From Fimbriimonadaceae bacterium (GTDB lineage: Bacteria > Armatimonadota > Fimbriimonadia > Fimbriimonadales > Fimbriimonadaceae), in NCBI GenBank assembly GCA_019638675.1, contig JAHBTE010000001.1, positions 1 through 64,000 on the forward strand: DNA of 64,000 nucleotides. The letters are read 5' to 3'. Under the pieces are notes generated by a model. That model did not search any database, was not told the origin of the DNA, and worked only from the letters and a program-made list of their open reading frames with translations. Numbering within the stretch: the stretch's first letter is position 1; each line of letters begins with the position of its first letter. The translations under genes were made by a program, and so were the position numbers. Of the stretch, positions 1-64,000 are shown in pieces.

Positions 1-1
1 C

Positions 2-589
2 GTTTATACGGAAATCGAATACAAGTCTTATAGAGGTAGAGCTCTGCAAACTAGAGTTGTAACCGAAATCTCTCCAACCTATGATCCTAAGGTGCTGGAA
101 CGTCGGCTCTGCTACTACGATGCAACGCGGAACACATACGCCATTTGGAGTTACGGTCATCTCGGAACAAAAGCAGATATTTCCATGCTCCAAACTCTGA
201 AGAAAGTTGTCCGACCCGATGATGCGATACTGGCCCAACTGGCGGAAGAAGCGGAATACGCAGCAACAAATGGAGTTTCAGCCGCAGTATCTCGATGGCG
301 ACCGTTCCTCTCGCTCGCATCGGTCGCAACTTCGACTGGAAATATACAAGCGATCTTGAGCTCCGGGGCAAAGTACAACGAACACAACTACTCCATCACA
401 GAACCAACTCCCGGTGATTACCATCTCAGCCGAGTTGACTTCTACGGAGAACGCCCGAGCGGTGCTGCTCTGCTGATTACGGATTGGTCAATAGCAGTGT
501 ATGAATCGAGTTTGCCAACGACAGTGAACTTTACGTTTAATCCCGGAACTGCCAAGCCTATGGCGAACTCAATTTTCCAAGGCAAATAA
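2..589 (+). CDS. hypothetical protein, 5' end outside window
   Basis: The reading frame is open from base 2 and ends at a TAA at 587-589, so the gene begins before the window. The visible 195 residues start with VYTEIEYKSYRGRAL. A GTG at 92 is in frame but the coding pattern continues upstream of it, so it is probably internal. I recognise no domain. The visible part has no membrane segment and looks like a mixed soluble or exported protein rich in Ser, Thr and Tyr. It converges with the next gene, overlapping its 3' end by 21 bases, and a perfect 14-bp inverted repeat lies 32 bases after its stop. Function unknown. Confidence 0.6.
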   Translation, partial: VYTEIEYKSYRGRALQTRVVTEISPTYDPKVLERRLCYYDATRNTYAIWSYGHLGTKADISMLQTLKKVVRPDDAILAQLAEEAEYAATNGVSAAVSRWRPFLSLASVATSTGNIQAILSSGAKYNEHNYSITEPTPGDYHLSRVDFYGERPSGAALLITDWSIAVYESSLPTTVNFTFNPGTAKPMANSIFQGK

Positions 590-952
590 ACCTTCGGAAA
601 ACTCTTCCCAGGCATCTTCCGTTGGCGGGCCGACCAAGACAAGGTCGGCCCGCCAAGCAAATTCTCTATTAAACGGCCACTGCTCAGGATTTCCCTGTAT
701 CACTTTTTTGGAAAGACTGGGAGGAAGAGCCGCCTCAATCTCCTCCGACCTAACCCCAAGATTAAGCAAACGCCAGTCAAACTGATCGCCAAAGTCGGCT
801 CGGAGCAAGCGGCACCATAGCTCTACATTGGTCAGCTGGTCAGCTTCATAAAATCCAATAACTGCACTGGGAATGGAATTGGTTGGATGCCCTGCCCAGT
901 TGGCGCAAAAACCAGTGACTCGTTCTGTCACATAACCTTTACGCCAAAGCAT
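569..952 (-). CDS. small hypothetical protein
   Basis: A 127-residue frame starting MLWRKGYVTERV and ending in an acidic tail (EEFSEGLFALEN). No family is recognised. There is no signal peptide or membrane helix; Trp-rich stretches such as FAWRADL and PEQWPFNREF suggest a small folded cytoplasmic protein. It starts 4 bases after the end of the AIM24-family gene upstream, which supports co-transcription with it. Its last 7 codons overlap the convergent first gene, and a strong palindrome (622-656) falls within its coding sequence. Such an overlap is unusual, so the gene is likely but not certain. Confidence 0.5.
   Translation of the reverse strand: MLWRKGYVTERVTGFCANWAGHPTNSIPSAVIGFYEADQLTNVELWCRLLRADFGDQFDWRLLNLGVRSEEIEAALPPSLSKKVIQGNPEQWPFNREFAWRADLVLVGPPTEDAWEEFSEGLFALEN
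622..656 (+). terminator. perfect 14-bp GC-rich stem-loop after the first gene
   Basis: TTGGCGGGCCGACC at 622-635 pairs exactly with 643-656 around a 7-base loop. It sits 32 bases downstream of the stop of the plus-strand gene but inside the 3' part of the convergent minus-strand gene. No T-run follows on the plus strand (GCAAATTCTC), so it would be an imperfect intrinsic terminator or a 3'-end stabiliser. Confidence 0.45.
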
Positions 953-956
953 GATC

Positions 957-1616
957 TTAGCCCCTTGTTGGCATCATTGCGATCAAGGCAGACAGGGTTC
1001 TGGTTTGGGTGTAAACCGTGCCAGGGCCGACCATTTCCGCAACAATGCCTTCACCGCTCGTTACTGAACCAAGAAGGCTTCTTGTAGCTTTTCGTAAGTT
1101 GTAACCCATCCCGGCCGAAAATGCCACCAGGTGCCCGGTATCTACTATATATGGCTGGCCGCCAGCCAGTTCAATTGGGTGAATCGCGCCATAACTACTG
1201 AGTAGCAGGAGTCCGGGCCCGCTGATTTGCGACATAAACATTCCTTCCCCACCAAAGAATCCTTTCATACTTGCCTGCGTTTGGTAATCCAGCCGCACAT
1301 CCCCCGCCAAAAAAGCACCACTTGTGACGATAAGTGGTCTAGAAGAAACGTCCACTTGCACGATGTCTCCTGGAAAGCCTGGAGCCAAAATCACTTCACC
1401 CGGCCCGTTTTGAGCGGTAAATGTAGTCTGAAAAGCACTCTCACCGGTAAGCAAACGACCGAACATTTTGCCCAGTCCACCGCTGATTTTTGAATCTAAA
1501 TGTACGTTTGCCGACATGCTCATCATCGCGCCGCTTTCCGCGCGGATCGTCTCGCTGGCTTCGAGCATAATTCGCGCAACCGCAAATTCCGGCTTAAATA
1601 AAATCTCATGCTGCAT
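957..1616 (-). CDS. AIM24 / TIGR00266 family protein
   Basis: 219 residues resembling the AIM24 (DUF124, TIGR00266) family, a beta-rich fold related to the tryptophan RNA-binding attenuator shape and found in many bacteria without a firmly known role. Family-like features are AESGAMMSMSANV near residue 28, LTGESAFQTTF near 58, the repeated Gly-turn segments GEVILAPGFPGDIVQVDV near 73-90 and GEGMFMSQISGPG near 124, and a final GPGTVYTQTRT. Length matches the family. No signal peptide, so cytoplasmic. It is followed 4 bases later by the small hypothetical gene. Family assignment is good; the cellular role is unknown. Confidence 0.8.
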   Translation of the reverse strand: MQHEILFKPEFAVARIMLEASETIRAESGAMMSMSANVHLDSKISGGLGKMFGRLLTGESAFQTTFTAQNGPGEVILAPGFPGDIVQVDVSSRPLIVTSGAFLAGDVRLDYQTQASMKGFFGGEGMFMSQISGPGLLLLSSYGAIHPIELAGGQPYIVDTGHLVAFSAGMGYNLRKATRSLLGSVTSGEGIVAEMVGPGTVYTQTRTLSALIAMMPTRG

Positions 1617-1646
1617 TCCGCCAGTTTACAGCTATGCCGAGGCGGA

Positions 1647-3260
1647 TTATTTTTCCTTTTTCAAAACCACGGTACACATTTCATTCACATAGACTTCCTT
1701 GCCTTCCAAAAACTTGCCAGATGGAACGGCGAGCATCACGATCAAAGTTCGGGAAGATGGCAGTTCATCAAAGTCTGGGTCTGCCAGTTCCCGATCCAAC
1801 ATTCCAATATGAGCGAGCCCGCGCTTTTGCACGAGAGCTGGAGTTTTGAGCTGATCATTCACCACATACGGCCAATAATGCGAAATCTCGGCCCCGATGT
1901 CCAGGTCAACTTGGCTAACTTTGAGATCGAATTCTTTGAGTTTTGTCGCCTCAGAAATTCTTAACGCGGTTCTAATCAACCGAGCGGAGGAAAGCAAGCT
2001 GGTTAATCGATAGTCGAACATCTCACCTTCGATTTCCGCCATGCCGTTGATCTCTTCAAAGGTCAAACTCTCTAAATAGTCAAGCAGTTTTTTGATGTCA
2101 GTTTCGGGCTCAATTTTGCCATCCATTTTCTTCACGCCACGCCAGTTACCAGTGAATTCGGGATAGCGCTGACCATACAGGTAAGGCACCATCCAGCCAT
2201 CTTCTGTGAGCTTCACCCGAACTTTTTTCAGTTTGTCGAACCCTTCAAGTGTTTTTGTGTATTCGGGATGGTTCCGACCAACGTCGAGCCAGGCAACTGT
2301 GTTCCACTTGTGCTTAATGGCAAGAGTCTGAAAAATATTCATCCCCTCAACTCCCCAGAAAATGGTTTGTTTTGGATTGAATTCTTCCTTAGCAAGAGAA
2401 TCCGGGACAATGTCTTTGCCTTCATTTGGATCCTCAAGCCAGCCATACGTGCTGACTGAGATTGATCCCATGAGCTTAGTCTTCGTCTTCCCGACAAGCC
2501 TCATGAAAATAGTTGCCGCCCCATATTTAGCAACTGAAAAAGTAATAGTCGGAACCGCCTCATCCACAACCATCTCGTCGTAGACGTTCTTGATTTCCGT
2601 CCACCACATCAATTCGTTCTTATCGCTAGGAGGTGCGCCATTGAACGCGTTTGCGAGGATACTTCGTGCTTCGCCTGTCACGGGCAAAACCCCTTCGCCG
2701 GATTGGGTTTGCGCCATGCGAGCCGCAAGCGATCCCGCATCGCTATTCAACAGGCAAGACATCACCGCTCGGTTTTCCGGGCGAATAAGAGAAACAAGAA
2801 CACTCCGCTCGAACATGAGACGCTCTCTTTCTTTGGTTGGAATTTGATCCATCGAAAGTTGTAGCAACCGACTCGCTTCATTGTTCAGCTCAGTAGTGGA
2901 TTTCGACCAATTCGCCCGAGCGATTTCCTGCATCTTTTGAATGCCGATTTGCAGTTTCATGCGCAGAGTCATCCCGGCATCGGAATTCGGCCCGGCGATA
3001 AAAACCTTCTTCAGCTTTTCGTCTACTTCAAAATTCAGGCAGAGTTCCTTGCAGGTTCGTTTGAGTAAAGCCAATTTATCGGTGCCTGGGTTTGAAAAAT
3101 AATAAACCATTGGGCGTTCGCCAATCGCCCGATCCATCACCAGGCGGTATTCCGAGCCTTCAAACTGCTCCGCAGCGAAATCGCCAAAAATAGACCATTC
3201 TAATTTTGGTTCAGGGGCAGTTTGCTGAACCAAAACGCTCGCTAATAAAACGCTCAGCAT
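1647..3260 (-). CDS. exported protein of unknown function, tandem paralogue A
   Basis: 537 residues starting MLSVLLASVLVQQ, a short hydrophobic stretch with no Lys or Arg before it. An in-frame TAA lies 12 bases upstream of this ATG, so no longer signal peptide is possible. The rest is soluble: a small domain to about residue 90 (MVYYFSNPG, VFIAGPN), an alpha-helical middle, and a C-terminal part ending YVNEMCTVVLKKEK. It is clearly paralogous to the gene upstream (3270-4919), sharing the N-terminus, the segment FxNPGxxxxxLxxxCxEL, and a WRGVKKMDG/WREVIGFING segment. The two are 9 bases apart and probably one operon. I recognise no known family. A periplasmic or surface role is inferred from the leader only. 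Confidence 0.7.
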   Translation of the reverse strand: MLSVLLASVLVQQTAPEPKLEWSIFGDFAAEQFEGSEYRLVMDRAIGERPMVYYFSNPGTDKLALLKRTCKELCLNFEVDEKLKKVFIAGPNSDAGMTLRMKLQIGIQKMQEIARANWSKSTTELNNEASRLLQLSMDQIPTKERERLMFERSVLVSLIRPENRAVMSCLLNSDAGSLAARMAQTQSGEGVLPVTGEARSILANAFNGAPPSDKNELMWWTEIKNVYDEMVVDEAVPTITFSVAKYGAATIFMRLVGKTKTKLMGSISVSTYGWLEDPNEGKDIVPDSLAKEEFNPKQTIFWGVEGMNIFQTLAIKHKWNTVAWLDVGRNHPEYTKTLEGFDKLKKVRVKLTEDGWMVPYLYGQRYPEFTGNWRGVKKMDGKIEPETDIKKLLDYLESLTFEEINGMAEIEGEMFDYRLTSLLSSARLIRTALRISEATKLKEFDLKVSQVDLDIGAEISHYWPYVVNDQLKTPALVQKRGLAHIGMLDRELADPDFDELPSSRTLIVMLAVPSGKFLEGKEVYVNEMCTVVLKKEK

Positions 3261-3269
3261 AATAACATT

Positions 3270-4919
3270 TTACAACCCGTTCTCTATCGGAGCCCTCGGT
3301 TTTCCAAAGTAAATTCTTACGGCATAGTACTTGAGTGGGCTCTGGTAAACGATTTCGTCACTTTCAATATGAACCGACAAGTAATCATCCACGTATTCCA
3401 ATACAATAGAAATCTGTTCTCGCTTTCGCAGATTCTCGTTTCCCTGTAAAGTTGGGTACCACTCCTTCATATGCTCATTTGCAAAGAACAAATCAAAACT
3501 ACGCCGTGCAGCACTTGATAACTCGGCAACCTTGAATCTGTTTTTATTCGGATTACCTCTAGCAATATTCTCTAATATTGCTGCCTGCACCAATAAAGGG
3601 TCAGTTTGTAGCCAAACCGCGTGATCACTAAATAGTCTTACCGGCTCAATCGCTAACTGGGCTTGAACAACCCGCTCGGGAGACCTTTTGGATAGCCATT
3701 CCTCTAGCCAATGTCTTGTAAACCCATCGACTTTAGTACCATTAATAAATCCAATTACCTCTCTCCAATCCCCAAAATATTGCGGATACAAATTATTCCT
3801 ATCGTTGATTCTTAGCCAATTATCCTCACTGATAGTGGCGTCGAATGTTTCCAGGTTAAACGAATCAACCGGGAACGACAGTGAACGGGTGGGAGGCAGT
3901 AGCCAACTCACCGAGTTACCCCTAGTTGCAAAGCAAATCTCAGCAATTGAATTAATTGTCACCGATCCGGGTGTCAGGTGTCGATCAGGGTTCTTCATCA
4001 CATCAGAAAAAATTCTAAACATTTCCTTCGTTGACATGCGTTTCAACTCGGCTTCTTGTTTAGACTCCCTGTCTACCCATGATCTCGCAAAAATTTTCGA
4101 CCGCTCCACACTAGCAATTTCAATCGTAATCTGTAGATGATCAAAACTTATTAGTTTAAACCAACACGTCACCTGATGCTCTCCAGAAATCAATTCAAAA
4201 AAATCTTTTGATTCTTTTTCTTTGCGGGCCGCAATTTCTGCACGTTCATTTTCATCGGGATTTCGCAATAGATCAAAACTGCGTCCATGCTGGAGGCCCT
4301 GCTCATACAACTTCGCCAGTTCAACTTTTGCTCGTGACCCAAGTGGAACCTGTATCCTGTGCTCTAGACTCTTTGATAACTGAGTTGCTATCGCTTCTGG
4401 CTGGATATCTAATAACTGCGCTACTTGCACCCGGCTTATTGGATTCAACTGCATTTCCAGACTAAACGCTTTTCCATGTATTATTGATTTTTCATAGTTG
4501 CTGAGATTGTCTGATCCTAATTGTCGAAGTAATTCATCTAGTTCCTTGACCGCACTCGCTTGTAAATCCAGTTCCGTAGCTGATTGTTTTCTCGCATTTA
4601 GAATGGTGGCAAGCGCACTCACCCGAATCTGTTCCGAGACTCTATCCAAGGGTCCGTTGATAAAGATTTTCTTTCTCTCTGGGTCGATGTAGCAACCCAA
4701 ATCCAACTCATCACAAGCTCGTACTAAGTCGGAAATACCATCGCCTGGATTCCCAAAATAAAAAACGACTGGGCGACCAGCAATTGTCTTACTCATATCC
4801 AGCTTGTAACCGCTATCTTTGACTAAGTCATTGGCAAAATCTTCAAATACTTTGAGCAGGAGCTTATGTTCAGGTTCACCCTGCTGAACCAAAACGCTCG
4901 CCAATAAAACGCTCAGCAT
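3270..4919 (-). CDS. exported protein of unknown function, tandem paralogue B
   Basis: 549 residues beginning MLSVLLASVLVQQ, identical over 13 residues to the downstream paralogue and likewise fixed by an in-frame TAA 12 bases upstream. It shares VVFYFGNPGDG near residue 50, the K-K-I-F-I-N-G-P strand near 85, and a similar helical middle, but the rest has diverged strongly. It is visibly more AT-rich than its neighbour. Its start is divergent from the MATE exporter, so 4920-4991 should hold both promoters. No catalytic motif is seen. The pair looks like an old tandem duplication under different selection. Function unknown. Confidence 0.7.
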   Translation of the reverse strand: MLSVLLASVLVQQGEPEHKLLLKVFEDFANDLVKDSGYKLDMSKTIAGRPVVFYFGNPGDGISDLVRACDELDLGCYIDPERKKIFINGPLDRVSEQIRVSALATILNARKQSATELDLQASAVKELDELLRQLGSDNLSNYEKSIIHGKAFSLEMQLNPISRVQVAQLLDIQPEAIATQLSKSLEHRIQVPLGSRAKVELAKLYEQGLQHGRSFDLLRNPDENERAEIAARKEKESKDFFELISGEHQVTCWFKLISFDHLQITIEIASVERSKIFARSWVDRESKQEAELKRMSTKEMFRIFSDVMKNPDRHLTPGSVTINSIAEICFATRGNSVSWLLPPTRSLSFPVDSFNLETFDATISEDNWLRINDRNNLYPQYFGDWREVIGFINGTKVDGFTRHWLEEWLSKRSPERVVQAQLAIEPVRLFSDHAVWLQTDPLLVQAAILENIARGNPNKNRFKVAELSSAARRSFDLFFANEHMKEWYPTLQGNENLRKREQISIVLEYVDDYLSVHIESDEIVYQSPLKYYAVRIYFGKPRAPIENGL

Positions 4920-4964
4920 GATCGAATTTTACAACAGGAATCCCGCCAAGTCACAAATTAAAAA

Positions 4965-4985
4965 ATGTCAAACGACGTAGACTAA
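4965..4985 (+). other. six-codon mini-ORF repeating the MATE start
   Basis: ATG TCA AAC GAC GTA GAC TAA encodes MSNDVD and ends 6 bases before the GTG start of the MATE gene, whose product begins MSNDEP. The two stretches (AAAAATGTCAAACGACG and AAAAATACGTGTCGAACGACG) look like a local duplication of the translation start. It could be a leader peptide or only a scar of duplication. Confidence 0.35.
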
Positions 4986-4991
4986 AAATAC

Positions 4992-6470
4992 GTGTCGAAC
5001 GACGAGCCAGAGATTATCAAACAAGCGGAAGAAAGCCCGCTCAGCACAGTATGGAAACTCGCATGGCCCGCCGTTGCGCTCAACGCACTCCAAACCATTA
5101 ACTCTCTACTCGACAGCTATTTTGTCAGCCACCTAGAAGGCGATGCCCTCACCGCAATCGGTGCGGCCACGACCACTTTATTCCTTCTGATCTCGCTCAG
5201 TATGGCGGTTGGCGTTGCTTCCACCGCAATGGTTGCTCGGGCTTATGGAGAAGGTGACCCCACCAAATACCGAGAAGCCAACCGCAAGTGCCTCGGATTT
5301 GCGATCCTTTCCGCGCTGATTCTCACGATTGTCGCGGTTCCCTTTGCGCCAACCGCTGCGGCATTTTTGATTCCTGGTGATGCGCCACATGCCGCTCGGT
5401 TAATGGCCCAGTATTTGGGAATCGTCACTCTGGTTTTGATCCCTTCGTTTATCATTCAAACGCTCGCCGGATCGTTGCGCGGCATTGGGGACACCAAGTC
5501 TCCGATGGTGATCTCGGGTCTGCAAATCGGACTGCATATAGTTCTGAACTACCTGCTGATTTTTCCAACCACGCGCTACCACTTTCACATTCCAACGAGT
5601 GTCTTGGGCAACATAACTTTTCCGGAGATTAGTTTCTTTTTCACAACTCCCGGTGCGGGAATGGGGCTCAACGGTGCCGCCCTTGCCCTGGTTCTCTCCG
5701 CATGGATATCTGCGCTGATCTATCTCATTTCCACCACTCGCACCCCGCTTGGTGAAGTGTGGCGAATCAAGTTCCCGGGCATGGATTGGGTGAAGCGCAT
5801 CTTTAATCTTGCCGCTCCCGCCGGCCTGATGTCCGTTGTCCGAGTGACTTCGCTCATGGCCTTCACCAGCATTCTCACGCAGGTTCCAAATGGCAAATTT
5901 GCGATTGGCGCAATCCGGCCAGGGTTCAGCATCGAAGCTCTTGCCTTTATGCCTTCGTTTGGATTGGCGATTGCCGCGTCTGCGTTGGTCGGTCAATCCT
6001 TGGGAGCCAAAGACCCCGCGCGAGCGAAAAAACTCGGCTGGATTGCCGCCCACCAAGCGGGAATCGTGAGCACCGTCGCGGCAATCTTCATTTTTATATT
6101 CGCCGACCCCATCACCCACAACGTGCTTCAAGGTCAGCCGGAATATGCGGCTCAGGCCGCCAGTTACCTGCGTCATGTGTGCACCACGGAAACGCTTTTC
6201 GGCTATGCCATGGTTCTGCTGAGCGCGATGCAAGGGGCGGGCGACACCAAACGCCCGTTCTGGCTCACCCTCATTGGTATGTGGATCATCCGGGTTCCGC
6301 TCGCGATGTTCATGTCGCTGGAAGTTATCAAACTGGGCGTGGTTTCAATCCCAGGGCTCGGCATGGGCGCCGACGGAGCTTGGACAACGCTGGCGATCAC
6401 GCAAGCGGTTCAGGGGATTGCGTGTATTGTTCTGTGGCAACAAGGCAAGTGGGCGTTCGCGAAGGTTTAG
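4992..6470 (+). CDS. MATE family multidrug/cation exporter
   Basis: 492-residue integral membrane protein of the MATE (MatE, NorM/DinF) family, which exports cationic compounds using a Na+ or H+ gradient across the cytoplasmic membrane. It has about 12 hydrophobic segments in two halves. Family signatures include WKLAWPAVALNALQTINSLL near residue 22, the repeated GxGDTKSPMVIS near 167 and GAGDTKRPFWLT near 415, and SALVGQSLGAKDPARAKK near 327. The start is GTG at 4992 and no better start lies in frame. The DUF2971 gene follows 5 bases after its stop. Substrate cannot be told from sequence. Confidence 0.92.
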   Translation: MSNDEPEIIKQAEESPLSTVWKLAWPAVALNALQTINSLLDSYFVSHLEGDALTAIGAATTTLFLLISLSMAVGVASTAMVARAYGEGDPTKYREANRKCLGFAILSALILTIVAVPFAPTAAAFLIPGDAPHAARLMAQYLGIVTLVLIPSFIIQTLAGSLRGIGDTKSPMVISGLQIGLHIVLNYLLIFPTTRYHFHIPTSVLGNITFPEISFFFTTPGAGMGLNGAALALVLSAWISALIYLISTTRTPLGEVWRIKFPGMDWVKRIFNLAAPAGLMSVVRVTSLMAFTSILTQVPNGKFAIGAIRPGFSIEALAFMPSFGLAIAASALVGQSLGAKDPARAKKLGWIAAHQAGIVSTVAAIFIFIFADPITHNVLQGQPEYAAQAASYLRHVCTTETLFGYAMVLLSAMQGAGDTKRPFWLTLIGMWIIRVPLAMFMSLEVIKLGVVSIPGLGMGADGAWTTLAITQAVQGIACIVLWQQGKWAFAKV

Positions 6471-6475
6471 TGTAA

Positions 6476-7261
6476 ATGGAAGAAGCTCAACTTTTCTACA
6501 AGTTATGTACATTGGATAGGTTCAGGCAAATGTTGGTAAATAAGTCGATCTGGGTATCTTCAGTCCTAGAATTCAATGATTGCATGGAAGCTATGTGTAG
6601 TTATAGTGATGCTGACATCAACCGACAGAATCTAAGTAAGCAAAGTCAAAGACTTAACTTTGAAGATGAAGTTAGAAGAGAACTGTTCCTTGATCGTGTA
6701 GAAAGTCTGAGGCAAGCTAAAAGACGGCGCGAATATTTCTCCGATTACGGAGCACTTTGCCTGACTACAAATATCACCTCCTCAACCATGTGGGGGCACT
6801 ATGCCGATGGTGGAAGGGGAATTGCAATCGCATTAACTAAAGCAGATGATCCTTTGGTCAAAGGACTTGGCCCGTACAGAATCAGATATTCTGACGAAAA
6901 TAATGTCTTATCCTCAGACCCAACTGATAAAGAGATCATCGATACACTCTGCACCAAGTCTAGCGAATGGGAATACGAAGAAGAATGGAGATTCTTATTT
7001 AGGGGATTTACTAACAAAATGGGTAGCCATTACGACTTTTTTCCTGATAATATCAAACAGATTGTTTTTGGGCCACGATGCGATTCTGAAGAAGCAAAGG
7101 GTATTTTTGAGTACGTTAAAGTGCACTTCCCTCATTGCGAGATGCACATGGTATATCCTAAATCAAATAGCTTCAGATTAAGATTAGTTCCTGTCAATAC
7201 TCGATTTGACTTAACTGATATTCATTGGATGAATTCGAAAGAAGGAGATGATTTTATTTAG
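6476..7261 (+). CDS. DUF2971 domain protein
   Basis: 261 residues matching the DUF2971 pattern: LYKLCTLDRF-like opening, FNDCMEA near residue 35, ALCLTTNITSSTMWGHYADG near 92 with the typical MWxHYA core, a GIAIAL strand, and WEYEEEWRFLF near 165. The family is of unknown biochemical function; members often occur in variable or defence-associated gene neighbourhoods. The gene is markedly more AT-rich than the MATE gene 5 bases upstream and the glycosyltransferase downstream, suggesting separate acquisition. No membrane segments. It converges with the glycosyltransferase gene, leaving 24 bases between them. Confidence 0.85.
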   Translation: MEEAQLFYKLCTLDRFRQMLVNKSIWVSSVLEFNDCMEAMCSYSDADINRQNLSKQSQRLNFEDEVRRELFLDRVESLRQAKRRREYFSDYGALCLTTNITSSTMWGHYADGGRGIAIALTKADDPLVKGLGPYRIRYSDENNVLSSDPTDKEIIDTLCTKSSEWEYEEEWRFLFRGFTNKMGSHYDFFPDNIKQIVFGPRCDSEEAKGIFEYVKVHFPHCEMHMVYPKSNSFRLRLVPVNTRFDLTDIHWMNSKEGDDFI

Positions 7262-7285
7262 TGTCGTGCTGATTGAATTTTTTTG

Positions 7286-8473
7286 CTAATAAATCCCGAA
7301 TACATCAACAAACCGCTCGCCAATCGCCTGAATGTCGAACGTCCGTTCGGCATAACCACGGGCGTTAGACCCCATAGCTTTCAAGCCATCCGCATCCGCC
7401 ATCATCTCCCGCGCGGCGGCAACAAACCCATCCGCATCGGTGGGAGCGACCACCCGGCCTGCGCCGTGATCGGCAACAATCCTCGCCGCCAGGTTTTCCG
7501 GCGGAACCGCGAGCAACACGCCGCGACCCGCGCAAAGGTAACTCAGCACCTTGCTCGGAACGCTGAAAACGCCCGCGTCCGGTTCCAGAATCGCGACGAG
7601 AACATCCGCCGAACCCATTACCTCGGGCAAATCATCAAACGGTTGGAACGGCAGGAGCACCAGGTTTTCTAATCCTAACTCTTCTTTGCGCTGCTTGAGG
7701 TAGTCCATCCCTCGGCCCTGGCTGATCACTACTGTGCGAACGTCGGCTTCTTCTCGAAACGCCTCAGCAACCTTCACCAGAAGTTCTGGGTTGTGCTTCA
7801 TGCCGATGGTGCCGCTGTAAATGAAGTTACGGGTTTTATCCAACCCGTGCTTTTTGCCCCAACTATTCACGCGATTGGTGAGTGGCATTTCTTCCAACGG
7901 CGCCCAGTTTTCGATCACGGTAACAGGGCACTTTACCTGTGGAATGTGCTCCCGAAATGCTTCAGAAATCAACACGATTGCATCGCTGCTCTTCAGCAGT
8001 TTGCCTTCAAAAGAGTGCATGTATTGCCCGACCAGCGAGCCAACACCGAACCAGCGACCACCAAGGATTCGCTTTGCCGCTTCGCCGAATAAATCTTGCA
8101 CCCAAAAGACGAACTTCGCATTTTCTCGCCAGCAATACTCTTGGAATGCACTGTTGATGCGAAGTGGCGTATTGGCGGCAAGAATGACATCGGGGCGAAA
8201 TCGTTCGACTTGCTCTAATGCAAGCCGCGCGTGATTGGGATCGTCAACAAAAAAGACCTTGGCAAAATTAGATTTATCAATAACATAGCCAAGATCAATC
8301 CCGATCGCTTCAAACGTGGATGGGTCACTGTCGGTTTTTGCGAGTGCCCCTTGCGGAGTTGCCGAAGTTGACGCGCAATACATATGGAGCACATCATGCC
8401 CCTGAGAAGCCAAATAGCGACTTAATTGAACTTGGAACGGGTGCCCCGCATAGTCATGAACGACAATTCTCAT
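7286..8473 (-). CDS. glycosyltransferase family 4 (WbuB-like)
   Basis: 395 residues with the two-Rossmann GT-B layout of GT4 enzymes, which move a sugar from a nucleotide donor onto an acceptor. Seen: MRIVVHDYAGHPFQVQLSRY at the N-terminus, as in WbuB-like glycosyltransferases; FIYSGTIGMKHNPELLVKV near residue 213 (the usual GNxGxxxxxxxL region); and VPSKVLSYLCAGRGVLLAVP near 303, which fits the donor-binding PSKxxEYMAxG region although the usual E is S. A MATE exporter is nearby but on the other strand. Downstream of nucleotide-sugar genes for fucose and GDP-galactose-type sugars, it probably builds a surface polysaccharide. Acceptor unknown. Confidence 0.88.
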   Translation of the reverse strand: MRIVVHDYAGHPFQVQLSRYLASQGHDVLHMYCASTSATPQGALAKTDSDPSTFEAIGIDLGYVIDKSNFAKVFFVDDPNHARLALEQVERFRPDVILAANTPLRINSAFQEYCWRENAKFVFWVQDLFGEAAKRILGGRWFGVGSLVGQYMHSFEGKLLKSSDAIVLISEAFREHIPQVKCPVTVIENWAPLEEMPLTNRVNSWGKKHGLDKTRNFIYSGTIGMKHNPELLVKVAEAFREEADVRTVVISQGRGMDYLKQRKEELGLENLVLLPFQPFDDLPEVMGSADVLVAILEPDAGVFSVPSKVLSYLCAGRGVLLAVPPENLAARIVADHGAGRVVAPTDADGFVAAAREMMADADGLKAMGSNARGYAERTFDIQAIGERFVDVFGIY

Positions 8474-8503
8474 GCAAAGAACACCCGCACCGTAACCAAA
8501 AGG

Positions 8504-9493
8504 TTAAACCGTAGCCTTAGCAGTCATCTGATCGTAAATCCAAGCGTAGGTTTTAGCCATGCCGTCTCGGAGTGAAATATCTGGTGCCCAGCCCAATTCT
8601 TTCTTGATCAATGTGTTGTCGCTGCTACGACCGCGAACTCCCTTTGGAGCATCAAGGTTGTAAGTGCGCTCCATCTTGATTCCAGCGATGTCTTCAACAA
8701 TATCAACCAGTTGGTTAATAGAAACCATTTCGTCGCTACCCAGATTGATCGGGAAATCAATGTCGCTATCCATGATTTTGTCTACACCCAAGGTGCAGTC
8801 GTCGATGTACATAAAGCTACGAGTTTGTTCCCCGTCGCCCCAGATTTCCATTTTGTGGTTGCCGCTTAATTTTGCCGTAATGACCTTGCGGCACATCGCC
8901 GCAGGAGCTTTTTCACGACCGCCGTCATAGGTTCCAAATGGGCCGTAGACGTTGTGGAAGCGAGCTACGCGGCAAGTGATGCCGAAGTCTTCTTCGAAGT
9001 GGCGACACATGCGCTCGCTAAATAGCTTTTCCCATCCGTAGCCATCTTCTGCGAGTGCCGGATAAGCGTCTTCTTCCTTCAGGCCAGGGTTGTTGACGTC
9101 CTGCTGTTTTTCGCCGTTGTACACGCAAGCGGAGCTCGCATAGAAAAACCGATCTACTTTGCCTTGGTGGCGCGCAGCTTCCAGCATGTGCGTGTTAATG
9201 AGAACACTGAGCATGCAAAGAGCTTTGTTGTTTTCGATAAAACCCATACCGCCCATGTCGGCGGCTAGGTTATAGACTTTAGTAACTCCACCTTCAAGCG
9301 ATTTTTCGCAAGCGTCTAAATACTGCAGGTCAAGAATCTTATTTTCGGCGTAGTCGTGAACTTGATACCACTCATCGTACGGTTTCTTGTCCACCGCGAC
9401 AATATCACCAACTCCTTTGTTTCTTAAGTATTCAACCAGGTGTCCGCCAATAAAGCCACCCGCACCTGTAACCAAGATCTTTTCGCTTGCCAT
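8504..9493 (-). CDS. GDP-mannose 3,5-epimerase of plant type
   Basis: 329-residue short-chain dehydrogenase/epimerase. GAGGFIGGHL (10-19) is the NAD-binding motif. The segments NLAADMGGMGFI, FYASSACVY, RFHNVYGPFGTYDGGREKAP, INLGSDEMVSI and GVRGRSSDNTLIKKELGWAP closely follow plant GDP-D-mannose 3,5-epimerase, which makes GDP-L-galactose. Cys123, Tyr152, Lys156 and Lys195 correspond to Arabidopsis Cys145, Tyr174, Lys178 and Lys217, all at an offset of 22. It lies between a GDP-L-fucose synthase gene and a GT4 gene. The 230-base spacer upstream (9494-9723) holds no gene I can support and probably its promoter. The exact product sugar is inferred. Confidence 0.87.
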   Translation of the reverse strand: MASEKILVTGAGGFIGGHLVEYLRNKGVGDIVAVDKKPYDEWYQVHDYAENKILDLQYLDACEKSLEGGVTKVYNLAADMGGMGFIENNKALCMLSVLINTHMLEAARHQGKVDRFFYASSACVYNGEKQQDVNNPGLKEEDAYPALAEDGYGWEKLFSERMCRHFEEDFGITCRVARFHNVYGPFGTYDGGREKAPAAMCRKVITAKLSGNHKMEIWGDGEQTRSFMYIDDCTLGVDKIMDSDIDFPINLGSDEMVSINQLVDIVEDIAGIKMERTYNLDAPKGVRGRSSDNTLIKKELGWAPDISLRDGMAKTYAWIYDQMTAKATV

Positions 9494-9723
9494 AATCTTT
9501 TCTCTAGTTTACCTTTGTCGAATTTCAGTTCAATTAACGCCCCGTCCGGCGCTGAATAGGGATGCGACACGCATTTCCCAGCAATTTTGATGCCAATCCT
9601 CCGACCATGTTCCCAACAATGAATTGAGTTACTCGGTTCCCGAGGAAGTCATCCTGCCTTAATATTGGCGAACTGTTAACCTTCCCTTTACTGATAATTT
9701 GAAAATTAAGGCTGGAACGCTTT

Positions 9724-10680
9724 TTAGCGTAGGCGAGTTTCCCCAGAATCATAGCTTGCAAGGAATTCTTGATATGCAGACCGTATCCCGTTTTCTAGAT
9801 TGATTTGGGGAGCCCAACCGGCTGATCTCATCAAACTACTGTCAAGGAGTTTCCTCGGAGTTCCATCTGGTTTGCTGAGGTCGTGCGTAATTTCGCCTTT
9901 GTATCCGATTATATCGGCGATTAAAACGGCTAGTTCCTTGATGGATATTTCGTGACCACTGCCAATGTTTACTAATTGGGGCGGGTCTATCAGTTGCAGC
10001 AAATGCACAAGTGCGCTGGCGCAATCGTCAGCGTGCAGAAATTCGCGCAGAGGCGAGCCAGTCCCCCACATGACAACCGCTTCCGCATTGTTTACTTTTG
10101 CTTCGTGAAAGCGGCGAATCAGGCCCGGCAGAACGTGCGAATTTTCTGGGTGATAATTGTCGCCAGTACCGTACAAATTCGTCGGCATTGCACTGTGATA
10201 GGTCAGGCCGTATTGTTCTCGGTAGTACTCGCATAACTTGAGACCTGCGATCTTTGCCACCGCATAAGCTTCATTAGTTTTTTCGAGCGGCCCGGTAAAT
10301 AGGGAATCTTCCCGAATTGGTTGCTCTGCATCTCTTGGGTAGATACATGAACTTCCTATTAAAAGAAGTCGCTTTACGCCAGCCAAATAACTGCCGTGGA
10401 CGAGATTGGATTCTATCGCCAAGTTTTCATATATAAACTCAGCCGGGTAGGAACTGTTAGCAAGAATCCCCCCAACCCTGGCCGCTGCAATCGCCACCGC
10501 GTCTGGCTTATGTTGATGCAAAAATTCGTAGGTTTTCGCCTGATCAGTGAGATCAAGCTCACTGCGCGCAACGGTAAGAATGCGAGAATGACCCTGCGCG
10601 TTTAGGGCTCGAACAACCGCCGAGCCAACCATTCCCCGATGCCCGGCAACATAGATGAGGCTGTCTCGGGTGACATTCAT
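9724..10680 (-). CDS. fcl: GDP-L-fucose synthase
   Basis: 318 residues of the NAD(P)-dependent epimerase/reductase family, converting GDP-4-keto-6-deoxymannose to GDP-L-fucose. Seen: [16 protein letters not shown] (11-26) for NADP binding, [11 protein letters not shown] near residue 65, [11 protein letters not shown] near 105, the catalytic YxxxK in [10 protein letters not shown] near 137, [18 protein letters not shown] near 165 and [13 protein letters not shown] near 212. All are standard for Fcl/WcaG. GDP-mannose 4,6-dehydratase, which would supply its substrate, is not in this window. It lies 10 bases downstream of... upstream of the epimerase gene on the same strand and follows aspartate kinase by 10 bases, so a read-through transcript from the lysC side is possible. 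Confidence 0.93.
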
Positions 10681-10690
10681 AAGAACAATC

Positions 10691-12040
10691 CTACACCAGT
10701 TCAGTCAGCCCAAATTCGGAATGCAGAATCGAAACCGCGCGACGCAGTTCGCTTTCGGGAATCAAACAGCTCAGAGAAAAGTCGCTGTCGTTGGTTTGCA
10801 AAACCGGAATGCCTTCGTCTTCCAGCAAACTCAGCACTCTCAAGAACACTCCAGGTTGCTGTAAAAAGTCGTACGCAATCATGGAAACCATGGTGCAACC
10901 TTCCGTGACCTTGAACTTTAGTTCCCGGACCTCGCCCATCGGCTCAAGAAGCTTGCGCTGAGTTTCCAATGCCTTTGTTGGTTCGTTACTGCTCTGCACT
11001 AAGTAAACAGTGGTTTTGTCTCCTGGCATCGGTAGAACCAAGGCGTCCAACATATCCTGCACTTCTGGATACTTTTCGCGGGCCACCGCGAATCCAATGC
11101 TTGTTGGGCCGAGGTTGGTCATGTAAACATTGATCTGGTACCGCGCCAACGCGTCGTAAAACCGCGCTTGGAGTTCCCGGCGATGCTCAGGCAAACTGCT
11201 GGTGAGGTCAACCTGCAGATAAACCAATTTGCCGGAATGGGTGATCCCGGTCACGCGCCGACCAGGAAGATTCCGAACCGGAACAACTTCAGTGCCTGGC
11301 TCTTCGCTAAAAGTGCTCTTCACCCAAAGCGGAATATCGAACTTCATTGCGATTTCGGCCGCGCGCGGATGAAGAACCTTTGCGCCTAAATGCGCGATTT
11401 CCGCAACTTCGTCGTACGTCACTCGGCGGAGGGTTGGTGCTTCCGGAACAAAATCCGGGTCAGCGGTCTTCACGCCATCTACGTCTGTGTAAATTTCAAC
11501 TGAGGTCGCCCGTAAAGCCGCCCCGAGGGCACTTGCCGTTGTATCCGATCCACCTCGCCCGAGAGTAGTGAGTTCAGCCCCAGGTAAACCACCCTGCACC
11601 CAAACGCCTTGAAACCCGCAGACGATCGGCACAAACCCTCGTTCGCACGCTTCCACAACCCCGAGCGGGTTAATTCCCAAAATGCGTGCGTTTCCGTATA
11701 CGCCATCAGTGCGGATACCGGCTTGACCACCTCGCAAACTCATGCTCGGGCATCCCATGCTTTTTAGAAGGGTTGCAAAAATAGAAGCGGAAAGGATTTC
11801 TCCGCATGCCATCACCAAATCCATCTCGCGTGGATCTGGCTCGGTGGCCAAATCAACGTCAAGTAGAAGTTTGCTGAGCGTATCCGTAGCGTATGGTTCG
11901 CCTTTGCGACCAACCGCGCTGACAACCACAACTGGTTGGAAGCCTGCTTCCTTGGCTGAAATTACTTTGAGGGCCGCCTGATGTCTCGCTTCAGGTGTGC
12001 GAACACTCGTCCCCCCAAATTTAAGAACCTTGTATCGCAT
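10691..12040 (-). CDS. lysC: aspartate kinase
   Basis: 449 residues. Phosphorylates aspartate, the first step to lysine, threonine and methionine. The N-terminal amino-acid kinase domain shows KFGGTSV (7-13), [16 protein letters not shown] near residue 162 and [12 protein letters not shown] near 185. The C-terminal third carries ACT domains used for feedback control ([31 protein letters not shown]). Its ATG overlaps the stop of the upstream ACT-domain gene by one base (TGATG), implying translational coupling. The internal ACT region plus a separate ACT protein is the unusual part. Full length for the monofunctional class. Confidence 0.95.
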
Positions 12041-12609
12041 CAGGCTTGCGCTCCCGGATAACGCGCCTTCAAACCATCACGAGCTTTTTCGGCTCCGCTT
12101 ACGCCCATCAGCATCAGCAGGCGGTCGTGCATTTCACCGAGGTGTTCAATGTTTGCCCCAAATTCAATGACTTGGCTGACAATACTTGCGACCAAGCCTT
12201 CTTCGTCACGCATATTGACCGCATGAACAATGAGAACGGCACGATCTGGTTTGACCTCGAAGGAACTGCCGCACTCTTCAAGAACCTTAACGAGTTCATC
12301 GCGGCGGTAATCAGGAACTACAAAACTCATTCCATCGCCCGAAAACTTAAGGAAGTCGAGGCTGATCTCTTGCTGATAAACCTGATTGAGAATCCTGAGC
12401 CGGTGTTTAGAAACTTCTCCATCCAAACCCGTAATCCGGGCGCTAGCAAATCCAGTTCGGATTTCAATCTTGTTAACGCCTCTGGCTTTTTCAAAATCGG
12501 TTTCGCCCAGAGCAACTGGCAGTTTCTCGGCGTTCGCCAAGTGCTTGCCAAATGGAGCGTTTCCTAAATCGTTCGGTCGTGTTTCTTCCGCCAATGTTAT
12601 TCTCAGCAC
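12040..12609 (-). CDS. ACT-like regulatory protein coupled to aspartate kinase
   Basis: 189 residues with no kinase domain. The segment from about residue 45 (VNKIEIRTGFASARITGLDG, then RILNQVYQQEISLDFLKFSGDGMSFVV) and the second half (KPDRAVLIVHAVNMRDEEGLVASIVSQVI) resemble the paired ACT domains at the end of aspartate kinases. Its TGA overlaps the lysC start by one base. I infer a regulatory or stabilising partner for LysC, or a free-standing amino-acid sensor. It is not the usual in-frame beta subunit made from an internal lysC start, because LysC retains its own ACT region. Annotators may call it simply ACT domain-containing protein. Confidence 0.7.
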   Translation of the reverse strand: MLRITLAEETRPNDLGNAPFGKHLANAEKLPVALGETDFEKARGVNKIEIRTGFASARITGLDGEVSKHRLRILNQVYQQEISLDFLKFSGDGMSFVVPDYRRDELVKVLEECGSSFEVKPDRAVLIVHAVNMRDEEGLVASIVSQVIEFGANIEHLGEMHDRLLMLMGVSGAEKARDGLKARYPGAQA

Positions 12610-12665
12610 CGGGCCACGTTGCCCGAAGCTGAATTATACGGCCCGTGAATTGATTACCCGGGGGC

Positions 12666-13616
12666 TTAGCCGGCGAGGATCTCGTTACATCGCTCGAACA
12701 CAGACGTCGGAATGTCCAAATCAGCGGCCCCAGCATTTTCTGTTATTTGCTTAGTGCTCGTCGCACCGACAATCACCGAACTTACGTTAGGCTGGCGCAA
12801 ACACCAGGCAAGTGCCAGTTGACCAGTCGTACAACCGTGCTCTTTTGCAATTACGCCCAGTTGGTTGACGCGTTGCAAGGTTTCCGCCTCCATATCCTTG
12901 GCCATGAACATATTGCTTTTGTCATCAGCGGCTCGGCTCCCTTTGGGCGGAGCTTTTTTCGGTTCGTATTTGCCCGTAAGGACTCCTTGTGCCAGCGGCG
13001 AAAAAACCACTTGACCAATCCCGTACTGCTCGCATGCCGGAATCACGTGCGATTCAATGTCGCGATCGAGCATGTTGTAGCGTGGCTGGTTGCTCGCCGG
13101 AAGAACGCAGTTCAGTTCCTTAGCCACATGGCAAGCTCGGACAATTTGGTCAGCACTCCACATACTGGTTCCCCAATACAAAACTTTGCCTTGCCGAATC
13201 AAATCATCAATCGCCCGGACTGTCTCTTCGGTTGGAGTTTCCGGGTCAAACCGGTGGAACTGCATGATGTCAATGTAGTCAGTCCGTAGCCGTTTTAATG
13301 AATGGTGAACCGATTCAAAAATATGTTTGCGGCTCAGCCCGCGATCATTGACTCCTTCGGTCATCGGGAAGAAGCACTTTGTTGCCAAAACCAAATCGTC
13401 GCGACGGATTTTGCAGATCGCTTTTGCGAGGCTCGTCTCCGCCGCCCCGGCATGATAAACATCGGCGGTATCGAAAAAATTAACTCCCAAATCAAAAGCC
13501 TTGGCAACAATATCTGCGGTCGTTTCATCTTCCAGAGTCCGCCCATGGGTCAACCATCCACCCAGACTCACCGCACTCACTTTAATTCCGTATTTGCCAA
13601 GCTTTCGATACTGCAT
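12666..13616 (-). CDS. aldo/keto reductase
   Basis: 316-residue TIM-barrel oxidoreductase using NADPH, close in style to the potassium-channel beta subunit/YghZ group. The catalytic tetrad can be seen: Asp and Tyr in FFDTADVYHAG near residue 48-56, Lys in LATKCFF near 78, and His in DIMQFHRFD near 119. The C-terminal cofactor segment is SSVIVGATSTKQI near 280. Substrate unknown; many relatives reduce small aldehydes or ketones. It is divergent from the exported protein at 13658 with 41 bases between the starts, and lies 56 bases upstream of the ACT-protein gene. Confidence 0.93.
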   Translation of the reverse strand: MQYRKLGKYGIKVSAVSLGGWLTHGRTLEDETTADIVAKAFDLGVNFFDTADVYHAGAAETSLAKAICKIRRDDLVLATKCFFPMTEGVNDRGLSRKHIFESVHHSLKRLRTDYIDIMQFHRFDPETPTEETVRAIDDLIRQGKVLYWGTSMWSADQIVRACHVAKELNCVLPASNQPRYNMLDRDIESHVIPACEQYGIGQVVFSPLAQGVLTGKYEPKKAPPKGSRAADDKSNMFMAKDMEAETLQRVNQLGVIAKEHGCTTGQLALAWCLRQPNVSSVIVGATSTKQITENAGAADLDIPTSVFERCNEILAG

Positions 13617-13657
13617 GAAAGCAGGTTACCTAGCTTAGCAAACGGTAAACTTAATTC

Positions 13658-14530
13658 ATGTTACTTGCCGCTTTGTTAATAGGAATGTCACCGTTCCAAA
13701 CACCTAAAGTTGAACCAGGCGAACCGAAACTCGCGGCAAGCTGGAAAATCACGGACAAAGCGGTTGAAGAAAGTTCTGGATTAGGTGCAAGTCGGCTTGC
13801 CGCCGCGACTTACTACACCCATAACGATAGTGGCGATGTTGCACGATTCTTCAGGTTCGATAAACGCGGCACTATCACCGGAGTATTTCGCCTATCCAAC
13901 GTCAAAGCCATCGACTGGGAAGATATGGAAGTGGCGACCGTAGACGGAAAGAACTACATCTATCTCGGAGACACTGGCGATAACGCACGGGCTCGCAATG
14001 AGATATTTGTTCATCGTGTCGCCGAACCATCACTGCGAGACGAAACCGCAGTAATTGAAAACATTCAAACCTACACTTTTGTGTATCCAGATCGAAAAAA
14101 CGATTGCGAGGCGTTGCTGGTCAATCCCGCTGATGGCTCAATCTGGTTCGTTACAAAAGCCAGAGACCAGAAGTCTTCAGTCTATGTGGCGCGGAACCCT
14201 AAGCCTGGCTCAGTTCAAAAGCTAGAGCTTGTTTTCGACGACCTCAAAATTAATACTGGTGGGTTAGGCGGAAATTTAGTCACAGGGGGATCGGTCAGCC
14301 CGGACGGTAAAAAAGTTATCTTAAAAACCTACTCAGGAGGCTATCTCTATTCGGTGAATCAAGAATTTGGCGATTGGGTGAAATCTAAGCCAATTCCAGT
14401 TCAGTTTCCCCTCGAAAAGCAAGGTGAGGCAGTTTGTTTTTCAACCGACAACGCTTATTTGATTTCATCCAGCGAAGGCTCTCCGTGCCCAATTTCTGTT
14501 TTCACTGTTCCTTCTGGGACCTCAAGGTAA
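13658..14530 (+). CDS. exported beta-propeller-like protein of unknown function
   Basis: 290 residues starting MLLAALLIGMSPFQTPK, a short leader without Lys or Arg; an in-frame TAA 6 bases upstream fixes the start. The rest is beta-rich with repeated strand-turn units (YIYLGDTGDNARARNEIFVH, SVSPDGKKVILKTYSGGYLY, EAVCFSTDNAYLISSSEG) like WD40/YncE-type propellers, but I cannot name a family. It is followed by a possible structured RNA leader and a cell-wall (3D-domain) gene. Its last codons lie in a 7-bp inverted repeat (14516-14536). An extracytoplasmic location is inferred. Confidence 0.7.
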   Translation: MLLAALLIGMSPFQTPKVEPGEPKLAASWKITDKAVEESSGLGASRLAAATYYTHNDSGDVARFFRFDKRGTITGVFRLSNVKAIDWEDMEVATVDGKNYIYLGDTGDNARARNEIFVHRVAEPSLRDETAVIENIQTYTFVYPDRKNDCEALLVNPADGSIWFVTKARDQKSSVYVARNPKPGSVQKLELVFDDLKINTGGLGGNLVTGGSVSPDGKKVILKTYSGGYLYSVNQEFGDWVKSKPIPVQFPLEKQGEAVCFSTDNAYLISSSEGSPCPISVFTVPSGTSR

Positions 14531-14693
14531 GGTCCCGGGAGCAGTTTTCCCCAGTTCAAATCTGGGGTGTTTGACCCAGAAAATTACCTGTCCATCTGCC
14601 ATCCGCACCCGACGGCACCGAAATTGATAGGGGTATAAACCCATTGCTACCCGGCGGAGAGGTCTGCCGTTAGCACGCAAGAGGCACAACCAA
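14531..14693 (+). promoter_or_regulatory. structured 5' leader, possible c-di-AMP riboswitch
   Basis: The 163 bases between the propeller-like gene and the 3D-domain gene are rich in pairable segments: CCCCAG/CTGGGG near 14550-14568, and GGCGGA/TCTGCC near 14653-14668. The pieces CGGGAGCAG, TGGGGTGTTTGACC and CCGCACCCGACGGC come in the same order as conserved pieces of the ydaO-yuaA (c-di-AMP) riboswitch, which often controls cell-wall enzyme genes. However, the usual GCTAAC after CCGAC is not in place. So the structure is likely and the riboswitch class is only a guess. Confidence 0.35.
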
Positions 14694-15356
14694 ATGCGGA
14701 AATTAATACTCACAAGCTTGGCTTGCGCGACCGTAATCATGATTCACCCGGTTCTCGCATTCGCACAAGAACAAAAAGAAAATACGGTTGAGACCCAGGT
14801 CAAGACAGAAGTGATTCCTTACGGTGTTCAGTACATCTTTAATCGAGATATCACTCCCGGTCGTGTGAAGAAAGTCACCGACGGTCAGGACGGTCTGAAA
14901 ACTATCACGATCACCAACACCCTGGAAGCAGGCAAGGTGATTGATACCCAAAAGGAAGAGAAAGTCGACCCTCCAGTTGATGCTGTCTTCCACATGGGCA
15001 AATCCGGTTTGCAACTCACCGATCGTGGTTCATTCACCCGCGCCAAAGTGCTGACGATGGAATCAACTGCCTACCTTCCCACCGATGGAAGCGGTACTGG
15101 TCGTACAGCAAGTGGACTCCAAGCAAAGCACGGAATTGTTGCCGTTGATCCAAAAGTGATCAAGATCGGAACGCTGGTTTACGTTGAAGGTTACGGCCTT
15201 GCCGTCGCTGCGGACACAGGCGGAGCGATAAAAGGGAACAAAATAGACGTGTGCATTCAAAGCCGAAGCGCAGCCATGCAGTGGGGACGACGCAAAGTGA
15301 AGGTTCACATCTTCACGGATCGCCACACGGCGGGAATGGCCAAGAGATATCGTTAA
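14694..15356 (+). CDS. G5/3D-domain cell-wall protein (YabE/Rpf-like)
   Basis: 220 residues. The signal peptide MRKLILTSLACATVIMIHPVLAFA has a normal charged n-region, unlike many exported proteins here. Residues about 30-95 resemble a G5-like beta domain (GVQYIFNRDITPGRVKKV, DGLKTITITNTLEAG). Residues about 120-205 are a 3D domain: ESTAYLP, GRTASGLQAKHGIVAVDP, IGTLVYVEGYG, AADTGGAIKGNKID, with the aspartates that name the domain (VDP, ADT, KID). 3D domains are double-psi barrels of lytic transglycosylase-like enzymes, so peptidoglycan cleavage outside the membrane is inferred. Its 3' end overlaps the probable rsmA start region. Confidence 0.88.
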   Translation: MRKLILTSLACATVIMIHPVLAFAQEQKENTVETQVKTEVIPYGVQYIFNRDITPGRVKKVTDGQDGLKTITITNTLEAGKVIDTQKEEKVDPPVDAVFHMGKSGLQLTDRGSFTRAKVLTMESTAYLPTDGSGTGRTASGLQAKHGIVAVDPKVIKIGTLVYVEGYGLAVAADTGGAIKGNKIDVCIQSRSAAMQWGRRKVKVHIFTDRHTAGMAKRYR

Positions 15357-16123
15357 GCGATCATCTCCGCGCTTTTGGGTTAAAAGCAGATAAAAAATTC
15401 GGCCAACACTGGCTCACATCAAGCAAGGTCATCGGGGCGATTCTCGCCAAAGCCGATGGCCTTGCTGGCGTTTTGGAGATCGGCCCTGGCCCGGGAATCC
15501 TCACGCAAGGATTAGCGAAACAATCAAAACTCGTTGCTATCGAATACGACGAGCGCATGATGCCTGCGGCCCAAGCTTATGCGCCGACGGCGGAAATTAT
15601 TTTCGGCGACGCCCTGCTGGTTGATTGGTCACAAATTCTAGAACGGCTGCCAAAGCCAGTCGGGATCGTCAGTAACATGCCGTACAACATCACTGGCCCA
15701 TTGCTAGAAAGAGTTTGCCAGCAAGCAAATCTGATCGACCGGGCAGTTTTGATGATGCAACGCGAAGTCGGCGATAAGATTCTTGCCAAACCAGGCGACC
15801 GGAACCGGGGTGCTTTAAGCGTTGTCATGCAGGCGACATTTGATATTTCACTTGTCTCAAAAGTCGCCCCTGGTTGCTTTTCTCCGCCACCCAAGGTGGA
15901 TAGCATCGTTCTGGATTTCCGCCCTCGTTCGGCTCCGAACCAAGCTGCGCTCAAACTCGCCCGGCAAGGATTCAGCCAACCGCGCAAAACCCTGCTCAAC
16001 AACCTCAGCGGCGTTATTGCTAAAGAAGAACTGACTTCACGCTTAGCCGACATAGGATTACACGCATCTATCCGCCCGCACGAACTAACTTACGAACACT
16101 GGGTGAGCCTTGCCGAACCATAA
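15251..16123 (+). CDS. rsmA: 16S rRNA (adenine1518-N6/1519-N6)-dimethyltransferase
   Basis: Dimethylates two adenosines near the 3' end of 16S rRNA during 30S maturation (RsmA/KsgA). Motifs: KKFGQHWL, the SAM-binding LEIGPGPGILTQGLA, VAIEYDERM, IIFGDALLVDW and the catalytic SNMPYNITGPLLE (NxPY type), followed by the family's helical C-terminal domain. The start is uncertain: GTG at 15251 or 15281 gives an extra N-terminus overlapping the previous gene by about 76-106 bases, while homology would begin near 15350 where only rare codons such as ATA occur. Its end overlaps queG by 14 bases, so the 3D, rsmA and queG genes form one operon. Confidence 0.9.
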   Translation: MHSKPKRSHAVGTTQSEGSHLHGSPHGGNGQEISLSDHLRAFGLKADKKFGQHWLTSSKVIGAILAKADGLAGVLEIGPGPGILTQGLAKQSKLVAIEYDERMMPAAQAYAPTAEIIFGDALLVDWSQILERLPKPVGIVSNMPYNITGPLLERVCQQANLIDRAVLMMQREVGDKILAKPGDRNRGALSVVMQATFDISLVSKVAPGCFSPPPKVDSIVLDFRPRSAPNQAALKLARQGFSQPRKTLLNNLSGVIAKEELTSRLADIGLHASIRPHELTYEHWVSLAEP

Positions 16124-17038
16124 GGTGCACGAGGCCGCAATGGCGTTAGGATTCGATTTAGTTGGCATCTGCGATGCCGCGCCTCCGCAATCCTTACCTG
16201 CGCTCGAAAATTGGATCGCCCACGGCATGCACGGAGAAATGGAATACATGGCCACCAGCTTGCCGCTCCGAGCCGATTTGAATACGATTCTTCCCGACGT
16301 TCAATCGGTGATCGCGGTGGGTTTGAACTACTACCAAGAACCGCCGCAATCCGACGTAAAAATCGCCCGCTATGCACTGGGCCGGGATTATCACAAAGTG
16401 ATTCGCGGCAAGCTGAAAAAACTCGCCGGAGTATTGAGTCAGGAATTTCCCAACCACCAATGGCGACCCGCTGTGGATTCGGCTCCGATCATGGAGCGCG
16501 AATACGCCAACCGCGCCGGAATTGGCTGGTTCGGAAAAAATACTTGCCTCATCAACTCCCATCGCGGATCGTGGTTTTTTATCGGCACGTTGTTGACCAC
16601 CGCCGTGCTTCCCTACGATTCGCCTGCACAAGGGGGATGCGGCACTTGCCGCGCTTGCATTGATGCTTGCCCGACAGGTGCGATTGTGCAATTGGATGGA
16701 AACTGGCAAGTCGATGCGAGGAACTGCATCAGCTATCTCACCATCGAAAAACGTGGCGAGTTTTCCGAAAAGCAATCCGAGCAGATCGGTGATTGGACGT
16801 TCGGTTGCGATATCTGTCAAGAAGTCTGCCCTTTCAACCAAACGCGCGATTCTCAGCCATTACGGGCGCAAGTCACCCGGGAGCCAGATTTCTTGAAGGT
16901 ACGGCAGTTTTCTGGCCTGCAACAACTGACCCAAATTTCGGACGATGATTGGGATGAACTCTCGCAGTCCTCACCAATCCGCCGAGCAAGAAAGTCTGGC
17001 ATTGAGCGAAACGCACGCGCTAATTTGAAAAACAGGAG

Positions 17039-17042
<4 letters not shown>
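16110..17042 (+). CDS. queG: epoxyqueuosine reductase
   Basis: 310 residues. QueG reduces epoxyqueuosine to queuosine in tRNA using cobalamin and two [4Fe-4S] clusters. Seen: the cobalamin-binding N-terminal region with HGEMEYMATSLPLRADL and SVIAVGLNYYQ, the typical RYALGRDYHKVIRGKL near 88, DSAPIMEREYANRAGIGWFG near 127 with the conserved Asp, and ferredoxin-like clusters CGTCRACIDACPTGA near 176 and FGCDICQEVCPFN near 230. It starts at TTG 16110 inside the end of rsmA. It has fewer C-terminal repeats than longer QueG proteins. A queuosine pathway is also indicated by tgt at 32483. It converges with the glycosylase gene, overlapping by 4 bases. Confidence 0.94.
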
Positions 17043-19962
<2,920 letters not shown>

Positions 19963-19965
19963 TTA

Positions 19966-20970
19966 TTATCCGCCCATTATCTGCTTAAGGAACGGCTGTA
20001 ATCCCGGAATCTGAGCCGCGAACATTCCGAATGCCATTCGGGCTAGCGAAACGTATCCTGCTCCAGTTTGCCAAGCGTTCTGCCCCGCTTTCACAGCACT
20101 GTTCCAAAGGTTGCCCGCTTGATCTATCAAAGTCGGCGGTGTGGCTGGTTTGGTTGTGTTTGCGGCTGGTTTTACCGCAGGATCGGCAATGCCTTTGAGT
20201 TTCACGTTAAGTGTGGAATCGAGTTTGCGTTCAGTTTTTGAACCGTCGCTGATTGATGTCACGGTGCTCACGGAAGAGTTCTTCATCGCTACGGTTCGGG
20301 CCGCCCCTTTCGCGGCATCAAACACCACCGTGCCAGAGCCATTCAAAACTGTTTTAACTCGGCTGACCGCATCTTTTTCGCTCTTGACAACCTCTAGCGA
20401 TTCGTCTTCCAGAACTTCGTACTCTTGCTTCACCGTAACGGCAATAGTGGCGAGGTCGCCTTTCATCTCACTGACCGTGCAGGAATACTGCATCGGCGAA
20501 TCACCAAATATTCGGGAGAACTCCCATTTGCCGCCAAGCTTGAGTTCGTTTCCATCCAACTCAATTGGGAGGTAAGTGATATCGGGGAATCGTTTGACAT
20601 CCAAACCCGGAAGCCGCACAGGCAGCATGATGTTTGGCGCGTCTGACTTCAGAACCTTTCCGCCGGGAGTCATGCTCACGGTGGTTTTTGGGAAATATCC
20701 CTTGGCTGATTCGATATCGAGCGGGAGCTTGGCGCCGTTAAACTTAATATCAAATGCCGTGAGTTCGCTGGATGCTCTTAAACTACCTGCTTCCTTTGAA
20801 AGGCCAACAACTCTGACCCCCATGTTGACTTCGGCTTTGCCTTCATTTCCACCAAGCAGAGGTAGAAAGCCATTAAATACAACCGCAACGTCGTAGTCCA
20901 GCTTTGTTGTGGCATCAAACTGATACACACCCATAGCCATAGCGGAAGCCGCAACCAAAGTCAACATCAT
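19966..20970 (-). CDS. exported protein of unknown function
   Basis: 334 residues. N-terminus MMLTLVAASAMAMGVYQFD is a short uncharged hydrophobic leader like others in this window. The body is beta-rich, reminiscent of DUF6263-type secreted proteins (VSMTPGGKVLKSDAP, YLPIELDGNELKLGGKWEF, GSGTVVFDAAKGAARTV), but I do not assign a family with certainty. A Pro/Thr/Ala-rich linker near residue 260-275 precedes a hydrophobic amphipathic tail (LARMAFGMFAAQIPGLQPFL) that may bind a membrane. It lies 27 bases upstream of ligA on the same strand. Role unknown. Confidence 0.65.
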   Translation of the reverse strand: MMLTLVAASAMAMGVYQFDATTKLDYDVAVVFNGFLPLLGGNEGKAEVNMGVRVVGLSKEAGSLRASSELTAFDIKFNGAKLPLDIESAKGYFPKTTVSMTPGGKVLKSDAPNIMLPVRLPGLDVKRFPDITYLPIELDGNELKLGGKWEFSRIFGDSPMQYSCTVSEMKGDLATIAVTVKQEYEVLEDESLEVVKSEKDAVSRVKTVLNGSGTVVFDAAKGAARTVAMKNSSVSTVTSISDGSKTERKLDSTLNVKLKGIADPAVKPAANTTKPATPPTLIDQAGNLWNSAVKAGQNAWQTGAGYVSLARMAFGMFAAQIPGLQPFLKQIMGG

Positions 20971-21033
20971 TAAGATTTTGACGCCTGAATCAAGCTTTGG
21001 GGTCTGGTGCTAGGACAAATCCCCGTTTTGGGC

Positions 21034-22650
21034 CTATCCACTTGGTTCGTCCGGGCCGAGGCCAGTTACACCGCGTTGAACTTCGTGTAAGTCTTCCGGC
21101 GTTCCCGTCGCGACCACGACTTTCATGTGCTGATGCAAAACCGTCGAGCCGTTCGGAACGAATTCCTTGCCTTCCGCTTTACAGAGAACGATGAGCACTC
21201 CTTCTGGCAATCCAAGATCCTTAACTTCTTTTCCTTCGTAGGGCGCACCAGACCTCACTTCAAACTCGGCGGTCAGTGGCTCGTCGTCTATGAGCTTCCA
21301 GCCGTTCTTAGCCGCATCTCGCTGAAGCAATGCTTCGTAAATTGGAGTGTCTTTTAAACCTTCCGAGACTGAATAAGCGGTGAATGCGGCGATCAGTAGG
21401 GGCAAGAGTAGATCGTAGCTACCGGTCATTTCGCCAATCAAGATAATCGCCGTTAAGGGGGCGCGGACAACGCCACTGAACAAGGCACACATCCCCGCCA
21501 CCGCGCATGCGGCGACGCTGATGCCGTTAGATGGCACGATTAGTTGAGTGATGTGAAATCCGGCGACTCCCATCACAGCGCCCAGCGAAAGGAGGGGAGC
21601 AAAAATGCCACCAGGGGCACCTGTTGCGTAGCAAAAATGCACCAATAAGAGCCGAATGATCAGATATGCAATCGCTGGCCACAGCAAGATTTCACCGTGA
21701 AGGGCGGCTTCGCTCAGTGCGTGACCTCCCCCGAGCAAAAGTGGCGAAACGAGATAAGCAAGTCCAACCATTACGCCAATCACGCAAGCTACTGCGACAG
21801 TGCTTTTCTTCTTCCATTTGCCAACTACCTTTTGGCTATCCAGTAGCCCGCGATTGAAGATCACGCCTAACACTCCGCCAAACACTCCCATCAGCACGAA
21901 TAACGGGATGTACATCAACGATGGAGCAGGAATGGGAGGAACGTTGAAAATTGAAACTTGCCCAGATACCAGCCTGGAAATGACCGTTGCGACCGCCGCA
22001 CTTAAAAGAGACGCACCAAAAACAACTGGTTGGAAATCTCGCTGAAGTTCTTCTAAAACAAACGTCACTCCGGCGAGTGGGGCGTTAAATGCGGCGGCAA
22101 GGCCTGCGCCCGCACCGGAGGCGATTAATGCCCGTCGCTCGCGACCGGTCGCTTGTGTGAAGTCAGATACTGCGGTTCCAACTGCACCCCCCATTTGCAC
22201 GGTTGGCCCTTCGCGTCCCATTACCAAACCCGAACCGAGTGCAACCAATGAAGCGGTGAACTTGACCCACAACAACCTTGCCCAGTTCAACGAAGCATGC
22301 CCTTCTAACACCGCTTTCATGTGCGGAATACCGCTACCACCTGAGTTCGGATCAATCTTCCCGATAAACAAAGCTAGCAGAATTCCGCCAGAAGCGATAA
22401 GAGCCACAACAAAAACGACGAGCACGGGATTCTGTGGAATCTGGCTCGTAAACCACATCCGCCAAGACTCAATAAAATGCAGGGCTAAACGAAAGCAGAC
22501 CGCTACTGTGCCAGATAAGACACCTACTAAAACAGCTCTAGGAAATAGTCGGCGGCGAACAACTTTGGTCGCGAGATACTCGCGTACTTCTTCTTCTAAG
22601 CCGACAGTGGAGTTGTCGGATACATCAGATAACTCTTCCTTATTTTCCAA
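21034..22650 (-). CDS. CLC chloride/proton exchanger with C-terminal TrkA-C-like domain
   Basis: 538 residues. The membrane part shows the three CLC filter motifs: GSGIPH (105-110), GREGP with the gating Glu147, and GGIFAP near residue 350. Retention of the gating glutamate is common to both exchangers and channels; bacterial members are mostly H+/Cl- exchangers. From about residue 460 there is a cytoplasmic TrkA-C-like domain (EFEVRSGAPYEGKEVKDLGLP, VVVATGTPEDLHEVQR), which in related proteins binds small ligands such as nucleotides. It starts 9 bases after the AI-2E-type permease, so the two are likely co-transcribed. Confidence 0.93.
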   Translation of the reverse strand: MENKEELSDVSDNSTVGLEEEVREYLATKVVRRRLFPRAVLVGVLSGTVAVCFRLALHFIESWRMWFTSQIPQNPVLVVFVVALIASGGILLALFIGKIDPNSGGSGIPHMKAVLEGHASLNWARLLWVKFTASLVALGSGLVMGREGPTVQMGGAVGTAVSDFTQATGRERRALIASGAGAGLAAAFNAPLAGVTFVLEELQRDFQPVVFGASLLSAAVATVISRLVSGQVSIFNVPPIPAPSLMYIPLFVLMGVFGGVLGVIFNRGLLDSQKVVGKWKKKSTVAVACVIGVMVGLAYLVSPLLLGGGHALSEAALHGEILLWPAIAYLIIRLLLVHFCYATGAPGGIFAPLLSLGAVMGVAGFHITQLIVPSNGISVAACAVAGMCALFSGVVRAPLTAIILIGEMTGSYDLLLPLLIAAFTAYSVSEGLKDTPIYEALLQRDAAKNGWKLIDDEPLTAEFEVRSGAPYEGKEVKDLGLPEGVLIVLCKAEGKEFVPNGSTVLHQHMKVVVATGTPEDLHEVQRGVTGLGPDEPSG

Positions 22651-22659
22651 ACCGTGAAC

Positions 22660-23871
22660 TTATACTATCCCTTCTTCGCGATGCCTCAAGGGTACAGCCG
22701 GGAGCCCGCTACCTGTTCCGACGGGTTTATTCGTATAGTTGAGAACTCTTTCAAGCACAAGCTTAATTACCCCTGCGACTGGGTAAGCAAGCATCATTCC
22801 CAGAACGCCGAACAGAGCACCTCCGCAGAATACGACGAACATTCCTACAAACGGATGGAGTTTGACCGCTTTGCCAACAACCCTTGGTGTGATTCCAATA
22901 TCCCAAGTTGTTGTGATCGCGGTAAAGCACAACATGATTACTCCGGCGAACCACCAAGAATTGGGAAGATTTAAAAACCAGTTTGAGTGCACTCCGCTTG
23001 TGCCGGTGGCAACCACAATGATGAACGCGCTGATCAAACCCCCGATGTTGGGTATCAGATACAAACAGCCAGCTACGAACGCGAGAATGTAGCTATATGG
23101 AACTCCCATCACGGTGAGCATAATCGCCTGTACCGCCATGTACAGCGAGATGTTAACCATCACGCCACGCAGGTAGTTTTGGAAGACGTCGCCGACATCA
23201 TCCAGAAAATCTTTGACTTCCATGCGGATAGCGGGAGGAATCCAGTTCGCAAAACGAGACCGGAACATCTCCAAGTCCATCATTAAGAACATGGCAAAGA
23301 GCGGGGTAAATGCCAATAGGATCAGTTGGCTGACCATACCGCTGAGGAAGGCTACAAACCCATTAAATGCGCGTTGGAGAGACTTACTGATGTTATCTCG
23401 GTAAGGATCGACGAACTGTGCAGTAAACGCTCTGCGCGTAGACGGCAACCCAACTTGCTCAAGAGTTGAACGGTAGGCGGTGAGAGTTGTATCCACTGCC
23501 CCCAGGGGGCCAGCAGGCTTTGCAATGACCGCAGGATTCCACCTTACAAATGGGTTGTCATCCGCCGACTCCTCGGCGAGTCGCTGAGCCAAACTCTGAA
23601 CCGATGAGCGCACATCATTGATTTGTTTGCCGATTCTCGGGCCAATAGCCAGCCCAAGGCCAAGAATTGAACCAAAAAATAGCAAACTGATGAGCATCAC
23701 TGCGGCGGGACGCGGCAATCCCCATTTGTTGAGTCGTCGGATCACCGGCTCAAGCAATACAGCGGTTAGCCACGCAAGAACAAAAGGCAATAAAATGCCC
23801 CGCACGCTCCAAAGGAACCAGAGAGTCACCGCAACCACGGCAACCCATAAAAAGATCCTCCAGCTTTTCAT
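22660..23871 (-). CDS. AI-2E family transporter (PerM/TqsA type)
   Basis: 403-residue membrane protein with about seven or eight hydrophobic segments. Family signs are the paired N-terminal helices (FLWSVRGILLPFVLAWLTAV), a charged external/periplasmic region near 70-150, SYILAFVAGCLYLIPNIGG near residue 256, and TPRVVGKAVKLHPFVGM followed by GALFGVLGMMLAYPVAG near 340-370. The family includes exporters of autoinducer-2 and Na+/H+ antiporters, so the substrate is open. It sits in a minus-strand run with YtxH and coiled-coil membrane proteins upstream and CLC downstream. Confidence 0.9.
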   Translation of the reverse strand: MKSWRIFLWVAVVAVTLWFLWSVRGILLPFVLAWLTAVLLEPVIRRLNKWGLPRPAAVMLISLLFFGSILGLGLAIGPRIGKQINDVRSSVQSLAQRLAEESADDNPFVRWNPAVIAKPAGPLGAVDTTLTAYRSTLEQVGLPSTRRAFTAQFVDPYRDNISKSLQRAFNGFVAFLSGMVSQLILLAFTPLFAMFLMMDLEMFRSRFANWIPPAIRMEVKDFLDDVGDVFQNYLRGVMVNISLYMAVQAIMLTVMGVPYSYILAFVAGCLYLIPNIGGLISAFIIVVATGTSGVHSNWFLNLPNSWWFAGVIMLCFTAITTTWDIGITPRVVGKAVKLHPFVGMFVVFCGGALFGVLGMMLAYPVAGVIKLVLERVLNYTNKPVGTGSGLPAVPLRHREEGIV

Positions 23872-23898
23872 GCGGGGCGTTTTTTAGAAAGTCAGCGC

Positions 23899-24132
23899 TT
23901 ATGCGCCTACTTCGTCAGATTCAATACCTTTTGTTTGTCGCTTTGCTCGTTGTTCAGCAATCCAGTCTTCGGTTTTATCCTTTGCTTCTTTCAACTTATC
24001 GCTAAGCTCATGTCGCATTTCGTCGCCCGCTTTGGGAGCAAACAAAATGCCAGCAACTGCGCCAACCAAAGCACCAAGACCAAACCCAGCTAAAAGATAC
24101 ATCAAACCATTTTTGTCGTCGTTTCCACTCAT
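23899..24132 (-). CDS. YtxH family small membrane protein
   Basis: 77 residues: one glycine-rich transmembrane helix (YLLAGFGLGALVGAVAGILF, about 11-31) followed by APKAGDEMRHELSDKL and a charged amphipathic helix. This is the standard YtxH (gas-vesicle-protein-like) layout; the family is often linked to envelope stress but has no defined reaction. Its ATG overlaps the stop of the upstream membrane/coiled-coil gene by 4 bases (ATGA). It precedes the AI-2E-type permease by 27 bases. Confidence 0.88.
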   Translation of the reverse strand: MSGNDDKNGLMYLLAGFGLGALVGAVAGILFAPKAGDEMRHELSDKLKEAKDKTEDWIAEQRAKRQTKGIESDEVGA

Positions 24133-24497
24133 TTCTGAACCTCAGATGATACTCGCTCAGGTAGCGATTTCACCTTTCTCTGCTTAAAGTATGCCGCAAA
24201 TAGCTTCGATCCCAAAGACATAAGCGTTTTTCCCGGGCCGTTTTGGCGAAAACCGCCAAACAAGCTCAAGATTTCGTGCCAAGGATCGGGTTTGTGCGAC
24301 ATCATTTCACGTAACGAATCAACTTGTGCTTGCTGTTGAGCGAGCCGTTGATCCAACTTGGCAAGCCGTGCATCCATTTCCTGAATTGATTTCCGCATCT
24401 CTTTTGCCATTCGCAACATGATCACCACGCCAGCAAGCAGAAAAACTGCAAGGATGACGGAAAAGATAAGCAGAAAATTGATCATTCCTGTGGGCAT
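24129..24497 (-). CDS. membrane-anchored coiled-coil protein, unknown function
   Basis: 122 residues: a transmembrane helix at about 6-28 (INFLLIFSVILAVFLLAGVV), a coiled coil at about 32-66 rich in Gln, Arg and Leu, then a short basic tail (YFKQRKVKSLPERV). The layout is like DUF948-type proteins, which also pair with YtxH proteins, but no specific family is certain. It begins 2 bases after mnmA ends and overlaps the YtxH gene by 4 bases, so the three are translationally linked. An envelope role is inferred from partners only. Confidence 0.7.
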   Translation of the reverse strand: MPTGMINFLLIFSVILAVFLLAGVVIMLRMAKEMRKSIQEMDARLAKLDQRLAQQQAQVDSLREMMSHKPDPWHEILSLFGGFRQNGPGKTLMSLGSKLFAAYFKQRKVKSLPERVSSEVQK

Positions 24498-24499
24498 AA

Positions 24500-25576
24500 C
24501 TATTTGATTCTCCCGCCTGCAACAACAGTTTCGCCTCGGTAAGCAACGGCGATTTGCCCCGGAGTAACAGCTCGAACTGGCTCATCAAAAACAATCACTG
24601 GCTCAGGAAAAGCGTACAAAGTTGCAGGACGTGCATCCATGTTGTACCGGATTTTTGCCATGACCTTGATGGGAGCCTCGTGACTTGAATAGGCGCTCCA
24701 TGTCACGTCTTCCAGATAAACCTCGCTTTGCAAAAGCTCGTCGTGGTCGCCCACGATTACTTTGTTTTCATCAGGGATCAGCCCGATCACGTAGAGCGGC
24801 CTTTCTTGAGAAAGTTTGATTCCCCGTCGCTGACCTACCGTGAAATCAGCAGTTCCCGAATGGGTTCCAACCTTTTTGCCAGAAGTGTCCACCAGATCGC
24901 CTTCTGCAAAAATTTCCGGCTTGTTCTTCCGCATAAACTCGCGGTAGCCGCCTGCATCGCTGACGAAGCAGATTTCTTGCGAGTCCGGCTTGTTGGCCAC
25001 CGGAAGTCCGGCTTCCCGCGCGATTCGACGGCACTCAGCTTTATCGCCGAGTTCACCTAACGGGAACATGACCTTGCTCAATTGTTCTTGGGTCGTCGCA
25101 TACAAAACGTAGCTTTGATCTTTGTTCCCACCCTTGCTGCGCATTAATCGGTAACGGTCACGATTCTTGTCGTACCGAATCCGTGCATAGTGACCCGTTG
25201 CCAGTTTGTCGCAACCGAGTTCTTGCATGGTGTTGAGCAGGGCATCAAACTTGACCTTTCGATTGCAAGTCACACAGGGGTTAGGAGTCCGGCCCTTGGA
25301 ATACTCATCAATGAATTCATCAATAACTGTTGACTTGAATTGATCCTTGAAGTTTATGACGTAATGCGGCATATCCAGCATCCGCGCAACACGGCGGGCA
25401 TCTTCCACTGCACCAAGGCTGCAACATCCTGCGTGGCGGGGATCGGTTTGGCTTTCTTGCCAAATTTGCATCGTGACGCCGATAACGTTGAACCCACGAT
25501 TCTTCAACAGTATCGGTACTACGCTACTGTCTACTCCGCCGCTCATTGCGACACAAATCGTGGGCTTCTTGTTCAC
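24500..25576 (-). CDS. mnmA: tRNA-specific 2-thiouridylase
   Basis: 358 residues. MnmA adenylates and thiolates uridine 34 of Glu, Gln and Lys tRNAs. Seen: the PP-loop VAMSGGVDSSVVP (9-21), the catalytic cysteines in NPCVTCNRKVKFD near residue 99 and QEICFVSD near 200, and the tRNA-binding GHYARIRYD near 127. The C-terminal beta-barrel has DFTVGQRRGIKL. Normal length. It starts at 25576 overlapping the VKOR-DsbA gene stop by 4 bases. Confidence 0.96.
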   Translation of the reverse strand: MNKKPTICVAMSGGVDSSVVPILLKNRGFNVIGVTMQIWQESQTDPRHAGCCSLGAVEDARRVARMLDMPHYVINFKDQFKSTVIDEFIDEYSKGRTPNPCVTCNRKVKFDALLNTMQELGCDKLATGHYARIRYDKNRDRYRLMRSKGGNKDQSYVLYATTQEQLSKVMFPLGELGDKAECRRIAREAGLPVANKPDSQEICFVSDAGGYREFMRKNKPEIFAEGDLVDTSGKKVGTHSGTADFTVGQRRGIKLSQERPLYVIGLIPDENKVIVGDHDELLQSEVYLEDVTWSAYSSHEAPIKVMAKIRYNMDARPATLYAFPEPVIVFDEPVRAVTPGQIAVAYRGETVVAGGRIK

Positions 25577-26709
25577 TTCAATAATTCTTTGATTTCCGGC
25601 TCATCCATGGCTCGTTCCAATTCTTGGAAGCTGAGTGCCCTCGGTTTGCCGTCATTAACGATCAGGAGGAATGTTGGTGTTCCCTTGATCTTTAACTCTT
25701 GCGAGGACAACATAAAGTCCTCGTTGACTTTATCCAACAGACGACTGTCACCATTCTTTGCCGACTCAAGTAAAGGCTTCAGCTCATCAAGATTAAGGCC
25801 AGACTCAGCGGCTATACCGAGGAGGCCTGCTTCAGTTTTCACACGTTCACCGTTCCCTTCTTCGTAAGCCTTATTTACGAATTCCCAGAATCGATCCTTT
25901 TCTGCTGCAAACTCAGCAATCATTGCTGCTGGCAATGCAGTTTCATGACCAGGCAAATTGAACAGCGGGAAATGTCTGAAGCCCACTCGGATTTTGCCAG
26001 GGTACTTTTTATATAACTCCTCAAATTTCGGACTTGTTGTGCGGCAGGTTGGACAGAGAATATCAGCAAATTCGATTATTACGATTTTTGCGCCTGGATC
26101 GCCTTTCATTTTCGCAGCAATCGGCAGAATTTGGTCATTTGTAAGGTCAGTTTTGAATTCTTTATAAACAACCTCTTTTTGCATTTGTGTTGTCGTGATT
26201 CCAAACGCACCAATAGCTAAAACAGCGGCTGCCGCCGCGACCGTCATATCTAACTTAGTTTGACGTTCACCTTCCGGCTCGCCTTTTTGCGCAAGCATCC
26301 CGTGGACGACAAAAGCAATGAGCATATTCACGGCTGATGTGAGACACCAGTAACAAACTTGCTGGAGCACATTAAGTGATATGACTTGTAAAAACAAGTG
26401 AAATCCGAACCCTATTCCAGTGAAAATTAAACTGGCATTTGCCGCCATTACCCAGTTCTTACCGGTTGCCTTGACACGGTACCAAGCAAGTCCAAAAAGC
26501 AGCAGATAAACCAGCAACCCCAAATAAGCAACTGGTATGCCGTAGAAAGAACCAGCAGGACTGTTCACAACTGCTGCACAGTTGACCGTAGCATTGGCAG
26601 CACAGGGCACTTCTTTTTCCGCCGCGTGGGAATATGAAAGAACCCCGGCTACAAACACTCCGAAGAGTGAAAGAACCATGGTCACACGGTTGAGCAATGT
26701 CGAATTCAC
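25573..26709 (-). CDS. VKOR-DsbA fusion for disulfide bond formation
   Basis: 378 residues. The N-terminal half is a vitamin K epoxide reductase-type quinone reductase with four or five membrane helices, loop cysteines Cys36 and Cys44, and the active-site CYWC at 119-122. After a further helix near 155-172, a DsbA-like thioredoxin domain follows with CPTC at 219-222 (FADILCPTC) and GTPTFLLIVNDG as the cis-Pro region. Such fusions oxidise periplasmic proteins and pass electrons to quinone, replacing DsbB. The stop overlaps the mnmA start by 4 bases. A periplasmic DsbA domain is expected. Confidence 0.92.
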   Translation of the reverse strand: MNSTLLNRVTMVLSLFGVFVAGVLSYSHAAEKEVPCAANATVNCAAVVNSPAGSFYGIPVAYLGLLVYLLLFGLAWYRVKATGKNWVMAANASLIFTGIGFGFHLFLQVISLNVLQQVCYWCLTSAVNMLIAFVVHGMLAQKGEPEGERQTKLDMTVAAAAAVLAIGAFGITTTQMQKEVVYKEFKTDLTNDQILPIAAKMKGDPGAKIVIIEFADILCPTCRTTSPKFEELYKKYPGKIRVGFRHFPLFNLPGHETALPAAMIAEFAAEKDRFWEFVNKAYEEGNGERVKTEAGLLGIAAESGLNLDELKPLLESAKNGDSRLLDKVNEDFMLSSQELKIKGTPTFLLIVNDGKPRALSFQELERAMDEPEIKELLK

Positions 26710-26813
26710 TTTGTAATTATACGTTGCGCAGGTGTCCCTTCTCTCAGACTCAGTGAACCAAGCTACCCTGGTACCATTAAAGCCTTGGCGAAACCTGCCA
26801 ACTCTCCTCTCCC

Positions 26814-28199
26814 ATGAGCAACGTCACCTTGCTGCAGCCTGGTTCCCGTCCGAGCAATATTCCAACTCGGCGCGGCACCTATTTTGTGCAGACATGGGGT
26901 TGTCAGATGAACGAAGAGGACAGCGAGCAAATTGCCCTTTATCTCAAAGATTTAGGGTTCACACCGGCTCAAGATTGGCGCGAAGCCCACGTTGTTGTAT
27001 TAAACACCTGCAGTGTTCGCAAGAAACCCGAAGATAAAGCATTTTCGATGCTCGGCCAGATCGGCGAGGTCAAGGCGGTGCGACCTACGATGGTGGTAGG
27101 CGTTGCTGGTTGCATGGCGCAAGTCCGGGCCGACGAAATTAGAAGGCGCAATCCGTTTGTGGACTTCGTGATCGGCACCGCCCAAATCGGACAGATTCCA
27201 GGATTGGTTGAAGAAGCAATCCAAACCAAAAAATTTCAAAAACGGTTGGAATTACCAGAGCGGAAAGGCGCAGTTGTCACAAATATTCCGCAAAGACACC
27301 TGGAGAGGGGTGGAAAGCTCAAGGCATTCGTTCCAATCCAATACGGATGCGATAAGTTCTGTACTTTTTGCATAGTTCCAACAACCCGGGGACGAGAACG
27401 CTCCCGTCCGACGGAGCACGTTATTGAAGAAGTTCGTCGGCTTGCCGAACTGGGAACCAAAGAAGTCAGTCTGCTCGGGCAGACTGTGAACTCCTATGGA
27501 AAGAATCTAGCCGAAGGAAACGTGCCATTTTCTAAACTTCTCCAGTTGATCGCCGGAATCCCTGGCATCGAGCGGATTCGGTACACCTCTCCTTATCCAC
27601 GCGATTTCAAGGCCGATCTCATTGACGTTATCCGCGATGTTCCTGAAGTGATGGAGCATTGCCACATGCCGCTCCAGGCTGGCAATAACGATTTGCTCAA
27701 ACGAATGAAGCGAATTTACACGGTGGAATCATTCCGTGAGATAGTGGGCAATCTACGATCTGCCGTTCCTCATATCGGACTCACAACCGACGTGATTGTT
27801 GGATTCCCTGGCGAAACTGAAGAAGAATTTGAGGGCACACTTGCAGCGATGCAGGAATTCAAGTTTGATCAAGCTTATATGTTCCGCTACTCTCCTCGCC
27901 CAGGAACCCCAGCCGCAGATATGGAGCAAGTTCCACAAGAGCTTTCGAAACAGCGTTTAGCCAAACTACAAGAGGTTCAATACGCGGTTCAAGCAGAGGA
28001 AGCCCCGAAGTGCGTTGGACAAGTATTAGAAGTGATGGTTGAAGGGCCATCGCCTAAGAATCCCAAGATGCTCCAGGGCTACACGCCGTGCTACAAGATG
28101 ATTCACTTTGAAGGCACAGAGTCTATCCTGCCTGGAACGATCGTTCCCGTGGAACTCACTGAAGCCCATCGCTGGGGTTTTATCGCTAAGCAAGCGTAG
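26814..28199 (+). CDS. miaB: tRNA-2-methylthio-N6-dimethylallyladenosine synthase
   Basis: 461 residues. MiaB adds a methylthio group to i6A37 in tRNA. Order of domains: UPF0004 (FVQTWGCQMNEEDSEQI, VLNTCSVRKKPEDK, GVAGCMAQ) holding one [4Fe-4S] cluster; radical SAM with YGCDKFCTFCIVPTTRGRER; and a C-terminal TRAM domain from about 390. Cys positions fit the three-plus-three pattern. ATG at 26814 gives a normal N-terminus. It is divergent from the VKOR-DsbA gene with 104 bases between the starts and converges with the 2-hydroxyacid dehydrogenase gene. Confidence 0.95.
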   Translation: MSNVTLLQPGSRPSNIPTRRGTYFVQTWGCQMNEEDSEQIALYLKDLGFTPAQDWREAHVVVLNTCSVRKKPEDKAFSMLGQIGEVKAVRPTMVVGVAGCMAQVRADEIRRRNPFVDFVIGTAQIGQIPGLVEEAIQTKKFQKRLELPERKGAVVTNIPQRHLERGGKLKAFVPIQYGCDKFCTFCIVPTTRGRERSRPTEHVIEEVRRLAELGTKEVSLLGQTVNSYGKNLAEGNVPFSKLLQLIAGIPGIERIRYTSPYPRDFKADLIDVIRDVPEVMEHCHMPLQAGNNDLLKRMKRIYTVESFREIVGNLRSAVPHIGLTTDVIVGFPGETEEEFEGTLAAMQEFKFDQAYMFRYSPRPGTPAADMEQVPQELSKQRLAKLQEVQYAVQAEEAPKCVGQVLEVMVEGPSPKNPKMLQGYTPCYKMIHFEGTESILPGTIVPVELTEAHRWGFIAKQA

Positions 28200-28201
28200 A
28201 G

Positions 28202-29230
28202 TCAATATCCTGAGTCAAGGTTCACGCGCCCAGTTTCTAAATCTCCGGATCGAAGTCTCCGCAAGACATCGCCGACCGCTTTCCACCGCAAATCGTCCAC
28301 TCCGGCACCACTACCGCCAATGTGCGGAGTCATCACCACGTTCTCAAGTGAAGCCCAATCCAGAGTGCCAGGGGTGCAATCACGAGTATCGTTTTCACCC
28401 GGATACCGCCACCAAACGTCCAGACCCGCTCCGTGAAGTCGTTTAGATTTCAGTTCTGCAAATAGGGCTGCTTCTTCGATAATTACCCCCCTCCCAACAT
28501 TGACCACGATAGAATGGTCCGGAAGCAAAGCAAGTTTCTGAGTGGTGAGCAACCCTTTAGTTTCGTCGGTGAGTGGCAAACAGATGTGCAGAACGTCTGC
28601 GAGAGCAAGTGCTTCATCTAACCGTCGGATATTCCATACATCAAACTTATCTATTATCCGCCCTTCTCCTTTACGAACCCCAATCACCTTCATGCCCAGA
28701 GCCGAACACACCCGCGCAACTCGCTGACCGATCTCCCCGAATCCGACAATCACGGCTGTTTTCCCGGCGAGGCCAATTGTTCCTGCTCCATCGTATCGCT
28801 CTGTCCATTCTCTGCCTCCATGGAGAAGCTGCTTTCGTACAAAATCGCGCCAAGAAAACGGTTGTTTGATTCCCTTGCTTCGCTCGCCCCAATCGCGCAT
28901 CCGCATACGCCTATCTAGAGCCACGATGTTCCGACTGACCGCCATCATCAGAGCAATAGCAGTTTCCGCCGTCATTCCTGCGTTGTGATGCAGGTTATAG
29001 ACATTTACTTCTGCTCGGTTTTTGAAAGTGTTTCTAGTTGCACCGGGCAACCCGGCCCACGGAATGATGACGGCCTTAAGTTGATCAAGGTCGTCGGCTT
29101 CTTCCGACTTCACAACGCCTTGCACTAGGACTTCGGTATCGGATGGAATCGAATTTCCAGTTGAAAGAGAAAAACTACTCGTTTCACCCAAAAGGTTAAT
29201 ATTTATTTCGTCTGAGAGATGAACCCTCAC
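28202..29230 (-). CDS. D-isomer specific 2-hydroxyacid dehydrogenase
   Basis: 342 residues. The NAD-binding domain carries GFGEIGQRVARVCSALG near residue 176; catalytic residues are the Arg in VNVGRGVIIEE near 256, a Glu near 285 and the His in MTPHIGGSG near 315. The N-terminal catalytic part is divergent (VHLSDEININLLGETSS). Relatives act on glycerate, phosphoglycerate or small keto acids; the substrate cannot be told. The ATG overlaps the stop of the upstream lipoprotein gene by 4 bases, an odd partner for a cytoplasmic enzyme and probably only operon packing. Confidence 0.87.
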   Translation of the reverse strand: MRVHLSDEININLLGETSSFSLSTGNSIPSDTEVLVQGVVKSEEADDLDQLKAVIIPWAGLPGATRNTFKNRAEVNVYNLHHNAGMTAETAIALMMAVSRNIVALDRRMRMRDWGERSKGIKQPFSWRDFVRKQLLHGGREWTERYDGAGTIGLAGKTAVIVGFGEIGQRVARVCSALGMKVIGVRKGEGRIIDKFDVWNIRRLDEALALADVLHICLPLTDETKGLLTTQKLALLPDHSIVVNVGRGVIIEEAALFAELKSKRLHGAGLDVWWRYPGENDTRDCTPGTLDWASLENVVMTPHIGGSGAGVDDLRWKAVGDVLRRLRSGDLETGRVNLDSGY

Positions 29231-30591
29231 GGGAGATGCACCACAATATCGTACGTCTGTGGTGGCGGAGAAGCCTCTCCCACAAAATTGACTGAGGAAG
29301 ACGATGAAGCACGATCCAACCCGTTATCGTCTACTCTATCCATCCCTGTGCTCCAAATAATTTTCCTTTTGAGGTCATAACCAAATGGTTGACCACTAAA
29401 CTGATCAGTTACACCACGTTTCATATTAAGGCTACTCAACTCATCAAGTGAATTGGGATATCGGCCTTTCTGAGTTTGGAAAAGTTTGCATGCGATAGCC
29501 ACGCGGCCGAGATCGCGATCTACATCAAAACTAGTACGAGTTTCGAAGTAGTTCTTAATTGTTCCAGGGTGCACTAAGCTAATCAGATATTTTCCGAAAG
29601 AATTGGGAGTTTTTCGCTTCCATTCGTTCAATTCCTTCAAATCAATTTCTTCGCCTCCCTGTTCGTCATCAAAGCCGTGGAATTTATCCAGGTAAGCAGT
29701 AATTTCAGTTGCAATAGAGTCGGCTTTCTCTGGATCTTGATCAATGATTGCGGCTCTATAAACTTCTATGATCTCTTTAGCTGTTGCCACTCGATCTAGA
29801 GGATTTTTATTTCCTCTAAACCCTTCTAGAAATTCTGCTTCTTCCTTATCGTCGATGGAAAAAACACTTTCAGCGGCTTCTTGAGGGAAACGTAGAGTTG
29901 CAATAAAGTCGGATGCGTTAATCCAACTGCCTTTTAATCCAGGCTCTAACCCCACTGGAGTAGCATCTTGGTCGTAATCATCCAAAAGCTGCATTAATTC
30001 CGTACTTGAGTACTTATTAGTGGCGAGTAATTTGTGAAGCATTCTCTCGTTATTTGCACAAATTGCCCGGGCGACCATAAAGGCCATGCCGATATTAGTT
30101 GCTTCGTCAAGTCGCTCGGCGAGTCTTCGGGCAGCAAGATGTAGGCGAATTGAGAGGTTTTTGTCCCCTTGATCCAATGCCACCTGACTTGCCACATTCA
30201 AAAATCTACCTATATTTTTTGCCGTTGATAGCTGCGGATAAGGCATGTACAATTCTTTGTAGACAGGCAACCCCCACTCTAGTTTTTTGTGCTTTTCAAA
30301 CGACTTCAAGAAACCTACTGACTCATCGTAAATGATTTTCTTTTGCTGAGCGGTGAGTTCTTCAAAAGGAGTTTTTTGAGGCTCTCGCACCTCGTACGGC
30401 AAAATCTCAAAGTCCGAAATCACGGCTTCCAAGCCGTTATCACCCATTATCGGCTTTTGGTTTAAGTTCAATTCAGGCGCCAAGGCTAGGATGTCGGAAT
30501 GTGGCACGGGTGGAACTACCACATTTCTCGGCTTTTGGCATCCGGCAATTCCTAATCCGGCAAGAAGAAGAATTCCGAATCGGTACCTCAT
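29227..30591 (-). CDS. lipoprotein of unknown function, paralogue 2
   Basis: 454 residues. The N-terminus MRYRFGILLLAGLGIAGC ends in a good lipobox (LGIAGC), so a membrane lipoprotein is expected. The long middle is helical and acidic, with LAARRLAERLDEATNIG and VARAICANNERML. Near residue 385-430, GRYPNSLDEL, DQFSGQPFGYDL and STGMDRVDDNG resemble the C-terminal motif of type II secretion pseudopilins and similar exported proteins. It is paralogous to the next gene upstream (30588), which shares the same ordered features. It overlaps genes on both sides by 4 bases. Function unknown. Confidence 0.72.
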   Translation of the reverse strand: MRYRFGILLLAGLGIAGCQKPRNVVVPPVPHSDILALAPELNLNQKPIMGDNGLEAVISDFEILPYEVREPQKTPFEELTAQQKKIIYDESVGFLKSFEKHKKLEWGLPVYKELYMPYPQLSTAKNIGRFLNVASQVALDQGDKNLSIRLHLAARRLAERLDEATNIGMAFMVARAICANNERMLHKLLATNKYSSTELMQLLDDYDQDATPVGLEPGLKGSWINASDFIATLRFPQEAAESVFSIDDKEEAEFLEGFRGNKNPLDRVATAKEIIEVYRAAIIDQDPEKADSIATEITAYLDKFHGFDDEQGGEEIDLKELNEWKRKTPNSFGKYLISLVHPGTIKNYFETRTSFDVDRDLGRVAIACKLFQTQKGRYPNSLDELSSLNMKRGVTDQFSGQPFGYDLKRKIIWSTGMDRVDDNGLDRASSSSSVNFVGEASPPPQTYDIVVHLP

Positions 30592-31898
30592 TTCACTCTC
30601 ACCACCCGATCTTTAGTGTCGTTTGACCAACGCTCGACCTGATCCTTGCCTCCGTCATCCTTGCCGTCTGGCCCGACGCTCCATGCCAAGCCACGAACTG
30701 GGTCGTAGAAAAAGTCTTTGCCCGAGTAAGCATCCTTCACTGAATCCGATAGACCATATTTCCGAAGCTCCGCCATATCTCGCGGCAAAGAGCCAGATTC
30801 CGCTAGCCCCTTTTGAGCGGCGACCACAACTTCCGTGAGATTACGGCTCACTCCGCATTTGACCGCTGCTTCAAAAGCTGAATCCCACACTCCCAACGAA
30901 GCCTGACCGATGAGTAACCCCACCGCGTTTGGTGTTTTCTTAGCCCAAGCAGGTACCTCAGATTCCTCGATTGGCACTCCGTTCAAAATCTCTGCAAGCT
31001 TCCCTCGCGAAAGCTCCGTGCTGATGCCACCCCCTTCCAGCTCACTGATTGCAATCCGAAAATACGGCGCAAATGTTTCGATTGTTTTCAGGCGGTCAAA
31101 CGGGTCGCTATTGCCTTTTATCTCGTTAACCAAATCATCGTCATCTAGGTTGAATAATTCGGTCATTTCATTGCTGTGCGGCGGGAATTCTGTGGTCGCA
31201 ACGGTTGGAACAAAAAACAACGTCCATTCTCCTCGAATCGCTTGCGAAAGACCACTTCGTGCCGGGTCAGGAGATACCGTCGGCTGTTGCAACTGCGCTA
31301 GTTCAGCACTCGACATCGAACCTCGAATCACAATCTGTCTGATGGCTCGCTCGGCAATTGCGTCTATCGCATTACCAACAAGCTGGGAGATAAAAGACGT
31401 TGAGCTTTCATATAATCGCATCGCCAGATTTCGGCTGGCTTTCAGCGCACGGATCGCATACTCCGGGTTCCCGCCTTCGTCAACCGCGTCTGCATAAGCG
31501 ACCAAAAAACGGCAAGCATTCTTGATGTCAACGTAACCAACAAAATTCAGGTTTTCTGCGCTAGGAGGCGGGAGTTGCCATCGTTTTTCGATGATTGGCT
31601 CAATCTGAGTAAGAAATTCTCCTCCAGCTGCAACTAAATTGGCCTTATCGCCCGCCACCCAATCTTTAGATGGCTTTTGAATAATTGGATTCAAAACTAC
31701 ACCGCTCGATTTCACTAATGCACTGATTTTTAGAAGCGCATCTAAGTCGCCTTCCACCGGGGCGAAGGTGAGTTCCGGCGCGACCGCCAAACCAGACTCG
31801 ACGGAGATTTTTGGCACTGGTTTGACCTGAGGGTCTTCACACCCAAGACTTAACACACATAGGGCAGTCAAGACGGAAAAGCGTGAGAATCCAACCAC
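30588..31898 (-). CDS. lipoprotein of unknown function, paralogue 1
   Basis: 436 residues with a lipoprotein leader ending LCVLSLGC. Shares layout with the downstream gene: AIRALKASRNLAMRLYES aligns with LSIRLHLAARRLAERLDE, and the C-terminal SGSLPRDMAEL...YSGKDFFYDPVRGL...VGPDGKDDGGKD aligns with the pseudopilin-like ending there. Identity is low, so the duplication is old or each has its own partner. Begins 21 bases after ppa ends and overlaps paralogue 2 by 4 bases (ATGA). No enzyme motif is visible. An envelope location is inferred from the lipobox. Confidence 0.72.
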   Translation of the reverse strand: MVGFSRFSVLTALCVLSLGCEDPQVKPVPKISVESGLAVAPELTFAPVEGDLDALLKISALVKSSGVVLNPIIQKPSKDWVAGDKANLVAAGGEFLTQIEPIIEKRWQLPPPSAENLNFVGYVDIKNACRFLVAYADAVDEGGNPEYAIRALKASRNLAMRLYESSTSFISQLVGNAIDAIAERAIRQIVIRGSMSSAELAQLQQPTVSPDPARSGLSQAIRGEWTLFFVPTVATTEFPPHSNEMTELFNLDDDDLVNEIKGNSDPFDRLKTIETFAPYFRIAISELEGGGISTELSRGKLAEILNGVPIEESEVPAWAKKTPNAVGLLIGQASLGVWDSAFEAAVKCGVSRNLTEVVVAAQKGLAESGSLPRDMAELRKYGLSDSVKDAYSGKDFFYDPVRGLAWSVGPDGKDDGGKDQVERWSNDTKDRVVRVK

Positions 31899-31919
31899 GC
31901 TCTCATTATACGAAAATTA

Positions 31920-32432
31920 CTACTCGCCTTCGTGCTTGAACTTCTCGATGATATCGTAAGCGTATTCGCGTTTTTTCCAACCCTTGATTTCAACGCTCTT
32001 TTGCTCAAGCTGCTTATACACTTCAAAGAAGTGGAAGATTTCGTCCAGTGTGTGCTGGTGCAAATCAGACATTGATTCGCGGTTGCCGAATCGCGGGTCT
32101 TTGCTGGCTACGCAAAGAAGCTTCTCATCTGGCATGCCACCGTCGACCATCTCCAAAACGCCGATAGGTTGAGCTTCGACCACTATGCCAGGATACGTTG
32201 GGTGGCTAACCAACACAAGAGCGTCAATCGGGTCACCATCAAGATAAGTTGTGCGAGGCAAAAATCCGTAATCCCATGGGTAGAACAAAGGAGAAAATAG
32301 AACGCGGTCTAACTTCATCACATCCATTTCTGGATCGTATTCATATTTATTTGTGCTGAACCGAGGGATTTCGATAATCACATTTATTTCGTGAGGTGCA
32401 TTTTTCCCCAGCGTTACATCTCGCAATCCCAT
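31920..32432 (-). CDS. ppa: inorganic pyrophosphatase (family I)
   Basis: 170 residues. Hydrolyses pyrophosphate to phosphate in the cytoplasm. Shows INVIIEIPRFSTNKYEYD near the N-terminus, FYPWDYGFLPRTTYLDGDPIDALVLV with the family signature DGDPIDALV and its metal-binding aspartates, and VASKDPRF followed by HFFEVYKQLEQKSVEIKGW. Length is as usual for bacterial soluble enzymes. It lies 50 bases downstream of tgt on the same strand and before the lipoprotein pair. Confidence 0.96.
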   Translation of the reverse strand: MGLRDVTLGKNAPHEINVIIEIPRFSTNKYEYDPEMDVMKLDRVLFSPLFYPWDYGFLPRTTYLDGDPIDALVLVSHPTYPGIVVEAQPIGVLEMVDGGMPDEKLLCVASKDPRFGNRESMSDLHQHTLDEIFHFFEVYKQLEQKSVEIKGWKKREYAYDIIEKFKHEGE

Positions 32433-32482
32433 AACCGCCTCATGGTACTCGGCTTGCTAACTTGGTCTGTAAGTCAAATCAG

Positions 32483-33589
32483 CTACGCATGGGCGTAACG
32501 GGCCATTAATTCGGGCCAAGTACCCTGCTCAATCGCATCCCGGATTTCTTGCATCATCCGCGAATAAAACCAAAGGTTGTGCAAACTTGCCAACCGAGCT
32601 CCCAGAGGTTCTCCTGCTTTGAAAAGGTGCCTGACATACGCGGCGGAATACCGCTCGGTTGGCGGAAAAACTGAATCCTCATCGAACCACCCTTTATGCT
32701 CCGCCCACTGCAGATTCATCGCGTTCACACGCCCTTGCATTGTGTATAAAGCGTGGTGGCGGGCCATTCTAGTTGGCAATACGCAATCGAAAAGGTCTAC
32801 TCCACATTTAACAGCGTGGAGGATATCTTGCGGATGACCAACTCCCATCAAGTAGCGGGGCTTGTCTTTAGGTAATAGAGGTGCTGTGAATTGCACAACC
32901 GGATACTGCATTTCGGTTGGTTCGCCTACACTCACACCTCCAATCGCAACACCATCAAACGGCATTTCGCTCACAACCTGTGCCGATTCCCGCCGTAAAT
33001 CTTCGTGAACTCCCCCTTGCACGATTCCAAACAAGTTGGTGCGTTCCCCTTTTGCGGCGAGGTTCCGAGGAAGCCACTTATGAGTGCGTTCCATTGCTCG
33101 AGCGGCTTCTTCTCGCGTGCAAGGATACGGCGGGCATTCATCCAAACACATAGCGATGTCCACGCCGAGTTTGCTCTGAATTTCCATTGATTTTTCGGGA
33201 GTTAGGAATAGTTCACTGCCATCCAAATGACTTTTGAAAACCACGCCTTCATCACTGATTTTGCGCCACTTGCTAAGGCTCATGACTTGATATCCGCCGC
33301 TGTCGGTTAAGATCGGCCCGCGCCAGCTCATCAGTTCATGGAGCCCGCCAAATCTTTCGACTAAGTCTTCCCCTGGTCTCAAAGACAAATGATATGTATT
33401 GGCAAGAACTTGCTGAAACCCAGCCGCTTCTAAATCTTCGCTTCCTACCGTTTTCACACTGCCTTGAGTGCCAACTGGCATAAAAGCAGGAGTTTCTACT
33501 GTTCCGTGTGCCGTGTGAATCCGACCGCGACGCGCACCCGTATGAGGGCAAGTCGCAAGAAGTTCGTAGCGGAGCGGAAATTCGGACAC
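32483..33589 (-). CDS. tgt: tRNA-guanine transglycosylase lacking three zinc cysteines
   Basis: 368 residues. Tgt exchanges guanine 34 in certain tRNAs for the queuosine precursor. Catalytic parts are intact: LTDSGGYQVMSL with Asp96, the nucleophile Asp268 in LFDCVLPTR, GHPQDILHAV and GIVQGGVHEDLR. The usual zinc site CxCxxC with a later His is broken: the positions matching Cys318, Cys320 and Cys323 of the Zymomonas enzyme are Ser306, Phe308 and Thr311 here (offset 12), while His337 in SLHNLWFY remains. So it probably folds without zinc. Partner for queG at 16110. Start ATG at 33589. Confidence 0.93.
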   Translation of the reverse strand: MSEFPLRYELLATCPHTGARRGRIHTAHGTVETPAFMPVGTQGSVKTVGSEDLEAAGFQQVLANTYHLSLRPGEDLVERFGGLHELMSWRGPILTDSGGYQVMSLSKWRKISDEGVVFKSHLDGSELFLTPEKSMEIQSKLGVDIAMCLDECPPYPCTREEAARAMERTHKWLPRNLAAKGERTNLFGIVQGGVHEDLRRESAQVVSEMPFDGVAIGGVSVGEPTEMQYPVVQFTAPLLPKDKPRYLMGVGHPQDILHAVKCGVDLFDCVLPTRMARHHALYTMQGRVNAMNLQWAEHKGWFDEDSVFPPTERYSAAYVRHLFKAGEPLGARLASLHNLWFYSRMMQEIRDAIEQGTWPELMARYAHA

Positions 33590-33639
33590 GGTGAGAGTAT
33601 CGTCAAAATCCTAATTTTGAATCGGGACTGGCAAAAAAA

Positions 33640-33662
33640 TTCCCCGGCAGCTTGCCGGGGAA
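33640..33662 (-). terminator. intrinsic terminator after PEP-CTERM gene
   Basis: TTCCCCGGCA at 33640-33649 pairs perfectly with 33653-33662 around the loop GCT. Read on the minus strand the stem is followed by a run of T (bases complementary to AAAAAAA at 33633-33639). It lies 25 bases after the stop of the PEP-CTERM gene (33688) and upstream of tgt. A short A-run on the other side makes it partly usable in the opposite direction too. Confidence 0.85.
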
Positions 33663-33687
33663 AATTCAAAGTTATAAAGTGATTGCT

Positions 33688-34410
33688 TTATTTCTTGCGT
33701 CGTCGAGCGACTGCCAAACCAAGACCGGCTAAAACTGCCATAGTCGCTGGCTCGGGGACTGCTTCCGTTCCAGAGACAGTCACCATATCCCATCGCAAAG
33801 TTCCGGTTGTTGCATAGGAACTGCCGGAATTAGAAGGTGAATACTGACCAGCAACAACGATGTTCGGATCAAACACCGCAACCATACGGAACACGAAGTT
33901 TGCATTGTTGTCCACGCTTGAATCAGAGGAAAGATCGTTTAGGTTAAGGTTAAACCAGGTGTCACCTGCATTCCCATCCAGGAGAGCACCTTCTGTCCAA
34001 GTAGTGCCGCCGTTTGCCGAGTAATCAAATCGGGTGAAACGGCTAGAAGTATTACTTTTACGAACATCAAAGCTCACCATGATGTCTTCATAGCCCACAG
34101 TGGAAACCGCAAACTGAACACCACGTTGACCATTTTCTGTTCCTTGAGCTGCATAACCAGTGGTTTGCCAACCGAAGTTTGGTGGTGAGGTGGTCACAGG
34201 ATCGCTTGATCCACCGTTAGCAACACCGGACGAAAAGCTGCCAGTGGCGCCAAGCAAAGAAGCAGTGCCTAAACCGATGCTAGCTGTCGGACTAGATACT
34301 CCCCCTGGAACCGTGGATGAGCTTGTGCCGTTAAAATCCCACTGAGTGATGATTCCAGCTTGAGAAGCGCCAGCGACCAGCACGGCACCTAGAGTCAAAA
34401 TTGATTTCAT
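33688..34410 (-). CDS. PEP-CTERM sorting-signal protein
   Basis: 240 residues. Signal peptide MKSILTLGAVLVAGASQAG at the N-terminus; beta-rich Ser/Thr/Gly body (DFNGTSSSTVPGGVSSPTAS, FDYSANGGTTWTEGALLDGN, NANFVFRMVAVFDPNI) resembling other exported exosortase-sorted proteins; C-terminal PEP-CTERM tail VPEPATMAVLAGLGLAVARR with a hydrophobic helix and a basic end (RRRKK). The tail would be recognised by exosortase for transfer and anchoring at the surface. No exosortase gene lies in the window. A hairpin in its leader (34420-34468) may hide its ribosome binding site, and a strong terminator follows. Confidence 0.9.
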   Translation of the reverse strand: MKSILTLGAVLVAGASQAGIITQWDFNGTSSSTVPGGVSSPTASIGLGTASLLGATGSFSSGVANGGSSDPVTTSPPNFGWQTTGYAAQGTENGQRGVQFAVSTVGYEDIMVSFDVRKSNTSSRFTRFDYSANGGTTWTEGALLDGNAGDTWFNLNLNDLSSDSSVDNNANFVFRMVAVFDPNIVVAGQYSPSNSGSSYATTGTLRWDMVTVSGTEAVPEPATMAVLAGLGLAVARRRKK

Positions 34411-34419
34411 TTATGTCTT

Positions 34420-34468
34420 CTCCTGAATCGCAACAAGCGACCAATTAAGATAATTTGAGGTTCAGGAG
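34420..34468 (-). promoter_or_regulatory. leader hairpin sequestering the ribosome binding site
   Basis: On the minus-strand transcript CTCCTGAA (complement of 34461-34468) pairs with TTCAGGAG (complement of 34420-34427), which holds the AGGAG ribosome binding site located about 10 bases before the ATG at 34410. A nested stem TCGC/GCGA (34428-34431 with 34437-34440) stabilises the loop. Folding would block translation of the PEP-CTERM gene, so this is a candidate translational switch or thermosensor. Confidence 0.55.
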
Positions 34469-34533
34469 TTAAGGAGCGATTAACACGCAGATACTATTTC
34501 CCCGCATAAATACGGGGGAATAATGAATCTTAA

Positions 34534-35073
34534 TTACATCTTAACTTCGTGTTTGCCAGTCGTTCGCTTGAACTTCCATCGCCTAAACACAGGAACGAAG
34601 AACATATAAACGCCGCTCAAACTGAGGAAAAATAGGAGTGCCCCGACTACGGGCAGGCCCCATTCATGCCAAAACTCGGCAACTATTGACAAGTCGTGGA
34701 TATCTTCTGTCAGTTGGTCGTTGCGCTGGCCGGTGCTGAGTACGTCTCCGGTAGTGCCATCCACTTGGACCTCCCGATATCCTTTCTTGCTCAAAACTTT
34801 CCAGACGTTGTCTTCAGCATGATATTCCAACCTATCAATATGCGAGAGTTCAGTTAGTTCTGCAAAACCTGCTTGAAAGGCTACTTCCATAACCTGATCA
34901 ACCGGAACTAGCTGCGAGGGATGGTCAAACGGAGCCCCGGTTTGAGTTTTGGGGCGCATCCAATCCACTTTGCCTTTGATGGCGAGAAAGAATCCTGATG
35001 CAGAGATCACCATCAGAAAAAGGCAGGCGATCAAACCTGCCCATTTGTGAATATTCCGAATGCCCTTGTACAC
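34534..35073 (-). CDS. PepSY-associated membrane protein
   Basis: 179 residues of the PepSY/PepSY_TM type. Two or three hydrophobic helices: NIHKWAGLIACLFLMVISASG near residue 8-28 and EWGLPVVGALLFFLSLSGVY near 135-155. Between them lies a periplasmic part with WKVLSKKGYREVQVDGTTGDV near 92-112, the PepSY-like strand. The first HKW and the later H in HDLSIVAEFWHEWG recall the haem/iron-linked PepSY_TM proteins of iron uptake and reductase systems. It lies 9 bases after the dipeptidase gene, in the same operon. Function uncertain. Confidence 0.8.
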   Translation of the reverse strand: MYKGIRNIHKWAGLIACLFLMVISASGFFLAIKGKVDWMRPKTQTGAPFDHPSQLVPVDQVMEVAFQAGFAELTELSHIDRLEYHAEDNVWKVLSKKGYREVQVDGTTGDVLSTGQRNDQLTEDIHDLSIVAEFWHEWGLPVVGALLFFLSLSGVYMFFVPVFRRWKFKRTTGKHEVKM

Positions 35074-35082
35074 GAACTATTT

Positions 35083-36501
35083 CTACTTCATTTCTTGGGC
35101 TGTTTGCGCCAGCCTTACCAACAAATGTCCGTAGATTTGCGCCATTTTGAACAAACTGGTTAAGGCCATCCGCTCATCAGTTTCATGAGCCGGGCCATCG
35201 CCTTCCCATCCGGTACCGATGGCAACGCAGTTCGGAACGGCGCGAGCATAGGTTCCGCCACCCATCGTTCCCGGTTCTTTGGTTTCTCCGGTTTCAGCGT
35301 GGTGAACTTCGCAAATCGTTTTAACAAGTGGATGATCAATCGGGAAATAAAGTGGCTTGCTATCACTCATCGAAACGAGCTTGTAGTCACCGGGAAGCTT
35401 CGCGAGAAACGCAGCGCACTTGGCTTTCAAGTCTTCGCCTTCAAAAGTAACCGGGTATCTCACATTCAGGGTGAACTTGACCTGATCGCCCACAGTTTCG
35501 ACAATTCCCATGTTCAAGGTGAGTGGCCCACTTGGTTCGTCTGCTCCCGCAATTCCGATTCCGTTCCCTCCAATGTGCCCTAAATCGAACAAAGAATCGT
35601 AATCTCGTTCTTGATTCAATGGCACAGCATCTTTGAGGAATCTCAATGCACGGATCGCGGCGGAATCTCCACCAAATGGTCGAGCACCATGCGCCGCCTT
35701 ACCATGCGCTGTGATTGACAAAACATCTCCACTCCAGCTAAAGTCGAGATTCTTGTCCCACGCTTCGGCAATGCACATTTCCATTGTCGCTCGCCAACTT
35801 TCTGAAACTTGAACTCGGCAAACACAAGAATCAATGACGATATTTGGTCGTTGGCCGCCATTGAGTTCGAGCATTGTGACTTCACCTTTTGGCATTGTCC
35901 GTTGAACAAGAAAGTCGGCTATTCCCTTTTCGCCATGGATGCATGGCCAACCGGCATCGGGTGCAACTCCGATGGTCGGCACTTCCTCGGTTTTCATATA
36001 TCGCTTCACACATTCAAAACCGCTCTCTTCGTTACAGCCAAATACATTGCGAATGCGAACCGGTATATCGGGCCAGCAGGCTTGAACAGCCTTAGAAGCG
36101 TAAAACATCGCCATCGTTGGACCCTTGTCGTCGCTGGCACCACGAGCGTAAACGTACCCGCCGTCAATCTCTGCCCCGAACGGTTCATGCTTCCAGCCCG
36201 GACCAACCGGAACAACATCGAGGTGTCCGAGCGACATCACCATTTTTTCGCCAGAACCAAATTCTGCCCAACCGCAATAACCCTCGATATCAGCAGTCTT
36301 CATCCCCGAATCTGATGAAAGTCCAAGCATAAAATCAAGGGCATCACGATTCGCCTGCCCAAACGGTGCGTCCGGCAGAGCAGGTTCTTCAAGACTAGGA
36401 AATCGAAGAAGGGTTTGGTAATCGGAGAGAAGTTGAGATTCGTGATCTCGGAGCCAGGCTTGCACCTGGCTCACGATTTCCTGCTTAGACATGCCGCTCA
36501 T
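35083..36501 (-). CDS. M20 family dipeptidase (PepV-like)
   Basis: 472 residues if started at the ATG at 36501; a longer frame reaching 36567 has an unlikely Cys-rich start. Zinc metallopeptidase of the M20 family, related to PepV/carboxypeptidase G2. Ligand motifs: SLGHLDVVPVG near residue 90, GASDDKGPT near 118 (bridging Asp), NEESGFE near 152 (catalytic and ligand Glu), and APDAGWP near 175. PepV-like GGGTYAR appears near 420, and a late HETDER near 445 gives the final histidine candidate. Divergent from galK, with 130 bases between the starts. Confidence 0.9.
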   Translation of the reverse strand: MSGMSKQEIVSQVQAWLRDHESQLLSDYQTLLRFPSLEEPALPDAPFGQANRDALDFMLGLSSDSGMKTADIEGYCGWAEFGSGEKMVMSLGHLDVVPVGPGWKHEPFGAEIDGGYVYARGASDDKGPTMAMFYASKAVQACWPDIPVRIRNVFGCNEESGFECVKRYMKTEEVPTIGVAPDAGWPCIHGEKGIADFLVQRTMPKGEVTMLELNGGQRPNIVIDSCVCRVQVSESWRATMEMCIAEAWDKNLDFSWSGDVLSITAHGKAAHGARPFGGDSAAIRALRFLKDAVPLNQERDYDSLFDLGHIGGNGIGIAGADEPSGPLTLNMGIVETVGDQVKFTLNVRYPVTFEGEDLKAKCAAFLAKLPGDYKLVSMSDSKPLYFPIDHPLVKTICEVHHAETGETKEPGTMGGGTYARAVPNCVAIGTGWEGDGPAHETDERMALTSLFKMAQIYGHLLVRLAQTAQEMK

Positions 36502-36631
36502 ATTACTGTCTTTGCCAGAACAAAAGAAGTGTGCGGCGCCCGAGCGGCGGCAAGAGCCACCACACACTGCAAATGTTCTTCCCGAAAACTACCTGGACTC
36601 TCCAAGTATCCTTACTAGGTCACAGCATCAA

Positions 36632-37759
36632 ATGTTGTTAAAAGTGAACCTAGACCACATATACGAGCTTTTTAGAGCCACATATTCAACTGAACCGACC
36701 ATCGTTGTCCATGCCCCTGGTCGCATCAACTTGATCGGTGAGCATACGGATTACAACGACGGATTTGTACTGCCGTGTGCGATTGACCAAGGTATCACCA
36801 TTGCGGCTTCGCCGTCCCTTGATAGCCTGAATCATCTATTGAGCGAGCAAGTTGGTTTGGCTCTGCCTTTCGCATTTGGGATTAATGAAAAGCCAGCTGA
36901 TTGGGCTATTTACGCCGACGGAGTTGCTTCAGTTATCAGAGCCAAAACGCCAATCCAAGCGGTGGTTACGTCGAATCTCCCCGTTGCAGGCGGAGTAAGT
37001 TCATCCGCGGCATTAGAAGTTGCTTTCGCTACTCTTTGGAATCATCTCGACGGATTCAATCACTCCCCAAAGGAGCTTGCCCTTTTATGTCAAAAGGCGG
37101 AAAATAATTACGTTGGCGTGAACTGCGGGATCATGGATATGCTCGCTTCGGCTTGCGGCGTTACCGATCATGCTTTGCTCATTGATACTCGATCATTAGA
37201 AATTCAACCTTTTGCCATCCCAAGCAATCTATCCATTGTATTGATGGATACAGGCAAAGCACGAACTCTTGCCGCGAGCGGATACAACGAACGCCGGGCT
37301 CAATGTGAGGCGGCGGCTCAAGTGTTGGGCATTCCTTCGCTGAGAGATGCTGAACTCTCCGACCTAGCGCGTCTAACGGATGAGATGCAGATCAAACGCG
37401 CACGGCACGTGATTTCTGAAAATCAGAGAGTGCACGATTTCACAACTGCTCTTCAGCAACAAGATTTGCAGGCGATCGGGCAACTGATGGCGGAATCCCA
37501 TGCCAGTTTGCGTGACGACTATGAGGTCTCTTGCGCAGAACTTGACGCCATGGTCGGGGCGGCCAGTAAAGCCCCCGGTTGCATTGGAGCGCGCCTCACC
37601 GGGGCAGGATTCGGAGGTGCAGCCGTAGCCTTAACTGAATCTGAATTAGTCGGTGATTTTATTAAGGCGACCGAACATTCTTATGCACTCGGAGTCAAAA
37701 CCTATATAGCTTCACTGAGTGCCTGTAAAGCGGCTGAAGGAGCAAGAGTTCTAGTTTGA
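36632..37759 (+). CDS. galK: galactokinase
   Basis: 375 residues from ATG 36632; upstream in-frame codons back to 36491 are spurious because homology starts here. GHMP-family sugar kinase that phosphorylates galactose in the Leloir pathway. Signature APGRINLIGEHTDYNDGFVL near residue 29-48, the phosphate-binding VAGGVSSSAALEVAF near 122-136, the catalytic region CGIMDMLASACG near 165, and the final ARLTGAGFGGAAVAL near 320. Divergent from the M20 dipeptidase. No galT or galE is seen beside it. Confidence 0.95.
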   Translation: MLLKVNLDHIYELFRATYSTEPTIVVHAPGRINLIGEHTDYNDGFVLPCAIDQGITIAASPSLDSLNHLLSEQVGLALPFAFGINEKPADWAIYADGVASVIRAKTPIQAVVTSNLPVAGGVSSSAALEVAFATLWNHLDGFNHSPKELALLCQKAENNYVGVNCGIMDMLASACGVTDHALLIDTRSLEIQPFAIPSNLSIVLMDTGKARTLAASGYNERRAQCEAAAQVLGIPSLRDAELSDLARLTDEMQIKRARHVISENQRVHDFTTALQQQDLQAIGQLMAESHASLRDDYEVSCAELDAMVGAASKAPGCIGARLTGAGFGGAAVALTESELVGDFIKATEHSYALGVKTYIASLSACKAAEGARVLV

Positions 37760-37793
37760 CCAAATACGCCATGCGAGAAGAAATTTTGAAAAA

Positions 37794-38150
37794 GTGCCCG
37801 AGACCATCTCAAAAATGCCAGGACACATGGAAGAAAGAAACCAGGCGGCAAAAAGAAATGCGAGGAATGGGTTAATGGCAATGCCTGGAACATCTAGAAC
37901 AAGTGAATCTCCCCGAGGTGTGCGTCTCACACCGACGGAAGTCAAAGTATTGAGTCTTATCGCTCAGGGACACAGCAGCCAAGAAGCGGCCGACAAAATG
38001 GTCGTTTCAAAGCGAACTGTGGATTTTCACCTGGCGAACATCTACCAAAAGTTGCAAGTCAACAATCGAGTGCAAGCGCTCCGCGCCGCAACTCGGCTGG
38101 GCTTGATTCCTTTCGAGCCGTTCTTCGGACACGCTCAAGGCGAATCCTAA
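37794..38150 (+). CDS. LuxR-type HTH DNA-binding protein (stand-alone)
   Basis: 118 residues starting GTG at 37794. Residues about 43-105 are a GerE/LuxR helix-turn-helix: LTPTEVKVLSLIAQGHSSQE, then ADKMVVSKRTVDFHLANIYQ and NNRVQALRAATRLG. The N-terminal 40 residues are short, basic and without receiver or ligand-binding domain, so activity may depend on a partner or on expression level. It is 34 bases after galK and ends in a strong terminator. Later ATGs at 37815, 37833 or 37872 region cannot be excluded as the real start. Confidence 0.85.
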   Translation: MPETISKMPGHMEERNQAAKRNARNGLMAMPGTSRTSESPRGVRLTPTEVKVLSLIAQGHSSQEAADKMVVSKRTVDFHLANIYQKLQVNNRVQALRAATRLGLIPFEPFFGHAQGES

Positions 38151-38175
38151 GCATAGGCCGCTAAGCGCAACTTTC

Positions 38176-38212
38176 AATACGGTTCCGATTTTGATCGGAG
38201 CCGTATTTTTAT
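38176..38212 (+). terminator. intrinsic terminator after the LuxR-type gene
   Basis: A 14-bp stem (38176-38189 with 38194-38207, including one G-T pair) and loop TTTG are followed by a T-rich run (TTTTTATTT). It lies 26 bases after the stop of the HTH gene. Strong rho-independent terminator for the galK-HTH transcript. Confidence 0.9.
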
Positions 38213-38243
38213 TTGCTGATGGTCTTCTACAATAAAAAATAAC

Positions 38244-38876
38244 TTGCCAGACCTCTTAAAACCTCTTCTTGATATCCTTTATCCCCCTAAATGCGGAGTC
38301 TGCGGCCAGATCGGACAGCCAGGCTTGTGCCCCAAGTGCAAGAATAATTTTACGCTTCTCCCAGCTCAAAGGGCCCCACTCGCGCCTTTGGCAAGCCTTC
38401 ACGCGCCTTACCTCTACGACGGCGAAGCAGGCACCGCTATTCAAAATCTAAAATTCCGACGCATCACTTCGCTTGCTACGCCCATGTCTGAAATCATGTG
38501 GGAATACGCTCAAAAGCATCTGGATGGAAAATATGACGTGATTATTCCCGTGCCAATCGCGCGCACTCGCAAATCCGAGCGTGGATTTAACCAAGCGGAA
38601 TTGCTTTGCTCAGCTTTTCCACCTGCCTTAGTGCGGCCTGGTTATCTCAAGCGCACTCGCTATACAAAACCCCAAGTGAATCTCGACCGCAAAGCGCGGC
38701 TCACTAATCTCCAAGGAGCATTTATTACAGTTGATCTGCCCCTAGGGGCAAAGGTTCTGCTCATTGACGATGTCATCACGACGGGAGGGACGGCTATCGC
38801 TTGTGGCGAAGCCTTGGTGGCTGGAGAAGCAGGCGAAGTTCACCTGCTCACCTTTGCGAGCCAGCCTCTCAGTTAA
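38244..38876 (+). CDS. ComF family phosphoribosyltransferase-fold protein
   Basis: 210 residues starting at TTG 38244. The N-terminal four-Cys zinc element CGVCGQIGQPGLCPKC near residue 18-33 and the C-terminal PRT domain with VLLIDDVITTGGTAIACGEA near 168-187 (PRPP loop) are the ComF/GntX signatures. YLYDGEAGTAIQNLKFRR and PVPIARTRKSERGFNQAELL are also typical. ComF is needed for natural DNA uptake in several bacteria, where it works in the cytoplasm with a helicase-type partner. It follows the terminator and converges with hpf, overlapping by 4 bases. Confidence 0.92.
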   Translation: MPDLLKPLLDILYPPKCGVCGQIGQPGLCPKCKNNFTLLPAQRAPLAPLASLHAPYLYDGEAGTAIQNLKFRRITSLATPMSEIMWEYAQKHLDGKYDVIIPVPIARTRKSERGFNQAELLCSAFPPALVRPGYLKRTRYTKPQVNLDRKARLTNLQGAFITVDLPLGAKVLLIDDVITTGGTAIACGEALVAGEAGEVHLLTFASQPLS

Positions 38877-39202
38877 GCGGCCCTAAAATTTGGGCGTTCT
38901 CTCCGTCCTTGACGTCGGTCAAGAGTCCGCTTCTTAAGCTTGCGCAATTGAGCTTCTAACTTATCAACCACGCTATCAATAGCGGCATTTACGTGGCTAT
39001 CAGCTTCCCGTCCGTGCAATGGAACTCCGTCGGCAAATACCGTCACTTCTATTACGTGCCCATGCTTATCTTCACAATAAGCGAGCTCTGCTTTCGTGGC
39101 ATCGCTAAAATATCGGTCAAGTTTGCTGAGCTTTTTGATCGCGTAGTCGCGGTCGTGATTACTCAAGTTTCCATTTGCGTTTCGAACTAAGACTTCAAGC
39201 AT
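38873..39202 (-). CDS. hpf: short ribosome hibernation-promoting factor
   Basis: 109 residues of the HPF/YfiA (RaiA) family. Begins MLEVLVRNANGNLSNHDRDYAIKK, with the beta-alpha-beta fold; KHGHVIEVTVFADGVPLHGREADSHVNAAIDSVVDKL continues it, and a basic tail (KKRTLDRRQGRRERPN) follows. It is the short type without the dimerising C-terminal domain of long HPF. Blocks the mRNA channel of the 30S subunit in stationary phase. It lies 21 bases after ispDF on the same strand. Converges with comF. Confidence 0.92.
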   Translation of the reverse strand: MLEVLVRNANGNLSNHDRDYAIKKLSKLDRYFSDATKAELAYCEDKHGHVIEVTVFADGVPLHGREADSHVNAAIDSVVDKLEAQLRKLKKRTLDRRQGRRERPNFRAA

Positions 39203-39223
39203 TTGTGAATCCTATCCTCCTGT

Positions 39224-40348
39224 TCATCGGCGGATTGTCGCCACAGCGTAGCAAGCAATTCCTTCAGATTTTCCGATTGATCCGAGTTTTTCGTTCGTTG
39301 TTGCTTTAACGCTTACCCGCTCTATGGCTACTTCTATTGACTCCGAAGTCGCCTTGCGGATTTCCAGACTTTTCGGCATCACTTTAGGACGCTCTGCCAC
39401 CACAGTGGCATCTATATTTACTATATGCCATCCCTTAGATTTCAGCAAATTCGCCGTTTCGGATAAGAAGCGTAATGAGGAGCAGTTTCGCCATTGCTCA
39501 TCGCTTGGCGGATAGTGAACTCCAATATCCCCAAGACCAGCTGCTCCGAGTAGCGCATCCACTACTGCGTGCAAGAGAGCGTCAGCATCACTGTGCCCTT
39601 CTAAGCCTGGTCGGTCGTCGAATTCCACTCCTCCCAACCACAGCGGACGATTGGGATCGTCACTAAACCGATGCACATCGTAGCCAAAGCCTGTTCTGTA
39701 TTCGGGCAACTGGGGCAGATCGGTGGGATGAGTGATTTTCATATTCTCCGGTTCTCCTTCAACCAACTGCACGGGAAATCCAGCGGCAATAAGATAACCC
39801 ACGTCATCAGTTAGATCGTCTTCTATTTGGCTGAGAGCTTGTTCAAACCAGTCGCGACGGACAACCTGCGGAGTTTGCACCCCCATGATTTGAGTGCGGT
39901 CAAGCTCAAGCCACGAATTATTCTCTACTTGTCGCACAGTTTCCGTTAAAGACAGCCCGGGGAAGGCCGCTCCATGCTCAAATGCAGATGCAATGACCCG
40001 TTCAATCAGGTCGGCACTCGCAAACGGCCTCGCGGCGTCGTGAATCAAAACGTGGGTGCAACCTTGAGGAACGTGGGCCATAGCATTGCGAATACTCTGA
40101 GCCCGGCTTTCACCACCCGAAACAACGAACGTCATTGCTGGTTCTGCGGCAAGCGTTTCTGAGATTTTTTCTTGCCGGGTAACGACCCCAACCCCGAAAA
40201 CTAGTGGGCAAGACGCCAGCATTTGGTAACTTTTTTGCCAAACGGGAATCCCCTCAACTTGAAGATTTAATTTGTCACTGCCGAATCGAACCGATGAACC
40301 TGATGCCGCAAGAATGGCAAAACACTTTGGCTGAATGGCGGCGTCCAC
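39224..40348 (-). CDS. ispDF: bifunctional IspD-IspF isoprenoid enzyme
   Basis: 374 residues. The N-terminal half is IspD (CDP-ME synthase): ILAASGSSVRFGSDKLNL near residue 12 and VLIHDAARPFASADLI near 99. The C-terminal half is IspF (MECDP cyclase): GYDVHRFSDD near 220 with zinc Asp and His, GLEGHSDADALLHAVVDALL near 249, and SVKATTNEKLGSIGKSEGI near 345. The two steps flank IspE in the MEP pathway; fusion is known in some proteobacteria. It ends 21 bases before hpf and begins 5 bases after the PIN-TRAM gene. Confidence 0.96.
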   Translation of the reverse strand: MDAAIQPKCFAILAASGSSVRFGSDKLNLQVEGIPVWQKSYQMLASCPLVFGVGVVTRQEKISETLAAEPAMTFVVSGGESRAQSIRNAMAHVPQGCTHVLIHDAARPFASADLIERVIASAFEHGAAFPGLSLTETVRQVENNSWLELDRTQIMGVQTPQVVRRDWFEQALSQIEDDLTDDVGYLIAAGFPVQLVEGEPENMKITHPTDLPQLPEYRTGFGYDVHRFSDDPNRPLWLGGVEFDDRPGLEGHSDADALLHAVVDALLGAAGLGDIGVHYPPSDEQWRNCSSLRFLSETANLLKSKGWHIVNIDATVVAERPKVMPKSLEIRKATSESIEVAIERVSVKATTNEKLGSIGKSEGIACYAVATIRR

Positions 40349-40353
40349 GTTTT

Positions 40354-41673
40354 CTACTTTACGTCACTCGTCTTGGCAGAGGCATCGGCGAAAATCATTT
40401 TGCCACGCTCGGTTTGAATCACTTGCGTTACTTCGACAACCGTGGTTTGACCGATGAGTTCGTTTCCGCCTTCAACAACGACCATTGTTCCGTCGTTAAG
40501 ATAACCGACTCCTTGACCACCCTGGTTGCCTTCTTTGATAACTGTGATTTCCATCGTTTCGCCCGGTAGAACATTTGGTCTGAGAGCCAAAGCAAGATCG
40601 TTCACATTCAGAACTTTGATTTCTTGAATAGTGGCTCGCCGGTTGAGGTTGAAATCGTTGCTGACCAAGTCGGCCCCAAGAGCTTTCGCGAGCTTGACCA
40701 AGCGGTCGTCAACTTCTTCGAGTGAATTCCCAGCGTAGCGGTCGCGAGTACCGATTTCGACTTCAAACTCGGCTTGGATTCGCTTCAAAACTTCAAGGCC
40801 CCGGCGGCCTCTTTGACGTCGCAAGCCATCAGCTGAATCAGCGATATGCTGAAGTTCTCTTAAAACAAATTCCGGCACATACAGGTCGCCGTCTAAAAAT
40901 CCGGTGCGAATCAAATCGTACACTCGACCATCAATCAAGACGTTTGTATCGAGGATTTTTAGCCCTGTTCGCTTACTCTTGCTCCCGCTCGTTTCCCAAG
41001 GAAGGTATGGGGCAAGAGAACGAAGCAGATAAACCATCGCCGCACTGCAACCGATCACAAGCCCGATCGTCAGCAATGTCCCTTCGGGTCGGCCTTGCAA
41101 GGTGATCAAGAAGGGCATCGAGACCAGAATTCCGGCAACGACCCCAGTGAACGTGCCGAGCATCAAAGTAACTTTGTCGCCCGATGGCATCTTTTCCCAG
41201 TTAATGACGAACTGTTCCCATTTGCGAAGCAGGAAGCCACCCGCGGCCGCACCAGCAATCAATCCTAGCAAGCCAAGAGCAAAAGGATTGGTTGGGAAAG
41301 TTGGATCTAAAACTGGTTCTTCGGTGCTTACTCGAATCGGTGGCTTTTTTGGCTTTTGAGTAGCATCGCTACCTTCAGTTTGCGCCTCGCCAGGCTTAAC
41401 CTCTGTTCCATTAGTCGGATTTTCTGGGTTTTCCGGAGTCTCCTTTATAGGGTCGTTATTTGGAGTTACTTGGTCAGGCGTCTTTATTGAGCCACTATCG
41501 GGGGTGTAGGTAATGGGAGCCTTTTTGTTTTTTTCGTTCCCTTCGATTTCCCTATTAATTGAATACAGTTTGTTGCCAACTAAATTAATGAGACCAGGCA
41601 ACAGAGAGAGGCTGAGGATTGCCCCAATAATTCCACAAGCTATGACAAATAGCAGCTTTCCTCGATGATTCAT
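40354..41673 (-). CDS. PIN-TRAM membrane protein (YacL-like) with long linker
   Basis: 439 residues. One N-terminal helix (8-30), a hydrophilic Pro/Thr/Lys/Glu-rich linker of about 100 residues (35-130), then three membrane helices near 130-220. A PIN nuclease domain follows from about 238 (KILDTNVLIDGRVYDL with Asp242, YVPEFVLRELQHIADSADGL, LVSNDFNLN), and a TRAM domain near 375-430. The PIN/TRAM YacL family is common in bacteria and of unclear RNA target; most members have four helices without the linker. The start is 1 base after the transglutaminase stop and its end is 5 bases before ispDF. Confidence 0.88.
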   Translation of the reverse strand: MNHRGKLLFVIACGIIGAILSLSLLPGLINLVGNKLYSINREIEGNEKNKKAPITYTPDSGSIKTPDQVTPNNDPIKETPENPENPTNGTEVKPGEAQTEGSDATQKPKKPPIRVSTEEPVLDPTFPTNPFALGLLGLIAGAAAGGFLLRKWEQFVINWEKMPSGDKVTLMLGTFTGVVAGILVSMPFLITLQGRPEGTLLTIGLVIGCSAAMVYLLRSLAPYLPWETSGSKSKRTGLKILDTNVLIDGRVYDLIRTGFLDGDLYVPEFVLRELQHIADSADGLRRQRGRRGLEVLKRIQAEFEVEIGTRDRYAGNSLEEVDDRLVKLAKALGADLVSNDFNLNRRATIQEIKVLNVNDLALALRPNVLPGETMEITVIKEGNQGGQGVGYLNDGTMVVVEGGNELIGQTTVVEVTQVIQTERGKMIFADASAKTSDVK

Positions 41674-43095
41674 TTAGTTAGTTCCAGAAATCACTTTTAT
41701 CTTAGCTCCATCCAGTAGGAAGCCCTGCAACGCTTGCCCTACCGTACCATGGCTAGTCTTGATATATCCAGAATCAATAATCAGGCCAGGTCGGGTTGAA
41801 TCAACACCAATCCAATTTTTGCCATCCCAAACTTCCACCCAAGCGTGATAATAAAAGTCGCCGGCGTAATAAACAAGGCCGTTTGCAAAGCGAGTGGGAA
41901 TTCCCGCTGATCTAAGAATCGTGCCAGTCAGGATTGCATGGTCGCGACAAACGCCTTCTTGGCTCTTGAGAATCTCTTTGGCATCGCGCATCACGCCGAT
42001 TCCAGCATTGACGCCCATCTTGTTGTGGACGAAATCGCGGATTGACTGCACTGCGTTCCATAGATTTTTTTCGTTCCCGACAATATCTTTCGCAAGTTTT
42101 TTGAATTCGGGATCGTTGCTGGGAACCCGTGCTTCTGGCTGCAGCCAATTCTTATCTACTCCCTTTGCCGCATTCGCAATCGTGATTTTCCGATCAGTGT
42201 TTAGAAACGGCTTGATATTGATCACCCAACCATCGGATTTTTTGCCCACTATTTGCGCATCCCCGCTGGGCATCTTGCTTAAATCGACGCCAGAAACTTG
42301 AAATCGAACTGGCTTCGTCCGATCAAACTGACCGTCAACATGGAGGCGGCTTGCGGAAGCGAGATCCACCTGCGCAGTTCCTGTGAACTTACGGGCTTCC
42401 TCTTCCGATTCGGGATACATCTCAATTCCCAACGGGCCAACCATTTTGATTAGGTCACCTTTGGAACTCAGATACAAAGTACTTGGTGCGCGAGGATCAA
42501 CAATTTCAACGACATTAGCGGTGACCTCTTGTCCACTCACCGTCACCTTTTGTGTCCCTTTCGAATTAATTGTTACTTCAACTAGCTCTAGCGTTTCCGG
42601 TGAAAAAATAAGTTGCTTCATGCCAGATTGAGACAACCCACCCGTTTTGACGAGGTCGGTTGCGTCAAGAACAATCGACTTCCCTTTCGGCACGGGAATT
42701 GTTTTTGAAGTCTCGCCTTCGCCCGTGACCATTGATGATTCGATACGGTCGGCAAAAAATAAGGCGTTTACATTCATAGTTCTACCAGAGCTTTCCATTC
42801 GGAATTCGCTCTTAATCGGAGCCCCTTTTGAGTCAGACCAAGTGGAAGTATCCACCTGGATTTTCATGCTTGCGCCAAGCATCTGAGTGCCGATTTCCAT
42901 ACGGCTCCGCGTGAGGCTGACCTCTTTGCCGTTCAACTGCGCAGGGTTTGTTTCAGCGTAGCTGTATCCAATTTTTTGCCCTTGCAGATAGATTCCCATC
43001 CACTCGGTAGCGGCAAAACACCAACCTGTGATCGCAAAAAGCGCGGTTGCCGTTGCTAGCCGGATAATGGATTGAATTCGTGGGAGAGGCTTCAT
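41674..43095 (-). CDS. exported transglutaminase-like protein
   Basis: 473 residues with an N-terminal signal peptide (IIRLATATALFAITGWCFAA). The C-terminal third is a transglutaminase-like cysteine peptidase fold: catalytic Cys in EGVCRDHAILTGTI, His in DFYYHAWVEVWDG and Asp in WIGVDSTRPG, spaced as in the TGc family. The preceding 250 residues are beta-rich, with a likely substrate-binding role (GRTMNVNALFFADRIES, QEVTANVVEIVDPRAPS). The substrate may be a periplasmic protein or peptide. It is divergent from topA across a 205-base spacer (43096-43300), and is followed directly by the PIN-TRAM gene. Confidence 0.85.
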   Translation of the reverse strand: MKPLPRIQSIIRLATATALFAITGWCFAATEWMGIYLQGQKIGYSYAETNPAQLNGKEVSLTRSRMEIGTQMLGASMKIQVDTSTWSDSKGAPIKSEFRMESSGRTMNVNALFFADRIESSMVTGEGETSKTIPVPKGKSIVLDATDLVKTGGLSQSGMKQLIFSPETLELVEVTINSKGTQKVTVSGQEVTANVVEIVDPRAPSTLYLSSKGDLIKMVGPLGIEMYPESEEEARKFTGTAQVDLASASRLHVDGQFDRTKPVRFQVSGVDLSKMPSGDAQIVGKKSDGWVINIKPFLNTDRKITIANAAKGVDKNWLQPEARVPSNDPEFKKLAKDIVGNEKNLWNAVQSIRDFVHNKMGVNAGIGVMRDAKEILKSQEGVCRDHAILTGTILRSAGIPTRFANGLVYYAGDFYYHAWVEVWDGKNWIGVDSTRPGLIIDSGYIKTSHGTVGQALQGFLLDGAKIKVISGTN

Positions 43096-43300
43096 GATCT
43101 TAACTTATATAACAACATAGTAGACGTTTTGATGAGCTCCGAGTTGAGCCAAAAAAACTCACTTGGACCCATAAATATCAAATTTTGAGTCGAATATCAG
43201 CGATTAAAGCGTCAAGAAGTCGTGTCTAGCTACCAGTCATTGTGCCCCCGCCGGTTGACCAACGAGCGGAGCTATTGGTAAAACGACGACGCCTAACATC

Positions 43301-45910
43301 ATGCCCAAATCTCTAGTCATCGTAGAATCTCCCGCTAAAGCCCGCACCATCAGTCGATTTTTGGGCAAAGATTACGAGGTCTTAGCTTCATTTGGTCATA
43401 TACGCGATCTTCCCGAAAAGGCGACCGATGTTCCGGCTGAGCTCAAGGGCAAAAAGTGGGCAAAGCTTGGCGTAAACGTAGAAGGCGATTTTGAGCCCGT
43501 TTATGTTGTGACCTCAGATAAGAAAAAGCAGGTCGCAGAACTCCGTTCCGCCGCAAAAGATGTCACTCACCTCTTACTCGCGACTGACGAAGACCGAGAA
43601 GGCGAAGCGATTTCTTGGCACATTCTCAACGTTCTCAAACCCAAGAAGTCAGTAGAAATACAGCGGATCGTTTTCCACGAAATCACTCCCGAAGCGATTG
43701 CCGTAGCCATCGCTAATCCTCGGCAAGTTGATGAAGCTCTTGTAAAAGCACAGGAAACCCGCCGCATTCTCGACCGACTATATGGCTACACGCTTAGCCC
43801 ACTTCTTTGGAAGAAAGTCGCGCCAAAACTTTCCGCCGGACGAGTTCAATCAGTTGCCGTGCGTTTGGTCGTGATGCGAGAACGAGAGCGGCGCGATTTT
43901 GTTGTCGCTGGCTACAGCAGCATCACTGCAACCCTCGCGGCCGCAAGCGAATTCAAAGCCCGCCTACAAAAAATTGATGCCGCCAACGTTGCCGATGGGC
44001 AGTCTTTTGACAGCAATGGCGAACTCACCAACAGCAAGGAACGTTGGCTGAAATCAGATGAAGCCGCTTCGATCAGCGACCGTCTGAAAGCCGCAAAGCC
44101 GTGGAAAGTGGAATCGGTTGACAAAAAACCGGGCGTCGAAAACCCACCGCCGCCATTTATGACTTCCACGCTTCAACAAGAAGCAAACCGCAAGTTCGGA
44201 TTCTCCGCTCGGCGAACAATGCAGATCGCGCAAAACCTTTATGAAGGTATTGATATTGGGGGCGGTTCCGTCGGTTTGATTACTTATATGCGTACCGACT
44301 CGCTCACCCTGGCGGATCGCGCATTGCAAGAAGCCCGCTCGGAAATCGGTCGGCGATACGGTGCGGAATACGTTCCTAAAGCTGCTCGGCAGTTTAAATC
44401 AAAGGCGAAGAGCGCGCAGGAAGCCCACGAAGCGATCCGTCCAACTGACCTCACCCGCGACCCTACAAGTATCAAATCAAAACTCACAGACGAGCAGTTC
44501 AAACTGTACGATTTGATCTGGAAACGTACTTTAGCTTGTCAAATGGAAGCCGCGCGTGTTCTTAGAACCAGAGTTGCAATTCAAGTAGAGGAATCCGGTT
44601 CTAAATACACCTTCGGAGCAAGTGGGAAAGAAATCAGCTTCCCTGGGTTCCTAAGGGTCTATGTTGAAGGCTCTGATGATCCTGAAGCAGAACTCGGCGA
44701 CAAAGAAACAGTGCTGCCATCTCTTGAAGCTGGTCAAACACTGGATGCCAAGAAGGTCGAAGCAAATGACCACGAAACTCGACCTCCTGCGCGCTACACA
44801 GAAGCTTCACTGGTTCAAAAGCTAGAAGCGGAAGGCATTGGTCGACCATCTACCTATGCCAGTATCATCGGCACAATTCAAGATCGTGGCTATGTGTTCA
44901 AATCGGCGAATCAGTTGATTCCAACCTTTACTGCATTCGCAGTGACCGAACTGCTCGAAGGCGCTTTCCCCAAGCTGGTTGATCTGCGATTCACCGCAGG
45001 TATGGAAGACGAGCTCGACGAGATCGCCGATGGTAAGCGCGATATGGTCGCCCACCTTAAAGAGTTTTATTACGGCACCAAGGATGAAGAAGGAATTCTG
45101 GACAAAGTTGAAAAACGAGGGCCAGAAATTCCGTTCCCGCACATTCAACTTGGCGAAGATATAGTCATCCGCATCGGGCGCAACGGGCCGTTTATTCAAC
45201 GTGGCGAAGGTGGGCCGGGCAACACTGCATCAATCCCTGAAGATGTCGCTCCTGCCGACCTGACTTACGCAACTGCTTTAGAGTTGCTTGAGGAAAGAGC
45301 AAAAGGGCCAGAAACGCTTGGTACCGACCCGAAAACTGGTCGGAATATTATTGCGAAAACGGGACGATTCGGCCCTTATCTGGAACTCGAACAAACCGAA
45401 GCCGAAATTGAAGCCAAAGAAAAGCCGACTCGGGTTTCATTGCCGCCTGGCGTGAAACCAGCAGATGTCACACCAGAAGACCTGCAAATCATCCTGGCTT
45501 ATCCTAAGGTGCTCGGCAAGCATCCAGAATCGGGCGAGGAAGTGAAGTTGCTGATTGGTCGCTTCGGCCCTTATCTCACCGCTGGTTCGCAAAGTGCGAA
45601 TCTCGGAGACGACTGGCGCTCACCAGTTAAGCTTAGCTTAGAAGAAGCTGTCGCTTTAATCGCCGAAGGTGGATCGAAACGTAAGTCATCAGCTCCGAGT
45701 GCTCTGAAGCAACTGTCGGACGAAATCAAAGTGATGTCGGGTCGTTACGGCCCGTACGTCACCGATGGGAAAACCAACGCGACTATCCCAAAAGGCACTG
45801 ATCCTGAAACGCTGACTCTGGCGCAAGCACAAGAATTGATTAAAGCCCGAGAAGCGGCTGGCCCTGCGAAACGACCGAAGCGTCGTGCGCCGGCCCGCAA
45901 GAAAAAATAA
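43301..45910 (+). CDS. topA: DNA topoisomerase I
   Basis: 869 residues. Relaxes negative supercoils. The Toprim domain (VIVESPAKARTISRFLG, LLATDEDREGEAISWH) is followed by the type IA core with active-site Tyr329 in TYMRTDSLTLA, and motifs GRVQSVAVRLVV and SAQEAHEAIRPT. The C-terminal part from about 610 has no zinc-finger cysteines; it is built from repeated GRFGPYL/GRYGPYV units (four visible) and ends in a lysine/arginine-rich tail (KRPKRRAPARKKK). That layout is similar to actinobacterial TopA. Divergent from the transglutaminase gene. Terminus at 45910. Confidence 0.97.
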   Translation: MPKSLVIVESPAKARTISRFLGKDYEVLASFGHIRDLPEKATDVPAELKGKKWAKLGVNVEGDFEPVYVVTSDKKKQVAELRSAAKDVTHLLLATDEDREGEAISWHILNVLKPKKSVEIQRIVFHEITPEAIAVAIANPRQVDEALVKAQETRRILDRLYGYTLSPLLWKKVAPKLSAGRVQSVAVRLVVMRERERRDFVVAGYSSITATLAAASEFKARLQKIDAANVADGQSFDSNGELTNSKERWLKSDEAASISDRLKAAKPWKVESVDKKPGVENPPPPFMTSTLQQEANRKFGFSARRTMQIAQNLYEGIDIGGGSVGLITYMRTDSLTLADRALQEARSEIGRRYGAEYVPKAARQFKSKAKSAQEAHEAIRPTDLTRDPTSIKSKLTDEQFKLYDLIWKRTLACQMEAARVLRTRVAIQVEESGSKYTFGASGKEISFPGFLRVYVEGSDDPEAELGDKETVLPSLEAGQTLDAKKVEANDHETRPPARYTEASLVQKLEAEGIGRPSTYASIIGTIQDRGYVFKSANQLIPTFTAFAVTELLEGAFPKLVDLRFTAGMEDELDEIADGKRDMVAHLKEFYYGTKDEEGILDKVEKRGPEIPFPHIQLGEDIVIRIGRNGPFIQRGEGGPGNTASIPEDVAPADLTYATALELLEERAKGPETLGTDPKTGRNIIAKTGRFGPYLELEQTEAEIEAKEKPTRVSLPPGVKPADVTPEDLQIILAYPKVLGKHPESGEEVKLLIGRFGPYLTAGSQSANLGDDWRSPVKLSLEEAVALIAEGGSKRKSSAPSALKQLSDEIKVMSGRYGPYVTDGKTNATIPKGTDPETLTLAQAQELIKAREAAGPAKRPKRRAPARKKK

Positions 45911-45922
45911 CGGCAGGTTTAT

Positions 45923-46243
45923 CTAATAAACCTGCATCGATTGATCAATTTCTGTGGCCCAGGCGTTCATCCCACCTGTCATGTTTTTGACTCGTGGAAA
46001 GCCAGATTGGGCCAAATATTCCGTGACTCTACCGCTTCTGCCTCCTGTGCGGCAGATCACGATGACTTCTTGCGAACGGTCAATCTCACCGAGGCGATCG
46101 GTGACTTCAGCCATGGGAATGCAAACTGAACCTTCGATCGTTCCATTTTCCAGTTCGTGCGGCTCGCGAACATCGAGCAGAAAGAGCTGATCTCCGTTTT
46201 GCAGACGAGCATTAAGCTCATGAATAGAAATCTCGAAATCCAT
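45923..46243 (-). CDS. rhodanese domain protein
   Basis: 106 residues, a single rhodanese domain: DQLFLLDVREPHELENGTIE near residue 19-38, and the active-site loop VIVICRTGGRSGRV near 60-73 with Cys64. Ends in NMTGGMNAWATEID as in GlpE-like stand-alone enzymes. Rhodaneses move sulfane sulfur to cyanide, thioredoxin or other acceptors; the biological acceptor is unknown here. It converges with topA (12 bases apart) and lies 35 bases downstream of recG, beyond the 46249-46278 stem-loop. ATG at 46243. Confidence 0.93.
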   Translation of the reverse strand: MDFEISIHELNARLQNGDQLFLLDVREPHELENGTIEGSVCIPMAEVTDRLGEIDRSQEVIVICRTGGRSGRVTEYLAQSGFPRVKNMTGGMNAWATEIDQSMQVY

Positions 46244-46248
46244 GATCC

Positions 46249-46278
46249 AATTCTACGCAAATTTCGATGCGTAGAATT
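46249..46278 (-). terminator. 11-bp stem-loop between recG and rhodanese gene
   Basis: AATTCTACGCA at 46249-46259 pairs fully with 46268-46278 around an 8-base loop, starting directly after the recG stop (46279). No T-run follows on the minus strand, so it may attenuate rather than end transcription into the rhodanese gene, or protect the recG 3' end. Confidence 0.5.
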
Positions 46279-48441
46279 TCAACTCACCGAAATCAATGCT
46301 TCTTCGGAACGCCGTTCTCGTACTTTCTGCAAAATCTTTTGGTTGACGGGTTTTCCAAGGATCGGATCGTCGTGCAGAATGCTGATCGCTCCTTGCCGTG
46401 CTTGCTCCAGTACAGGGCCGTCGCTGATGAGATCGGCGACCCGAAATTCAAGCATTCCGCTTTGCCGAGTCCCCATCACGTCGCCTGGCCCGCGAATCTT
46501 CAAATCTTCTTCCGCGATCTTAAAGCCATCGGTGGTTCTTTCCAGTACTGCCAATCTCTGCTCTGCGTCCGCGGTCGTCGCATCGGCAATCAGGATGCAG
46601 TAGCTCTGATGCTCGCCTCGACCCACCCGACCGCGTAATTGGTGAAGTTGAGATAAGCCAAACCGGTTGGCATCTTCTATCACCATGACGGTGGCATTCG
46701 GAACGTCTACACCCACTTCAATAACCACCGTGCTCACCAGAATCTGGATTTCTCCCGCCCGGAACTGCTCCATAATCGCTTCTTTTTCAGCAGCTTTCAT
46801 CTGCCCGTGGAGTAATCCAACTGATAGATCAGGATATGTTTCTTTACTCAAACGATAGTACAAATCTTCTGCTGCTTGAGTTTGCATTTTGTCGCTTTCG
46901 GTAATCATCGGGCAAACAAAATACGCTTGTCTGCCTTCGCCGATCAAACTGCGTACAGTGGCATAGACCTTCTCCCGGTCACCTGGCTTTTTCCAGTGAG
47001 TTTTGATCGGTTTGCGCCCAGGCGGAAGCTCGTCAATTACACTCAAATCCAGATCGCCATATAGAGTCATTGTCAGAGTTCGGGGAATCGGCGTTGCCGT
47101 CATAACGAGCACATCAGGATGCTCGACCCCTTTTTGCCGCAAAGCAAGTCTCTGAACAACCCCAAATCGGTGCTGTTCATCAATAACAATAAATCCGAGC
47201 TTTTCAAACTTCACACCCTCGCTAATCAAAGCGTGGGTTCCAACTAACACTTGGCTTTCGCCCGTCGCGGCTTTTTCCATAGCTCTCGCTTTGTTTTTGC
47301 CCGTGAGTTTTCCAACGAGGAGGCTGACTTTCACTCCCAGTGGTTCGAGCAAACGCTTTAATACAATAGAGTGCTGTTCGGCAAGAATCTCGGTTGGAGC
47401 CATCAACGCCGCTTGATATCCACACCTCACCGCCGCTAGCATGGCGCACGCTGCAACGGCAGTCTTCCCGCTCCCCACGTCACCCTGAACGAGCCGGTTC
47501 ATAGGGAACGGGCGTTCCATATCATCCCAAATTTCTTGTACAACTCTTTTCTGTGCGCCAGTGAGTTCAAATGGGAGCATCGCCGCACACTGGGAAATCA
47601 AGTCCCGCGTATCGTGTTCGGCAACTTCTCCGAACAGATCCACTCGACCAGCCATTTCCTCCACTCCGACTTTTGAAATAGGAAAACCAATGCCTACTTC
47701 TTGCTTGACTTCGCTTCGGCGCATTTGCAAAGCGAGTTGGAGATAGAGGAAGTCTTCGTAAACCAATCGGTGGCGTGCCCGAGCTAGCTTTTCCTCGGAT
47801 TCCGGTTGGTGCATCTGAGTGATCGCCGCGCCGAGGCTCATGATTCGATTCGTTGAGCGGAACTTCTCAGGCAAGGGGTCATCCATCTGCGAAGCAAAGT
47901 ATTCAATCGCCGATGCCGCCGCCCGACGTACCGTTCGCTGAGGAACGCCTTCACTCAATGGATAAACCGGGACGATTCGGGCGAACTCGCCGGAATCATC
48001 GTCCACGTCAACGGCTTCCCATTCCGGTGAAGCCATTTCTAACCTTCGGCCTTGCCCTTCTTTCACTTGTCCGAAAGCCATGACCTCACCTTCGACTTTT
48101 TGGAGTTCTCTCGCGATCCACGGTTGGTTGAACCACGTGAGCACAACTTGACCTGTGCCGTCATCCAGTATCGCTTGGATCAGAACTTTGCCGCCCCTCG
48201 TGGATCGAGTCTGAACTCCCGCAAGGGTTCCTCGCACGGACTGAGCTTCTCCGGGCCGGAGCATCACGAGATCAGGCAATTTGGTGCGGTCATCGTATCG
48301 GCGGGGCAGATACCAAAGCACATCCTCGACCGTTTTGAGTCCGAGTTTTGCCAGAACCATTGCCGACTTCGGCCCAACTCCTTTCAGAAATTGGACATCC
48401 ATCTGCAAGCCTCGCGGCGAATCAACGCTTTGCGTACTCAT
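46279..48441 (-). CDS. recG: ATP-dependent DNA helicase RecG
   Basis: 720 residues from ATG 48441 (a GTG at 48474 would add 11 residues but leaves only 31 bases to the divergent atpZ start). RecG remodels stalled forks and Holliday junctions. N-terminal wedge (FLKGVGPKSAMVLAKLGLKT, LPRRYDDRTKLPD), then helicase motifs GDVGSGKTAVAA (Walker A), DEQHRFGVVQR (DExH), TATPIPRTL, and the RecG-specific QLHQLRGRVGRGEHQSYCIL. Ends GDVMGTRQSG...RRSEEALISVS. Length and motifs are standard. Start not certain. Confidence 0.94.
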   Translation of the reverse strand: MSTQSVDSPRGLQMDVQFLKGVGPKSAMVLAKLGLKTVEDVLWYLPRRYDDRTKLPDLVMLRPGEAQSVRGTLAGVQTRSTRGGKVLIQAILDDGTGQVVLTWFNQPWIARELQKVEGEVMAFGQVKEGQGRRLEMASPEWEAVDVDDDSGEFARIVPVYPLSEGVPQRTVRRAAASAIEYFASQMDDPLPEKFRSTNRIMSLGAAITQMHQPESEEKLARARHRLVYEDFLYLQLALQMRRSEVKQEVGIGFPISKVGVEEMAGRVDLFGEVAEHDTRDLISQCAAMLPFELTGAQKRVVQEIWDDMERPFPMNRLVQGDVGSGKTAVAACAMLAAVRCGYQAALMAPTEILAEQHSIVLKRLLEPLGVKVSLLVGKLTGKNKARAMEKAATGESQVLVGTHALISEGVKFEKLGFIVIDEQHRFGVVQRLALRQKGVEHPDVLVMTATPIPRTLTMTLYGDLDLSVIDELPPGRKPIKTHWKKPGDREKVYATVRSLIGEGRQAYFVCPMITESDKMQTQAAEDLYYRLSKETYPDLSVGLLHGQMKAAEKEAIMEQFRAGEIQILVSTVVIEVGVDVPNATVMVIEDANRFGLSQLHQLRGRVGRGEHQSYCILIADATTADAEQRLAVLERTTDGFKIAEEDLKIRGPGDVMGTRQSGMLEFRVADLISDGPVLEQARQGAISILHDDPILGKPVNQKILQKVRERRSEEALISVS

Positions 48442-48505
48442 GAACCACACATTCAGACTCTCAAAGCCTGGCACAGGACGCGCACATTTCGGCGTCAGCT
48501 ACACT

Positions 48506-48943
48506 ATGGCAGTGGAAAAACCAGAAGAAATTTCTGAGCAACCAGAATCAGGGGTTGAGGAACTCACGGCGAATACAGAAAAGATTGCTCAATCTGCCCG
48601 TGCGCAAATGGAAGAAATTGATCGCGATTTTGATTCCAAGCTCCAAGATATGGGGAATAAGATTACTTCTGGTCGCAACCGATACGAGGCAAGCAAAGCA
48701 AAGCCTGCAAATAACACTTCCGGCCTTGACCCAGAATCTTCTCGCAGTTTAGGGACTGGCCTCACGGTTGCCTACGCGATTATCGGAGTTCCGTTGTTTG
48801 GTTGGGGTGTGGGAATGATGATTGACCACTTCACCCAAAACAACACTCCTGGAAGCCTGCAATGGGCTTCTGTATTAGCTCTTATAGGAGCGGTTGTCGG
48901 AGTTACTTTTGCCGTTGTTGTCGCTGGTCGTCTGAACAAGTGA
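48506..48943 (+). CDS. AtpZ/AtpI-like ATP synthase accessory protein, long form
   Basis: 145 residues from ATG 48506. The C-terminal 60 residues hold two membrane helices (GLTVAYAIIGVPLFGWGVGM and ASVLALIGAVVGVTFAVVVA) with MIDHFTQ between, the AtpZ/AtpI pattern. The first 80 residues are acidic and likely coiled coil (EELTANTEKIAQSARAQMEE), longer than usual. AtpZ-type proteins help ion handling or rotor assembly of F1Fo ATP synthase. The stop overlaps the next GTG start by 4 bases. First gene of the ATP synthase operon, divergent from recG. Confidence 0.82.
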   Translation: MAVEKPEEISEQPESGVEELTANTEKIAQSARAQMEEIDRDFDSKLQDMGNKITSGRNRYEASKAKPANNTSGLDPESSRSLGTGLTVAYAIIGVPLFGWGVGMMIDHFTQNNTPGSLQWASVLALIGAVVGVTFAVVVAGRLNK

Positions 48944-49242
48944 GCCAGCCTGTTATTGCCCTAATCGGTCTTTTGACCGGGCTGATTTCCGGATTGGTCA
49001 GCTTTTTAGGTCTATGGGCTATTAGCGCCTTTATGGCGCGCACTTTTGATCGTGAAACGCAACCCAAAGTGCCCTGGCCCGTACTCATCATATCGCTGAT
49101 TTTAAAGCTGCCGATTCTGTTCTTCGGTTGGCAGTTGAATATGTCGTTAGGACACCCGGGCCCTGTCGCTTTTGGGCTCGGAATTATGTTGGTATACTCG
49201 CTCGCGGTCGTCAGGGTCACCCTGAAACCAAAATCTGATTGA
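48940..49242 (+). CDS. AtpI/AtpR-like membrane subunit of ATP synthase
   Basis: 100 residues from GTG 48940, whose GTGA overlaps the previous stop. Four hydrophobic segments: QPVIALIGLLTGLISGLVSF, WAISAFMARTF, WPVLIISLILKLPILFFGWQ and FGLGIMLVYSLAVVRVTL. This fits the position and size of AtpI or the AtpR/uncI-like subunit encoded ahead of subunit a in many operons; sequence alone is not decisive. Likely an assembly helper for the c-ring. atpB starts 10 bases after its stop. Confidence 0.75.
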   Translation: MSQPVIALIGLLTGLISGLVSFLGLWAISAFMARTFDRETQPKVPWPVLIISLILKLPILFFGWQLNMSLGHPGPVAFGLGIMLVYSLAVVRVTLKPKSD

Positions 49243-49252
49243 AGCGACAACA

Positions 49253-50035
49253 ATGGAGTTCCTTGTAAATTCAACGTGGCTGATGGCCTCCGAAGAAGTA
49301 GCCGAAGCTGGTGCCGAAGCGGCGCACGGATTGAGCTTTGCGGGACTCATGTTTTACATCGCAGTTACTCTTTTAGTCGTAGTTGGATTCCTCGCAGTTG
49401 CAAAGACTGGTTTGAACACTCGGTTCTTTAAAAAGCCCACGACTCAGCTTCTCGAACAACTCTACGTATTTATTGAAGGTCTTTGCGTTAACATCATCGG
49501 CCCCCACGGACGCAAATATATACCGATGCTGTTGACTCTGTGGCTGATGATCTTCACCGGCAACTTGGTCGCGCTCATTCTCCACGCTGGACCAACTGCC
49601 GACCTCAGTTTTAACTTAGCCATGGCTCTCATCGCTGTTGGCTATGTGCAATACGAAGGGATGCGAGCCAACGGAGTGCTCGGTCACTTTTCCCACTTCG
49701 CCGGGCCACGACTCCCAATCGCGATGGCCCTGATCATTACCCCGATGATCTTCATTATCGAGATCATCTCTGAGACGATGAAAAACGTCTCTTTGAGCTT
49801 GAGGCTCTACGGAAACATCCACGGTGGACACGAAGCCGTGGTCGCCATGAACAAACTTGGTGGCGGATGGGTTCCCGTAGGTGACTTCCTCTTCCCCATC
49901 AAGCTCCTCACCTGTGTTGTGCAAGCGCTCATCTTCTGCTTGTTATTCGCCGTCTACCTTTCCTTGGTGACACATCACCATGACGAAGGGCACGACCACG
50001 GAAACGACGAGGGTCACGCAGCACCTGCACACTAA
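49253..50035 (+). CDS. atpB: ATP synthase Fo subunit a
   Basis: 260 residues, membrane protein of the ion channel. Has the conserved arginine helix near residue 180 ([20 protein letters not shown]) and the final helices [20 protein letters not shown]. About six membrane helices, plus [18 protein letters not shown] near 103. It ends in a histidine/aspartate-rich tail ([16 protein letters not shown]) that is not part of the common core and could bind metal. Starts ATG 49253. The c-subunit gene follows after 59 bases. Confidence 0.95.
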
Positions 50036-50094
50036 ACGATTTCATTCGATTTCACAATCGCAAAGAAAACACTCTGGAGGAAACTAGAAAAACA

Positions 50095-50295
50095 ATGCTC
50101 CCATTCGCACTCGGTCTGTCCGCTCTTGGTTGCGGCATCGGTCTCGGTCTCATCGGATACGGCGCTATGCAAGGCATGGCTCGACAACCAGAAGCTATCG
50201 GTAAGCTGCAAACAGCTATGTTGATCGCTCTTGCGTTCGTTGAACTTGTCTTCCTGCTCACCGTCTTCGTCGGCGCTGGCGCGTTCAAGCCCTGA
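50095..50295 (+). CDS. atpE: ATP synthase Fo subunit c
   Basis: 66 residues: two helices joined by the polar loop ARQPE. The ion-binding carboxylate is Glu50 in [11 protein letters not shown]. The residue after it is Leu rather than Ser/Thr, so the Na+-coordinating set known from Ilyobacter-type rings is incomplete, and proton coupling is inferred. Very short relative to 75-80 residue subunits, as in several other phyla. A ribosome binding site GGAGG lies about 17 bases before the ATG, and 59 bases of spacer allow strong independent translation, as expected for a multi-copy ring subunit. Confidence 0.95.
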
Positions 50296-50381
50296 TCTAA
50301 GATCAAATCCTTTTTCGGATGCAAGTTCCTGGGAGCTTGCATCCGACCTGACCTTCAATCAATTTCACTTCTACAAATTCA

Positions 50382-51014
50382 ATGAGCCAATCAGAAGTTA
50401 ATAAAGCTCCATCTGCTGGATCAATCGTCGGGATGATCATCATCGGCGCGGCAGCCGTCGTGGGTGGTGCGATCATTGACCAACAAAAGATGTTCCATGG
50501 CATGGAGGATTCGCTCCACCATATGGGCATCCCCCTTGAAATCGGCAAGACCATCGCCACGATCGGCGTGTTCTTGATCATGTTCAAGATTCTGCACCTG
50601 TTCTTCTTTGCCCCCCTTTTCGAGGCAATCAACGGAAGAACTTCAGAACTTGAAAACACATTCGGCGAAGCTGAGTCGCTCCGAAACGAAATGACTCAAC
50701 TCAAAGCCGATTACGAAAAACGAATTTCTGATACAGAGGCTTCCGCTCGCGAACAGATCCAGGCTCAGATCAAAGAAGCGCAAGACCTCAAGAAAGATCT
50801 TATGGCCGATGCTCAACGCAAAGCCGAAGAGTACAAGCAACAAGCAATCGCCGAAATTGACGCTGAAAAGCGCAAGGCGTTAGTTGATCTGCGCATTCAC
50901 GTCACCAACCTTTCGTTGCAAGCAACTGAGAAGATTCTCAGCGAAAACGTAGACAACGATCGAAACCGCAAGCTCATTGACGAGTTCTTGAGCACAGTTG
51001 AGGTTAAGAACTAG
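50382..51014 (+). CDS. atpF: ATP synthase Fo subunit b
   Basis: 210 residues: a first hydrophobic segment near 13-32 (GSIVGMIIIGAAAVVGGAII), then a second near 57-75 (ATIGVFLIMFKILHLFFFAP), and the long charged coiled coil typical of subunit b (EAESLRNEMTQLKADYEKRI through KEAQDLKKDLMADAQRKAEE). The extra N-terminal hydrophobic segment is longer than most b subunits (usually about 160 residues). It forms the peripheral stalk between Fo and F1. The stop overlaps atpH's GTG by one base (TAGTG). Confidence 0.93.
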   Translation: MSQSEVNKAPSAGSIVGMIIIGAAAVVGGAIIDQQKMFHGMEDSLHHMGIPLEIGKTIATIGVFLIMFKILHLFFFAPLFEAINGRTSELENTFGEAESLRNEMTQLKADYEKRISDTEASAREQIQAQIKEAQDLKKDLMADAQRKAEEYKQQAIAEIDAEKRKALVDLRIHVTNLSLQATEKILSENVDNDRNRKLIDEFLSTVEVKN

Positions 51015-51568
51015 TGGCAGAACAACGGGTTGCCAAGCGATACGCCAAAGCGCTGTTTAACGCCGCGCTAAAAATGGATATTGTGAGCAGTGTGAGCGAT
51101 GACCTCACCACGATCACTAATGCAATCCGTAACTCGGATGGATTCCGAGAATTCCTCTACAATCCTCGCACCTCGGATACCGATAAGCTAGCGATCTTTG
51201 AAAAAACGTTCGGCGACAAAATCACCGCAACGACCTTGAGTTTCATTAAGCTCCTCGTGAAAAAGCGACGAGACGATGAAATCACTGGCGTTAAAATCGC
51301 ATTTGATGAACTTCGACGCAATCACGAACAAGTGATTCGCGCGATCATCGAATCTTCAACTGAGCTCGACGACAAACAAAAGAAAGCCGTCGTCGCAAAG
51401 ATTGAAGAAGCGACTGGCAAGAAGCTAGAAACCGAATTTGCTATCAATCCCGAACTCATCATGGGCGTCAAAGTCACCTATGGTGACTACGTGCTTGATG
51501 GTTCCGTTCGCGGTCAACTCAACCGCATGAAAGAACGACTGCTTTACGACGTGCTTAAACAAGCCTAA
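51014..51568 (+). CDS. atpH: ATP synthase F1 subunit delta
   Basis: 184 residues starting GTG 51014. Opens AEQRVAKRYAKALFNAALKM as usual for delta/OSCP; the C-terminal part has INPELIMGVKVTYGDYVLDG near 150 with the family GxxxxxGDxxxDGSV pattern, then RGQLNRMKERL. Links the stalk (b) to the top of F1. Between atpF (1-base overlap) and atpA (24 bases). Confidence 0.94.
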   Translation: MAEQRVAKRYAKALFNAALKMDIVSSVSDDLTTITNAIRNSDGFREFLYNPRTSDTDKLAIFEKTFGDKITATTLSFIKLLVKKRRDDEITGVKIAFDELRRNHEQVIRAIIESSTELDDKQKKAVVAKIEEATGKKLETEFAINPELIMGVKVTYGDYVLDGSVRGQLNRMKERLLYDVLKQA

Positions 51569-51592
51569 ATTCACCCACCCATTACTAAGACC

Positions 51593-53140
51593 ATGGCCAT
51601 CAAACCCGAAGAAATCACCTCGATTCTCGAGCAGGAACTCAAAGCCCTTGATAAAAAGGCGCAAGTCGAACATGTCGGCACCGTCCTTCAAGTCGGCGAC
51701 GGTATTGCTCGCGTCTACGGACTTCCCGACTGCCAAGTCGGTGAAATGCTCGAATTCCCCGGCGGAGTTATCGGACTCGCCCTTAACCTTGAAGAAGATT
51801 CAATCGGGGCCGTTCTTATCGGCGACTCCAACGCAATCAAGGAAGGCGACCCAGTTAAAGAAACCGGACGAATTATCGAAGTCCCTGTGGGTAAGGCACT
51901 TCTCGGTCGAGTTGTCAACGCGCTTGGTCAGCCAATTGATGGCGCTGGCCCAATCGCCGCGGAAGAATTTAAGCTTCTGGAAACCAACGCTCCTGGTGTT
52001 GTTGACCGACAGCCTGTTACCGAGCCTCTGCAAACCGGTATCAAATCCGTTGACGCGATGATCCCCATCGGTCGAGGCCAACGAGAACTCATCATTGGCG
52101 ACCGACAAACCGGAAAAACCGCTATCTGCGTTGATACCATCATCAACCAGGCAAAACTCAACGAAAACTGCGACGAAAAAGATAAGGTTTACAGCATCTA
52201 CGTTGCGATTGGTCAAAAAATGGCTAACGTTGCCCGCGTTGTAGAAACTCTTCGCGAGCACGATGCAATGAAGTACACAATCGTTGTTGCGGCATCGGCT
52301 TCTGACTCCAACGCGATGCAGTACCTCGCACCATTCGCTGGTGCGGCGATGGGTGAATACTTCCGCGACAATAGCATGCACGCTCTTGCGGTTTACGATG
52401 ACCTCAGTAAACACGCAGTTGCTTACCGCGCAGTTTCCCTTCTTCTTCGCCGACCTCCTGGACGCGAAGCTTATCCTGGTGACGTTTTCTACCTGCACTC
52501 CCGCCTTCTCGAACGAGCGGCAAAGCTCTCCGACGAAAATGGCGCAGGTTCGCTGACCGCTCTTCCGGTTATTGAAACCCAAAGCGGCGACGTTTCTGCC
52601 TACATCCCAACCAACGTGATTTCGATCACCGACGGTCAGATCTACCTTGAACCAGACCTGTTCTTTGCTGGTGTTCGACCTGCGGTTAACGTTGGTATCT
52701 CAGTAAGCCGGGTTGGTGGTAACGCTCAAACCAAGGCGATGAAGTCGGTCGCTGGGAAAATGAAGCTCGAAATGGCGGCTTACCGCGAAGTTCAAGCGTT
52801 CGCCCAGTTCGCAAGTGACCTTGACCGCGCAACCCAACTTCAGTTGCTCCGTGGTCAACGATTGGTTGAATTGCTCAAGCAAGGTTTGGCAGTGCCATAC
52901 GCACTCGAAGATCAAGTTGTTGCGATCCTCGCGGGTACCAGCGGTGTTCTGGACGAAGTTCCAAACAACCTGGTCCAAGAATTTGAAGCTTTCCTTCTGA
53001 ACTTTGTACACGAACAATATCCAGATGCAATCGAAAGCATTCGAATGAGCAAGGGTATGAGCGATGATGTTTCGGAAACTTTGAAGAAAGCGAACGCCGA
53101 AGCGCTCAAACAATTCAAGGCAAACCACAACCTCGACTAA
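51593..53140 (+). CDS. atpA: ATP synthase F1 subunit alpha
   Basis: 515 residues, standard length. Non-catalytic nucleotide-binding subunit of the alpha3beta3 head. Walker [10 protein letters not shown] near residue 171, [20 protein letters not shown] near 281 and the ATP synthase alpha signature [14 protein letters not shown] near 364. Very high codon regularity fits strong expression. Followed 13 bases later by atpG. The usual next genes atpD and atpC are absent here. Confidence 0.97.
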
Positions 53141-53153
53141 TTCATAAGCAAGA

Positions 53154-54017
53154 ATGGCAACGCTCAAGCAAATTCGACAACGCATCCGCGCGGCAAAAAA
53201 CACCCAGTCCATCACAAGGGCGATGAAACTGGTTGCGGCCGCTCGTCTCACCAAGGCAAAAAACCGAGTTGAAGAAGCTCGGCCCTACAGTGAGAAGATG
53301 TACGAATTCATCTTGAGCGTTGGCGGAGCTGGAGAACTCCCTGCTCACCCCCTTCTTCAACGAAGAAACGAAGTCAAAAAGGTTGCGTTGGTTTTAATTA
53401 CTGCGGAACGCGGTTTGTGTGGGTCTTACAACACAAACTTGCTCAAAACCGCAAAGAACTGGCTGGATTCCCAAACCACTGAAAAGGCGCTTGTCACAGT
53501 TGGCAAAAAGGGCAACCTGTTCTTTACCAAACGCGGATACGAATGCTTATTCAATATGTCCGTTCCAACCGCTGGTGCAGACCTAGAAAACGCAGTTGAA
53601 TTGACTAATGAGCTCGAGCGACTGTTTACTTCTGGCGAAGTTGACGCGGTTTATCTCTGCTACAGTAAGTTCTTCTCGGCTATTCGACAAGAGCCACGAG
53701 TTGTACAACTTCTGCCAATCGAACCTCCTCAAACCGAGGATGGTCACGGCACTTCTAAAGAATACGATTTCGAGCCAGGGCCGGAAGAATTACTCTCCCT
53801 TCTCTTGCCTAAGTATTTGCTCACCGTCACGTACCAAGCCATGTTGGAATCGTCTGCGTCTGAACACGGTTCACGGATGACCGCAATGAGCAACGCAACT
53901 GACAACGCGGGCAAGATGATCGGCGAACTCTCGCTTAAGGCGAACCGCGTTCGACAAGCTAGTATCACCACAGAGATTCTCGAAATCGTTGCTGGTGCGG
54001 AAGCACTTAAGAATTAA
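53154..54017 (+). CDS. atpG: ATP synthase F1 subunit gamma
   Basis: 287 residues. Central rotor shaft. N-terminal ATLKQIRQRIRAAKNTQSIT and C-terminal SEHGSRMTAMSNATDNAGKM...KANRVRQASITTEILEIVAG are diagnostic. It also has LVLITAERGLCGSYNTNLL near residue 80. It is the last gene of this operon; instead of atpD and atpC there is a strong bidirectional-looking terminator 20 bases later. Confidence 0.96.
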   Translation: MATLKQIRQRIRAAKNTQSITRAMKLVAAARLTKAKNRVEEARPYSEKMYEFILSVGGAGELPAHPLLQRRNEVKKVALVLITAERGLCGSYNTNLLKTAKNWLDSQTTEKALVTVGKKGNLFFTKRGYECLFNMSVPTAGADLENAVELTNELERLFTSGEVDAVYLCYSKFFSAIRQEPRVVQLLPIEPPQTEDGHGTSKEYDFEPGPEELLSLLLPKYLLTVTYQAMLESSASEHGSRMTAMSNATDNAGKMIGELSLKANRVRQASITTEILEIVAGAEALKN

Positions 54018-54036
54018 ACACTTAAACTCAAAAAAG

Positions 54037-54070
54037 AAATGCCCGGTCTCCATTGACCGGGCATTTTCTA
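54037..54070 (+). terminator. strong intrinsic terminator closing the ATP synthase operon
   Basis: A 12-bp stem (54037-54048 with 54055-54066, core ATGCCCGGTC/GACCGGGCAT) with loop TCCATT is followed by T-rich TTTCTATTTT. It lies 19 bases after atpG. A-run AAAAAG on the left side makes it usable also for the convergent sigma factor gene ending at 54101. Confidence 0.92.
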
Positions 54071-54100
54071 TTTTGTGTTCACCCTCATGAACTCGTTATT

Positions 54101-54691
54101 TTAAGCGCAAGCATCGCAAGAGAGCTTTTTGCTCTGGATCTGCTCTAAGATCTTTCGCAGTTGCTTGTGCGCGCGATGCAGACGGCTACGAATCGTCCCG
54201 ACCGGAGCATCAAACCGCTCAGCGATTTCGTTGTATGGAACGCCTTCAACGTCGGCCATCCAAACCAATTCTCGTTGCTCATCGGTGAGGTGTTTCAAAC
54301 CGCACTCCAGTTCTTCGCTCAGATGGTCACCCAAAAGAGCTTGGACAGGGGTCGGGCGACTATCAGGAGCTTCAAAGCTTACTGTGTCGTCGTATCCGTC
54401 GGCTCTCAATGGAGCATCCGAACTCACGGTTTGGACTCGTCGTCCTCGGCTGCGCTTCATGTCCAAGAAGAGGCGGGTGACAATTCGGAAAATCCAGTTT
54501 TCAAATGGTCGGTCGCCTTGGAACGAATCGTATTTACGAAACGCTCGATAAAACGCTTCTTGGGTCAAGTCTTCAGCATCTGGACGATTACCTGCCAATC
54601 GATACGCCAAGTTAAAAACCTTTTTGTATGACTGTTCCATTTGAGCTTGGAATTCGGCCTGCGTATTTTGTTTAAGACTGAGACTTGCCAT
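54101..54691 (-). CDS. ECF-type RNA polymerase sigma factor
   Basis: 196 residues. Region 2 (YKKVFNLAYRLAGNRPDAEDLTQEAFYRAF near residue 22-52; FENWIFRIVTRLFLDMKRSR near 63-83) and region 4 (LTDEQRELVWMADVEGVPYNEIAE...GTIRSRLHRAHKQLRKIL near 137-184) are typical of extracytoplasmic-function sigma factors. The linker is longer than average, and the protein ends SCDACA with two cysteines. No anti-sigma gene is beside it, so control may be by other means. It converges with atpG; a possible self-controlled promoter lies upstream (54728-54754). Confidence 0.93.
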   Translation of the reverse strand: MASLSLKQNTQAEFQAQMEQSYKKVFNLAYRLAGNRPDAEDLTQEAFYRAFRKYDSFQGDRPFENWIFRIVTRLFLDMKRSRGRRVQTVSSDAPLRADGYDDTVSFEAPDSRPTPVQALLGDHLSEELECGLKHLTDEQRELVWMADVEGVPYNEIAERFDAPVGTIRSRLHRAHKQLRKILEQIQSKKLSCDACA

Positions 54692-54727
54692 TTAATTTTC
54701 TTCTCCTTTCAAGGGTTCTGCTAGTCA

Positions 54728-54754
54728 GAACACGTTCCCTGGTCGTTAGGTTCC
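54728..54754 (-). promoter_or_regulatory. possible ECF-type promoter of the sigma gene
   Basis: On the minus strand GGAACC (54749-54754) and CGTGTTC (54728-54734) are spaced by about 14-15 bases, as for ECF-type -35 (GGAAC) and -10 (CGT) elements. The site is about 37 bases upstream of the start codon at 54691. The match is suggestive only. Confidence 0.3.
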
Positions 54755-54807
54755 CCAGTATAGGACTATTTGAGACGTAGCGTTTCGTAAATAAGTAACC
54801 GTTCAGC

Positions 54808-54829
54808 ATAAAGACAGTATAAAGACAGT
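54808..54829. repeat. two perfect 11-bp direct repeats
   Basis: ATAAAGACAGT occurs twice head to tail (54808-54818 and 54819-54829), about 120 bases upstream of the sigma factor start. It may be a tandem regulator binding site or simple duplication. Confidence 0.6.
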
Positions 54830-54868
54830 CTTGAAACTTGGATTTTAGGTTCAAATTAGCATGAAAAA

Positions 54869-54888
54869 GGGCTGCCGGAAGGCAGCCC
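54869..54888 (-). terminator. intrinsic terminator after the choice-of-anchor A gene
   Basis: GGGCTGCC at 54869-54876 pairs with 54881-54888 around GGAA. On the minus strand it is followed by five T (complement of AAAAA at 54864-54868). It lies 22 bases after the gene's stop at 54911. Confidence 0.85.
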
Positions 54889-54910
54889 TCAATTAATTAA
54901 TTTTTGAAAA

Positions 54911-55843
54911 TTAATTGCGCTTTTTTCGTCGGACGAGGGCCAAAGCGCCAATACCAAGGCCAATCATGGTCGCTGGTTCTGGCACTGGGGCGTTGCCTTC
55001 GAAAGTAAAGCTGTGGAGTTCGGCTCCGTTGGTGACGTTTAACGAAGAGGCGATCAAAGTGCCTTCAATGTTTTGTCCTTGGTTGACGGCTGCACCAACT
55101 GCGAGAACCGAACCTTGAATCGCCCGGTCATTGACGTTCAAAGTGGTCGCTTGATAGAAATTCCAGAGCGTCCGGGTTCGGCTACCGTTGTAGCTTGTTC
55201 CCCAGTTCACGGAGGTTCCGCTTACGTTGAAGACGATCGTTTCAGTTCCATTGCCGCCGATGACGTCTAATGTTTTGCCGCCAGATAATTGAGAACCGTT
55301 GATATTGAAAACGTTGAGTCCACCAACATTTGTAATTTGGATCGAATAATTGTTTGGGTTGCTTGTGTTTACACTCGCCGCACTCAGTCCATTCAAGGTT
55401 GAAGATTGTAATGAACTATAAGCAAATTGATTTGTGAAAGTGGAAGCCAGCACTGCAGCAGAACCAGCAAACATTGTTCCACCGCCATTCATGAGCGGGG
55501 CGGGGCTAGATACGGTTCCGGCGACGTATGCGTTTCGACCGCTGTTGATTTGAGTCGCGCCGTTATTTGCGCCACCGTTGAGATTCCCGCCCAAGTAGAG
55601 CCCTAGATTAGTCGCAGACCCGATAGTGGGATTGGGAGTTGTGTTGTGAGCATTGAACACGTAATTGTTTACCGTTGTCCAGTTTCCACCGACAGCTACC
55701 GCACCATCGGAATCTCCACTTTGAGCGGTTGCATTTCCAAAAATGAAAGCGTTGAAGTCATTGGCGACTCCCAGATTGACAGCATGTGCGGAACCAACTA
55801 ACGCCAGTACACACGCAGACGCAACGAACTTTAATTGCAACAT
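54911..55843 (-). CDS. choice-of-anchor A family PEP-CTERM protein
   Basis: 310 residues from ATG 55843, preceded by AGAGGA ribosome binding site. Signal peptide LQLKFVASACVLALVGSAHA. The body matches the choice-of-anchor A domain: LGVANDFNAFIFGNATAQSG, DGAVAVGGNWTTVNNYVFN, IQGSVLAVGAAVNQGQNIEG, TLIASSLNVTNGAELHSFTF. The C-terminus VPEPATMIGLGIGALALVRR with basic RRKKRN is a PEP-CTERM tail. Expected to be a surface or biofilm-matrix protein sorted by exosortase. Followed by a terminator. A longer frame to 55882 lacks a ribosome binding site. Confidence 0.93.
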   Translation of the reverse strand: MLQLKFVASACVLALVGSAHAVNLGVANDFNAFIFGNATAQSGDSDGAVAVGGNWTTVNNYVFNAHNTTPNPTIGSATNLGLYLGGNLNGGANNGATQINSGRNAYVAGTVSSPAPLMNGGGTMFAGSAAVLASTFTNQFAYSSLQSSTLNGLSAASVNTSNPNNYSIQITNVGGLNVFNINGSQLSGGKTLDVIGGNGTETIVFNVSGTSVNWGTSYNGSRTRTLWNFYQATTLNVNDRAIQGSVLAVGAAVNQGQNIEGTLIASSLNVTNGAELHSFTFEGNAPVPEPATMIGLGIGALALVRRKKRN

Positions 55844-55916
55844 ATGAATCCTCTTCTCCAAGCCCACAAGTACCGTGAGCAACGCAGATCACTGCTATTA
55901 GTTCTCTGCTCAACGA

Positions 55917-56978
55917 TTACATACTACCAAAGGACTGGGACGCTTTAACGAGTTCCGAGACCAGTAAATCTACCGAATCTGCAACCCCTTCGCCAGCTGT
56001 ATTTGTGACCACAAGATAGGCTTTGTCTCTGGCTGGCGCCATCCAGACAGAACAATAGTTCAATGTGTTGCTGCCTGTGTGGTTGAACGCAACTCCGCCC
56101 GCCCAGGAGCGTGGTGCGATTGCCCACCCCATGCTATAGCTAGTTTTTAGCGGTGGCTTAAGCATTTCCTTGATATAAAGTTGCGGAACAACTTTGCTTT
56201 CGCCCTTGAACGCTTTAAGATGCTCCTGAATATACTTTGCCCATTCTGGGAGAGTCATATGCACTCGTCCAGCGGAAGTGATCACGGGTGGGTTATCCGG
56301 ACCTGGTGGACGTCCGCGCACTGGAACTCCATCTTTGTGAGGCCAAGGCTGGCCTTCACCGCATGGGCCAAACCCGAAATCTTTGATGCCCATACTGGCA
56401 AATTGTTCGCTTAGCAGATCCTCAATTGGCTTGCCTGCCACTTTGGCGGCGACCGCCCCGGCGATCACGATTCCAAAGTTGGCATATTCGTATTTGCCGA
56501 TCTCAGCCTGTGGAGCGTTTTCCAAAAAATATTTAGCGGCGACCTGCACTTGCTCAGGAACAGTTTTGCCCCGGGTGAGGCTGTAATCGAATTTCTGTCC
56601 GATACCCCCTAGGTGAGCAAGTAAATGCCGAGTCGTGACAATCTTGTATTTTTCGTGAACCTTGAACTCCGGAAAAACTTTATCCAAAGGCATGTCAAGA
56701 TCTATCTTTCCTTGCTCGGCAAGCCGGGAAACCACCATTGCCGTCATTGATTTAGTGCAACTGCCCATGTGCCACATGTTCTTTTCTGTGGCGGCGACTG
56801 ACCCGTCCATGGTGAGCGCTCCTCGGACAAACATGTATTCGACGCCTTTGCTTGACACAACTGCAACACCAACTGCTGGGAGCTTGACGGCATGCATTTG
56901 CTCCTGAACTTTGGTGGGGATTTCGCTGTACTTTGCTACGGGCAATAGCAGAGTAGTGGTGAGAAGAGCCGAAATCAT
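55917..56978 (-). CDS. serine hydrolase, beta-lactamase/DD-peptidase fold
   Basis: 353 residues. Class C beta-lactamase-like: SCTK at 73-76 (catalytic Ser73 and Lys76), YAN at 165-167, and HTG at 300-302 in place of the usual KTG. HTG is common in esterase-type members, so esterase or peptidase activity is as likely as beta-lactamase. The leader MISALLTTTLLLPVAKYSE is short and uncharged; a TAG stop directly precedes the ATG, fixing the start. Extracytoplasmic location inferred. Lies 73 bases upstream of the choice-of-anchor A gene. Confidence 0.88.
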   Translation of the reverse strand: MISALLTTTLLLPVAKYSEIPTKVQEQMHAVKLPAVGVAVVSSKGVEYMFVRGALTMDGSVAATEKNMWHMGSCTKSMTAMVVSRLAEQGKIDLDMPLDKVFPEFKVHEKYKIVTTRHLLAHLGGIGQKFDYSLTRGKTVPEQVQVAAKYFLENAPQAEIGKYEYANFGIVIAGAVAAKVAGKPIEDLLSEQFASMGIKDFGFGPCGEGQPWPHKDGVPVRGRPPGPDNPPVITSAGRVHMTLPEWAKYIQEHLKAFKGESKVVPQLYIKEMLKPPLKTSYSMGWAIAPRSWAGGVAFNHTGSNTLNYCSVWMAPARDKAYLVVTNTAGEGVADSVDLLVSELVKASQSFGSM

Positions 56979-57014
56979 CTACTTAATATACTTTTCTCGC
57001 GTGGAAGGAATTTC

Positions 57015-57054
57015 CTAAAGGAGTAGAGGGGTGATTGCCCCTCTACTCCTTTAG
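57015..57054 (-). terminator. perfect 17-bp stem-loop after the M61 peptidase gene
   Basis: 57015-57031 (CTAAAGGAGTAGAGGGG) pairs without mismatch with 57038-57054 around the loop TGATTG, one base after the M61 stop. It resembles a terminator but has no T-run on either strand (GGAAATTCC follows on the minus side). It contains an AAGGAG segment, which could look like a ribosome binding site. Confidence 0.6.
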
Positions 57055-57055
57055 C

Positions 57056-58789
57056 TTAATTACGAGAATGGATCGCCCAGCCTTTACGAAGATTTTTCAA
57101 GTCATTATCTGCAGAAGCTAAGGGCTCGACTGTGAGCACATCTCGGTGAGCTTGCTTGACCGTAATTGACTTAGTGAACTTCTCTTCACCTCGTTGGAAT
57201 TCCACTTCTACTGTTGCGCCAGCTTTCATCAATCCCTGCCAAGAAGTCATCACGTTGCGTGCTTCGGCTGGATCAGTTGCCTTTGCGACGCCGTTGACTG
57301 AAAGGATTTCGTCGCCTCGTTTTAGCCCAAGTTCATCAGCGTCACGAGAAACGGTAACCGTGCCTGTGCGGCCAGGGAAGAACTGAAATCCTGGATCATC
57401 GTACGGTTCCTGGGTGGTCTTCATTTCATAGCCAAATTTCATGAGTTGCGATTCCACTGGCAGTTCACCTGGCTTCATCACCCACTCATCATAAACTTGG
57501 CCCATATCAGGCCCGCCAACTGCGATTAAATGTTTTCGGATATCACCTTCTTGGAATCCTGCTTTGCCATCTTTACATTGCTCGTAAAGTGCATACATAA
57601 CGTCATCAAGCGACTTTTTGCCGTTGGTTTTAGTGCGAATCTCAATATCCAACACGAGTCCGACCAACCAACCAGTGTTGTAGTAGTTAACGCCAAATCC
57701 TGAACTGTTGCCTTGACCGTTCGCAGCTTCACCAACTCTGAAGCTGGAATCGTAAGGACTCACGTTCATGCGCTCTGCATTTGCTCGGGTGGTGCGAGTG
57801 TTGCTCACGATATTACGGAGGAAATAAGCCTCGTCAAAAATCCCATAACGATAGAGCAACATATCGGCGTAGTAGTCGGTTACGCCTTCTAAAAGCCATA
57901 GTGCACCAGTTTTGGGCAACTCTAGATAGTTGAATGGCCCGAGCACGCTAGAACGAATTCGTTTGACATTCCAAGCATGGAAATACTCGTGAGCCATAAC
58001 GGAAACCGTTCCTTGACCAACACCGCGAGCAATTCCCATGGTTGTACTGCTGAGGTGTTCAAGCCCCCAGCCTCCATCAGCGGACGGCATGACTGTGAAG
58101 TGCCAAACATATTTTTTGAACGGCAATCCACCCCAGAACCGGCTTTCCGCGTCGGTCACTTTTTGGCAGTACTCCATGACTACTTTTCGATCAACCGTCG
58201 CGACGTCCCCACCATAGTAGGCAATTTCGTGCTTCACACCGTTGTAGGTGTAGTAATCAGATTCAAAAACTCCGACCGTGACCGGGTTGTCAGCAAGCGT
58301 GTCGTAATCGGGGGCGACGAACCCTTTATTCTTTTCTTCTAGTCCACATGTTGCTCGCCATGCGCTAGGAAGCTTGAAGTTGAGCGTACAAGCTTCTTTG
58401 AGCCGGTCTTTGACATAGAGGTAGTTCGCTGGGCCAGTGAGATGACTACGTGTAGTGACTGGGCCACTCGCAACTCGGTAGCTTAGGCGAATATCACCAC
58501 GGCCTCCGCTCGTTACTTCCCAAGTATTGTTGTCTTTGCGGACAATCTCCGCAGCACGACCACCCCGAACTGCGGTTACGTCTGCGATCCGCTTATAGTT
58601 TTCCGTCAGCCGGTAAGAACCAGGAGCCCAATTTGGAATCTGCAATTGAACTGCTTCACCTTGACTTGGAATAACCATGTCAATTTTGATGCCGTTGCCG
58701 CCTTCTTCCATTGTCACGGTATAGGCGATATCGGCGAACGCCATTCCTAAACTGCTGAGCAAAAACCCAGTTGTCAACAAAACTTTCAT
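57056..58789 (-). CDS. M61 family metallopeptidase with PDZ domain
   Basis: 577 residues. Signal peptide MKVLLTTGFLLSSLGMAFAD. Zinc peptidase of family M61 (glycyl aminopeptidase-like): His267, Glu268 and His271 in MAHEYFHAWN, third ligand Glu in LLEGVTDYYADM near 302, and the family GGWGLEHLSS near 239. A PDZ-like domain near 475-550 (GRTGTVTVSRDADELGLKRG, EILSVNGVAKATDPAEA) follows. Periplasmic protein quality-control or peptide use is inferred. Its end meets a 17-bp hairpin. Upstream spacer 58790-58902 is shared with kynA, which is divergent. Confidence 0.93.
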   Translation of the reverse strand: MKVLLTTGFLLSSLGMAFADIAYTVTMEEGGNGIKIDMVIPSQGEAVQLQIPNWAPGSYRLTENYKRIADVTAVRGGRAAEIVRKDNNTWEVTSGGRGDIRLSYRVASGPVTTRSHLTGPANYLYVKDRLKEACTLNFKLPSAWRATCGLEEKNKGFVAPDYDTLADNPVTVGVFESDYYTYNGVKHEIAYYGGDVATVDRKVVMEYCQKVTDAESRFWGGLPFKKYVWHFTVMPSADGGWGLEHLSSTTMGIARGVGQGTVSVMAHEYFHAWNVKRIRSSVLGPFNYLELPKTGALWLLEGVTDYYADMLLYRYGIFDEAYFLRNIVSNTRTTRANAERMNVSPYDSSFRVGEAANGQGNSSGFGVNYYNTGWLVGLVLDIEIRTKTNGKKSLDDVMYALYEQCKDGKAGFQEGDIRKHLIAVGGPDMGQVYDEWVMKPGELPVESQLMKFGYEMKTTQEPYDDPGFQFFPGRTGTVTVSRDADELGLKRGDEILSVNGVAKATDPAEARNVMTSWQGLMKAGATVEVEFQRGEEKFTKSITVKQAHRDVLTVEPLASADNDLKNLRKGWAIHSRN

Positions 58790-58902
58790 AGGTATTTCTA
58801 TTAAACCACCATGTTTCTCAAAATCAGTAGATTGAGAAGCGAGGTTTTTTGCGATTTTAGTGCGACAGTGATTTCACACCCCAGCAAAGGTAAAACCTCA
58901 CT

Positions 58903-59742
58903 ATGTCACGGCCACTAGAGCCAACCATCCATACAGACTTCAGCCACCGTATGGATTACAGCGGATACCTGCACCTTGATCGTGTGCTTTCCGCGCAAGA
59001 ACCGCTGAGCAACCCCGAGCATCATGACGAAATGCTGTTCATCATTCAGCATCAGACCTCTGAGCTTTGGATGAAGTTGGTCATCCACGAGCTCACGGCG
59101 GCAATCAGAAGCATTCAGGAAGACCAGCTTTCGCCTTGCTTCAAGATTCTCGCTCGGGTGAAACACGTACAAAGGATGCTGTTTGAACAATGGGCGGTAC
59201 TCGAAACCCTCACCCCCACTGAATATTCACAATTCCGGGATGTCCTTGGCAATTCGTCTGGCTTCCAATCCCACCAATACCGGATGATCGAATTTTTGAT
59301 GGGAAATAAGGAATCGAGTTCGGTCTCCGTGTTTAAGCACCAGCCAGAAATTCATGCTCAGCTCAGCAAGGTTCTTCATGAACCATCGCTCTACGAGCAT
59401 TTTTTGATCTATCTGCATCGCCACGGGCACGCAATTCCTAAAAGTGTGATTGAACGTGATTTTTCGGAGAATCACGAGCCGAACGACGAAGTAATTGCTG
59501 TCTTCAAAAACATTTACGACAACCCCCACGACAACTGGGATGCTTATGAAATGGCAGAAAAGCTGGTTGACATTGAGGAGCAGTTCACTCTTTGGCGGGT
59601 GCGGCATATGCTGACCGTTGAACGAATCATCGGTATGAAGACCGGAACTGGCGGAAGCTCTGGCGTGATGTTCCTGCGGAAAGCAGTAGGAATTCGCCTA
59701 TTCCCCGAGTTGTGGGCAGTGCGCACCGAAATCGGGAGATAA
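58903..59742 (+). CDS. kynA: tryptophan 2,3-dioxygenase
   Basis: 279 residues. Haem enzyme that opens the indole ring of tryptophan to N-formylkynurenine. Diagnostic segments: [18 protein letters not shown] near residue 19, [19 protein letters not shown] near 46, [16 protein letters not shown] near 117, and [20 protein letters not shown] near 252. Length standard. Followed by kynU with 1 base between stop and GTG, so the two form a tryptophan-to-anthranilate module; no formamidase gene (kynB) is adjacent. Confidence 0.96.
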
Positions 59743-59743
59743 C

Positions 59744-60913
59744 GTGGCGACACCATTCACTCACCTGGAAGTTAAGCAACAGATAGCGCCCTTGTTTTCC
59801 CGCCACAATCCTGGCGGAATCTATTTAGCTAACCACTCACTTGGACGCCCGCTTGACCAAACTCAACTCGATATCAACCAGTTTCTAGAACTTTGGTATA
59901 CGAATATTGACGATGCTTGGGGTGAGTGGCTAGAAACACTCAGCAATTTCCATAACCTTGTTGGCGACTTACTGCAATTGCCAGAAGGTGGTTCAGTCAA
60001 TTTAAAAACATCAGCCGGGCAAGGATTGAGAGCAGTTCTGAACTCATTTGCTGGCAAAAAACTTAATGTTGTGACTTCTAGTATGGAGTTCGACAGTATT
60101 GACTTTATCCTTCGCACTTACGAATCACAGGGTTTGATTCAATGCAATTTTGTTGAGCCGACTGGTAATTCCGGAAGTGTTCCGCTCTTTGTTGCTGATG
60201 ACTTCCTCAATGCGATCACCGAAGAAACTGACCTCGTTGTCATCAGCGTGGTTAACTTCACGACCGGACAACTGTTTCCGGAGATTGAGAGATTAGTCAA
60301 TCACGCTCACCAGTGCGGCGCACTTGTTTTGCTCGACACTTATCACAGTTTTGGAGTTATTCCGATGGAATGGCCCGGCGCCGACTTTGCCATCGGAGGA
60401 AGCTACAAATATGTCCACGGTGGCCCTGGAGCTTGTTGGCTCGCAGTTGCCCCACAAGTGCAAAACCAGTTCCAAACTCTTGATACAGGATGGTTCGCCA
60501 AAAAGGAACTGTTTGGTTACGAACGCAATGCTGATCGTGCTACCGATGAGCGAGCTTGGTGGGAATCAACCCCTCCCGTTATTTGCGCTTACCAAGCATT
60601 AGCTGGGCTTAATTACTTGAATTACTTTACGATTGAAAAGCTGAGGGCGACGAACCTGCATCAACAGAGTGAGTTACGGCAAGCTTTTCAGGCTGAAGGA
60701 ATTCCGGTCTTCGTCCCCGAGGACGCAGAGCAATTTGGAGCATTTTCACTTCTTCCAACCGCAAACCATCAAGAATTGGTGACTCAACTCAAGCAACACG
60801 GCATAAGAGTGGATTCTCGGAACGGATTCGTCAGGTTTGGCCCCCACCCGTTAAACACAGTGGAAGAGTTTATGGACACGGCTGACGTACTCGCCGGACT
60901 ACTCGCTAAATAG
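59744..60913 (+). CDS. kynU: kynureninase-like PLP enzyme
   Basis: 389 residues from GTG 59744. Fold-type I PLP enzyme (aminotransferase class V). IYLANHSLGRPLDQTQLDIN near residue 26, the PLP-contacting Asp in LLDTYHSFGVIP near 197, PLP Lys in AIGGSYKYVHGGPGA near 218-230, and TGWFAKKELFGYE near 249 fit kynureninase, which cleaves kynurenine to anthranilate and alanine. It is slightly shorter than the usual ~410 residues. Adjacent kynA supports this job. Converges with the SGNH hydrolase, overlapping by 15 bases. Name given at moderate certainty. Confidence 0.85.
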   Translation: MATPFTHLEVKQQIAPLFSRHNPGGIYLANHSLGRPLDQTQLDINQFLELWYTNIDDAWGEWLETLSNFHNLVGDLLQLPEGGSVNLKTSAGQGLRAVLNSFAGKKLNVVTSSMEFDSIDFILRTYESQGLIQCNFVEPTGNSGSVPLFVADDFLNAITEETDLVVISVVNFTTGQLFPEIERLVNHAHQCGALVLLDTYHSFGVIPMEWPGADFAIGGSYKYVHGGPGACWLAVAPQVQNQFQTLDTGWFAKKELFGYERNADRATDERAWWESTPPVICAYQALAGLNYLNYFTIEKLRATNLHQQSELRQAFQAEGIPVFVPEDAEQFGAFSLLPTANHQELVTQLKQHGIRVDSRNGFVRFGPHPLNTVEEFMDTADVLAGLLAK

Positions 60914-61606
60914 TTTTGCGAGTGTCGGCTTTATCGCGTCACCCCAGATTTTGTATCCGGCGGCGTTTGGATGGAGCGCATCAGGCATGACAGATGGGCT
61001 CATTTTGCCTTCCGAATCCAAGAAACCTTTGTTCACATTTTGGTACGTTACATATGCTGGCCATGATTTCTTTTCGATCATCTCATTAACCGCATCGTTT
61101 TTCTTTCGGTTTTCTGTGATTTCAAAGTCTCGCGGAAGTATCCCGATGATCAACACTTTGGATTTGGGAGACTTTTCGTGAACCTTATCAACGATTTTAC
61201 TAATGCCTTCAAAAACCTCAGCAGAAGTGTTTGAACCCACATTATTGGTTCCGATCATGATCATGCAGACCTTAGGGTTGACGCCTTCAAGTTCGCCATT
61301 GTCTAACCGCCATAAAACGTGCTGAGTTCGGTCGCCGCTGATGCCGAGGTTCAGGGGTTTGTAAGGGCCGAATAGTTCATCGTAGTGATCAGGAGCGACA
61401 CCTTTCCACTGGGCGTTTGGCTGAGGACGACCGCCCCAGCCATGCGTGATGGAATCGCCAATCAGAACTAGCTCGAATTTTTCGCCGGACTTTGCTAACT
61501 TGACCATTTCTTCATGCCGAGCCGTCCACCCCGCATCTGAACGGTTGACCGGAACAACGGCCGAGTTTTGCTGAAGAAAAGAAGCAGCTAAAAGTGCGGA
61601 AATCAT
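60899..61606 (-). CDS. exported SGNH/GDSL hydrolase
   Basis: 235 residues. Block I LVLIGDSITHGWGGR with Ser52, block II NLGISGDRTQHVLW with Gly91 region, block III MIMIGTNNVGS with Asn121, and block V DALHPNAAGY with Asp209 and His212: full set for SGNH esterases (PAF-acetylhydrolase-like). Leader MISALLAASFLQQ has no Lys/Arg and its start is fixed by an in-frame TAA 12 bases upstream. Its ATG overlaps the stop of the double-thioredoxin gene by 4 bases. Carbohydrate or lipid esterase; substrate unknown. Confidence 0.92.
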   Translation of the reverse strand: MISALLAASFLQQNSAVVPVNRSDAGWTARHEEMVKLAKSGEKFELVLIGDSITHGWGGRPQPNAQWKGVAPDHYDELFGPYKPLNLGISGDRTQHVLWRLDNGELEGVNPKVCMIMIGTNNVGSNTSAEVFEGISKIVDKVHEKSPKSKVLIIGILPRDFEITENRKKNDAVNEMIEKKSWPAYVTYQNVNKGFLDSEGKMSPSVMPDALHPNAAGYKIWGDAIKPTLAKLFSE

Positions 61607-62532
61607 TTTCTTAGCTTACTAGCTATGATGATTTTTTGTAGCACTCTTTCAGTCAAAGGATCGCTGGGATCACTAGGTGTGCCTTCGTACCGAACCACTC
61701 CATCTGGAGACAAGACAAGCACAAAAGGAATTGCGCCCACGCGCAATTCCTTAAAAATCTTTGCATCGACGTCGGAATAAAGGGGGTAATCAACGGAGCG
61801 TTTTGCAAGAAACTCTTTAACTTTTTCTGGTTCTTCCTCTGTTACACCGATGACATCAACATATTTAGAGTATTTTTTTGCCCAACCATTGAGCTTCGGC
61901 ATTTCTTGAATGCAAGGACCGCACCAAGTTGCCCAAAGGTCAATTATCAGTACTTTGCCTTTTCTCGGGGCTGCTTTTCCATTGACAATTTTTCCAAAGT
62001 CTGTCGTTTTTAATTTCTCACCGCGGACATCAACTTCAGCTGACATCTGCTTGCCCACAATCTTTGGCCAGCCATCGCTGTTCTTTTGGTCGATTTTGCC
62101 TTGCTCGATTTGCTGGTCGGCAAACTTAGTCCATGCGGTTGGGCCAGGATCACGCAGATATCCAGAATTACCCAGCACATCGCCATTTCCATCCAAGAAC
62201 AAAATAGATGGGAAAGCACTGACACCATATTCCCGAGCTAACTGCTCATTTTGTTTAGTGATTTTCTCAGGGAGTTCTTTGCCTTGAGGATAATCGGCCT
62301 CAAATAAAATAACTTTTTCTTTAGCCCAGGTTTTGAATTCTTCAGTCGTAAATACTTCTTCTTCAAGGCGGATGCAGTAAGGACACCAATCGGAGCCAGT
62401 GAAATTGGCCAGAATCGGTTTGCCGGTTTTCAGAGATTGCGCCTTGACGGACTCCCAGTTCGCCGACCACCCAGGAATACTGACTACTGGTTCAGGCAGA
62501 AACAAAACCGTTGCGACAAAAAGGGAGATCAT
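61603..62532 (-). CDS. exported double thioredoxin-fold protein
   Basis: 309 residues with two redox domains in a row. Domain 1 (about 35-140) has CPYC at 50-53 in FTGSDWCPYCIRLEEEV and cis-Pro in VSAFPSILFLDG, like periplasmic thioredoxin-like (DUF255/SoxW) proteins. Domain 2 (about 165-305) is TlpA/ResA-like with CGPC at 204-207 in LWATWCGPCIQEMPKL and GAIPFVLVLSPDG. Leader MISLFVATVLFLPEP is short and uncharged, pinned by a TAA one codon upstream. Probably reduces or shuffles disulfides in the periplasm. Overlaps the SGNH gene by 4 bases. Confidence 0.9.
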   Translation of the reverse strand: MISLFVATVLFLPEPVVSIPGWSANWESVKAQSLKTGKPILANFTGSDWCPYCIRLEEEVFTTEEFKTWAKEKVILFEADYPQGKELPEKITKQNEQLAREYGVSAFPSILFLDGNGDVLGNSGYLRDPGPTAWTKFADQQIEQGKIDQKNSDGWPKIVGKQMSAEVDVRGEKLKTTDFGKIVNGKAAPRKGKVLIIDLWATWCGPCIQEMPKLNGWAKKYSKYVDVIGVTEEEPEKVKEFLAKRSVDYPLYSDVDAKIFKELRVGAIPFVLVLSPDGVVRYEGTPSDPSDPLTERVLQKIIIASKLRK

Positions 62533-62577
62533 CTCTTACCTTATAGAAGCATATTTGATGCCAGATGGTTCCACCAA

Positions 62578-63177
62578 TCAGCCCATTGGAGACTTGTGCT
62601 TTTTGATCGCATCGCGGATTTTTGGCAGAAATTCCATGATTGAAGTGCCAGGGCAGTCGGTCTCACCAGGTGCGTAATCCATGTGCCCTTTAATCTTCTC
62701 TGCTGGAACATGGTATTTGTCACTCAGCCAGAGAACTGTTGCCATTAACGACTTCTGCTGGTCTGCGTTGAATTCATCGTCGGGGAACGTTCCTTCCACA
62801 ACTACAAGTGCATGACCGCGTACATCGTATGAAGTGTTTGTATCACCTGGCAGATTGATCGGACGGCATTCGGCAATTCCGCCTTGCCAATCAATGTAGT
62901 AGTGATAAGGAATATCAGCCCACTGCGGCTTCTTTTTACCGCCAGCAAGTTCATCTTCCCGTTGTGACCAAGCCTGCAATCCGCGCAACTTGCTGAAAAA
63001 GGCTCTCGCTTTATCTTGCTTAACCCCAGTATGGTGAACCGTGATCGTTGTAATTTTGTGGGGTTTTAATTCCAAAACAACTTTGTTAGCACCCCAATTC
63101 TCACGTGAATAAATCCACGGCTGAGGGAACGGTTTTTCTTGGGCTAAGGCAAGACTTGCAACCACAATGCTAATCAT
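62578..63177 (-). CDS. N-acetylmuramoyl-L-alanine amidase (PGRP/Amidase_2 fold)
   Basis: 199 residues. Zinc ligands: His in TITVHHTG near residue 48-49, His in KGHMDYAPG near 165-166, and Cys in TDCPGTSIM near 175. PYHYYIDWQGGIAECRP near 90-107 is typical. It cuts the amide between MurNAc and L-Ala in peptidoglycan. Leader MISIVVASLALAQEKP is another short uncharged type, pinned by a TAG four codons upstream. Overlaps the DUF423 gene by 8 bases. Confidence 0.92.
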   Translation of the reverse strand: MISIVVASLALAQEKPFPQPWIYSRENWGANKVVLELKPHKITTITVHHTGVKQDKARAFFSKLRGLQAWSQREDELAGGKKKPQWADIPYHYYIDWQGGIAECRPINLPGDTNTSYDVRGHALVVVEGTFPDDEFNADQQKSLMATVLWLSDKYHVPAEKIKGHMDYAPGETDCPGTSIMEFLPKIRDAIKKHKSPMG

Positions 63178-63565
63178 GCTCAGACTCTACCAACAAACTG
63201 CCTTTGAGAGCAGCAATGCCAAGCGCAAGGAATGCAATAATCCAAGTTGCACCGCCTAATGGAGTAATCGCGCCTAGAACTTTGATATTCGTAACGGCAA
63301 GCAAGTAGAGACTTCCGCAGAATAAAATCGTTCCGATACCGAGAACACAGGTCAGCCACTTCCATGCTTTATCTGAGATGGCTGACAACGCGAATACGAT
63401 CCATGCTAGCCCGACCCACATATGGTAATCCTTGCTCGTATTGAAGACATCGAGACCGTATTCTGAAAGACTGCTCTTAAGCGCGTGTGCGCCAAATGCT
63501 CCCATCGCAATTGCCAAAGCAAAATTAAACAAAGGTAGAGCCGCTCGCTTTGAACGGTTACTCAC
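63170..63565 (-). CDS. DUF423 family membrane protein
   Basis: 131 residues with four hydrophobic helices. Contains GAFGAHALKSSL near residue 22-33, GTILFCGSLYLLAVTNIKV near 77-95 and GAITPLGGATWIIAFLALG near 98-116: DUF423 (YwdK-type) signatures. Function unknown; integral cytoplasmic-membrane protein. Overlaps both neighbours by 8 bases, so it is part of a tightly packed operon with the oxygenase gene upstream and the amidase downstream. Confidence 0.9.
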   Translation of the reverse strand: MSNRSKRAALPLFNFALAIAMGAFGAHALKSSLSEYGLDVFNTSKDYHMWVGLAWIVFALSAISDKAWKWLTCVLGIGTILFCGSLYLLAVTNIKVLGAITPLGGATWIIAFLALGIAALKGSLLVESEHD

Positions 63566-64000
63566 GATTCATTGCCTCAGCGATCATATGATGGAATTGG
63601 TGGACACCTAGTTCACGTTTAGGCGAATAGCGACCTCTATCATAAAATCGGCTACCGACACCTTTCATCGTCATTTCGACAACGACTTCATCTTCCCGTT
63701 CAACTCGGTCGAGGTCGCCGCCGGCTCCTTCGCCGATGAGTTCTGGCTTCCAAACGAATGGTAAGAACGTCACCTTAGTGCGGTTGACGGCAAGAGGCTG
63801 AATAATGTTTACGCTCAGCCCCCACGGATAAAAATTCAACATGAGATTCGGGAAAAGCCAATAGTAGTAAGCACCGATGCGGGAGCCGAAATCAGGACTG
63901 CTTTCGGGGAGGTCAAACGCTGGCTCTCCGGTTCCAGCAAACCCGACCTGTAAGTTGCCGTACTTAATGAGTTCCGTGCGGTAATTCCCATAATCCAGAG
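63558..64000 (-). CDS. Rieske-type oxygenase alpha subunit, C-terminal part
   Basis: The frame is open to the window edge, so only the C-terminal 147 or so residues are seen, starting LDYGNYRTELIKYG. This is the catalytic SRPBCC-like domain: FGSRIGAYYYWLFPNLMLNF, NIIQPLAVNRTKVTFLPFVW, DRVEREDEVVVEMTMKGVGS and RFYDRGRYSPKRELGVHQFH closely follow ring-hydroxylating or quaternary-amine (CntA-like) oxygenase alpha subunits. The Rieske [2Fe-2S] part and mononuclear iron ligands lie outside. Stop overlaps the DUF423 start by 8 bases. Substrate unknown. Confidence 0.85.
   Translation of the reverse strand, partial: LDYGNYRTELIKYGNLQVGFAGTGEPAFDLPESSPDFGSRIGAYYYWLFPNLMLNFYPWGLSVNIIQPLAVNRTKVTFLPFVWKPELIGEGAGGDLDRVEREDEVVVEMTMKGVGSRFYDRGRYSPKRELGVHQFHHMIAEAMNRE

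Follow-up and report, generated by a model that had tools for sequence, protein, structure and literature searches.

The tRNA-guanine transglycosylase (Tgt) encoded in the window, by which we mean the whole 64,000-nucleotide stretch of DNA that was analysed, lacks the three cysteines that bind zinc in the well-known enzyme. The variant is real and clade-wide. We are fairly confident that it is, by descent and by its active site, a preQ1-inserting Tgt, and that its zinc site disappeared a single time, in an ancestor shared by two Fimbriimonadales families, with side-chain packing taking its place. A separate loss of the same site in Bacteroidota is the new and more general result.

The tgt gene (32483..33589, minus strand) has a GTG start and encodes 368 amino acids. 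In a profile search with TIGR00430 (Q_tRNA_tgt, an equivalog family; cut-off 306.75), residues 8-365 scored 450 bits. The preliminary description of this DNA had called the enzyme full length, which agrees with this match and with the full length of the 88 related sequences introduced below. With phmmer, residues 17-361 were aligned to the Tgt of Zymomonas mobilis, and the motif region is free of gaps, which fits the constant offset of 12 to the Z. mobilis numbering that had been noted before. Directly upstream of tgt lies a gene for a PEP-CTERM protein (33688-34410, minus strand). At another place in the window, two neighbouring open reading frames on the minus strand (1647-3260 and 3270-4919) have products that share their first 13 residues, and they are likely a tandem duplication of genes for secreted proteins.

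The CxCxxC...H zinc tetrad (CCCH) was sought in the window Tgt and in the 88 readable Tgts of the two families, which we call the clade. The window enzyme has SFT-H instead, and at most one of the three cysteines is found in any of the 88 rows. Ser306 (codon 32672..32674, minus strand, as are all codons of this gene) is at the position of ligand 1, Z. mobilis Cys318, and is Ser in 84/88 rows. Phe308 (32666..32668) replaces ligand 2, Cys320, and is Phe in 87/88 rows. Thr311 (32657..32659) replaces ligand 3, Cys323; this position is looser, with Thr in 65/88 rows, while the other two former ligand positions are constrained. His337 (32579..32581), ligand 4, is retained in 88/88 rows. The catalytic residues Asp96 (33302..33304; Asp102 in Z. 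mobilis) and Asp268 (32786..32788; Asp280 in Z. mobilis) are likewise Asp in 88/88. Hence, the alignment confirms both the three replacements and the intact His337, Asp96 and Asp268 that had been read from the window alone.

Of 113 genomes searched in the class, 108 gave a Tgt match. Every one of the 88 Tgts of the two families that are readable in their C-terminal part is without the site, 82 from the window's own family (f1, Fimbriimonadaceae or very near it, Armatimonadota, spanning 32 genera) and six from a second family (f2). All three cysteines are gone in 85 of these, and one is left in the remaining three; the median pairwise identity of the 88 rows is 70%. The other families of the same order (f3, f4 and f5) keep CCCH in 17/17 readable rows, and other Armatimonadota in 46/46 Tgts examined, a sample made up of 26 of the best-scoring loci and 20 picked from lower-scoring ones. 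Chance or sequencing error does not account for the change, as the site is absent from every readable Tgt of two families. The preliminary description had proposed an alignment with Tgts from Armatimonadota and other phyla, and this alignment makes the loss a trait of a whole clade and not of one gene.

Several loci were excluded from these counts. L107 and L109 are fragments, L108 has no usable frame, and the match of the G052 Tgt ends at profile position 262; duplicates (window protein against L001, L117, L118, L127 and L197-L201) were also removed. The f3 rows L110 and L111 are without the C-terminal part. L014, on contig 25 of an f1 genome (G083, 73% complete), is a CCCH Tgt that stands beside the ligand-less copy of the same genome. 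In the tree it clusters with a Tgt from a deltaproteobacterium (SH-aLRT 90), which points to contamination or transfer, and we left it out as a likely contaminant. In three g32 genomes, tgt lies within an 864-aa open frame, which we considered as a possible fusion. The added part is rich in R, G and A with no domain recognised by eye, and it is probably merely an open frame in GC-rich DNA. One f3 genome (G109, 94% complete) has QueA and no Tgt match at E 0.001, which may reflect a hole in the assembly or a pathway that truly lacks this step.

The number of losses was read from trees. In a 100-row tree from which the site columns had been removed, f1 and f2 form one clade (SH-aLRT 99), nested inside the CCCH families f4 and f5 (SH-aLRT 96 and 95). 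The tree without these columns shows a single loss within Fimbriimonadales. The Bacteroidota losses sit elsewhere on it, and a minimum of four changes is needed in total. A 294-row FastTree requires seven changes, three of them forced by well-supported branches. From these counts, the site was lost at least twice overall, and probably more than twice.

A scan across phyla with one genome per species gave 80 loci, three of them from Fimbriimonadales. CCCH is present in 75 of the other 77; the two exceptions are from Rufibacter psychrotolerans (L184) and from a bacterial MAG (L176). Among Bacteroidota, Tgt was found in 291/296 genomes searched and QueA in 295/296. Five genomes of this phylum (G157, G264, G312, G316 and G401) have QueA and no Tgt match at E 0.001, either through their assembly or as a real pathway gap. 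Of 70 Bacteroidota Tgt loci examined, 28 are without the site and 42 have it; the sample was not random, as it comprised the 30 best-scoring loci, which are CCCH throughout, and 40 chosen at successively lower ranks among the matches listed, of which 28 lack the site and 12 are CCCH. The loss is common in Bacteroidota, although this sampling gives no frequency.

The replacements in the ligand-less Bacteroidota enzymes are mostly Phe at the position of 306, then Ser, Asn or Thr at 308, and often Cys at 311. The His ligand is also gone in 7/30 ligand-less Bacteroidota-type rows. Two loci, L246 (G147) and L270 (G336), have lost all four ligands (LRSQ) and keep both catalytic Asp residues. A further four (L240, L248, L251 and L262) form a tight group that reads FNC-Q where the zinc ligands would be and sits on a long branch (0.53, SH-aLRT 100).

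A loss of this kind could mean that the gene is a non-functional or decaying relic that makes no queuosine. Three of four residues are gone from a site held to be needed, and PMC9508795 states that zinc is required for TGT activity. Against this, 13 close pairs of clade members were compared, and the 11 of them that are not saturated give dN/dS values of 0.027-0.062; the 88 rows are full length and the catalytic residues are invariant. QueA and QueG are kept across the class, and the genome of the window has no second Tgt, its single PF01702 match (at 98% completeness) being the window Tgt itself; this rules out, for this genome, an additional Tgt of the zinc type that could take over the function. 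A dead enzyme would not be maintained in this way, given the low dN/dS, the invariant residues and the retained QueA and QueG, and we regard a relic as highly improbable. Decay of a single gene is ruled out by the clade-wide conservation together with dN/dS. The preliminary view that this is not a decaying gene thus stands, with the fixed replacements across the clade, the low dN/dS, the single copy, the retained QueA and QueG and an ordered loop in the structure model all in its favour.

The residues of the active site and of the dimer interface agree with this. Cys152 and Val221 of the substrate pocket, which have a role in the use of preQ1, are each found in 88/88 rows, as are the two catalytic Asp residues. 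At the dimer interface, Tyr318 and His321 are present in 88/88 rows and Tyr314 in 85/88. These residues correspond to the Z. mobilis hot-spots Trp326 (Tyr314), Tyr330 (Tyr318) and His333 (His321), as given in PMC5395182. The fourth hot-spot, Phe92 of Z. mobilis, is Leu86 in the window Tgt; in the clade it is Phe in 77/88 rows and Leu in 11/88. The dimer patch that adjoins the old zinc site seems to be intact.

Most of the queuosine genes that we looked for are present in the window's own genome, as judged from profile matches. The last queuosine step is represented in the window itself by queG, epoxyqueuosine reductase (16110..17042, plus strand). This gene, which had been placed at 16110 before, is real: it carries PF08331 (QueG_DUF1730) and PF13484 (double 4Fe-4S domain), and TIGR00276 matches it with 302 bits at C1:16128-17045. 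The same genome also has QueA, QueF and QueC. Its QueD is uncertain, because the two QueD-like genes score 83.5 and 66.4, below the QueD cut-off of 89.25. One QueD/PTPS-like locus (L322, C1:1542219-1542854) is an open frame of 280 aa made up of two QueD/PTPS-like halves in tandem, and a single QueD/PTPS-like gene lies at C1:1893076-1893393. QueA and QueG matches occur in 88/88 genomes of the class with at least 90% completeness, where the QueG tally counts any match at E 0.001; above the family cut-off, QueG is found in 101/113 genomes. For a few genomes the QueG match is weak or truncated where a contig ends, and that of the f3 genome G110, with 19.6 bits only, is not convincing. QueA acts on the product of Tgt, and the fact that it has been kept speaks for the formation of preQ1-tRNA.

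An active enzyme might also have been retargeted to another tRNA position, to DNA or to queuine salvage, with the loss of the zinc loop tied to the new substrate. In favour of such a shift, the clade has other changes of its own: His252 (32834-32836) is found in 84/88 rows and His279 (32753-32755) in 73/88, and both are nearly confined to the ligand-less Fimbriimonadales Tgts, with 0-2 rows in any CCCH group. However, Val221 and Cys152 are invariant, and QueF, QueC, QueA and QueG are present as in the ordinary route. The archaeosine Tgt profile TIGR00432 gives 145.6 for the window Tgt, far below its cut-off of 350. We therefore assign retargeting a very low probability.

A metal could still be bound at a rebuilt site made of His337 and new ligands, such as His298, Asp303 or Cys and His residues from elsewhere in the protein (Cys14, His16). 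The invariance of His337 (88/88) fits a residual metal site too. His298 is new in 56/88 clade rows and occurs in 11/30 ligand-less Bacteroidota-type rows, with 0/17 in f3-f5 and 0/75 in the cross-phylum CCCH rows; Cys14 is present in 78/87 clade rows. Yet His298 is absent from 32/88 rows, positions 290-313 contain neither Cys nor His in 21/88 rows, and the His ligand itself has gone from some of the Bacteroidota-type rows, as described above. Cys14 is also found in 16/75 cross-phylum CCCH rows and is thus unrelated to the loss of the site. Replacement Cys and His residues were sought by conservation only, and those conserved outside the old site are Cys14, His252 and His279. Because so many rows lack a Cys or His near the loop, His298 is patchy and Cys14 is shared with CCCH enzymes, a rebuilt site common to the clade is unlikely, and we consider metal binding of this kind doubtful for the window Tgt as well.

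Avoidance of zinc throughout the organism was considered and is unsupported by the few proteins compared: the Cys clusters are retained in ribosomal protein L36, in the NAD-dependent DNA ligase (17920-19938) and in QueC. The ribosomal protein S14 belongs to the type that has just two Cys, which is also present in E. coli.

A working, zinc-free Tgt, the reading that the preliminary description had reached, is the best-supported one, and we infer both halves of it. The window Tgt is very probably active, and it is probably metal-free at the old zinc site.

The AlphaFold2 model of the window Tgt has a confidently placed loop at the old zinc site. Its mean pLDDT is 93.7, with 94 for residues 301-310 and 96 for residues 311-320; the low point is 68, at residues 101-110. 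The best Foldseek match of the model is the Z. mobilis Tgt (1efz), with a TM-score of 0.95 and an rmsd of 1.4, and the TIM barrel and C-terminal subdomain are present as in solved Tgts. We propose that the C-terminal subdomain had already given up its structural zinc site in the last ancestor that f1 and f2 share. Phe308 most likely fills the place of the metal, which would lock the loop without it, and Ser306 and Thr311 would form hydrogen bonds toward His337. Trp295, which replaces Tyr, Phe or His, perhaps packs against the loop. Dimerisation would still occur through the aromatic patch after the motif, and the enzyme would be active and insert preQ1 into tRNA.

Trp295 (codon 32705..32707) lies just ahead of the loop. 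Trp is found at this position in 99/118 ligand-less and 4/176 CCCH Tgts, and the pattern is seen in both Fimbriimonadales and Bacteroidota, with 21/30 of the ligand-less Bacteroidota-type rows. In a convergence test, only three independent pairs on well-supported branches were available; a mean of 1.9 agree and 0.0 oppose, which is not significant (median p 0.5). Hence, a tie between Trp295 and the loss of the zinc site is suggestive only.

Taking both phyla together, we lean modestly toward a broader interpretation, in which zinc is a replaceable fold-lock outside catalysis. Fimbriimonadales and Bacteroidota would each have dropped it, the latter perhaps more than once, which makes two losses or more; a small core of aromatic residues (Phe in the place of ligand 2 or 1, and Trp295) would stand in for the metal, and a large share of queuosine-making bacteria would run a metal-free Tgt in a metal-hungry pathway. 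If whole families work without zinc, the role of the metal can be tested by comparing natural zinc-free and zinc-bound Tgts. The finding also bears on the idea of zinc-dependent queuosine synthesis, as many Bacteroidota may have dropped this dependence at the Tgt step.

Published accounts take the zinc site to be a defining feature of the enzyme and a requirement for its activity. PMC6165067 names the barrel and the zinc domain as the two hallmarks of TGTs, and in PMC4425180 the residues that bind zinc are counted among the highly conserved ones; the excerpt of PMC10570037 contains nothing on zinc. By title or opening of the abstract, no report of a Tgt without zinc ligands was found in the literature searched, a body outside which most subscription journals lie; protein databases may show the missing residues uncommented.

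Among known systems, the closest is the tRNA-guanine(34) transglycosylase of Z. mobilis and E. coli (EC 2.4.2.29, TIGR00430). The window Tgt shares with it the fold (TM 0.95), the catalytic Asp pair, Cys152, Val221, the Tyr/Tyr/His dimer patch, and queA and queG in the genome. It differs in the three zinc-binding cysteines, of whose site only the His is left. The eukaryotic QTRT1 and QTRT2 belong to the same superfamily and share the barrel; unlike the window Tgt, both keep the zinc site, according to PMC6165067. The bacterial glutamyl-tRNA synthetase, as described in PMC4381286, is another tRNA enzyme with a structural zinc site that many bacteria lack; its putative zinc-binding domain is then locked by side-chain contacts, with the fold and the function preserved, and zinc loss within one protein family is there said to be rarely observed. 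It is a different enzyme with a different fold, and its zinc-free domain works by experiment, whereas for Tgt this is deduced. The ligand-less Bacteroidota Tgts, such as that of Rufibacter psychrotolerans (L184), are the same protein with the same lost site, and they share the catalytic Asp residues, QueA and the frequent Trp295. They differ from the window Tgt in their separate losses and other replacement residues, and some of them have given up the His as well.
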